33,771 nt of DNA from Thermotogae bacterium (GTDB lineage: Bacteria; Hydrothermota; Hydrothermia; LBFQ01). The position numbers were made by a program, and so were the translations under genes. Under the pieces are notes generated by a model that was not told where the DNA came from, did not search any database, and worked only from the letters and a program-made list of their open reading frames with translations. The number at the start of each line of letters is the position of its first letter. Within the stretch, counting starts at the first letter, position 1. Shown here piece after piece: positions 1-33,771 of this stretch. The stretch is taken from positions 1 to 33,771 of the forward strand of contig JAADDJ010000050.1 of the NCBI GenBank assembly GCA_013153965.1. Direction: 5' to 3'.

Positions 1-2695
1 GGAAGTCGTACTTGAGAAACTCGGCGTAGCGGGTGCGGTACTCCGGATGGTAAAGTATGGCATAGATGTAGTGAAGGACGTCTTCGGGGGAGACCTTATC
101 CCCGTACCGCTCTTTGAGGAATTTCTGGAACTCCTGTGTGAAGTTGGGGACCCGGATATAGTTGTGAGGATCTGGCTTTCTGGGATTAGGAAGGTAGAGG
201 TAAAGGGGGGAAAATTTGTTTCCCCCTCTACGGAATAAATTGAAATCTGTCGGTATCTTACTTACAAAAGCTACATCATATTGCTCTGAACCAACAACCT
301 CCCACTGTCTCCCAATCGCCAACCCTACATTCTCACCACGTAGCATATGGATCATAACCTCGATTCTTGGTCTCCATACAACAGCAGGATGGTAGAATAT
401 CCAACGCACATCAAAGGGCCGGTATAGGATGGGAATAATATACTCGTGGAGATCGTGGGTAGCTAAGTCTTCGCGAAGCTTTTGACGTGCCTCTTTCACT
501 CGCCACCGATAGTTTTCCTTTAGGTTTAGGACCTTTTGTACCTCTTTGTCTGTATACTCGTCGCTTACGAAGGTCTTTATCTTCTCAACGAGGGCATGCT
601 TATCAAAATCTATCACGAATCTATCTCGTGAAGTAGCTACGCCAGATGTCTTTTCTACGAAGATGTTAGTCACCTTCCATCCCCTCTCGTACTCCTCCCT
701 CAACTCCTTCGTTATGGTCGTGGGAACGAAGAAGTAAGAGGGAGACTCTGGGTTTAACTCCTTCCAATCTACGCTTGCGAGGGTGTTCTCAGAGAGGAAT
801 TTCAACTTCTCCTCTCGTGTCTTTAAACCCGCCTCAAGCGTGGAGAAGTAGAAGACCTTGGCAAGTTTATTATCATTCTTGCGTTTTTCTTTAATGAAGA
901 TGCCTATGGCTACGCCCTGTTGGATGTCAAAAACATTCTCGTCGTCTTCTCTCTTACGTTTGTTCCCGTGTAGGTTCAGGATGTATATCCTGTCAAAAGT
1001 CTTCAAAAGGCTTTGACGCATACCCCGAAAGGTGGGGTTGTCCAGATAAGCGTGGTTGGTTATATAGCCCACGATTCCCTTGCCGGTTTTGGCTATCTTC
1101 CACTGGGCGAACCGTATGAACTTGACGTAGTCGTCTTGTAGATTCACTTTGCGTTCTTTCAGAGGTTTCCCATCAATCTCGTAATAGCTTTGGATTTCCT
1201 CACCGCCCACATCAACGGTTTTCTTAAGAAGATTAACTATCCATTTGTTTTTGTTGGCCGAAATTTTATTGTACGGCGGATTGCCCACTATGGCTATTAT
1301 AGGCTCCTTGTCCTTAACTGCATCTGCCTTAGCTTTCTCGTCCGTTAAAACCTGCTCAAGAAGATTTTTACTTTGGTGATGGACGGAGCCGGGTCTTTCC
1401 AAAGTGTTGGTCAGGTACAGTCTAAACGCTTTATCCCCCCTATAGCCCAATTCCTTAAGCATAGCATCCAAGGTTAGGTGGCCTATAACGTAGGGGGCTA
1501 TCAGAATTTCAAAGCCGTAGAAATTCTCCAGAACGTGTTCGTCTATGAATCTACGAGTGTCCGCATTCCCCCATAAAGAGACGTGCTTTTCCAACGTCCT
1601 ATCCACGGCATCCGATATGAAGGCCCCCGTACCGAAGCACGGATCAAGGAGTTTAACGCTCTCGTTCGCCAATCCATTCTCGTAGCCTAAGTCCTCAAGG
1701 GCCGTATCCACGCCACGGTTGATAAAAGATATAACCTCACGTGGAGTGTAATAGACTCCTCGGATTTCCTTAAGCTCGGGGTCGTACCGCTTTAGGAAAG
1801 GCTCGTAGAAGTAGGTAGCCACATCCCGATAATTTATCCCTCCGGCGTACGCATTGACCACATTCACAATATCGTCCAAGGCCCAACGTATCTCATCCGG
1901 GACGCCCTCAACCATGCGGGAGCTGACGAATAGGGCAACAATAGAGCGTATTAACTTGAGCTTTTGAGGTATGAAGTTGCCAACGTTATCCAGCGTGATC
2001 CTCCTTTTGGCGTTGAGCTTGCCGATAAGCAGGCTGTAGGTGAGGGTTTGGGCCAGTATGTCGGCGAACTGCCCGGGGCTTAGGTCGGGTATAAGGTCGT
2101 TTTTTATAGTTTCGTATATATCCGTGATGGCGCGACTCTCAACGTTGCGGGCTATTGCCTCCTTGAGCACCCTCGCCCTCCGGGCCAGCTCATCGGCCAG
2201 TTTATCCATGGACTTTATCGCGGGCATGGAGAAGGAGAGGAAGAGGTTCAGAAGGCGATTCAATTCCTTCTCCGCAGAGGGCTTAGGGGTGAGTTTCCCA
2301 ATAGTCGGAAGGTTGTTTATGGCCAAAGATACCTTGTCCCTAAGCTTGCCATTCCTGTACAGACGGAACTCCACAAAGTCGGTAAGAATCAGGTTGGGAA
2401 CGAAGTTGAAGTACCTTTTAAGCTGCTCGGAAGTTTCTGCAGCATCCAAATTTGCCCCCGGTCTCTTAGCCTCTATGTATCCGACTATCGCTCCACCGCT
2501 TGAGCGTATTACCTTGAAGTCCGGAAAACCGAACTCCTCCTTGCTCGGAGCTTGGATAACCTCCACCTTCCCGCCCGATAACTCCTCAATTAAACTCTTG
2601 AGATGAGGGTAGAAGCTCTCCTCACGAGCCGAACCACTCCTATAGGTCTCCTCTAAAGCCTTTAGGTACGCTTTCACGGGGCTTTTACTACGCAT
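1..2695 (-). CDS. Nuclease-adenine methyltransferase fusion (type ISP/IIG-like R-M enzyme), 3' end cut by window
   Basis: The reading frame is open from ATG at 2695 to the window edge (898 codons, no stop). Residues 1-130 look like a PD-(D/E)xK nuclease, with P58-D59 followed by E75-A-K77. A helical linker follows, then an N6-adenine methyltransferase with SAM motif I DPCFGTG at 351-357 and catalytic GNPPYN at 471-476. The C-terminal half (YRPFD at 758-762 and onward) resembles the type ISP target-recognition region. No helicase domain lies between nuclease and methylase, unlike LlaGI/LlaBIII, so a single-chain IIG-like cutter-modifier is likely. The gene is visibly AT-richer than its neighbours, which suggests horizontal acquisition. 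It diverges from the gene at 2744. Family assignment is firm; cutting activity and target site are not known. Confidence 0.85.
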   Translation of the reverse strand, partial: MRSKSPVKAYLKALEETYRSGSAREESFYPHLKSLIEELSGGKVEVIQAPSKEEFGFPDFKVIRSSGGAIVGYIEAKRPGANLDAAETSEQLKRYFNFVPNLILTDFVEFRLYRNGKLRDKVSLAINNLPTIGKLTPKPSAEKELNRLLNLFLSFSMPAIKSMDKLADELARRARVLKEAIARNVESRAITDIYETIKNDLIPDLSPGQFADILAQTLTYSLLIGKLNAKRRITLDNVGNFIPQKLKLIRSIVALFVSSRMVEGVPDEIRWALDDIVNVVNAYAGGINYRDVATYFYEPFLKRYDPELKEIRGVYYTPREVISFINRGVDTALEDLGYENGLANESVKLLDPCFGTGAFISDAVDRTLEKHVSLWGNADTRRFIDEHVLENFYGFEILIAPYVIGHLTLDAMLKELGYRGDKAFRLYLTNTLERPGSVHHQSKNLLEQVLTDEKAKADAVKDKEPIIAIVGNPPYNKISANKNKWIVNLLKKTVDVGGEEIQSYYEIDGKPLKERKVNLQDDYVKFIRFAQWKIAKTGKGIVGYITNHAYLDNPTFRGMRQSLLKTFDRIYILNLHGNKRKREDDENVFDIQQGVAIGIFIKEKRKNDNKLAKVFYFSTLEAGLKTREEKLKFLSENTLASVDWKELNPESPSYFFVPTTITKELREEYERGWKVTNIFVEKTSGVATSRDRFVIDFDKHALVEKIKTFVSDEYTDKEVQKVLNLKENYRWRVKEARQKLREDLATHDLHEYIIPILYRPFDVRWIFYHPAVVWRPRIEVMIHMLRGENVGLAIGRQWEVVGSEQYDVAFVSKIPTDFNLFRRGGNKFSPLYLYLPNPRKPDPHNYIRVPNFTQEFQKFLKERYGDKVSPEDVLHYIYAILYHPEYRTRYAEFLKYDF

Positions 2696-2703
2696 AGGGC
2701 ATT

Positions 2704-2709
2704 ATTATA
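2704..2709 (-). promoter_or_regulatory. -10 hexamer of the methyltransferase fusion
   Basis: TATAAT on the minus strand ends 8 nt before ATG 2695. CTCCCC sits directly 5' of it. Sixteen bases separate it from the opposing -10 at 2726, so the two divergent promoters cannot both be occupied easily. Confidence 0.7.
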
Positions 2710-2725
2710 GGGGAGTATCCCAGCA

Positions 2726-2731
2726 TAAAAT
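2726..2731 (+). promoter_or_regulatory. -10 hexamer of the radical-SAM-like gene
   Basis: TAAAAT ends 12 nt before TTG 2744, the longest spacing of the set. An in-frame TGA at 2732-2734 rules out a start further upstream. Confidence 0.5.
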
Positions 2732-2743
2732 TGAAACCTCGCC

Positions 2744-3394
2744 TTGAATTTGGACGAGTACATACCCGTTGATAACGTCCCCACCGGGGCCTATCCCTAC
2801 GCCCCCATATACCGCCGCATAGGAACCCTCTCAATAGGACGTCAGGTATTCCACAGTCCCAAACGCATATACTCGCAGGTGAATCTCCGCTTCTACGCGC
2901 TGAAGGCCGAGGGCCGAGAGATTCGGAGAGTCCTATTCCACTCCAAGGGAGACCCCGCGCTGGATGCCAACCTCGGCAGAACCGCCTCCATCCTCAAGTC
3001 GGCGGGATTCAACTTGACCGTCCTAACCTCCGGGGGAATGCTCTGGCGGGAGGACGTGCGGGAAGATTTGGGCGCATTTGATACGGTCATACTTACACTT
3101 GATGCCGCGACCGAGGAAACTTGGCGCAGGGTACTCCGTCCCCATCCACTCCTGAAATTTCACCGTGTGATTGACGGACTCTTGAAATTCTCCTCCGCAT
3201 TCACGGGACGACTCGTGGCCCTCATCCACGTGGTGGAGACCGTGAATTACGACGATGAACTCCCCCCCTTGCGGGAGCTTCTGCGGAGTATGAGGATAGA
3301 CCAGGTGCTCCTGAAGGACACGACCCGCGAGGGTAGGGCGAAGGAACTCCTTGAAGCGTTGGAGGCCTCGGAGCTCAAGGTCAGGGTGATGTGA
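2744..3394 (+). CDS. Cysteine-free radical-SAM-like protein (COG0731-type fold)
   Basis: The 216-residue protein tracks the COG0731 radical SAM family without its iron-sulfur cluster. The segment PIYRRIGTLSIG (21-32) matches the family's N-terminal PxxSRRLGxSLG stretch. GDPALD (69-74) sits at the GEPTLN motif, TSGG (95-98) at TNG, TLDAATEETWRRVLRPH (118-134) at the SLDA/RPH region, and NYDDE (168-172) at NDSDE. The CxxxCxxC ligands that should follow residue 32 are absent, and the whole protein contains no cysteine. TTG 2744 is the first usable start after an in-frame TGA at 2732. The last 14 bp overlap the convergent lipoprotein gene. It is either a non-catalytic derivative of the fold or a remodelled relic; its function is unknown. 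Confidence 0.65.
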   Translation: MNLDEYIPVDNVPTGAYPYAPIYRRIGTLSIGRQVFHSPKRIYSQVNLRFYALKAEGREIRRVLFHSKGDPALDANLGRTASILKSAGFNLTVLTSGGMLWREDVREDLGAFDTVILTLDAATEETWRRVLRPHPLLKFHRVIDGLLKFSSAFTGRLVALIHVVETVNYDDELPPLRELLRSMRIDQVLLKDTTREGRAKELLEALEASELKVRVM

Positions 3395-4220
3395 ATTTAA
3401 CCGGAGTGATGACGACGGACTGGGACACCGCGGCGAAGAAGCCGGCAGCGTTGTTCAAATTCCCCTCATCCAGAATCCCCCAGCGGTATCTATCCTCGTT
3501 GAGCGCCCAGACCTTCACGGCGTGGTTGCCGTCCCCCCACGCGAAGGCCGGAGCCTCGTAGTATGCGAAGGGTGGAAAAACCCTCAGGCTATCCGGAGCT
3601 CCGGGAAACAGGGCCGTGTCCGGAACTGCCACGAACAGGTACCTCGGCGGGCGGAAGAGGGTCAAACTGTCCCGCTTGTCGTAGTTATACACGAAGGCGT
3701 AATAGTACGCGGCACCCTCCACGGGCCTCCAAACGGCCAGAACCGTACTGTCCTGCGGCAACCTCACGGTATCCACGGGCGACACGCTTGAATCCTCAAA
3801 GTTGAACCTGAGGAGGAGCAGGGGGAAAACGTCGGGAGTCGTGGTCGTGCCGGTGGCGGTGTCCCCACCTCTGATGACGGTTAAGCTGTAGGTGGTTTTG
3901 GGGCGGGGGGAGAAGTGGGCCACGTACAACCAGACGCTATCCTCCTTCGTGGAGGTGTCGCCGAAGGCCATAACCCGTATGGACGTGTATATGGGCGTGT
4001 ATGTGTAGGTTGAATCCCCGTCGCTCACGACCACCATCGCATCGTTGAAACCCTCACCGCGCGGCTCCTCGGGCGAGCGGGGCCTATCAACGAATATGTA
4101 CTGGATGCTGTCGCCTACGACCAGCTGGGCGCTCACGTAGAGTGGAGGGACGGAGGGGGGCGGGGCGTAATCCTCGCACCCCACCCCCAAAAGGAGCATC
4201 AAAAGAGCGGCTCGTCTCAC
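3381..4220 (-). CDS. DUF4249-like outer-membrane lipoprotein
   Basis: This 279-residue protein has a basic start (MRR), a leucine-rich core and C15 in LLGVGC. That makes a plausible but not textbook lipobox, with Gly rather than Leu at -3. The mature part is rich in Tyr, Thr and Asp and has the order seen in DUF4249 lipoproteins: an early YVSAQLVVGDS strand, TTYSLTVIRGG before a TA-G-TTTTPDVF stretch, and NNAAGFFAAVS close to the C-terminus. GTG 4220 overlaps the TGA of the upstream surface-protein gene (GTGA), so translation is probably coupled and the two products may act together at the cell surface. The 3' end overlaps the convergent gene by 14 bp. The lipoprotein call is good; the DUF4249 link is by pattern only. 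Confidence 0.6.
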   Translation of the reverse strand: MRRAALLMLLLGVGCEDYAPPPSVPPLYVSAQLVVGDSIQYIFVDRPRSPEEPRGEGFNDAMVVVSDGDSTYTYTPIYTSIRVMAFGDTSTKEDSVWLYVAHFSPRPKTTYSLTVIRGGDTATGTTTTPDVFPLLLLRFNFEDSSVSPVDTVRLPQDSTVLAVWRPVEGAAYYYAFVYNYDKRDSLTLFRPPRYLFVAVPDTALFPGAPDSLRVFPPFAYYEAPAFAWGDGNHAVKVWALNEDRYRWGILDEGNLNNAAGFFAAVSQSVVITPVKFTSP

Positions 4221-6034
4221 CGCCGTATGACCTTTATCACCCTCCGCCCTATCTTGACGAAATACACACCCTTCGGATAGGAGGTCAGGACCACCCTATC
4301 CACCTTACCGGCGAAGAGTCTCCTGCCGAGACGGTCATAGACGGATACGTTCTCCGCTTTACCCAAGGTGATTATACCGTCCTCGGAGATGTAATAGTCT
4401 CCGGAGACGGTCCTCTCGGATACCGAGGTGTTGTTCAGGCTCTGACCGATGATGTAGAAGGCGAAGTCGGAGGAGTTGTTCTCCCTGTAGGGGGCCCAAG
4501 TCAAACCGTTGGTGGATTCGTAGGACTGGCGGGAGAAGGGAGCGGTGGTGTCAATTATCACGGAGGGGCCGAGGCTATCCGTCTGGATGAAGGCCAGAAG
4601 GACGGGCTGATTGACGACCATACCGACGGGAAGAGGAATCAGGTAGGCGGTGTCGGGATTCACGGTGACCGACCAGGCCGCGAGGGTATCTCCGACGCTG
4701 CCGGGGGTGCTACCCTCGGCGAAGAGATAGACGGGGGCCGTTATGGGGCCGCAACCGTGCTCCGTGGAGGAGCATCCGGCCATAATAACGACGGCCGTGT
4801 CTATGCGATAGGGATAGTAGTAGGGGTCAAACCTGACCATCCATCCGCCTCCCACGCCGAACCAGCGGGAGCTGAGAGGCAGGGCGGCCACGGTGGCGAG
4901 GTCCGCCCACGTCAAGGTGTCGGTAGCCGTCCAATCTATCATCTGAATCTCCAGCTTGGAGGTGTCGTTGGCACGGTTGAGGTCGCTGGGGTTGCTTACC
5001 GTGAGATAGGCGGTGTAATAATCCTCCGGGAAGGTGGAGAAGTCTATGTTGGAGAAGGCGACGGAGGCGTAGGAGGAGGGCGGTATCTCCGCTATGGTCA
5101 GGGTATCGCTGTAGTAGGCTATGCCGTTGTACCTCTGGCGGATGGTCAGTACGGCCTGCGTGTTGTAGAGGGTATCCGTACCCACGTTCATCACCCTCGC
5201 TATGGGGTAGAAGTTGGTCTCCCTATCCTTGGCGATGAAGATACCGGCGTTCTCAACCCCCGTGCTCCTGTCGGGGAAGATGGCGCCGGCCTGAGCGTCG
5301 GCTATCCTGAAGTCGGACGAATCGGGCCTGTATATACGTATGGCGAAGCTGTCGCGAGGCTCACGGGTGGAGGGGGTTCCATCCTCGTATATGCTCATTC
5401 CGGGATTCCCCAGTACAGACTCCATACCGACCGATATGGCCACGGAGCCGATGCCGTAGTCGTACGTGCCGTCCTGCGGGCCGTAGTTTATGGTTATGTT
5501 GCCGTCGGCCGTCAGGATGATCTGGAAGGTGTGGGAGCCGCTGCAGTTGGTCCCGTACCACCATGTGGCCACATTCTCAAAGGTTATGACCAGCGAGTCC
5601 GTTCCGTTGGTCCAGTAGTATATCTGACCACCGGTACATTCCGGATTGAGATCCGCCCCCAGACCTATTATGAGATCATTCGGGTCGGCGGGGTCGGGGA
5701 CGCTTACATCGTGGGGCGTCCAGAAGTTTCCACCCCTAAAGCCGATGGCCCCGTTGGAATGGATGTAGAACTGATCAACCTCGTACCAGTAGAAGGGGAA
5801 GGAGAAGCCCATGCTGAAGGGCCCCTGAATGTCGTCGTCGCTCATGGTCAGATACACGGTGGCGGGGTCCGAAGACTTATCCACCCACACGTAATCCGGG
5901 GCGAGGGACGAAGTGTCGTCGGAGGTTATGGCCCTGTAGCCGTAGGGATCGGTTATCACATCCAACGGCCTTATCTCGTAGGCCGTCGTGCTCCTAACGC
6001 TAAAAGATGGCAGCGCAGCCAATAGGAACATCAT
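4217..6034 (-). CDS. Secreted surface protein with C-terminal sorting-type domain
   Basis: This 605-residue protein starts MMFLLAALPSFS, a very short hydrophobic signal with no basic residue before it. An in-frame TAG 12 nt upstream (6047-6049) excludes a longer N-terminus. Around residues 80-100 a GFSFPFYWYEVDQFYIHSNG stretch matches the nidogen-like/propeller-entry pattern. A central CARDB-like beta-sandwich region (NVGTDTLYNTQAVLTI) follows. The last 60 residues form a sorting-type tail: VYDRLGRRLFAG, a YPKGVYFVKI strand, and a final VIKVIRR. I infer export and surface attachment through a type IX-like route, but no secretion genes are in the window. The downstream lipoprotein gene is coupled by a GTGA overlap. 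Confidence 0.7.
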   Translation of the reverse strand: MMFLLAALPSFSVRSTTAYEIRPLDVITDPYGYRAITSDDTSSLAPDYVWVDKSSDPATVYLTMSDDDIQGPFSMGFSFPFYWYEVDQFYIHSNGAIGFRGGNFWTPHDVSVPDPADPNDLIIGLGADLNPECTGGQIYYWTNGTDSLVITFENVATWWYGTNCSGSHTFQIILTADGNITINYGPQDGTYDYGIGSVAISVGMESVLGNPGMSIYEDGTPSTREPRDSFAIRIYRPDSSDFRIADAQAGAIFPDRSTGVENAGIFIAKDRETNFYPIARVMNVGTDTLYNTQAVLTIRQRYNGIAYYSDTLTIAEIPPSSYASVAFSNIDFSTFPEDYYTAYLTVSNPSDLNRANDTSKLEIQMIDWTATDTLTWADLATVAALPLSSRWFGVGGGWMVRFDPYYYPYRIDTAVVIMAGCSSTEHGCGPITAPVYLFAEGSTPGSVGDTLAAWSVTVNPDTAYLIPLPVGMVVNQPVLLAFIQTDSLGPSVIIDTTAPFSRQSYESTNGLTWAPYRENNSSDFAFYIIGQSLNNTSVSERTVSGDYYISEDGIITLGKAENVSVYDRLGRRLFAGKVDRVVLTSYPKGVYFVKIGRRVIKVIRR

Positions 6035-6043
6035 ATTCCCCCT

Positions 6044-6049
6044 ATTCTA
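6044..6049 (-). promoter_or_regulatory. -10 hexamer of the surface-protein gene
   Basis: TAGAAT ends 9 nt before ATG 6034. Its TAG is also the in-frame stop that fixes the protein's N-terminus. Confidence 0.6.
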
Positions 6050-6075
6050 ATGGGGAGGCACGGAGATTTTCCTCC

Positions 6076-6876
6076 CTACACCAGATCCTCTCCACCATCC
6101 ACCCGTATGACGGCCCCGTTGACCCAGTAGGCCTCGGGACGGGAGAGTAGGGCTATCACGTTGGCGACATCCTCGGGGGTGGTCAGTCTGCCCGAGGGGT
6201 TGATGCTCTTGGCCCACTCCAACATCCGCTCGTGCCCGGGGATCTTCCTGAGGGCCGGGGTGTCCGTTACGCCGGCCTGTATCGCATTGACCCTTATGCC
6301 CCTGCCACCCAGCTCAAAGGCCAGTTGGCGCACGTGGGCCTCCAGAACGGCCTTGGCCGCCGATACGGGGCCGTAAGCGGGATAGACCCTGTGGGAGCCG
6401 GCGCTGGTCATGGCGAACACGCGGGCGTCGTCGTGGAAGAGGCCCGCACGGAATACGTCCCTCACCCAATACACCAGGGAGTTGCCCATGATATCTATGG
6501 TCATCTCCAGATTCTTGCGGGTTATATCCTCCTCCGGCGTCTCGCCTATGTAGGGCTTCAGGGTCCCGAAGGCCAAGGAGTGCATGAGGACCTTTATCTT
6601 CCCACCTTCGGCATCCGTTATCCGCCTTATCTCCTCTACGGTCTTCGCCCTCTTGCGATCGTCGGCGGCATTCACGTTGAAGTATTTGACCTTCACCCCC
6701 TTGGATCTCAACTCCTCCACGAGGGCTTCCACTTGGGGCATGGTGGCCCTCCTGTCCAGATGCACGCCGAAGATGTTCAGGCCGCCTTCGGCGAGCTTGC
6801 GCGCCGCGGCGGCGCCGAATCCCGAGGATGCCCCCAGAATTAGCGCCCAGTTGGTACCGTCATCCAAACGTAGCAT
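6076..6876 (-). CDS. fabL: FabL-like enoyl-ACP reductase (SDR family)
   Basis: This 266-residue Rossmann protein should carry out the last reduction of the fatty-acid elongation cycle. It has a cofactor loop GASSGFG at 15-21 and the classical short-chain dehydrogenase layout. The active-site spacing is that of enoyl-ACP reductases rather than YxxxK enzymes: Y168 followed by six residues and K175, with a second tyrosine at 165. The C-terminal half (AFELGGRGIRVNAIQAG, then TDTPALRKIPG, ending VIRVDGG) parallels Bacillus FabL. The SLAFG stretch at 100-104 recalls the SIAFA of FabI. It lies directly downstream of a lipoprotein gene but has its own -10. A generic SDR of other specificity is the alternative. 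Confidence 0.75.
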   Translation of the reverse strand: MLRLDDGTNWALILGASSGFGAAAARKLAEGGLNIFGVHLDRRATMPQVEALVEELRSKGVKVKYFNVNAADDRKRAKTVEEIRRITDAEGGKIKVLMHSLAFGTLKPYIGETPEEDITRKNLEMTIDIMGNSLVYWVRDVFRAGLFHDDARVFAMTSAGSHRVYPAYGPVSAAKAVLEAHVRQLAFELGGRGIRVNAIQAGVTDTPALRKIPGHERMLEWAKSINPSGRLTTPEDVANVIALLSRPEAYWVNGAVIRVDGGEDLV

Positions 6877-6883
6877 AGCGGCT

Positions 6884-6889
6884 ATTATA
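6884..6889 (-). promoter_or_regulatory. -10 hexamer of the FabL-like gene
   Basis: TATAAT ends 7 nt before ATG 6876 and lies in the gap after the upstream gene's TAG (6898-6900). Confidence 0.7.
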
Positions 6890-6897
6890 CCGCTGCA

Positions 6898-7623
6898 CTA
6901 TCGTACCACCTCGTACTTGAGAGTGTCCCCCGCAAACCTCAGCTTGAACCGCAGCCGATTCTGCACTCTCCCACCGAAGGCGTTGGTACCGGTGAATCGG
7001 AGGGCCAACTGTGCCTCGCACATCCTTCCCTTTCGGTCGTAGCGGAAGCTCCACAGGTCCTCAAGCCTCTCGTAGCTTTCGGGGTCGTACATCCGCCTCT
7101 TTATATCCTCCTCAATCATAGAGAGGATTTCCGAGCGGCGAGGCATAAAGGTCGTCCTGCAGCTGTCGTTCAGGTACTGGATCCTGTAGGCCGTGTAGTC
7201 CATCTCCAGAGCCGCGAGTCTTTCGGCTAACTTATCGTTGAGCACCTCCACCCTGAAGGGGGGAGAGGGGATGCGGCCGCTCCTTTTGAAGGCTTGAAAT
7301 TCCTCCTCCGGCATGCTCCCGAGCAGGCGACGGAGGGAGTCGGCGGATATGCGCAGGAATCGCTTCAGGTCCCTCTCGTAGATGATGAGGGCGCTGGTAT
7401 CGGAGAAGGTTAGCATATCGTACTTGCCCTTGATGCTGTCTATCAGGGCCAAGGCGGAGTCAAACTTATCCCACGCTATGAGGGTGTCCAGTTCGGTCTT
7501 GAGGGTAGGCCACTCCCGGGCAAATCTCTCCGCTTGGCTCTTCTCCATCCTTAAGCCGACGTAGGTACAGACGCCGCAGCCCCCGAGGGCCAACAGCAAA
7601 CCTATCGCCAACTTCCTCCTCAC
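6898..7623 (-). CDS. Lipoprotein of unknown function
   Basis: This 241-residue protein starts with a clean lipoprotein signal: MRRKLAIGLLLALGGC, with LGGC as lipobox and C16 as the lipidated cysteine. The mature part is charged and probably helical at first (about 25-110), then mixed up to a C-terminal beta-like stretch (RFTGTNAFGG onward). I recognise no family. GTG 7623 is chosen because a -10 hexamer ends 6 nt upstream and the basic n-region follows directly. It sits between a small nuclease-like gene and the FabL-like gene, each with its own promoter, so co-function is not implied. Confidence 0.7.
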   Translation of the reverse strand: MRRKLAIGLLLALGGCGVCTYVGLRMEKSQAERFAREWPTLKTELDTLIAWDKFDSALALIDSIKGKYDMLTFSDTSALIIYERDLKRFLRISADSLRRLLGSMPEEEFQAFKRSGRIPSPPFRVEVLNDKLAERLAALEMDYTAYRIQYLNDSCRTTFMPRRSEILSMIEEDIKRRMYDPESYERLEDLWSFRYDRKGRMCEAQLALRFTGTNAFGGRVQNRLRFKLRFAGDTLKYEVVR

Positions 7624-7629
7624 GGAGCG

Positions 7630-7635
7630 ATTATA
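7630..7635 (-). promoter_or_regulatory. -10 hexamer of the 7623 lipoprotein gene
   Basis: TATAAT ends 6 nt before GTG 7623. CTGACG lies 16 nt further upstream, inside the end of the preceding gene, and is the only convincing -35-like match I saw in the set. Confidence 0.7.
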
Positions 7636-7653
7636 CGCTCGGATATCCGGTCG

Positions 7654-7998
7654 TCAGCACTCGCAGCTGCGTAGGACCATCAGGTCAATGTCTTTGGGAA
7701 CGAGGGAGGTGTCCGCCCCCGCGCATACGACGATTATCCTCGTCAGTATCCTCACTCCCTCGGTTGAGAACTTCTGGGTGTGCCGCTCAAGGGCCTCCAG
7801 GTGCTCTTCGGTGACCTTGCAATCCGCCACCACCTCAACTATCACCTTGTCCGTGCGGGTCTTCCGTCTCCTCTCAACTACGAAGTCGGGGTTGTCCGCA
7901 CGCTCCTTGTCCAACTTGCGGATTATCCACCCATCCTCGTAGGGAAACCTCTTGCGGAGGTTCGCCTTCACGTAGGGGTACATATCAACGGCTCGCAT
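7654..7998 (-). CDS. Small PD-(D/E)xK nuclease-like protein
   Basis: This 114-residue protein starts MRAVDMYPYVKANLRKRFP. The core N36-P-D-F-V-V-E is followed by a predicted beta strand VIVEVVADCK, giving P37-D38 and then D59-C60-K61 in the order of a PD-(D/E)xK active site; a helix with EEHLEALERH follows. It is about the size of a minimal restriction-endonuclease fold such as holB-like or VRR-type domains. Three cysteines sit in the C-terminal third (C92, C112, C114). The open frame extends 13 codons upstream to 8037, but TATAAT ends 9 nt before ATG 7998, so I use that start. Function is unknown; the nuclease reading rests on motif order only. Confidence 0.55.
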   Translation of the reverse strand: MRAVDMYPYVKANLRKRFPYEDGWIIRKLDKERADNPDFVVERRRKTRTDKVIVEVVADCKVTEEHLEALERHTQKFSTEGVRILTRIIVVCAGADTSLVPKDIDLMVLRSCEC

Positions 7999-8007
7999 AA
8001 AGCGGGT

Positions 8008-8013
8008 ATTATA
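8008..8013 (-). promoter_or_regulatory. -10 hexamer of the small nuclease-like gene
   Basis: TATAAT ends 9 nt before ATG 7998 and begins about 20 bp after the stop of the DUF4175-like gene. It decides the start over the upstream in-frame codons to 8037. Confidence 0.7.
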
Positions 8014-8033
8014 CGACCGACGGATAATGCACG

Positions 8034-10886
8034 TCATTCCAAGACGGCGCGCATATACCTCTCGTAGGCCTTCCGCTCCTCCGGCGACAGCTTCCCCTCC
8101 CGGAGATACTTCCGGTATATCTCCGATATCTTGCGCCTGTCAATTACGGGTTTGGCGTACTCTTTGACAACCTTGAAGGGCTTGGGCCTCTGGGCCTCGT
8201 ATTTGGGCTCCGTCCTCTGCTTACGCAGGGCCTTTCTCGCCTCCAAGAGGCGTATGGTTATCCTGTGGACCCGCCTCTTTAGATCATTCGCCCTCTTGAT
8301 GGCATCGGGGGACTGCATCTGCCTCTCCAACTCGCGCATCTCCCTTACAGCCTCCTCCAGATTCTGAAGGGCATCGCTGGGCAACCCTCTCTCCTTCATT
8401 CCCTGGAGCATCCCCTCCAACGCCTTTCGCAGAGCCATCTGGCGGGCCAGCATCTCCGCGAGCTCCTGCGAGGACATTCCCTCTCCCATCTGTTGGGAGA
8501 TGCTCCTCTGCTCTCCGGCCATGCGGGCGAGCTGGCGCATGTATGCCTCCATACCCGTCGACCCACCCGCATTTTGGCAGGCTTGAGCCGACGAGGAGGC
8601 CATCAGGGATAGCATGCGAAGGAGCGACTGGGCATTCTTGATGTGTTGGAGAGCCCCCTCGCGCTCCCCGGAGCTCATACGTCTTTGGGCGGCCTCAAGG
8701 TCCTCGTAGGCCTTGCGTGCCAACTTCGTCATCCTCGGGGAAACGAAGACGTTCTTTTGGGATAATTCCTTCAGCTCGGCCTCCATCTGGAGCAGCGAAC
8801 GTTTGGCGGCCTCCACCGTCGCGCTGTCGGGCTCCCTATCCAAGCGTTGGTCAAGGAATGCGGCCGCATCGCCTATCTCCTTGAGCTTGGAGACTACCTC
8901 CCTCATCCTCCTCTCCGTTAGGTTATCGTAGGTCTTCTGGGAGATATCGGCGGCCCTCTGAAGACTCTTCCTCGCGTCGCTCTGATCGGGTTTGAAGTTC
9001 CCGCCCCTCTTCATCTTCTCCATGGCCGATTCCATACTGCGTTTGGCGCTCCGAAGGAGCGAGTCTAGAGCCGCCAGAGCCTTCCTGTCAATGTCCTCAA
9101 CGTTGCGTAGGCTATCCAAGGTCCTTTGGGCCCTCTCCAGGTCGTTGAGAAGTTTCCCCTGCTCGTAGGGAGAATTCTTCCCCTCAATCTGGGCCTGTCT
9201 ATGGGCCATGCTCTGGAGTCGCTCCGTGAGGTCCTTCAGGCGTTTCTCCTGAGCGTACCGCTCCAGAAGTTTCTTGAAACGCTCCAACTCCTCCTTAAGC
9301 TGCCTCTGATTGAGGCGCAGATTCTTGAGGGCCTCGGCCACCTCGCGCGGATCCGCATGCTTTAAGGCTTCCTGCAGTTTCTTGAGGGCCTCCATAAGCT
9401 CGCGCTCCGCCGTCTCCTTGAAGAGCCTCTGAACCTCGGTTATGAGACGTGCCAACTCCGGGTCTTTGACCTGCGCCGATATACGCTCCAAGGTTTCCTG
9501 AATCTCCCTGTAGGCCCTCTCAGTCTCATCCATCACTTGAGAGACATCCCTACGGACGGATTCGGACAGGTTCTGCGATACCTCCAGCTCCTCCTGCAGA
9601 TCCTTCAACCTCCTCTCCAGATCCTCCACCTCGTCCGTCTTCTGCGAGAGCAATTTCTCTCGGAGGATCTCCTCGGCGCCCTTGGGCATGATGATCAGGG
9701 TATCCGATAGGGACGTCTGACCGGCGACGTCCGTAGCGTAGGCTACCACCTTCAGGGTATCTCCGGAGGAAAACAGGAGGTCGTAGGAGGCGTTGGGGAC
9801 TTTCCTCTGGGGGCCAAGTCGCTCCCGGGACCACCGTCCATCGCGAAGTATCAGGATGCCCACATCCTTCAGGGCTATATCGTCGTACGCCGCTACGACC
9901 GCCGGCACATCCTCCTCGGCCTTTATCAAACCGGTAGGTTGAAGGGCCACGCTCGGAGGATTGTCCCCTATCACCCTCACCTTAAAGGCCAGATATCGGT
10001 GGCCTTTGCCCTTGCGAAATACCTCCACGAACACCTCGGTATCCTCCCGCAGGGTATCCGGAAGATTTACGAATCGGGCACTGTCGCCGTTATGCTCAAT
10101 CTTGAGATCCGAAAGGGTGCTTCCCTCGTAGGCCACATTCTCACGCTGCAGGGGCCTCTTTGATAGGCCCATGTAGGAGGGGGGTACTATGTAGCCTTTG
10201 ACACCGTAGAGGACCGGACGTGCCAGCACGTTCAGATGTCCCCGGCCGGAGAATCCCTCAACCTTCAGGGTGTATTTGCCGGCCGGCAGGTCGGAGATCC
10301 ACCCCCCACCTCTAACCTTAACGCTCCTTTTAACTTTCCCTTCTATCCGTAGAACGTACGATCCTCCCGACGAATCGCGTTCCCCGAGAAGTACGGTGAG
10401 GGTGTCTCCAACCCTCCTGAAGGTTATGGGCAGACTGTCGCCCTCCAACATCTCCGCCTTCGGGGGAACGAAACGAACCGGGGGACGTCCGGGCAGGGGA
10501 ACCATGGCCGCGAGTGCGATGAGGACGGAGAGGCCCACGAATGGAAGTAGGGCACGTGCGTGAGGCCTATAGCGTATCGCCAGCGATGAGACGTCATCGG
10601 AAAGCCTCTTAACCGAAGGGTGATTCACTCCCCGCCTTAAGAGCTCGTAGAGGGATATGAGCCTCTCCTTCAAGTCGGGATTCGTCTCCTCCAGATACCA
10701 TATGAACCTCCGCTTATCCCACGGCTTCAACCACATTAAAGAGAGGAATGTCAGTAGCACGTAAGGCGGAATTAGCCAGACCCAACCTCTCCGAAGCAGC
10801 AGCATTACCACCCCCGCCCCAAGCAGGATATGCACTCCCACAACCAGACCCATATGAACGATAAAAAATCTCTCTACCCTTCGCAC
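8034..10886 (-). CDS. DUF4175-like membrane protein with long coiled coil
   Basis: This is a 950-residue protein with GTG 10886 as start. Two hydrophobic helices lie in the first 55 residues and a third at about 112-135 (LLPFVGLSVLIALAAMVPLP). A beta-rich region at about 140-400 follows, with strands such as LRIEGKVKRSVKVRGGGW. From about 400 to 860 the chain is almost continuously charged and helical (LERRLKDLQEELEVSQNL, QRLFKETAERELMEALKK), rich in Gln, Glu and Lys. A basic tail ends EERKAYERYMRAVLE. This order matches the DUF4175 proteins of FCB-group bacteria. The role is unknown; a periplasm-spanning scaffold is a guess. TTG 10895 is the alternative start but overlaps the -10 itself. Confidence 0.65.
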   Translation of the reverse strand: MRRVERFFIVHMGLVVGVHILLGAGVVMLLLRRGWVWLIPPYVLLTFLSLMWLKPWDKRRFIWYLEETNPDLKERLISLYELLRRGVNHPSVKRLSDDVSSLAIRYRPHARALLPFVGLSVLIALAAMVPLPGRPPVRFVPPKAEMLEGDSLPITFRRVGDTLTVLLGERDSSGGSYVLRIEGKVKRSVKVRGGGWISDLPAGKYTLKVEGFSGRGHLNVLARPVLYGVKGYIVPPSYMGLSKRPLQRENVAYEGSTLSDLKIEHNGDSARFVNLPDTLREDTEVFVEVFRKGKGHRYLAFKVRVIGDNPPSVALQPTGLIKAEEDVPAVVAAYDDIALKDVGILILRDGRWSRERLGPQRKVPNASYDLLFSSGDTLKVVAYATDVAGQTSLSDTLIIMPKGAEEILREKLLSQKTDEVEDLERRLKDLQEELEVSQNLSESVRRDVSQVMDETERAYREIQETLERISAQVKDPELARLITEVQRLFKETAERELMEALKKLQEALKHADPREVAEALKNLRLNQRQLKEELERFKKLLERYAQEKRLKDLTERLQSMAHRQAQIEGKNSPYEQGKLLNDLERAQRTLDSLRNVEDIDRKALAALDSLLRSAKRSMESAMEKMKRGGNFKPDQSDARKSLQRAADISQKTYDNLTERRMREVVSKLKEIGDAAAFLDQRLDREPDSATVEAAKRSLLQMEAELKELSQKNVFVSPRMTKLARKAYEDLEAAQRRMSSGEREGALQHIKNAQSLLRMLSLMASSSAQACQNAGGSTGMEAYMRQLARMAGEQRSISQQMGEGMSSQELAEMLARQMALRKALEGMLQGMKERGLPSDALQNLEEAVREMRELERQMQSPDAIKRANDLKRRVHRITIRLLEARKALRKQRTEPKYEAQRPKPFKVVKEYAKPVIDRRKISEIYRKYLREGKLSPEERKAYERYMRAVLE

Positions 10887-10894
10887 GTGCTCCA

Positions 10895-10900
10895 ATTTTA
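10895..10900 (-). promoter_or_regulatory. -10 hexamer of the DUF4175-like gene
   Basis: TAAAAT preceded by CGCCCC ends 8 nt before GTG 10886. The in-frame TTG at 10895 lies within the hexamer and is therefore unlikely to be transcribed. Confidence 0.6.
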
Positions 10901-10908
10901 GGGGCGAA

Positions 10909-11724
10909 TCATCGGCCCAGAAGTAGAGCCACTATGTTGGCCAGATTGGGGTTGAACAGGGTCATGGCGATGATGACGATAACGATGAGGAAATAGAGGA
11001 GCATATGGGTGCGGTTAAGCTTCTCCTCAATCAGCTGGAAACGGGCATCCATCGCCTGGAACCTCGCCTCCCACTTCTCCTCAAGGGATGTGATACGCTC
11101 GTTGAGACCGTTGAATCTCTCATCCCATTTCTCCTCAAGGGACGTGATACGCTCGTTGAGACCGTTGAATCTCTCGTCCCATTTCTCCTCAAGGGACGTG
11201 ATGCGCTCGTTGAGACCGTTGAATCTCTCGTCCCACTTCTCCTCAAGGGATGCCAGTTTGCTGCTCCACTTGTCATCCAAGACGACGATGACATCCCTCA
11301 AGTCGTTGAACCTCTCGTCCCACTTCTTCTCAAGGGATGTGATGCGCTCGTTGAGATTGTTGAATCTCTCGTCCCATTTCTCTTCAAGGGACGTGATGCG
11401 CTGGTTTAGGCTGTTGAATCTCTCGTCCCACTTCTCCTCAAGGGATGCCAGTTTGCTGCTCCACTTGTCATCCAAGGCGACGAGCCGACTGTCAAGGGCC
11501 TCAATCTTGGCGTTTAGGGTATCCTCCAGAGAGCCTATCTTCGCCTCAAGAGCCTTGATCTCCGCATATATAACCTCAAGGGATTTCTTCCACTCCTCCT
11601 TCGTGGGGAACCTCTCAAGGAGATTCTCCTGAAAGCTCTCCAAGTACTCCGCCACGGCGCGGGCACCCTCCTCTCCCAAAACCTTCTGCAACCTTATGTA
11701 TGCCTCGGCCAAGCTGCGCGCCAT
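10909..11724 (-). CDS. Tail-anchored coiled-coil protein with 18-residue repeats
   Basis: This 271-residue protein opens with a helical head (MARSLAEAYIRLQKVLGEEG). A long coiled coil follows, built from repeats of ITSLEEKWDERFNGLNER (18 residues), interrupted twice by a LDDKWSSKLASLEEKW block. It ends in one transmembrane helix (MLLYFLIVIVIIAMTLF) and a short NPNLANIVALLLGR tail. The layout resembles DUF1640/CCDC90-type membrane coiled coils, but I cannot name a family. ATG 11724 overlaps the last base of the plsC stop (TAATG), so it may be translated by coupling; a -10 hexamer 6 nt upstream would also give a leaderless transcript. The repeats are also near-identical in DNA, a sign of recent expansion. 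Confidence 0.75.
   Translation of the reverse strand: MARSLAEAYIRLQKVLGEEGARAVAEYLESFQENLLERFPTKEEWKKSLEVIYAEIKALEAKIGSLEDTLNAKIEALDSRLVALDDKWSSKLASLEEKWDERFNSLNQRITSLEEKWDERFNNLNERITSLEKKWDERFNDLRDVIVVLDDKWSSKLASLEEKWDERFNGLNERITSLEEKWDERFNGLNERITSLEEKWDERFNGLNERITSLEEKWEARFQAMDARFQLIEEKLNRTHMLLYFLIVIVIIAMTLFNPNLANIVALLLGR
11070..11231. repeat. Three tandem 54-bp units inside the coiled-coil gene
   Basis: Units at 11070-11123, 11124-11177 and 11178-11231 each encode one 18-residue heptad-like repeat. The second and third differ by a single base, so the expansion is recent or kept uniform by conversion. Confidence 0.9.
11218..11281. repeat. 64-bp direct repeat, copy 1 (copy 2 at 11413-11476)
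   Basis: The 64 bases from GTTGAATCTC to ATCCAAG recur without mismatch 195 bp (65 codons) further on. The block encodes the LDDKWSSKLASLEEKW segment, so a whole module of the coiled coil was duplicated in frame, in addition to the 54-bp units. Confidence 0.85.
11319..11426. repeat. Two further 54-bp units in the coiled-coil gene
   Basis: Units at 11319-11372 and 11373-11426 belong to the same family as the triplet at 11070 but are more diverged from one another. Confidence 0.85.
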
Positions 11725-12296
11725 TACGTAATTTTACGGCCGTACATCAGACTTCTGAAGGCCTTCGCCATGGAGACCTCATCCTCGTAGTCCTCCGGTC
11801 TCAAAATTCCCACCTTCTCCATGTACAGATCCCGCAGGATGAACCACCTGATCCACTTTAGGGGAGGTTTCCCATCGTTATTGTGGATTCGGAAGACGAC
11901 TACGGGTGCCCCCGTACGTTTGGACATGCGGAACGTTCCGAGTTTCACCTCGGGAAGTCTGTTGCGGCCACCTTCCGGGAAGATGGCTATGTCTTTCCCT
12001 CTGCCTAAGAGATGATAGGCCTTCCTATACGCTCCCGGTAGAGGTAGGGCGTGAAAGAACTTTAGGAAAGCGCCGAAGAGGGGATTGACGAATAGTCCCC
12101 CGTGGGCGATGAAGTATATCTCCCGAGGCCACAGGGCCATTATAAGGGGTGGGTCCATATAGGAGGAGTGGTTAGCCGCCACGATGACCGGGGGAGGCGG
12201 CACATCATCGTCCCCGATCACCCTTATTCCCCATAGGAATCTCATGAGGAGCCAAGATAGGAATTTCCCAAGCCGCCATCTGAAACTACCCTTCAA
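11724..12296 (-). CDS. plsC: 1-acyl-sn-glycerol-3-phosphate acyltransferase
   Basis: This 190-residue acyltransferase converts lysophosphatidate to phosphatidate at the inner membrane. The catalytic motif NHSSYMD has H43 and D48 in HX4D spacing, and FPEGGRN at 106-112 is the glycerol-phosphate binding motif. A hydrophobic N-terminal helix (FLSWLLMRFLWGI) fits membrane association. At 190 residues it is shorter than the 240-residue E. coli enzyme but normal for compact PlsC proteins. The start is TTG 12296, directly supported by TATAAT 9 nt upstream. Its stop overlaps the start of the coiled-coil gene. Confidence 0.85.
   Translation of the reverse strand: MKGSFRWRLGKFLSWLLMRFLWGIRVIGDDDVPPPPVIVAANHSSYMDPPLIMALWPREIYFIAHGGLFVNPLFGAFLKFFHALPLPGAYRKAYHLLGRGKDIAIFPEGGRNRLPEVKLGTFRMSKRTGAPVVVFRIHNNDGKPPLKWIRWFILRDLYMEKVGILRPEDYEDEVSMAKAFRSLMYGRKIT
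11731..11736 (-). promoter_or_regulatory. -10 hexamer of the coiled-coil gene
   Basis: TAAAAT lies inside the last codons of plsC and ends 6 nt before ATG 11724. Confidence 0.55.
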
Positions 12297-12305
12297 CCCG
12301 TGTAT

Positions 12306-12311
12306 ATTATA
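12306..12311 (-). promoter_or_regulatory. -10 hexamer of plsC
   Basis: TATAAT after a run of C residues ends 9 nt before TTG 12296, and begins right after the stop of the propeller gene. Confidence 0.7.
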
Positions 12312-12319
12312 GGGGGGTT

Positions 12320-13528
12320 CTACCGACTTCTTCGCCCGGCGGGATCGTACCCTCGCAGGAATATGCGCCTTCCCCTTATAGAGTTCATCCCTCGGGGAGA
12401 CGTCCCTCGCTTACTTCCCTCAATCACACCTACGGGCTCCTCACTCCTCACGTAGTATATCCGCGAATAGGAGGCCCCCAAGGACCGATCAACATAGGCC
12501 AGATGTAGATACCCCTGTGAATCTACGAAGACCGTCGGCCTCTCTTGGGTTCCGGCTTGCACCACACGGAAGGTATCGGCGACCGATAGGTCCGGCCTAA
12601 GGACGACACCGAATATATCGCTATCGTACGCGTCCAGATCCTGCCTCCAGACCACGACGAATCCGTATCCGAAGGCGAATATGGCGGGATCCTTCTGGGG
12701 GTTGGGGGAGGGATGAACTGCGATGGGAGATGACCAACCCGATGAGTCCCTACGCGCCGCGTAGATATCCCCGGAGCCATCCTGCCACACGACCACGTAT
12801 TCCCCATGGCCGTAAGCCACATCCGGATAGTATCCCGGGCGGTCGGATACCGACCCCTCGGAGCCTCCATCATCGTAATACACGCGATAACCCCCATCCC
12901 TGTCGTCCGCCCAGACTATGAGCAGGCTATCCTCCACATCCCCGTACGTAAATGCCGGATACCAAGCGTTTCCCGGCGAATCGCTCACTCTGACGTCCTC
13001 CCCCCATCCCGCGGAGGTGCGCACCTTGGTGTATATCTCGGCATCGTAGGCGGCGGGATCGTCCCTATAGTCGTACCAGACTATCCGGAGATTACCTGCA
13101 GGCGAAACCTTCAGGGTGGGCACGTATCCGTTATCTCCCACACTCCCGGAGTTGGTGTAGGTTAGACGCTCCTCGTTGGCCCAGGTGTCCCCCGTGAGCG
13201 GTTTGGAGTTGAAGAATATCTCAACGTTGGTTATACCGCCCACGCGGTAATCGTGCCACGCTAAGAAGATGCTGTCCCTGATGACGGCCACGGAGGGGTA
13301 CTTGGCGTCGGCGGTATCCGTGAATACCACCCTCTCCTCCGGCAGCCATCCGTACGACGTGCGCCTTCGGTAGAAGACCTGCCATATTCCGGCCACCTTC
13401 CGATGATACGCGATATGGACGTTCCCATAGTCATCTACGAACATGTACGTGTGGTTCAGGCCGTTCTCGCAGGTGGTATCGCAGACCATCTCGGGAGATC
13501 CCAAGACGAGGGAGACCGCAAGGAGCAT
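12320..13528 (-). CDS. Secreted seven-repeat propeller protein (BNR-like)
   Basis: This 402-residue protein has a minimal signal (MLLAVSLVLG). An in-frame TAG 12 nt upstream (13538-13540) excludes a longer N-terminus. The body has about seven blades marked by a hydrophobic-W/Y-x-D-x-R pattern and a following I/V-Y: IAYHRKVAGIWQVFYR, LAWHDYRVGGITNVEIF, IVWYDYRDDPAAYDAEIY, IVWADDRDGGYRVYYDD, VVWQDGSGDIYAARRD, VVWRQDLDAYDSDIF, LAYVDRSLGASYSRIYY. This is typical of sialidase-type or BNR propellers, without obvious catalytic residues. The last 30 residues (GRRIFLRGYDPAGRRSR) look like a shortened version of the sorting tail on the other surface proteins here. Substrate or partner unknown. Confidence 0.65.
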   Translation of the reverse strand: MLLAVSLVLGSPEMVCDTTCENGLNHTYMFVDDYGNVHIAYHRKVAGIWQVFYRRRTSYGWLPEERVVFTDTADAKYPSVAVIRDSIFLAWHDYRVGGITNVEIFFNSKPLTGDTWANEERLTYTNSGSVGDNGYVPTLKVSPAGNLRIVWYDYRDDPAAYDAEIYTKVRTSAGWGEDVRVSDSPGNAWYPAFTYGDVEDSLLIVWADDRDGGYRVYYDDGGSEGSVSDRPGYYPDVAYGHGEYVVVWQDGSGDIYAARRDSSGWSSPIAVHPSPNPQKDPAIFAFGYGFVVVWRQDLDAYDSDIFGVVLRPDLSVADTFRVVQAGTQERPTVFVDSQGYLHLAYVDRSLGASYSRIYYVRSEEPVGVIEGSKRGTSPRGMNSIRGRRIFLRGYDPAGRRSR

Positions 13529-13534
13529 CCCGTG

Positions 13535-13540
13535 ATTCTA
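13535..13540 (-). promoter_or_regulatory. -10 hexamer of the 13528 propeller gene, containing the hypF stop
   Basis: TAGAAT ends 6 nt before ATG 13528. Its first three bases are the TAG stop codon of hypF. Confidence 0.6.
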
Positions 13541-15781
13541 TCTCCGAAGGAGGTGTGAAGCCACCCACGCTTGACCTGCTGGAAGTCCCCCGTCCGTCGG
13601 TGGGAGGAGCCGGGGGAGCAGGCATCCCATCCTCTCCTCCATTGCAGGTGATAGGATCCCGTTTAGAAATACCCCTCCACCGCATACGGCCCGCAGGTTG
13701 GGATACGCCTCACGTATCGGAGCGAAGGATTCCACTATTACCCTGTGAAAGCCCATGGCCAGATCCTCAACGCTCTCCCCTCTCAAGCGTCGGGCTAAGA
13801 TCTCCCTCACCAGAGGTCTCCAATCCACATAAATTAACCCCTCCCTCTCAATGAGCGGCATCGGCGCGAGAGTTGCAGGCTCACGAGAGCCCCAGGCCGC
13901 CGCCTCCAGACGTTGGGGAGCCTCCGCCTGATGGGTGCTAACTTTCACCATTCCCAGAAGGGCACCTATCCCATCAAAGAGTCGTCCCATGCTCGTCGTG
14001 ATGGGGGATAGGTTTCCCCTCTCCAACATGCGGATGACCGCCTTTAGAGAAGTCTCGGGTACATCGGGAAGGGGAAAGTCGGGGATATCGTCGTAGGCTT
14101 CAAACAGGAGGGCCAAGGCTATCCTCCACGGCTCCTTCACCGCCCTTTCGCCCCCCGGCAGTCTGAAGGGATAGAGCGTCGCCACCCTGCGGAAATCCCT
14201 TCCATCACCTACGAGGACCTCTCCTCCCCACACCGTACCATCCGGACCGTACCCCGTCCCATCCCAGGTGAAGGCTATAACCTCCTCCGTAATGCCGTAC
14301 TCCAACATCAAGGCTCCCATATGGGCGTGGTGGTGCTGGACGGCCACCGTTGGAAGACCCCACTCCTCGGCCAAATCGTGGGCCAGTGTGGTGGTGAAGT
14401 AATCCGGATGCATATCGTGGGCTATCGCCCGCGGTTTTACGGCGTAAAGCCGTATAAAGTCCCGCAGATTCTTGACGTACATCTCCCGCACCCGCAGCCC
14501 ATCCATGTCGCCGAAGTGCTGGGAGAGGATGATCTCCTTTCCCCGGCTCACCGCAAAGGTGACGTTCATGTGGGAGCCGAGGGCCAGCATCTCCCCCACG
14601 TCCGTAGGCGCCAATATGGGTAGGGGGACGTAGCCCCTTGACCTGCGTGCCGGTATGGGCTTTGAGGATGTGAAGATCAGGACGGAATCGTCGGCGTGCC
14701 GCTCTATGGGACGATCATGGTACAGGAAGGCGTCGGCTATACCCTCCAGCCGGGAGAAAACTTCCGGCTCGCGGTACTCTATGGGCTCATCGGAGATGTT
14801 TCCGGACGTGGCGACTATGGGAAAGCCGAGGTCCGAGAGGAGAATATGGTGGAGGGGGGTGTAGGGCAGGAAAACTCCCAGATAGGGAGAATCCGGGGCC
14901 ACCGATGGGGCCAACTCCTCATCGGCGGCGGGCTTTCTCCGCAGGATGAGTATGGGGGCTTGAGGACTTCGCAGAAGGTCCATAGCTCCCTCGGGCAGCA
15001 GCACGTGCCTCTGTAAGGTTATGACATCGGGGTACATCACGGCGAAGGGCTTGTAGGGACGACGCTTGCGTCTCCGAAGCTCGGCCAGTGCTCGGTCGTT
15101 GCGGGCGTCGGCGATCAGGTGGTATCCCCCCAATCCCTTCACGGCCACTATCTTCCCCTCCCTTATCAGCTCCTCCGTCCTCCTTATGGCCTCCTCCCCC
15201 TCCCGGTACTCCTCACCGTAGCGGAGCATGACCTTGGGACCGCACCTCGGGCAGGCGTTGGGTTGGGCGTGGTAGCGCCTATCCTCGGGATTCTCGTATT
15301 CGGCGAGGCACAGGGGGCACATCTTGAACTTCGCCATGGTCGTGTTGGGCCGGTCGTACGGTAGGTCCTTGATTATGGTGAAGCGAGGTCCGCAGTGGGT
15401 GCAGTTTATGAAGGGATACCTGTAGCGTCTGTCCTCGGGGTTGAAGAGCTCCTCAAGGCACTCCTCGCAGGTGGCTATGTCCGGCAGTATCCATACCCTA
15501 AAGGCTCCCCCCTTGCGGCTCCTCTCTATACGAAACTCCCTCTCTCCCCTCGGCATAAGCTCCTGAACCTCGTAGGAGTAGATGATGGCCAGAGGGGGCT
15601 TCTCGTTGAGCATCCTCGCGAGGAATTCCTCCGCCCTCTCCCCCTCAACCTCTATGAGGACCCCGTCGGGATCGTTGAGGACGAATCCCCCCAGCCCCAA
15701 ACGCCGGGCCAGGTTGGCGATGAAGGGCCTGAAGCCCACCCCTTGTACCACACCCACCACCCTTATGCGGAGACGCCTCAT
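13538..15781 (-). CDS. hypF: [NiFe] hydrogenase maturation carbamoyltransferase HypF
   Basis: HypF makes thiocarboxamide on HypE from carbamoyl phosphate and ATP, the source of the cyanide ligands of NiFe hydrogenases. With start ATG 15781 the protein has 747 residues, the usual length. The domains are in order. The acylphosphatase domain has VQGVGFR at 12-18. Two zinc fingers follow, with C105/C108/C127/C130 and C155/C158/C177/C180. The YrdC-like domain spans about 200-385 (KPFAVM, ATSGNIS). The Kae1-like domain has HHHAH at 483-487 and CGGGVFLNG near the end. The frame stays open 68 codons further upstream, but that stretch has no homology and the acylphosphatase motif fits only the ATG 15781 start. 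No hypC, hypD, hypE or hydrogenase gene is in the window. Confidence 0.95.
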   Translation of the reverse strand: MRRLRIRVVGVVQGVGFRPFIANLARRLGLGGFVLNDPDGVLIEVEGERAEEFLARMLNEKPPLAIIYSYEVQELMPRGEREFRIERSRKGGAFRVWILPDIATCEECLEELFNPEDRRYRYPFINCTHCGPRFTIIKDLPYDRPNTTMAKFKMCPLCLAEYENPEDRRYHAQPNACPRCGPKVMLRYGEEYREGEEAIRRTEELIREGKIVAVKGLGGYHLIADARNDRALAELRRRKRRPYKPFAVMYPDVITLQRHVLLPEGAMDLLRSPQAPILILRRKPAADEELAPSVAPDSPYLGVFLPYTPLHHILLSDLGFPIVATSGNISDEPIEYREPEVFSRLEGIADAFLYHDRPIERHADDSVLIFTSSKPIPARRSRGYVPLPILAPTDVGEMLALGSHMNVTFAVSRGKEIILSQHFGDMDGLRVREMYVKNLRDFIRLYAVKPRAIAHDMHPDYFTTTLAHDLAEEWGLPTVAVQHHHAHMGALMLEYGITEEVIAFTWDGTGYGPDGTVWGGEVLVGDGRDFRRVATLYPFRLPGGERAVKEPWRIALALLFEAYDDIPDFPLPDVPETSLKAVIRMLERGNLSPITTSMGRLFDGIGALLGMVKVSTHQAEAPQRLEAAAWGSREPATLAPMPLIEREGLIYVDWRPLVREILARRLRGESVEDLAMGFHRVIVESFAPIREAYPNLRAVCGGGVFLNGILSPAMEERMGCLLPRLLPPTDGGLPAGQAWVASHLLRR

Positions 15782-15789
15782 CCGCGCGT

Positions 15790-15795
15790 ATGCTA
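15790..15795 (-). promoter_or_regulatory. -10 hexamer of hypF
   Basis: TAGCAT, a weaker TANNNT form, ends 8 nt before ATG 15781. Confidence 0.45.
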
Positions 15796-16001
15796 AGGGC
15801 GATACGGAATCGGTTAGGCCCCGCGAGACTTCGGAATGTGAAACGGCGGGGCGGAAGACAGACGAGATCATCGCCGAGGTTCTCCGGTGGCGAAGCTGAA
15901 GATACGATGCTCCCCTCCCTCCGGATAGTTTGGAAGAATAAAGCGAAAATCTCCTCCACCGCCACGAGTGGCATGGGATAGCCATACAGGGCGTTTAAGG
16001 T

Positions 16002-16015
16002 CGCACGAAAGTGCG
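16002..16015. repeat. Perfect hairpin with GAAA tetraloop
   Basis: CGCAC-GAAA-GTGCG has a 5-bp perfect stem. No T-run follows on either strand, so it is not a simple intrinsic terminator; it may be an RNA structural element or a protein site. Confidence 0.6.
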
Positions 16016-16047
16016 TGTGAATTTCCCGTGAAATCTATAAGATACCT

Positions 16048-16057
16048 CGTATATACG
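16048..16057. promoter_or_regulatory. Perfect 10-bp palindrome, possible operator
   Basis: CGTATATACG lies 161 bp upstream of the -10 of the 16233 gene and 33 bp after the GAAA hairpin. Its symmetry fits a dimeric DNA-binding protein, but no other copy was noticed in the window. Confidence 0.35.
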
Positions 16058-16217
16058 TGGAATTCCTGATATGTTTCCTGCTATAAAATGGAACTTGTCG
16101 GACCGAAGACATCCTCTATAAATCGTTGCAAACTTTTAAAATCCCGGCTGCGGCGGGTGGTCCCGATGGGAACATCTTCCAATTTTTACCCATTTGCTTT
16201 CACACATGCGACAGCCT

Positions 16218-16223
16218 TAAACT
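16218..16223 (+). promoter_or_regulatory. -10 hexamer of the 16233 propeller gene
   Basis: TAAACT ends 9 nt before ATG 16233. Stronger TAAAAT hexamers further upstream (16084, 16137) could give leadered transcripts instead. Confidence 0.45.
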
Positions 16224-16232
16224 CTCACGGTT

Positions 16233-17738
16233 ATGCAGTGGAAAGTGCATATTTCATTTCTCTCTGCAGGTCTGCTCGTATGGAGCACGGCTGCGGCCCA
16301 GACGGTCTCCTTCATGGATACCTACGATATGAGCAACGCCGTACCACCCGACATATCCGCTGAGGCGCTCATAGCCACCGACGCTTACCCCGGAGGGTAC
16401 ATGTTCGCCGGGCCATTCTTTGAGGTGATATCCCTATCGCCTCTGGTGATAGACACGGGATCCGTGATTCTGGTGGTGGATGGCTCCGGTGCCGTCGTAC
16501 CCGGCGCCAATTACAGCATATCCGGGGCATTTCTGATGGATGTTAAGTACGTCTCATCGTCATCCTACCTGATATCGGGATTCGTGGCGGGTGATGATAC
16601 CTCGGGCGTCTTGGGTATGGTGGATCCGACCGCCGGTGGGATGGTGTGGGCTAAGAGACTGGTGATACTCCAGTCAAACTCCTCGCCGGATGTGCGGGAT
16701 AAGCTCATAGAGGGCATCCCCCTGTCGTCGGGGGGCTACGTATTCGCAGGTGAGAACGTGGATAACCTCACCCACTTTGACGCCCTCGTCCTCAAGACGG
16801 ACGATGCCGGTAATTTGGAGTGGCACCAGTTCATGGGAGGGAACTCCGCCTACGGCGACAAGGCGCGGGATGTGGCCGAGACGCCCTCGGGGGATATAGT
16901 GGTGGCCGGGATAGCCGGAGGATTTCTGGGGAACTACGCCGGATTCGTATCCCTATTTGACGTCTCTGGGACCCTCCTATGGTCAAACGTTTATGGAACG
17001 GCCGACGACGAGTACATCTTTGAGATAGACATCGCCAACGATGGGGGATTCATCTTGGCGGGGGATCACATGGTGGGATCCGATACCAACGTTCTGGTGA
17101 TGAAACTTGACGCTTCCGGTGCGGTGGAGTGGGCTTACTCTTACGGGGACGCGGGACGTACGGAGTTGGGTCGCGGTGTGGTATCCGTAGCCGATGGGTA
17201 CGTCATAAGTGGCACCGTAGGGGCGGACATCCTACTCTTCAAGGTGGATATGGACGGCAACGTGGTGTGGGCGAGGACCTACGGAGGCCCCGACACCGAT
17301 ATGGGATCCGAGGTCGTGAGGGGCCACGATGGGGGATTCGCCATAGTCGGCGTGTGGAATGAGGGGGTGAATCAGGATGGCCTCCTCGTGAAGACCTTGG
17401 ACGATGGGCGGGTTCTGGACCTCAGCAGCGCCAGCTGCGCCTATCAGGGGGATATAACCCTCGCCGCCCGACCCCTAAGCATGAGTGTGGCGGCCTTTCC
17501 CACCATCTCCCGCAGTCTTAGCCTTACCGACAACGCCCTTACCGTAAGTGCTACCAACGTGGGTAGGACGGAGACCTGTCCCCTCGGCACCGAGGATCCC
17601 CTGAGTGTCTCCGAGGTCCGGGAGGGGACGTTCGGATTCACCGGGATATACTCCGTGGATGGCCGTCGGGTGCGGGACGCCAAGGGACCCGCGTTTGAGC
17701 TGAGGGACGGGAAATGTAGGAAGGTCATACGCAGATAG
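16233..17738 (+). CDS. Secreted seven-repeat propeller protein with sorting-type tail
   Basis: This 501-residue protein has a normal signal peptide (MQWKVHISFLSAGLLVWSTAAA, likely cut before QTVS). The body has about seven repeats of 40-55 residues with the pattern GGF-I/V-hydrophobic-AG, then L-V-x-K-x-D-xx-G-x-V-x-W, then YG; GGFILAGD / VLVMKLDASGAVEWAYSYG is the clearest. This predicts a seven-bladed beta-propeller. A two-cysteine linker domain (C-A-Y-Q onward, CPLGTEDPLSVSEV) follows. The last 35 residues are a sorting-type tail: IYSVDGRRVRD and a final CRKVIRR. It is a paralog of the product of 18983-20437. Ligand unknown. Confidence 0.7.
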   Translation: MQWKVHISFLSAGLLVWSTAAAQTVSFMDTYDMSNAVPPDISAEALIATDAYPGGYMFAGPFFEVISLSPLVIDTGSVILVVDGSGAVVPGANYSISGAFLMDVKYVSSSSYLISGFVAGDDTSGVLGMVDPTAGGMVWAKRLVILQSNSSPDVRDKLIEGIPLSSGGYVFAGENVDNLTHFDALVLKTDDAGNLEWHQFMGGNSAYGDKARDVAETPSGDIVVAGIAGGFLGNYAGFVSLFDVSGTLLWSNVYGTADDEYIFEIDIANDGGFILAGDHMVGSDTNVLVMKLDASGAVEWAYSYGDAGRTELGRGVVSVADGYVISGTVGADILLFKVDMDGNVVWARTYGGPDTDMGSEVVRGHDGGFAIVGVWNEGVNQDGLLVKTLDDGRVLDLSSASCAYQGDITLAARPLSMSVAAFPTISRSLSLTDNALTVSATNVGRTETCPLGTEDPLSVSEVREGTFGFTGIYSVDGRRVRDAKGPAFELRDGKCRKVIRR

Positions 17739-17755
17739 GGGGAGCGGAGCGAGCT

Positions 17756-17761
17756 TAAAAT
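17756..17761 (+). promoter_or_regulatory. -10 hexamer of comEC
   Basis: TAAAAT ends 6 nt before ATC 17768 and 48 nt before the first ATG at 17810. Its TAA is in frame with comEC. Confidence 0.6.
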
Positions 17762-17767
17762 ACGAAC

Positions 17768-18994
17768 ATCTACTTCCCCGTAGCCGCCGCTCTCGCTTAC
17801 CTCGTCGGCATGTTGGCGAACTTCAAGGGGGTGGTGCTCCTACTTTTGGTCTTCCCTCCTCTGTTGCTTAGGGGTAGGTGGGGGGCGGTGGGCATTCTCC
17901 TGATGTTCGCCCTGTTGGGGTACGTGCGCATGTACTCCGTTGTGGGTCTGGGGGATGGGAGGAGGAGCCGGGAGGGATGGTACATAGTTGGCATATACGA
18001 TTGGGGTAGAGGGGTCGTCCTCTACGAGAGGCGAGGGGACGGTTGGGTGAAGCTCAGGGGGGAGGATGCGGTGGTCCTCTTCGGGGACAGGCCGGCCTTC
18101 CCGATGGATGAGGTGGCGGTCAGGGGCGCGTGGAGGGGGGACACCTTGAGGGTGGAGGAGGCGGTATTCCGTCGGGGTGTCCGGTGGTTCTACGATAAGG
18201 TATCCACCCTCCTAATCTCGCGCACCCTCTCGGAGGATCAGTACAACTTCGCCCTCTCCGTCCTCACCGGCGTTCGGACGATGGACTGGGAGATCAAGCG
18301 GGCCTTTTACGAGACCGGAACCGGCCATATCCTGGCCATCTCCGGCCTGCACGTGGGGATCCTCTTCCTGTTCCTCTACCTTCTGCTCCGATTCCTCATG
18401 CCGGGCAGGTGGGCCGGAGTGGTGGCCGTGGCGGCGGTCTGGGCCTACGCTTACGCTGTGGGTTTTCTGCCGTCGGTCGTGCGGGCGACCATCATGCTAT
18501 CCTTCTTCGCCGTCGGCTCCCTCACATCCAGACCCGTTAAACCCTTCAACGCTCTGGCGCTGGCGGCCATGTTCTCCCTACTCTTCCGTCCTCTTTGGCT
18601 ATTCTCACCATCCTTTTGGCTCTCCTACTCGGCCGTGGCGGGGCTATTCACCGTCAGAGGCAAGCTGGGGGCACTGATAGGTGCCCATCTGTACTCCCTC
18701 CCCTTCGCCCTCCGGTACTTCGGTAAGGTCGCCCTCCTGTACGTTCCCCTCAACCTCATCATCATCCCCCTGATGACCCTCTTCATGCTGGCGCAGCTGC
18801 TGGCCTTCGTCGTTCCCTATCCCTTCACCTACTCGGCCGCCCTCCTGTACGAAGCTATTGAGAAGGTGGTGGTATCCGCCGCATCGTTGAGCCTCCCCCC
18901 ACTGCGGTTGAATGTCGGTTGGGAGGGAGTGATCCTATACCTTCTGGCCGTGTCGCTCGCCATCCTGTGCCTTAGGAGACGCTCATCTCTTTAG
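17768..18994 (+). CDS. comEC: ComEC-family DNA-uptake channel domain, probable AUC start
   Basis: This polytopic membrane protein should carry single-stranded DNA across the inner membrane during competence. The N-terminal part (GWYIVGIYDWGRGVVLYE onward) matches the ComEC OB-fold region. The core motif THILAISGLHVG-type stretch (GHILAISGLHVGILF) is the Competence-domain signature, followed by about seven hydrophobic helices. The C-terminal metallo-beta-lactamase domain found in long ComEC proteins is absent. The first ATG (17810) gives 394 residues, but in-frame codons from ATC 17768 encode IYFPVAAALAYLVGM, which matches the usual ComEC N-terminal helix, and the -10 lies 6 nt before that ATC. 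I therefore call 408 residues. The end overlaps the convergent gene by 12 bp. Confidence 0.8.
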   Translation: MYFPVAAALAYLVGMLANFKGVVLLLLVFPPLLLRGRWGAVGILLMFALLGYVRMYSVVGLGDGRRSREGWYIVGIYDWGRGVVLYERRGDGWVKLRGEDAVVLFGDRPAFPMDEVAVRGAWRGDTLRVEEAVFRRGVRWFYDKVSTLLISRTLSEDQYNFALSVLTGVRTMDWEIKRAFYETGTGHILAISGLHVGILFLFLYLLLRFLMPGRWAGVVAVAAVWAYAYAVGFLPSVVRATIMLSFFAVGSLTSRPVKPFNALALAAMFSLLFRPLWLFSPSFWLSYSAVAGLFTVRGKLGALIGAHLYSLPFALRYFGKVALLYVPLNLIIIPLMTLFMLAQLLAFVVPYPFTYSAALLYEAIEKVVVSAASLSLPPLRLNVGWEGVILYLLAVSLAILCLRRRSSL

Positions 18995-20437
18995 GTACAT
19001 CCTCCATCCCCGTTCGGTCCGCAGCAGAAGTACGCCTCTGGGAGCCTCATCTATGGAGCGGTAGCGACGGCCGTCGGTCGTGAATACCTCCAGAATTCTC
19101 CCCGAGGACGCGCAGGTCCCCCTCTCCTCAACGTCCAGCTCGTCGTTCTGACCCAAGGGCGTGCAGAATATCACCGTGTCCTGTGGGAGGGTTTGAACCG
19201 TAAGGGAGACGTCTATGAGACCCGTGGAGGAGGTGCGGTCGTTGAAGGTGGGGAGGGTGTTGTCCGTGGTGTATGATGGGGTGGTTATGGTGGGACTTAT
19301 GCTCGCGTATTGGTCGGAGCACACCGTCCCGTCGGCGAGGAACTTCACTATGAACCAGTCGGAGACGGTTGAGAATCCCACCAACTTGTAGCTATTCCCC
19401 ACGACCAGAAAGCCGTCGTCGGAGGCTCTATGGACGCTGTTGCCCACGTCTCCGAAATTCTCTCCCCAGAATATGCGGGCCCAGACGAGATTTCCGGAGG
19501 CGTCCAATTTGAAGATTATGGCGTCCTCAAATCCCAAGAAGTCGTGAGAGTATGAGAAGGTATATCCCACGACGACACATCCGTCGTCGGAGGAGGCCGC
19601 AACGCCGAATGCCTGATCGTCGGAGGAGCCCCCTACCTTCCGAACCCAGAGGACGTTCCCCAGCGTATCCATCCGAAGAACGAGGATGTCGTAATCCCCA
19701 TCCACGTTGGTGTAGCCGGCCGCACAGATCTCACCCGATGGCGTCTGGGAGACGGAGAATATACGCTCCTCACCACCGAGATCCATCCGCAGGGACCACA
19801 GGGGGGTGCCGGAGTTATCAACCCGCAGCACGAGACCGTCGTAGTTTGATCCGGAGCCCACCCTTCCGGCCAGAATGTACTTGCCGTTGGCATCAACCCG
19901 CACCTCCCGCGCTATGGACGCATCCCCGTACTCGTACGAGCGGGACCACAGGAGATTTCCAGAGTTATCCATCTTGAAGAGCCAGATGCCGTTGCCGAAG
20001 GACACCGAGTAGCCGGCGGCGAGGATGTTGCCATCGTTATCCTCCACCACCCAGTACGGATAGTCGTTGAGGTTGGTCCCCACGAACTTGGCCCACTGAA
20101 AATTCCCGGATACGTTCAGCATCACGACGAGACCGTCGTACCCACCGTTTCCAGACGATGAGAGTGTCCGTCCCGCCAGAACGTATCCGGAGGAGGTTTC
20201 CACCAGACCGTACGCCCTGTCCTCGGCGGAGGTTCCGAGGCTCTTGCCGAAGACCAGCACTCCCAGACGGTCGTACTTGACTATACCGAAATCTCCGTTG
20301 GCTCCGTAGCTTCCCCATATACCCCCGGCCAGAAACCCCCCGTCGGAGGTGTTCATCCCCGCATAGCCCTCATCCGTATCGGCTCCGCCGTAGCGGAACA
20401 TGAAGGACACGGCCGAGACATGAATCAAAAACAGCAT
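18983..20437 (-). CDS. Secreted seven-repeat propeller protein, paralog of the 16233 product
   Basis: This 484-residue protein starts MLFLIHVSAVSFMF, a short signal without basic residues. An in-frame TAA 15 nt upstream shows there is no hidden N-terminal extension. Seven repeats can be counted by their GF/GY-hydrophobic-AG and V-x-K/R-hydrophobic-D-xx-GN-hydrophobic-W patterns, for example YILAGRVGSGSNYDGLVLRV and DAIIFKLDASGNLVWARIF. A linker with two cysteines (CSDQYASI, FCTPLGQNDELDVEE) parallels the 16233 paralog. The tail (VFTTDGRRYRS, GVLLLRTERGWRMYLKR) is of the sorting type. Probably surface-displayed; partner unknown. Confidence 0.7.
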   Translation of the reverse strand: MLFLIHVSAVSFMFRYGGADTDEGYAGMNTSDGGFLAGGIWGSYGANGDFGIVKYDRLGVLVFGKSLGTSAEDRAYGLVETSSGYVLAGRTLSSSGNGGYDGLVVMLNVSGNFQWAKFVGTNLNDYPYWVVEDNDGNILAAGYSVSFGNGIWLFKMDNSGNLLWSRSYEYGDASIAREVRVDANGKYILAGRVGSGSNYDGLVLRVDNSGTPLWSLRMDLGGEERIFSVSQTPSGEICAAGYTNVDGDYDILVLRMDTLGNVLWVRKVGGSSDDQAFGVAASSDDGCVVVGYTFSYSHDFLGFEDAIIFKLDASGNLVWARIFWGENFGDVGNSVHRASDDGFLVVGNSYKLVGFSTVSDWFIVKFLADGTVCSDQYASISPTITTPSYTTDNTLPTFNDRTSSTGLIDVSLTVQTLPQDTVIFCTPLGQNDELDVEERGTCASSGRILEVFTTDGRRYRSIDEAPRGVLLLRTERGWRMYLKR

Positions 20438-20446
20438 ACAGGCTAT

Positions 20447-20452
20447 ATTTTA
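20447..20452 (-). promoter_or_regulatory. -10 hexamer of the 20437 propeller gene
   Basis: TAAAAT ends 9 nt before ATG 20437. The inverted repeat at 20453-20469 abuts it directly, with CTCCCG as the adjacent arm. Confidence 0.65.
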
Positions 20453-20469
20453 CGGGAGCGTACCTCCCG
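20453..20469. repeat. Inverted repeat between sucC stop and next promoter
   Basis: CGGGAG-CGTAC-CTCCCG is a perfect 6-bp stem with a 5-nt loop, 3 bp after the sucC stop and touching the -10 of the next gene. It could stop sucC transcripts, though no T-run follows, or bind a regulator. Confidence 0.6.
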
Positions 20470-20472
20470 ATT

Positions 20473-21609
20473 TCAACGCTGCTTGGCCAACTCCACGGCC
20501 ATCCTCGCCCCCTCCGACATGGTGGAGGCCGTTTTCAGGGGCAGGCCGGATTCGGCCAGCATCTTGCGACCCAACTCCTCGTTGGTACCCGTGAGGCGCA
20601 CGACCACGGGCACCCTTATATCCATGGTCCGGAAGGCCTCTATGAGGCCGGCGGCTATGTCGTCGCAGCGGGTTATGCCGCCGAAGATGTTTATGAAGAC
20701 CACCTTAACGTTGGGGTCGCGCAGGATTATGTCCATGGCCTTCTTGACCTTCTCGGGGTTGGATGAGCCTCCCACATCCAAGAAGTTGGCGGGCTCACCG
20801 CCCCAGTACTTTATCACGTCCATCGTGGCCATGGCGAGTCCGGCGCCGTTGACCATACAACCTATATCCCCGTCCAGCTTCACGTAGGAGAGACCCGCCT
20901 CCTTGGCCTCCTCCTCCTCCGGGTCAATGTAATCGGGGTCCTTGTACTGGAGGAGGTCCGGATGGCGGAAGAGGGCGTTGTCGTCCAAGATTATCTTAGC
21001 ATCAACGGCCACGAGCTCGTTATCCGGCGTGACTACGAGGGGGTTTATCTCTGCCAGCTGGGCGTCGGTGGCGAAATACACCTCGGAGAGTTTCTGATAG
21101 ACGCCGGCGGCCTTGAGGGCCAGCTTGTTGTCATCAAACACCCGAAAGGCGAGCTCCCGGGCCTCGTAGGGTTTGAGAGGCTCGGTGATGTGCTTTTTAA
21201 CTATGGCTTCGGGCTTGGTGCGTGCTATCTCCTCTATATCAACCCCTCCCTCCTTGGAGGTTATGAATACGGCCTTGGATGCCCGCCTGTCCAGAGCGAC
21301 GCTCACATAGTACTCCTTGGCTATATCAACGGCTTCGGTTATGAGGACCTTCTTTACGGGTATGCCCTTTATGGTCAGGTTTAGGATCTCCTCGGTCTTC
21401 TTCACGGCCTCATCGTAGTCGCGGGCGAGCTTCACGCCTCCGGCCTTACCGCGCCCTCCCACGGGCACCTGGGCCTTTATGACCACGGGGAACTTCATCT
21501 GCTTGAGGATCTCCTTGGCCTCCTCAACCGTGCGGGCCAACTTTCCGGTTTGGGTCGGAATACCGAATTTGGCGAAAACCTCCTTGGATGCCCATTCTAA
21601 AAGCTTCAT
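20473..21609 (-). CDS. sucC: Succinyl-CoA ligase (ADP-forming) subunit beta
   Basis: This 378-residue ATP-grasp subunit interconverts succinyl-CoA and succinate in the TCA cycle with nucleotide phosphorylation. The N-terminal ATP-grasp carries VPVGGRGKAGGVKL. The C-terminal CoA-ligase-like domain carries GGEPANFLDVGGSS and FINIFGGITRCDDIA, as in SucC. Length and start (MKLLEWASKEVFAKFGIP) match the family. sucD, normally adjacent, is not next to it: downstream is a secreted propeller and upstream the divergent acsA. A -10 hexamer ends 8 nt before ATG 21609. Confidence 0.95.
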   Translation of the reverse strand: MKLLEWASKEVFAKFGIPTQTGKLARTVEEAKEILKQMKFPVVIKAQVPVGGRGKAGGVKLARDYDEAVKKTEEILNLTIKGIPVKKVLITEAVDIAKEYYVSVALDRRASKAVFITSKEGGVDIEEIARTKPEAIVKKHITEPLKPYEARELAFRVFDDNKLALKAAGVYQKLSEVYFATDAQLAEINPLVVTPDNELVAVDAKIILDDNALFRHPDLLQYKDPDYIDPEEEEAKEAGLSYVKLDGDIGCMVNGAGLAMATMDVIKYWGGEPANFLDVGGSSNPEKVKKAMDIILRDPNVKVVFINIFGGITRCDDIAAGLIEAFRTMDIRVPVVVRLTGTNEELGRKMLAESGLPLKTASTMSEGARMAVELAKQR

Positions 21610-21617
21610 AGGAGGGT

Positions 21618-21623
21618 ATTCTA
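21618..21623 (-). promoter_or_regulatory. -10 hexamer of sucC
   Basis: TAGAAT ends 8 nt before ATG 21609. Confidence 0.6.
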
Positions 21624-21756
21624 TCCCAGAACCGCAGGTGGTACGGTGATCTTACGCCAAACGGTGGTCGGGCTTCGCCCTCGCGAACGTGCTCGGAACG
21701 ATTTTTCGCAAAACCGATGATGTACGTCGCACTCTATCGGAAATTTTTTCCAAAAT

Positions 21757-21774
21757 CTTCCGGGGAACCGGAAG
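21757..21774. promoter_or_regulatory. Perfect 7-bp inverted repeat over the acsA -35 position
   Basis: CTTCCGG-GGAA-CCGGAAG ends 10 bp upstream of the acsA -10, where sigma factor contacts would fall. A second, weaker repeat GGAAA-TTT-TTTCC lies at 21739-21751. This suggests an operator controlling acsA, though an RNA hairpin cannot be excluded. Confidence 0.5.
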
Positions 21775-21784
21775 GTGGCATCCG

Positions 21785-21790
21785 TAAAAT
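21785..21790 (+). promoter_or_regulatory. -10 hexamer of acsA
   Basis: TAAAAT ends 9 nt before ATG 21800. The rest of the 190-bp sucC-acsA interval holds no gene I can see. Confidence 0.65.
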
Positions 21791-21799
21791 ACGAATACC

Positions 21800-23737
21800 A
21801 TGCAGGCGCTTCCTTTCAAGGAATACGTGAAGGTAGAGGGATGGGACTTCGTTGACCCATCGGAGTACTTGAGAGAGCATGCCAAGACCTTAACCCCGGA
21901 ATTTTGGCTTCAGGTTGCCCAAGAGCTTGACTGGTTCGTCAAACCCACCAGGTCCATAGAGGGGGAGCCTCCCTTCTACAGATGGTTCAGGGACGGGCGG
22001 CTCAACATGTCCTACCTGTGCTTGGACAGGCACGTTCGGGGTGGAAAGAGGCACAAGGTGGCCCTATTCTGGTTGGGAGAGGATGGCACCGAGAGGGTCC
22101 TGACCTACGGCCAGTACTACCGTCTGGTAAATCGTCTCGCCTACGCCTTCTCCCACAAGTGGGGCCTAAAGAAGGGGGATAGGGTGGCCATATACATGCC
22201 CATGATCCCCGAGCTTCCAGCCGTCATGCTCGCCCTGGCACGTATAGGCGTGATATTCTCGGTTGTATTCTCCGGATTCTCGGCGAACGCCTTGGCCGAC
22301 CGGATAAAGGACAGCGGGGCCCGCTACCTGATAACCGCCGACGGATACCTACGCCGCGGCAAGAGGATACTCCTTCAGGAGAACGTGCGGAAGGCCATCG
22401 CCCAGAGCCCGGTTGAGGGGGTGCTCGTCTTTGAGAGGCTGGGAGGAGAGTGGGAGAGAGGGGAGAGGGACGTCATGGCCGACGACTTCTTGGCCGATGT
22501 CCCGGCCAACGTCCATGTGGAACCCATTCCGGTGGAGTCGGATCACCCCCTCTTCATACTCTACACGTCCGGAACTACGGGTAAGCCCAAGGGGATCGTG
22601 CATGATACGGGTGGGTACGCGGTCCTACTGCACGCGACGATGGATTGGGTCTTTGACGCCCGCGAGGAGGACGTGTATTGGTGCGCCGCGGATATAGGTT
22701 GGATCACGGGCCACTCCTACATCGTCTTCGGCCCCTTCATGAAGGCCCTCACGAGCGTTATGTACGAGGGGGTGCCCAACTGGCCCGATCCCGGCATCTG
22801 GTGGTCAATAGCCGAGCGCTACGGCGTGAGCATCTTCTACACCTCTCCCACGGCCATAAGGTTGCTCATGCGCTACAGCGACGAGTACGTTGAGAGGTAC
22901 GACCTATCCACCCTACGCATCCTGCACTCGGTGGGCGAGCCTATAAATCCGGAGGCCTGGTGGTGGTTCTACGAGAAGGTGGGTCGCAGACGCTGCCCCG
23001 TAGGCTCCACCTGGTGGATGACCGAGACGGGAGGAGTTATGGTCTCCCACACCCCCGGCTGGAAGCTGGTTCCCCTAAAGCCCGGCACCAACGGCTATCC
23101 CATACCGGGTGTGAATGTGGCCGTATATAGGGCCGACGGTTCCGAAGCTCCCCGGGGCGAGAGGGGATACTTCACCATAACCACCCCCTGGCCCGGTATG
23201 CCCCTGACGATATGGGGGGACGACGAGAGGTACGTTAAGACCTACTGGCAGAAGTTCCCCGGTAAGTTCTACACGGGCGATTACGCCATAATGGACGACG
23301 ACGGGTACGTGTGGGTCTTGGGAAGGGCCGATGAGGTCATGAACGTGGCCGGACACCGCCTCGGAACCTACGAGATTGAGTCGGCCATAGTTGAGCATGA
23401 GGCCGTGAGCGAGGCGGCCGTCGTGGGCGTGCCTGACGAGGTGAAGGGGGAGGTACCGGTGGCCTTCGTCGTCCTTAAGGAGGGCTACACCCCCAGCGAG
23501 GAGCTCAAGGAGGAGATAAAGAGGACGGTCAGGGAGATCCTAAGCCCCATAGCCACCCCGAAGGAGGTGGTCTTCGTCTCCAAGCTCCCCAAGACCCGCT
23601 CCGGTAAGATAATGCGCCGTCTCCTGCGGGCCGTATTCTTGGGACAGCCCTTGGGCGACGTGACCACCTTGGAGGACGAGGCCTCCGTTGAGGAGATCAA
23701 GAGAGCCTACGAGCAGTTGAAGGGTGAGATGGCTTAG
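21800..23737 (+). CDS. acsA: Acetyl-CoA synthetase (AMP-forming)
   Basis: This 645-residue enzyme activates acetate to acetyl-CoA through acetyl-adenylate. The ATP-binding loop YTSGTTGKPKG is at 255-265. The A8 hinge region carries YTGDYAIMDDDGYVWVLGR. The catalytic and acetylation-prone lysine is K603 in TRSGKIMRR. The N-terminal cap (FWLQVAQELDWF) and WWMTETGG core also fit AcsA, and the length is standard (about 650). It is divergent from sucC, which makes acetate use and the TCA cycle neighbours here. An inverted repeat over the -35 position suggests transcriptional control. The end lies 9 bp from the convergent EamA gene. Confidence 0.96.
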   Translation: MQALPFKEYVKVEGWDFVDPSEYLREHAKTLTPEFWLQVAQELDWFVKPTRSIEGEPPFYRWFRDGRLNMSYLCLDRHVRGGKRHKVALFWLGEDGTERVLTYGQYYRLVNRLAYAFSHKWGLKKGDRVAIYMPMIPELPAVMLALARIGVIFSVVFSGFSANALADRIKDSGARYLITADGYLRRGKRILLQENVRKAIAQSPVEGVLVFERLGGEWERGERDVMADDFLADVPANVHVEPIPVESDHPLFILYTSGTTGKPKGIVHDTGGYAVLLHATMDWVFDAREEDVYWCAADIGWITGHSYIVFGPFMKALTSVMYEGVPNWPDPGIWWSIAERYGVSIFYTSPTAIRLLMRYSDEYVERYDLSTLRILHSVGEPINPEAWWWFYEKVGRRRCPVGSTWWMTETGGVMVSHTPGWKLVPLKPGTNGYPIPGVNVAVYRADGSEAPRGERGYFTITTPWPGMPLTIWGDDERYVKTYWQKFPGKFYTGDYAIMDDDGYVWVLGRADEVMNVAGHRLGTYEIESAIVEHEAVSEAAVVGVPDEVKGEVPVAFVVLKEGYTPSEELKEEIKRTVREILSPIATPKEVVFVSKLPKTRSGKIMRRLLRAVFLGQPLGDVTTLEDEASVEEIKRAYEQLKGEMA

Positions 23738-23746
23738 GGGCGGAGG

Positions 23747-24151
23747 TCATACCGACAGGAGGACCGCCCCCAGTATGGCAAGAATGAGGCCTAAAGCGTG
23801 GTGGGCTTGGACGCTTTCCCTGAGGACCAGAACGCCCAAGAGGAAGGTGATTGCCGGATAGGTGGCCGTTAGGGGAACCACTATGGACACCTTGCCGGTC
23901 TTGGTGGCGAGGATGAAGAGGATGTAGCCGAGGGTGCCCATAATTCCGGCCAGTATGCCCAAGAGCGTTGCGGAGGCATCCGGTAGGAAGCTCTCCCTGC
24001 GCCACGCCAGCAGGAGGGCGGAGACGACGAGGGCGACGAAGTTGCTGAGGACGTAGAGCTGATACCACTCCAGATGGCGGGAGGCTACCTTCACCACGAA
24101 TCCCCAGAGGCCCCAGAATAGAACGGTCAGGAGGGAGTACAGGAGCCACAT
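23747..24151 (-). CDS. Half-size EamA/DMT-type transporter
   Basis: This 134-residue protein is made of four hydrophobic helices and corresponds to one EamA repeat; full transporters have two. Features include the N-terminal LFWGLWGFVVKVA helix, ATKTGKVSIVVPLTATYPAIT (residues near 85-105), and the last helix GLILAILGAVLLSV. Such single-repeat proteins work as dimers of the SMR type or in pairs. The frame is open 36 codons further up, but TATAAT ends 6 nt before ATG 24151 and the upstream codons overlap the divergent promoter, so I use 24151. Substrate unknown. Confidence 0.75.
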   Translation of the reverse strand: MWLLYSLLTVLFWGLWGFVVKVASRHLEWYQLYVLSNFVALVVSALLLAWRRESFLPDASATLLGILAGIMGTLGYILFILATKTGKVSIVVPLTATYPAITFLLGVLVLRESVQAHHALGLILAILGAVLLSV

Positions 24152-24157
24152 TCGGCA

Positions 24158-24163
24158 ATTATA
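24158..24163 (-). promoter_or_regulatory. -10 hexamer of the EamA gene
   Basis: TATAAT ends 6 nt before ATG 24151. TCGGCTCC lies 7 nt upstream of it, as it does for the opposing promoter. Confidence 0.7.
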
Positions 24164-24170
24164 GGGCGGT

Positions 24171-24230
24171 GGAGCCGAATTCCCACCCTCGGGAGGACTT
24201 GCCGCGGGAATAACGCGTTTTGTCGGCTCC
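24171..24230. repeat. Inverted 8-bp element shared by two divergent promoters
   Basis: GGAGCCGA (24171-24178) and TCGGCTCC (24223-24230) are exact reverse complements. Read in each gene's direction, TCGGCTCC sits 7 nt (EamA) or 6 nt (aminotransferase) before its -10, which suggests one factor controls both. Confidence 0.55.
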
Positions 24231-24236
24231 CCCTTG

Positions 24237-24242
24237 TATAAT
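24237..24242 (+). promoter_or_regulatory. -10 hexamer of the class V aminotransferase
   Basis: TATAAT ends 9 nt before ATG 24252. This decides the start over the in-frame TTG at 24234, which overlaps the promoter. Confidence 0.75.
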
Positions 24243-24251
24243 CCCAAGATT

Positions 24252-25331
24252 ATGCACAAAAAGCTCTTTCTCCCCGGACCCGTTGAGGTCGCCGAGGAAG
24301 TTCTGCAGAGGCAGGCGCTCCCCCTCGTGGGACACCGCAGCCGGGAGTTCTCCGAGCTCTACGAGAGGGTGATCGTTAAGCTGAAGCGCCTATTCAACAC
24401 GGAATATCACGCCTTCGTCTTCACGTCGTCCGGTACGGGGGTGCTGGAGGGATTCATCCGGAACTTCGTCAAGAGGCGGGTACTCATACCCGTAAATGGC
24501 TCCTTCTCCAAGAGGTGGGTGGAGGCCGCCCGCCTGAACGGTAAGGACGTGGGGGTGATTGAGTACGAGTGGGGGAAGGCCGTTCGTCCCGAGGACGTGG
24601 CCGAGGCCCTAAAAGGCGGCGATTACGACGCCTTCATGGTGGTGCATAACGAGTCATCAACGGGCCTGACCAACCCCCTTATGGAGATAGCCCGGGCCGT
24701 CAGGGAGACCTCTCCCGATACTCTCATCCTCGTAGATGCCGTCAGCGGCATGATGGGGGTTCCCTTGGAGCTTGAGGCGTGGGGCGTTGATGCGGTGGCC
24801 GCCAGCGTACAGAAGGCCTTCGGCCTACCTCCGGGCATAAGTGTGGCCTACGTCAGCGAGAGGGCCATGGCCCGTTCCGACGAGGTTGAGAATCCCGGGA
24901 TGTACTTCAACTTCCGCAGGATGCTGGATTACTACGAGAAGAAACGCCAAACTCCCTTTACACCCAACATCTCCCTGATATACGCTCTGGACTACCAGCT
25001 GGATAGGATCCTCGCGGAGGGGGTGGAGAATAGGTACGAGCGGCACAGGAGGATGGCCGAGATGGTGCAGAGGTGGGCGCTTGAGCGGTTCTCCATATTC
25101 CCGGAGGAGGGCTACTGGTCCCGCACCATCACCTGCGTCGCGAACACCCGCGGTATGCCGGTATCCGAGTTCATAGAGGAGTTGGGCAGGAGGGGGTACG
25201 CCATAGCCAACGGCTACGGCCCGCTCCGTGAGAGGACCTTCCGCATAGGGCACATGGGGGATCTGACTCCCGAGGATGTGGCGGAGCTCCTGTCCGTGAT
25301 GGATGAGGTGATCAGGGAGAGGGGTTGGTGA
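24252..25331 (+). CDS. Class V aminotransferase (serine-glyoxylate/phosphoserine type)
   Basis: This 359-residue PLP enzyme belongs to the alanine-glyoxylate/serine-pyruvate group. It starts MHKKLFLPGPVEVAEEVL, with the LxPGP motif of the family. VGHRSREFSELY matches the substrate region, SSGTGVLEG the phosphate cup, and VDAVSGMMG the ring-contact aspartate. K188 in ASVQKAFGLPPG is the PLP lysine. The same fold serves serine-glyoxylate aminotransferase and archaeal-type phosphoserine aminotransferase, and I cannot choose between them. Its TGA overlaps the lpxD start (TGATG), so the two are translationally coupled although metabolically unrelated. Confidence 0.85.
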   Translation: MHKKLFLPGPVEVAEEVLQRQALPLVGHRSREFSELYERVIVKLKRLFNTEYHAFVFTSSGTGVLEGFIRNFVKRRVLIPVNGSFSKRWVEAARLNGKDVGVIEYEWGKAVRPEDVAEALKGGDYDAFMVVHNESSTGLTNPLMEIARAVRETSPDTLILVDAVSGMMGVPLELEAWGVDAVAASVQKAFGLPPGISVAYVSERAMARSDEVENPGMYFNFRRMLDYYEKKRQTPFTPNISLIYALDYQLDRILAEGVENRYERHRRMAEMVQRWALERFSIFPEEGYWSRTITCVANTRGMPVSEFIEELGRRGYAIANGYGPLRERTFRIGHMGDLTPEDVAELLSVMDEVIRERGW

Positions 25332-26341
25332 TGCGCCTACCCAAAGCCTCCGATATAGCCCGCATAGTCGGCGGAAGGCTCGTGGGGGATGGGGAGTTCG
25401 TCCCGAAGGGAATAGCCGAGTCGGATAGGGCCGGCGCGGAAGAGCTCACCGTCTGGGATGGGAGGTCGCCCATAGCGGAGGAGGTGGGTGTTGTGATAGG
25501 GGTGGATGCTCCCCCATCCAAATATCGGGCCCTTATTCTCGTTGATGATTACCGCATGGCTCTTGCCAAACTTCTGGAGCACTTCGCTCCACCTCATCCC
25601 TTCCGGGGGGTCAGTCCCGCCGCCTTCGTGGAGGAGGGGGCCCATGTCCATCCCGAGGCCCACATCGGTCCCTTCGCGTACGTGTCCCGCGGAGCCAAGG
25701 TGGGCAGGGGGGCGGTGATATATCCCTTCGCGTACGTGGGCCCCGATGCCGAGATCGGCGAGGGTACAGTCCTATACCCCTTCGCGTACGTGGGATGGGG
25801 CGTGAAGGTGGGCAAACGCTGCCTCATACATCCCGGGGCCGTGATAGGGGCGGAGGGTTTCGGCTTCGTCCCCACGTCCGAGGGATGGCTGCGAATACCC
25901 CAGGTGGGGAGGGTCGTCCTCGGGGACGGGGTGCGGCTCGGAGCCAACTCCGCCGTGGATAGGGCCACATTCTCCGAGACCGTGGTGGGAGAGGGTAGTA
26001 AGATAGACAATCTCGTTCAGATAGGCCACAACGTGAGGGTAGGGGAGCACACGGTGATAGCCGCCTTGAGCGGCTTGGCGGGAGGAGCCCGGATAGGCTC
26101 GTGGGTGGTGTTCGGCGGTCAGGTGGGCGTGGCGGACCACGTTGAGGTAGGGGATAGGGTCATGGCCGCGGCCGGCTCCGGTATAAGCGGCAACATTCCA
26201 CCGGGCAAGGTGGTGGCCGGGAAGATCCCGGCGAGGGACCGGACCAAGTTCAACCGCAGCGCCGCCCTCTTCTACAAACTCCCCGAGATCTACTCCAAGC
26301 TCCTGAGGATAGCCCGCTCTCTGGAGAGGGACGAGCCTTAG
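25331..26341 (+). CDS. lpxD: UDP-3-O-(3-hydroxyacyl)glucosamine N-acyltransferase
   Basis: LpxD adds the second acyl chain to the lipid A precursor, so the organism should make lipopolysaccharide. The protein has 336 residues with an N-terminal substrate-binding domain (about 1-100) and a left-handed beta-helix of hexapeptide repeats (GRGAVIYPFAYVGPDAEIG and onward). The catalytic histidine is H233 in QIGHNVRVGEHT. A C-terminal helix follows. ATG 25331 is chosen over an upstream TTG (25325) because it overlaps the preceding stop (TGATG). lpxA, lpxC and fabZ, frequent neighbours of lpxD, are not here. Confidence 0.93.
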   Translation: MRLPKASDIARIVGGRLVGDGEFVPKGIAESDRAGAEELTVWDGRSPIAEEVGVVIGVDAPPSKYRALILVDDYRMALAKLLEHFAPPHPFRGVSPAAFVEEGAHVHPEAHIGPFAYVSRGAKVGRGAVIYPFAYVGPDAEIGEGTVLYPFAYVGWGVKVGKRCLIHPGAVIGAEGFGFVPTSEGWLRIPQVGRVVLGDGVRLGANSAVDRATFSETVVGEGSKIDNLVQIGHNVRVGEHTVIAALSGLAGGARIGSWVVFGGQVGVADHVEVGDRVMAAAGSGISGNIPPGKVVAGKIPARDRTKFNRSAALFYKLPEIYSKLLRIARSLERDEP

Positions 26342-26347
26342 CAGGTT

Positions 26348-26353
26348 TATACT
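26348..26353 (+). promoter_or_regulatory. -10 hexamer of murG
   Basis: TATACT ends 7 nt before TTG 26361 and lies just after the lpxD stop, so murG may be transcribed separately as well as from the upstream promoter. Confidence 0.5.
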
Positions 26354-26360
26354 TAACGGC

Positions 26361-27353
26361 TTGAAGACACGCCTGCTTCTCGTATCCGGCGGAACTGGAG
26401 GACACATAGCCCCCGCCCTGGCCGTTTATGACGCGGCTCTGGAGAGGGGAATACCTACGGAGCTGATACTCGGCGGCCTCAAGGTGAGGATGGGGGTAGA
26501 TAGGGCTAGGATCATATACGAGGCGGGGGAGATACATCCGAAGAACGTCCTGAGGATAGCACGAGGAATAGCACGCACCTTCCCGCACGTGCGGAACTCC
26601 GAGATACTTCTGGGTTTCGGCGGGTACCCCATACTTCCACCCTTCATCAACGGTATCCTCCTGCGCAGGCGCATATTCCTGTTTGAGGGGGATGCGATGC
26701 CGGGTAAGGCCAACAGGTTCTTTGAGCCCTTCTCGGAGGAGGTACTTTGCGCCTTCCGGAACTCCGTTCGCTTCTATCGGAAGGGGATATTCGTCGGAAT
26801 ACCCGTGAGGAGGGACCTGGTGCCGGTGGAGCGGGAGGAGGCGAGGAGGAGACTTGGAATAGATACGGACCTGCCCGTCGTAGGCATAATGGGGGGAAGT
26901 CAGGGCTCCCAGTTCCTCAACTCCCTCGCCGAAGCCCTCGCCGATACCGGCCGCTACTACATCTTCGCCATAGTCGGCAAGCGGGGCGAGCCGAAGGAGG
27001 GACGCAACTACCGCTTCGTGTCCTTCATATCCGACATGGGCACCTTCTACTCCGCCCTTGATGCGATAGTTAGCCGGGCGGGGATGAGCAGCATAGGCGA
27101 GATAGCCATGTTCAGGGTTCCACCTCTCTTCATACCTTACCCCTACGCCGGTGGGCACCAGATACACAACGCTCTGGACGTGGTCAATTTTGGAGCGGCG
27201 GAGATGCTCCTCCAGGAGGAGGCGGAGAGTTTGGAGCGGGTGGAGGAGAGGTTGAGGCGCCTGATGGCCCGAGGCAGGTACTACAGGCAGCGCCTGCGGG
27301 AGTACTTCGTCCCCAACGCCGCGGGGCGCATCGTGGAGAGGACCACCTTCTAA
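26361..27353 (+). CDS. murG: Peptidoglycan GlcNAc transferase MurG
   Basis: MurG transfers GlcNAc onto lipid I to make lipid II at the inner membrane. The 330-residue protein (usual about 355) has the glycine loop GGTGGH at 10-15, FEGDAMPGKANRF in place of the usual EQNAVPGKAN, VGIPVRRDL for GNPVR, the second glycine loop GGSQG at 178-182, SRAGMSSIGE around 238-247, and PYPYAGGHQIHNA for the donor-binding helix. The departures from consensus, the FEGDA segment above all, mark a divergent member. A related GT28 enzyme of other specificity remains possible. It starts with TTG and its end overlaps accC by 4 bp. Confidence 0.8.
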   Translation: MKTRLLLVSGGTGGHIAPALAVYDAALERGIPTELILGGLKVRMGVDRARIIYEAGEIHPKNVLRIARGIARTFPHVRNSEILLGFGGYPILPPFINGILLRRRIFLFEGDAMPGKANRFFEPFSEEVLCAFRNSVRFYRKGIFVGIPVRRDLVPVEREEARRRLGIDTDLPVVGIMGGSQGSQFLNSLAEALADTGRYYIFAIVGKRGEPKEGRNYRFVSFISDMGTFYSALDAIVSRAGMSSIGEIAMFRVPPLFIPYPYAGGHQIHNALDVVNFGAAEMLLQEEAESLERVEERLRRLMARGRYYRQRLREYFVPNAAGRIVERTTF

Positions 27354-28798
27354 TACTCCGAGTAGTCCTTGAACATCTTCCAGAGGCTAACCTTTTGAGG
27401 GGTGGGTGTGATCTTCCTCTTGGGCGGCTCGGCGACGGCTATGTAGTACAGATAGTCGGGATATTCGGGCTTGAAGACGAACTCCTTTGAGAAGTTGGTC
27501 GTGTAGCGCCCTCTCCTGAAGGGCTCGCTCTCAAGTACGGCCTTCAGATACGGGATGTTGGTCCTGAGGCCGAAGAGCCTGTATTCGGATAGGGCCCGAA
27601 GCAACCGGCGACGGGCCGTCTCCCTATCCGGCCCCCAAGTTATCACCTTCGCCAGTATGGGGTCGTAGAAGACGGGGACCTCGTAGCCGGCGAATATGCC
27701 GCTGTCGGTTCGGGTGAAGGGACCCGCGGGCTCCAGAAGGAATTCAACTCTACCCGTGGATGGGGCGAAATCCTCGTATGGGTCCTCGGCGTTTATCCGG
27801 GCCTCTATGGAATGCCCTCGCCTCTGTACTTGGCCGAGGTTGAGCCTCTCACCGAGGGCGACCTTCATCTGCAGGGCCACCAGGTCCAAGCCCGTCGTCA
27901 TCTCCGTTATGGGATGCTCCACCTGGAGGCGAGCGTTCATCTCCAGAAAGTAGAACTTCCCCCTGTCCTCATCGTAGAGGAATTCAACCGTTCCGGCGTT
28001 GGTGTAGCCTATGGCCTTGGCGAAAGCCACGGCGGCCTCCTGTATATCCCTTCTCGTCCTCTCGTCTATTATGGGTGAGGGGGTCTCCTCTATGAACTTC
28101 TGATGCCTCCTCTGGAGGGAGCATTCCCTCTCGCCCAGGGCGAATACGTTGCCGTGTTTGTCTGCTATTATCTGCACCTCTATGTGGTGGGGGTTGAGCA
28201 CCAGCCTCTCAAGGTACAGGCGTCCGTCGCCGAACGCGGCCTTGGCCTCGGCGGAGGCCACCGGGAAGAGCTCCTTGAGCTCCTCCTCACTTCTGGCGAT
28301 CCTCATCCCCTTGCCACCACCGCCGGCGGCGGCCTTTATCATGAGGGGGTATCCCACCTTGGAGGCCAAACGGATGGCGTCCTCCACGCTCTCAACGGCG
28401 TCCGTGCCTTCCAAGAGCGGCACTCCGGCCATGGCGGCCGTGCGCCGCGCCTCCACCTTATCCCCGGCCCTCTCCATGGCCTCGGGGTCGGGACCGACGA
28501 ATATCAGGCCGTGCTCTATGACCTCGCGAGCGAAGTCGGGCCTCTCGGATAGGAATCCGTAGCCGGGATGGATGGCCTTGGCCCCGCTCTTTCTGGCCGC
28601 CCACAGTATTTTGCCCATATCCAGATAGCTGGTCGCCGGCGTGTCCCCCCCTATCTCAACGGCTATATCGGCGTTTATAACGTGTAGGGCGTTGCGGTCC
28701 GGATTTGAGAATACGGCCACGGATGCGAAATCCATGTCCCTCAAGGTGCGCTCTATACGTACGGCTATCTCCCCCCTGTTGGCTATCAGTACTTTCAC
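27350..28798 (-). CDS. accC: Biotin carboxylase (acetyl/propionyl-CoA or pyruvate carboxylase subunit A)
   Basis: This enzyme carboxylates biotin using ATP and bicarbonate. With GTG 28798 as start it has 482 residues and begins MKVLIANRGEIAVRI, the exact family N-terminus. HPGYGFLSE lies at 77-85, the ATP-grasp glycine loop GGGGKG at 159-164, RRHQK at 229-233, and EMNARLQVEHPITE carries the catalytic residues. It is about 30 residues longer than E. coli AccC; the tail (KEFVFKPEYPDYLYYIAV) fits the A subunits of propionyl-CoA or pyruvate carboxylases. No biotin carrier domain is fused, and accB or carboxyltransferase genes are not adjacent. The frame is open 106 codons further upstream but without homology. 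Confidence 0.92.
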   Translation of the reverse strand: MKVLIANRGEIAVRIERTLRDMDFASVAVFSNPDRNALHVINADIAVEIGGDTPATSYLDMGKILWAARKSGAKAIHPGYGFLSERPDFAREVIEHGLIFVGPDPEAMERAGDKVEARRTAAMAGVPLLEGTDAVESVEDAIRLASKVGYPLMIKAAAGGGGKGMRIARSEEELKELFPVASAEAKAAFGDGRLYLERLVLNPHHIEVQIIADKHGNVFALGERECSLQRRHQKFIEETPSPIIDERTRRDIQEAAVAFAKAIGYTNAGTVEFLYDEDRGKFYFLEMNARLQVEHPITEMTTGLDLVALQMKVALGERLNLGQVQRRGHSIEARINAEDPYEDFAPSTGRVEFLLEPAGPFTRTDSGIFAGYEVPVFYDPILAKVITWGPDRETARRRLLRALSEYRLFGLRTNIPYLKAVLESEPFRRGRYTTNFSKEFVFKPEYPDYLYYIAVAEPPKRKITPTPQKVSLWKMFKDYSEY

Positions 28799-28805
28799 GC
28801 CGGCC

Positions 28806-28811
28806 ATTTTA
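28806..28811 (-). promoter_or_regulatory. -10 hexamer of accC
   Basis: TAAAAT ends 7 nt before GTG 28798, with CTCCCG 2 nt upstream of it. The ATG inside TAAAATGG lies within the promoter and is not the start. Confidence 0.65.
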
Positions 28812-28841
28812 AGCGGGAGAGCTTTTCCGGAACGACTCCCG

Positions 28842-28847
28842 TATAAT
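28842..28847 (+). promoter_or_regulatory. -10 hexamer of the DUF4388-like gene
   Basis: TATAAT ends 11 nt before ATG 28859 and is abutted by CTCCCG (28836-28841), the inverted partner of CGGGAG at 28814-28819 near the accC -10. Confidence 0.65.
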
Positions 28848-28858
28848 TTCCGTCCGTT

Positions 28859-29521
28859 ATGGTCCTCAAGGGCAGATGGGAGACGAAGGAGAAGGACGAC
28901 ACCATCTCTTTCCTCCTGAATCAGGCCCCCGAGGAGGGAAAGATAGTCATAAAAACCAAGGGGCTCAACGTCTCCATGGGTGTGGAGGGAGGTTTCTTGG
29001 TATCCTTCAAGGCCAACGGTCGCCGTATAAACGACCTCTGGGAGATAAAGGGGGTGCTGCTCCGGCTTTTGGACAACGACAGCGCCGAATTCGTCATAAC
29101 GGATGAGGCACCCCAATCCGACGGAAAGTTGAAGGTGCCCTTCATGGGTCTTATGATGGAGGTGATGGCCCTAAGGGACCGTCTCAACGAGGAGAAGGAG
29201 AGCCCGCCCAAGGATGCGATCCTCCGGCTCAAGGATGTCCCCAAGGGAGGGGACCTGGAGGCCTTCTTCAGGAGGCTCCGACTCCGCTTCAAGAACGACG
29301 TGCGGATATGCGACATCAGGAAGGCTTACTATCTCGTGCATCCGAAGTATCTGGACCTGCTCGTGGGGGAGTTGGTCGGCAGGGGACATGCCACCTTGAA
29401 GCTCAAGGATAACTCCTCCGCCTTGAGCCTGCGAACGGCCCTGCTGGTGGCCATCGCTGTAGCCGTCGCCGCCGCCATAGGCGGCTTCTTCGGGGTACTC
29501 CTCGCGCTGGGGGCATTCTGA
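28859..29521 (+). CDS. DUF4388/PATAN-like protein with C-terminal membrane helix
   Basis: This 220-residue protein opens with a domain of about 85 residues that resembles DUF4388/PATAN (MVLKGRWETKEKDDTISFLL, then a GKIVIKTKG strand, a GGFLVSFKANGRRINDLWEI segment, and a loop ending SAEFVIT). A charged, helical middle (MALRDRLNEEKESPPKDAIL) and an unassigned segment follow. One transmembrane helix closes the chain (ALLVAIAVAVAAAIGGFFGV), so it is probably tail-anchored with the domain in the cytoplasm. DUF4388 proteins often serve in signalling and polarity in other bacteria; that is only a hint here. It is divergent from accC. Confidence 0.55.
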   Translation: MVLKGRWETKEKDDTISFLLNQAPEEGKIVIKTKGLNVSMGVEGGFLVSFKANGRRINDLWEIKGVLLRLLDNDSAEFVITDEAPQSDGKLKVPFMGLMMEVMALRDRLNEEKESPPKDAILRLKDVPKGGDLEAFFRRLRLRFKNDVRICDIRKAYYLVHPKYLDLLVGELVGRGHATLKLKDNSSALSLRTALLVAIAVAVAAAIGGFFGVLLALGAF

Positions 29522-29535
29522 CGGCGGATCACCTA

Positions 29536-29541
29536 TAAAAT
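29536..29541 (+). promoter_or_regulatory. -10 hexamer of the BlaI-M56-GT4 operon
   Basis: TAAAAT, overlapping TATAAA at 29534, ends 7 nt before ATG 29549. No TACA-N2-TGTA type BlaI operator is visible next to it. Confidence 0.7.
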
Positions 29542-29548
29542 AACCTCT

Positions 29549-29932
29549 ATGGCGAGACATGCGGATTTTTACTCTCTCGGTCCGTTGGAGAAGGAGGTGA
29601 TGGAGATAATCTGGAGCAAAGGTGAGGGTACGACGGTCAGGGAGGTCCTGCAGGAGATAAACTCCCACAAGAGCGTACCCTACGCTTACACGACCATACT
29701 GACCATATGCCAGAACTTGGAGAAGAAGGGCTTACTCTCCAGCAGGAGGGAGGGCAAGTTCAACCGCTACTATCCCCGCATAAGCAGGGAGACCTTCCAC
29801 AGGGAGAGACTCAGCAGATTCCTCGGAAGCTTCGTCAAGGAGCACCCGGACGTGGCCGCCTCACTCTTCGCCGAGGCCATGGATATGAGCCCCGAAGAGG
29901 CTTACGAACTCCTCAAGAAGTTTGAGAGATGA
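29549..29932 (+). CDS. BlaI/MecI/CopY-family transcriptional repressor
   Basis: This 127-residue protein has the family's winged-helix domain in residues 1-80: LGPLEKEVMEIIWSKGEGTT, then VREVLQEI, YAYTTILTICQNLEKKGLL as recognition helix and wing, and REGKFNRYYPRIS. The C-terminal dimerisation part carries FVKEHPDVAASLFAEAMDMS. Partners of this family are cleaved by M56 peptidases, and the next gene is such a peptidase starting inside this gene's stop (ATGA at 29929). It therefore probably autoregulates an operon that also includes a glycosyltransferase. No beta-lactamase or PBP gene is nearby, so antibiotic sensing is not implied. Confidence 0.85.
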   Translation: MARHADFYSLGPLEKEVMEIIWSKGEGTTVREVLQEINSHKSVPYAYTTILTICQNLEKKGLLSSRREGKFNRYYPRISRETFHRERLSRFLGSFVKEHPDVAASLFAEAMDMSPEEAYELLKKFER

Positions 29933-30735
29933 GCGCCGGCGTCTATCTGATCCTTCTGGCTATAGTCCTGCGGTTCGCGGGTGAGAGGTTGCCCTTCTCG
30001 CTGTTTAAGGAGAGGATCCTGATCTCCCGGATTCTGCCTCTCGCCATCCTCCTGATGGTTCTGAGCGTCCATCTGCTGCGAAGTCATCTGACCCTCGGGG
30101 GTATGTATATAATGCTTCAGATGTTCCCCGAGTTTGGTCTCCTCCTCCTCGCCGCGACCGCCTACGTCCTGTGGGTGGGATACAAACTCGTCGTCGGATT
30201 CCGGAGGGCGCGCGCCTTGGAGAGGGAGCTCTTGGCTCAAGCCACAAGGTCGGAGAACGGCCTCTACGTCCTCCCGACGGATGATCTCGTGGCCCTGAAC
30301 GTGGGCCTTCTCAATCCCAAGATAGTGGTCTCGGAGGGCGTTCTGCGCCTGCCGGATATCCAGAGGGACATAGTGATAAAGCACGAGGAGTTTCACGCCC
30401 GCCGTCGGGATAACTTCCGCATCCTCCTTCTGAACCTGCTTCTGCCCACGCGCAGAGATTACGAGGATTTTCGCACCTATCTGGAGATAGAGAACGACAG
30501 GGCCTTGAGCATGGAGCACTCTCCGAGGGACATAGCCCATACTCTGGTCAAGTTCTCCTTGGCGTACGCCGGAGCCTTCGGGATGGCCACGTCCCTCCGG
30601 AGGAGGATTGAGTTCTTGGCGGGGGAGGGGAGGCTGCTGAACTTGAGATTCCTAAGGTTGGCGGTCCTTATGCTCCTGCCGATAATCTGGTATATTGCCT
30701 ATACGAGCTGCTCGCTGGACCTATGCATTAAATGA
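29929..30735 (+). CDS. M56-family membrane metallopeptidase (BlaR1/MecR1-like, sensorless)
   Basis: This 268-residue membrane protease has zinc ligands H152 and H156 in HEEFH. A downstream EIENDRAL segment is the probable site of the third ligand, in the position of BlaR1's E-x-x-x-D. Hydrophobic helices lie at about 5-20, 28-50 and 70-90, with one more near the C-terminus (AVLMLLPIIWYIAYT). The penicillin-binding sensor domain of BlaR1 is absent. Two cysteines lie at the extreme C-terminus (SCSLDLC). Overlaps with both neighbours (ATGA at each end) mean near-equal synthesis. It likely cleaves the BlaI-like repressor upstream; the signal is unknown. Confidence 0.8.
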   Translation: MSAGVYLILLAIVLRFAGERLPFSLFKERILISRILPLAILLMVLSVHLLRSHLTLGGMYIMLQMFPEFGLLLLAATAYVLWVGYKLVVGFRRARALERELLAQATRSENGLYVLPTDDLVALNVGLLNPKIVVSEGVLRLPDIQRDIVIKHEEFHARRRDNFRILLLNLLLPTRRDYEDFRTYLEIENDRALSMEHSPRDIAHTLVKFSLAYAGAFGMATSLRRRIEFLAGEGRLLNLRFLRLAVLMLLPIIWYIAYTSCSLDLCIK

Positions 30736-31826
30736 AGGTCGCGTACGTGCATGATTGGCTCCTTACCCGGGCCGGGGCGGAGAGGGTGTTGGAGGAGATG
30801 TTGCGGGAGATTCCGGGGGAGCGCATATACACCCTCCTCTACGACGAGTCGGAGTTTAGGAATAGCCCCGTGGCGAAGGTGCCGGTTGAGACCTCCTTCC
30901 TCTCAAAGTTCCCCTTCGTGAAGCGCTACTACAGGAAGCTGCTACCCCTCATGCCCATGGCCGTTGAATCCTTCAATCTGAGGGATTACGACCTGATAAT
31001 CTCATCGTCCCACGCGGTGGCGAAGGGGATCATACCCCATCCCGGGCAGGTGCATATCTCCTACGTTCATACGCCGATGAGGTACGCATGGGACCTCACC
31101 TACGACTATCTCGCCGATTTCAACGGTGTAATGCGATTCCTCGCCGGCTTCATGTTGAGCTACGTCCGGGTGTGGGATTACGCATCATCCGGTAGGGTGG
31201 ATGTGATGGTGGCCAACTCCAAGACGGTGGCCGCCCGCATACGCAAGTATTACAACAGGGAGGCCAAGGTCATATATCCTCCCGTGGATGTCCATCGCTT
31301 TAGGGTTTCGGAGAATGTGGAAGATTACTTCGTGGTCGTCTCCCGCCTCGTCCCCTACAAACGGATTGACCTGATCGTTGAGGCCTTCTCCCGGTTGGGA
31401 CTCCGACTCTTGGTCGTCGGAGATGGACCGGATATGGGGCGGCTCAAGCGGATGGCCGGGAGAAATGTGGAGTTCCTCGGCCGGTTGGATGATGACGGTG
31501 TGGCGGAGATACTGTCAAAGGCGAGGGCATTCGTCTTCGCCGCGTACGAGGATTTCGGTATATCGCCCGTGGAGGCTTTGGCCTCCGGTGTTCCGGTGAT
31601 AGCGTACGGCAGGGGAGGCGTGAGCGAGAGCGTTGAGGAGGGAAGGAGCGGCGTCTTCTTCTACGAGCAGACGGTGGATGCCCTCGTGGAGGCGGTGAGG
31701 AAGTTCCTGCAGATGGAGGACGGATTCAACAGGGAGGACATAAGGAAATCCGCCCTGCGCTTCTCCCCCGAAAGGTTCAGAAGGGAGTTTCGGGAGCTGG
31801 TCAGGTCCGCCCTCGGGGGCGATTAG
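30732..31826 (+). CDS. GT4-family glycosyltransferase
   Basis: This 364-residue protein has two Rossmann domains. The N-terminal domain starts [20 protein letters not shown]. The C-terminal domain has [34 protein letters not shown], and the donor-binding [20 protein letters not shown] with the two glutamates of the E-x7-E motif. It resembles the WbaZ/mannosyltransferase group used in O-antigen or capsule chains, but the sugar cannot be read off. ATG 30732 overlaps the stop of the M56 gene (ATGA), so it belongs to the same operon and may be the regulated output. The end overlaps clpX by 4 bp. Confidence 0.85.
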
Positions 31827-33067
31827 ACGGCCCTCTTTCTGCTGCGGCGCGGTACGGGTATCACCTTCAAGTCCTTATCCACGAATATCTTGGAGACGTC
31901 CCGCGATATCCTCGGCAGGTCAAACATCACATCCATCAGGAGATTCTCAAGTACCCCGCGCAATCCCCGGGCTCCGGTTCCCATCTCCATGGCCTTGCGG
32001 GCTATGGCCCTGTAGGCCCTCTCGTCAAACTCCAGCTCCACCCCCTCCAGCTCAAAGAGCTTCTGAAACTGCTTTATGGGGGCGTTGTACGTGTCGGTCA
32101 GTATCTTGACCATATGCTCCTCGCTGAGGGGATGGAGGGGAACGATTATGGGCACCCTTCCCACGAATTCCGGAATGAGGCCGTACTTTATCAGGTCGTC
32201 GGGCACCACGTGCTTGAGTATGTTGTACCTCTCCATCTCCGGGGAGGCCTCCTCCCTCTCATCGGTCTTGAAACCTATGGACCTCCTTCCCAGTCTTCTG
32301 CGGATTATATCCTCAAGCCCCTCAAAGGCTCCTCCGAATATGAAGAGGATGTCCGTGGTGTCTATCTGGATGTAGGACTGCTCCGGATGCTTCCTGCCGC
32401 CGGTGGGAGGGACGTTGGCTACGGTCCCCTCTATTATCTTCAGGAGGGCCTGCTGGACGCCCTCGCCGGATACGTCGCGGGTTATGGAGGGGCTGTCGCC
32501 CTTGCGGGCCAGCTTATCAACCTCGTCCAGAAAGATTATCCCCTTCTGGGCCCGCTCCACGTTGTAGTCGGCCGCCTGTATCAGTCGCAGCAGGATGTTC
32601 TCCACGTCCTCACCCACGTATCCGGCCTCCGTTAGGGGGGTGGCATCGTATATGGCGAAGGGTACGTAGAGGAGCCTGGCGAGGGTCTTGGCTATGAGGG
32701 TCTTACCCGTCCCGGAGGGTCCTATGAGGAGTATGTTGGACTTCTCAAACTCCACCCCCTTGAATCGGCTCTTGTTGTATATGCGCTTGTAGTGATTATA
32801 CACGGCTACGGATATGACCTTCTTCGCCTCCTCCTGACCGACGACGTACCTATCCAGATAGGCCTTTATCTCGTAGGGGGTAGGAAGGTCCGGCATGACC
32901 TTCTCCCTCTCCTCCAACAGTATGCCCTCTATCGCATAGTAGGCGTTCTCCACGCAGCTATAGCAGATGTACGCACTGCCGGACGAGAAGAACCTTCCCG
33001 CCTCAAGCCGCTCACCGCAGAAGGAGCATCTGAAGTCAAGCCTTTTCCCCGCCTTTCGCTGCGCCAT
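31823..33067 (-). CDS. clpX: ATP-dependent Clp protease ATP-binding subunit ClpX
   Basis: This 414-residue AAA+ unfoldase feeds substrates to ClpP. The N-terminal zinc-binding domain has C14, C17, C35 and C38. Walker A GPSGTGKT is at 116-123, Walker B lies in [13 protein letters not shown], and the sensor/arginine region in [17 protein letters not shown]. The IGF-type loop expected for ClpP binding appears as [14 protein letters not shown] 33067 lies 32 bp inside the clpP frame, with GAGG 5 nt upstream of it, so clpX translation is probably coupled to clpP. Confidence 0.96.
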
Positions 33068-33656
33068 GTTTCCTCAACTCCACTATCCTATCCACTATCC
33101 CGTACTTGACAGCCTCCTCGGCCGACATGTAGAAGTTGCGGTCGGTGTCCTTCTCTATCTTGGATAGGGGTTGCCCCGTGTGCTTGGAGAGAATCTCGTT
33201 GAGCATCCGCTTCAGCCGGGCTACCTCCCGAGCCTCTATCTCTATGTCCGTGGCCTGCCCCTGCACGCCTCCCCATGGCTGGTGTATCATTACCCGGGAG
33301 TGGGGGAGTATCAGACGCTTCCCCGGGTGCCCGGCGGCGAGAAGGACGGCGGCCATTGAGGCCGCCATACCCAACCCTACCGTCACGACTGGAGGTTTTA
33401 TGTACTGCATCGTGTCGTATATGGCGAGGCCTGCCGTCACCTGTCCCCCGGGGGAGTTTATGTACAGGTATATGTCCTTCTCGGGGTCCTGCGTCTCCAA
33501 GTAGAGCATCTGGGCTATGACGAGGCCGGCCACGTGGTCGTCTATGGGCGAGGTTAGAAAGATTATCCTGTCCTTCAGGAGTCGGGAGTATATGTCGTAG
33601 GCCCGCTCAACACGACCCTCATGCTCTATAACCATCGGAACGTACTGCGCCCTCAT
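33036..33656 (-). CDS. clpP: ATP-dependent Clp protease proteolytic subunit ClpP, catalytic Asp replaced by Asn
   Basis: This 206-residue serine protease subunit has S100 in GMAASMAA and H125 in MIHQPWGG. By spacing from E. coli ClpP (S97, H122, D171), the third triad residue falls at 174, which is Asn ([12 protein letters not shown]) instead of Asp; the codon is AAC. Listeria ClpP1 is known to have Asn at this place. The fold, tetradecamer contacts and [12 protein letters not shown] handle helix look intact. ATG 33656 is preceded by AAGGAGG and a separate -10, unlike most genes here. Confidence 0.95.
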
Positions 33657-33660
33657 CTTT

Positions 33661-33667
33661 CCTCCTT
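33661..33667 (-). promoter_or_regulatory. Shine-Dalgarno of clpP
   Basis: AAGGAGG, 4 nt before ATG 33656, is the only full Shine-Dalgarno I see before a first gene in the window. Confidence 0.85.
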
Positions 33668-33676
33668 GAGCGTTGT

Positions 33677-33682
33677 ATTATA
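33677..33682 (-). promoter_or_regulatory. -10 hexamer of clpPX
   Basis: TATAAT lies 20 nt before ATG 33656, leaving space for a short leader with the Shine-Dalgarno. It starts 8 bp after the stop of the upstream acyl-CoA synthetase gene. Confidence 0.7.
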
Positions 33683-33690
33683 CTGCTGCT

Positions 33691-33771
33691 CTAACCCTTC
33701 TGCTTCTTCTCCTCCTCCTCCCTCAACACCCGCCTTAGCACCTTCCCGATGAAGGACTTGGGGAGCTCCTT
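33691..33771 (-). CDS. Acyl-CoA synthetase (AMP-forming), C-terminal end only
   Basis: The last 26 codons and TAG of a gene that enters from the window edge. KELPKSFIGKVLRRVLREEE matches the C-terminal tail of long-chain acyl-CoA ligases, where the lysine in GKVLRR is the conserved adenylation residue. It probably activates fatty acids; chain length cannot be judged. Confidence 0.75.
   Translation of the reverse strand, partial: KELPKSFIGKVLRRVLREEEEKKQKG

What the first reader, a model, noticed from the sequence alone, without database searches (positions are those of the whole stretch)
2744..3394. Radical SAM fold that has lost every cysteine
Motif order (PxxRRxGxLSIG, GDPALD, TSGG, TLDA, RPH, NYDDE) follows COG0731 radical SAM enzymes from start to end, yet the CxxxCxxC cluster site is replaced and no cysteine exists in 216 residues. 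Radical SAM pseudoenzymes are rarely described. Its promoter is packed back-to-back with that of an apparently acquired nuclease-methyltransferase gene, so a link to that system (regulator, specificity partner or inhibitor) is conceivable.
Basis: partly seen in the sequence, partly recalled or inferred. Interest (0 to 1): 0.6.

Follow-up and report, generated by a model that had tools for sequence, protein, structure and literature searches.

The report
Radical SAM barrel without its cysteines
A small bacterial gene, kept under selection in five of the six searched species of one genus, encodes a protein built on the fold of radical SAM enzymes but with the iron-sulfur cluster site replaced by a new conserved loop, so the old fold has probably been reused for a job that no longer needs radical chemistry.

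Summary
ORF 2744-3394 (+) encodes 216 residues with no cysteine, and sequence, profile and predicted structure all place it in the radical SAM fold. It is not a decayed allele. Five of six searched species of the genus carry an ortholog (206-235 aa). None has CxxxCxxC, all form one clade (100/100), and selection is purifying (dN/dS about 0.13-0.15). All 87 other family members examined from the phylum and two outside genomes keep CxxxCxxC; so do the top hits of a wider search. The three cluster cysteines are now Tyr/Ser, Pro and Arg/Lys. The Asn, Lys and ETM residues of the canonical active site are also gone, as are the N-terminal PSRRLG motif and about 100 C-terminal residues. A new loop, DN(V/I)PTGxxPxAPxx(R/K)RxGxxSxGRQxFxSPxRxY, is conserved instead. 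The proposed link to the neighbouring type IIG restriction-methyltransferase is not supported: orthologs sit beside gcvT, hisS/Fur or ligA. Best explanation: a lineage-specific pseudoenzyme whose former cluster/SAM site became an Arg/Pro-rich binding loop. Its ligand is unknown.

The parts
2744..3394 (+). Cys-less radical SAM-fold protein, 216 aa (TTG start; TTG 2750 is an alternative)
2771..2872 (+). Residues 10-43: replaced cluster-loop segment DNVPTGAYPYAPIYRRIGTLSIGRQVFHSPKRIY; 19 of 34 columns invariant in the genus
2792..2815 (+). Residues 17-24, the positions aligned with CxxxCxxC of canonical relatives (Cys1->Y, Cys2->P, Cys3->R)
2948..2965 (+). GDPALD (residues 69-74), counterpart of the GEP(T)LD SAM-binding motif; GEPTLD in the other four orthologs
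3044..3070 (+). WREDVREDL (residues 101-109), nearly invariant in the Cys-less clade
3137..3154 (+). RPHPLL (residues 132-137), invariant in the Cys-less clade; Arg and the last Leu shared with canonical members

Best explanation
It is a genus-specific radical SAM pseudoenzyme. An ancestor of the CxxxCxxC type, of the TYW1/COG0731-like kind, lost the [4Fe-4S] ligands, SAM-site residues, N-terminal PSRRLG element and C-terminal domain, and kept the partial (beta/alpha)6 barrel. The place of the cluster was taken by a new conserved Pro/Arg-rich loop. Shown by computation: fold, loss of ligands, single origin, purifying selection. Inferred: it cannot bind a radical SAM cluster by cysteine ligation and so does no radical SAM chemistry. 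It now works as a binding or regulatory protein, with the invariant arginines of the loop (R25, R33, R41) and the barrel mouth holding an anionic ligand such as a nucleotide, a phosphate or RNA. The ligand is a guess.
For: No Cys in the window protein; 0-2 Cys in the orthologs, none at a position shared by all. 87 of 87 canonical members keep CxxxCxxC and 0 of 5 genus members do. Profile scores 357-405 bits inside the genus against at most 150 outside, in the phylum and in 442 genomes of two other phyla. Monophyly 100/100 on a long stem (1.65) inside a canonical clade supported 99/96. dN/dS 0.13-0.15 for the one unsaturated pair, within the 0.04-0.22 range of seven other genes of the same two genomes. 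Besides Cys, positions invariant in canonical relatives are lost: Asn of ITN, Lys of SLK, ETM, PSRRLG. Loop columns 10-43 are enriched in invariant residues, 19 of 34 against 68 of 197 overall, p=0.004. Radical SAM fold by structure search with and without relatives in the alignment. The host keeps six other Radical_SAM genes over the Pfam cut-off, so the loss is specific to this protein.
Against: No biochemical data. GEPTLD is kept in four of five orthologs and could still touch SAM or a nucleotide. The loop itself is modelled with low confidence (pLDDT under 50), from only three sequences. No conserved neighbour gives a pathway. One genus member (G002, 92% complete) lacks the gene, so it is not essential to the whole genus.
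Confidence: 0.62

Rival explanations
1. Neofunctionalised enzyme: the barrel now catalyses a non-radical reaction, with invariant polar residues (D10, T14, R25, R33, E103, D104, R132, H134) as the new active site.
For: 68 of 197 comparable columns are invariant across orthologs that are only about 50% identical to the window protein, including many polar residues, and eight positions switched from one invariant residue to another.
Against: No known catalytic motif and no Pfam or NCBIfam match other than weak radical SAM hits.
Confidence: 0.2
2. Dedicated subunit: a dead partner that binds and regulates or completes one of the host's active radical SAM enzymes, as pseudoenzymes do in other families.
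For: Six other radical SAM genes remain in the genome; this mode is common among pseudoenzymes (review PMC10211241).
Against: No active radical SAM gene adjoins any of the five loci, and no canonical copy of its own family was found in the genus.
Confidence: 0.1
3. Partner, regulator or inhibitor of the divergent type IIG restriction-methyltransferase.
For: Start codons 48 bp apart and divergent in the window; the neighbour is a type IIG enzyme.
Against: Orthologs in G001, G003, G004 and G005 have other neighbours; no promoter-like match in the gap.
Confidence: 0.03
4. Decaying pseudogene with no function.
For: Truncated at both ends and stripped of catalytic residues.
Against: Open frames in five species at roughly 50-60% identity, low dN/dS, conserved new loop.
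Confidence: 0.03

Closest known systems
TYW1-like / COG0731-type bacterial radical SAM proteins (canonical relatives, e.g. L127, L128, L032, L033)
   Same: Collinear over about 190 residues, roughly 24-39% identity, shared R-x-x-F, G-x-P-x-x-D, W and R-P positions; the Cys-less clade is nested among them.
   Different: Canonical ones are about 310-340 aa with CxxxCxxC, PSRRLG, ITN, SLK, ETM and a C-terminal domain; all of these are missing here. Some canonical ones sit with MinD-ferredoxin ATPases and Nitro_FeMo-Co proteins; the ATPase was not found in the five genomes that carry the Cys-less gene.
Archaeal TYW1 (4-demethylwyosine synthase; PDB 2z2u, 2yx0, 6djt)
   Same: Fold match, TM about 0.56-0.61; one ortholog hits TIGR03972 at 5.4e-10.
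   Different: TYW1 has a radical SAM cluster and a second cluster (PMC5352715); neither is possible by cysteine ligation here.
Prokaryotic viperins
   Same: Weak profile hits, PADLOC pVip 2.7e-7, and fold match to viperin.
   Different: Far under the NCBIfam cut-off (17.8 against 180 bits) and no CxxxCxxC; not a viperin.

Membership tests
Radical SAM superfamily (as functional enzymes) | CxxxCxxC (or variant) ligating a [4Fe-4S] cluster | tested here: not met
   No Cys in the window protein; motif absent in all 5 orthologs, present in 87/87 relatives
Radical SAM superfamily (as functional enzymes) | Partial (beta/alpha)6 barrel fold | tested here: met
   AlphaFold models and Foldseek hits
Radical SAM superfamily (as functional enzymes) | SAM-binding GGEP-like motif and the rest of the SAM site | tested here: inconclusive
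   GDPALD in the window, GEPTLD in the other four; Asn of ITN, Lys of SLK and ETM lost
Radical SAM superfamily (as functional enzymes) | Reductive cleavage of SAM | not testable with these tools
   needs biochemistry
TYW1/COG0731-like family (by descent) | Phylogenetic placement among family members | tested here: met
   Nested in a canonical clade, 99/96 support; long stem, so the exact sister is unsure
TYW1/COG0731-like family (by descent) | N-terminal FGPVPSRRLGxSLG motif and C-terminal domain | tested here: not met
   Both absent
Prokaryotic viperin | Score over NCBIfam NF038283 cut-off and CxxxCxxC | tested here: not met
   17.8 bits against cut-off 180; no Cys
Type IIG restriction-modification component | Conserved linkage with the restriction-methyltransferase | tested here: not met
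   Different neighbours in four other species

The most novel reading that the evidence does not exclude
A radical SAM barrel has been converted, once, into a cluster-free protein with a new conserved active or binding site (the DNxPTG...GRQxFxSPxR loop), giving either a new non-radical enzyme or a new regulator: a natural example of a radical SAM enzyme losing its cofactor and gaining another role.
Probability: 0.3. Interest if true: 0.65.

Novelty: new variant of a known kind. Interest (0 to 1): 0.45.

Why it matters
Radical SAM enzymes are a very large superfamily defined by their cluster, and pseudoenzymes derived from them are hardly described: a 2023 review of pseudoenzymes contains no match to 'radical' or 'iron-sulfur' in its text (PMC10211241), and the library searches gave no clear example. 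A clade with one origin, purifying selection and a replaced cluster loop makes it testable what such a barrel can do without its cofactor. It also warns that fold- or profile-based annotation would wrongly call these proteins radical SAM enzymes.

Tried and rejected
Alternative alignment of PIYRRIGTLSIG with the N-terminal PSRRLGxSLGI motif: rejected, mean block score 1.3 against 28.2 and 0 of 50 pairwise alignments. Viperin membership: rejected, far under cut-off. Restriction-modification link: rejected on neighbourhoods. Decayed allele: rejected by orthologs and dN/dS. Viral-contig scans with both the Cys-less and the canonical alignment found no relative. The one scan of genome contigs found only two canonical relatives. 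Rfam on the window: nothing. A possible shared-neighbour relic (a ~148-aa protein beside canonical genes in G018/G026 and beside hisS in the window genus, near the Cys-less gene only in G003) is too weak to use.

Full report
OBSERVATION. The ORF at 2744-3394 (+) is open, starts with TTG (2744, or in-frame TTG 2750), and encodes 216 residues without a cysteine. Pfam Radical_SAM matches residues 55-171 at E=4.4e-6, slightly under its cut-off; several NCBIfam radical SAM models match weakly. The match begins after the cluster region, as expected if only that part has been replaced.

FOLD. AlphaFold2 with an alignment of three sequences (window plus two canonical relatives) gave pLDDT 77.8 and pTM 0.80. 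All 50 listed PDB hits are radical SAM-superfamily proteins (DesII, TYW1, BlsE, PFL-AE, Cfr, NifB, viperin, LIAS and others), best E=4.9e-7. Folding the protein alone gave a poorer model (pLDDT 59.9, N-terminal third unresolved), but radical SAM structures still rank first (1.5e-6). The fold therefore does not depend on the relatives put into the alignment. The segment 17-29, where the cluster would sit, is the part with pLDDT under 50 in the three-sequence model.

ORTHOLOGS. The window is a whole contig of a 1.53-Mb draft genome. In the same genus, four of five other species have a 54-60% identical protein (G001, G003, G004, G005; G002 lacks it); the sampled members of the other genus of the family and of the rest of the order have none. 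None of the five has CxxxCxxC; their Cys counts are 0, 0, 1, 1 and 2, with no Cys at a position shared by all. Elsewhere in the phylum the relatives are mostly 310-385 aa, a few about 245 aa. I read 87 family members, 85 from the phylum and two from other phyla (L032, L033), and every one has CxxxCxxC. Profile scores leave a wide gap: 357-405 bits in the genus, at most 150 outside it. The gap persists in 442 genomes of two other phyla, where the top hits all have the motif.

WHAT WAS LOST AND GAINED. In the alignment with ten canonical relatives (A2) the cluster cysteines correspond to Tyr/Ser, Pro and Arg/Lys. Also lost are the invariant N-terminal FGPVPSRRLGxSLG, the Asn of ITN, the Lys of SLK, the ETM motif and roughly 100 C-terminal residues. 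Kept are R-x-x-F, G-(D/E)-P-x-x-D, a Trp, the Arg of RPH and several hydrophobic positions. A new motif, DN(V/I)PTGxxPxAPxx(R/K)RxGxxSxGRQxFxSPxRxY, is conserved in the genus; 19 of its 34 columns are invariant against 68 of 197 overall (p=0.004; five sequences only, and the segment was chosen after looking).

EVOLUTION. A maximum-likelihood tree of 92 sequences puts the five Cys-less proteins in one clade (100/100) on a stem of 1.65 changes per site, inside a clade of canonical proteins (28 rows, 99/96). A single loss is the simplest reading; the exact sister group is unsure because of the long stem. For the one pair with clearly unsaturated synonymous sites (G001-G004, dS about 0.56) dN/dS is 0.13-0.15; seven other genes of these two genomes give 0.04-0.22. 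The gene is under purifying selection of ordinary strength. Its dS is higher than that of the adjacent gcvT (0.09), which hints at recombination around it.

CONTEXT. The gene starts 48 bp from a divergent type IIG restriction-methyltransferase that runs off the contig end. In other species it adjoins gcvT (divergent; G001, G004), hisS and a Fur-like gene (G003) or ligA (G005). There is no conserved partner and no repeated restriction gene. A promoter consensus scan of 2600-2850 found nothing. Canonical relatives in several genomes stand beside MinD-type ATPases with ferredoxin domains and a Nitro_FeMo-Co protein, an arrangement like the ORP/MrpORP genes. The MinD-type ATPase was not found in the five genomes that carry the Cys-less gene. 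The host has six other Radical_SAM genes over the Pfam cut-off, so it has not given up radical SAM chemistry.

INTERPRETATION. Shown: fold, loss of ligands, single origin, selection. Inferred: no cluster, hence no radical SAM chemistry. Proposed: the vacated cluster/SAM site and the new Arg/Pro-rich loop bind an anionic ligand or RNA, and the protein acts by binding rather than catalysis (0.62 for the pseudoenzyme reading as a whole). A new non-radical enzyme (0.2) and a regulatory subunit of another radical SAM enzyme (0.1) remain open. The dN/dS estimate rests mainly on one pair, the loop model is weak and no ligand is known.

NOVELTY. By descent it belongs to a known family; by function it fails that family's defining feature. 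Library searches found no described radical SAM pseudoenzyme clade, though the library is open-access only and an annotated but undiscussed Cys-less group elsewhere cannot be excluded.

Noticed in passing
L127 782-3829, L128 936-4273, L134 5193-8646, L136 5011-9900, L140 483-5245: Canonical CxxxCxxC relatives sit beside MinD-type ATPases with ferredoxin domains and, in four of these five loci, Nitro_FeMo-Co (MrpORP-like) proteins, suggesting that the canonical family works with an iron-sulfur or metal-cofactor assembly system.
   Followed up: partly
window 2-2695 (-): Type IIG restriction-methyltransferase (PADLOC PDLC03610 9.5e-205; Type_ISP_C), cut by the contig end.
   Followed up: partly
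L034 9984-10664 and L035 9920-10615 with neighbours: Between G001 and G004 the Cys-less gene has dS about 0.56 while the adjacent gcvT has 0.09, hinting at recombination or gene exchange around this gene.
   Followed up: partly
L034 3-2090: A SufB-like gene appears to carry an intein-like insertion (GCLTEDSYIF... to ...FIANGIFAHN).
   Followed up: no
L160 3071-3514, L036 3894-4340, L128 4867-5310: An unnamed ~148-aa protein, found in all 11 genomes tested, lies beside hisS in most of the window's genus and beside the canonical radical SAM gene in G018/G026; no Pfam match for the two copies scanned.
   Followed up: partly
L122-L126 (family f18): A separate long-branched group (stem 1.98) of shortened relatives, about 245 aa, that keep the cysteines but with Asn or Asp before the last one (CTFDCINC, CTYDCIDC).
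   Followed up: no
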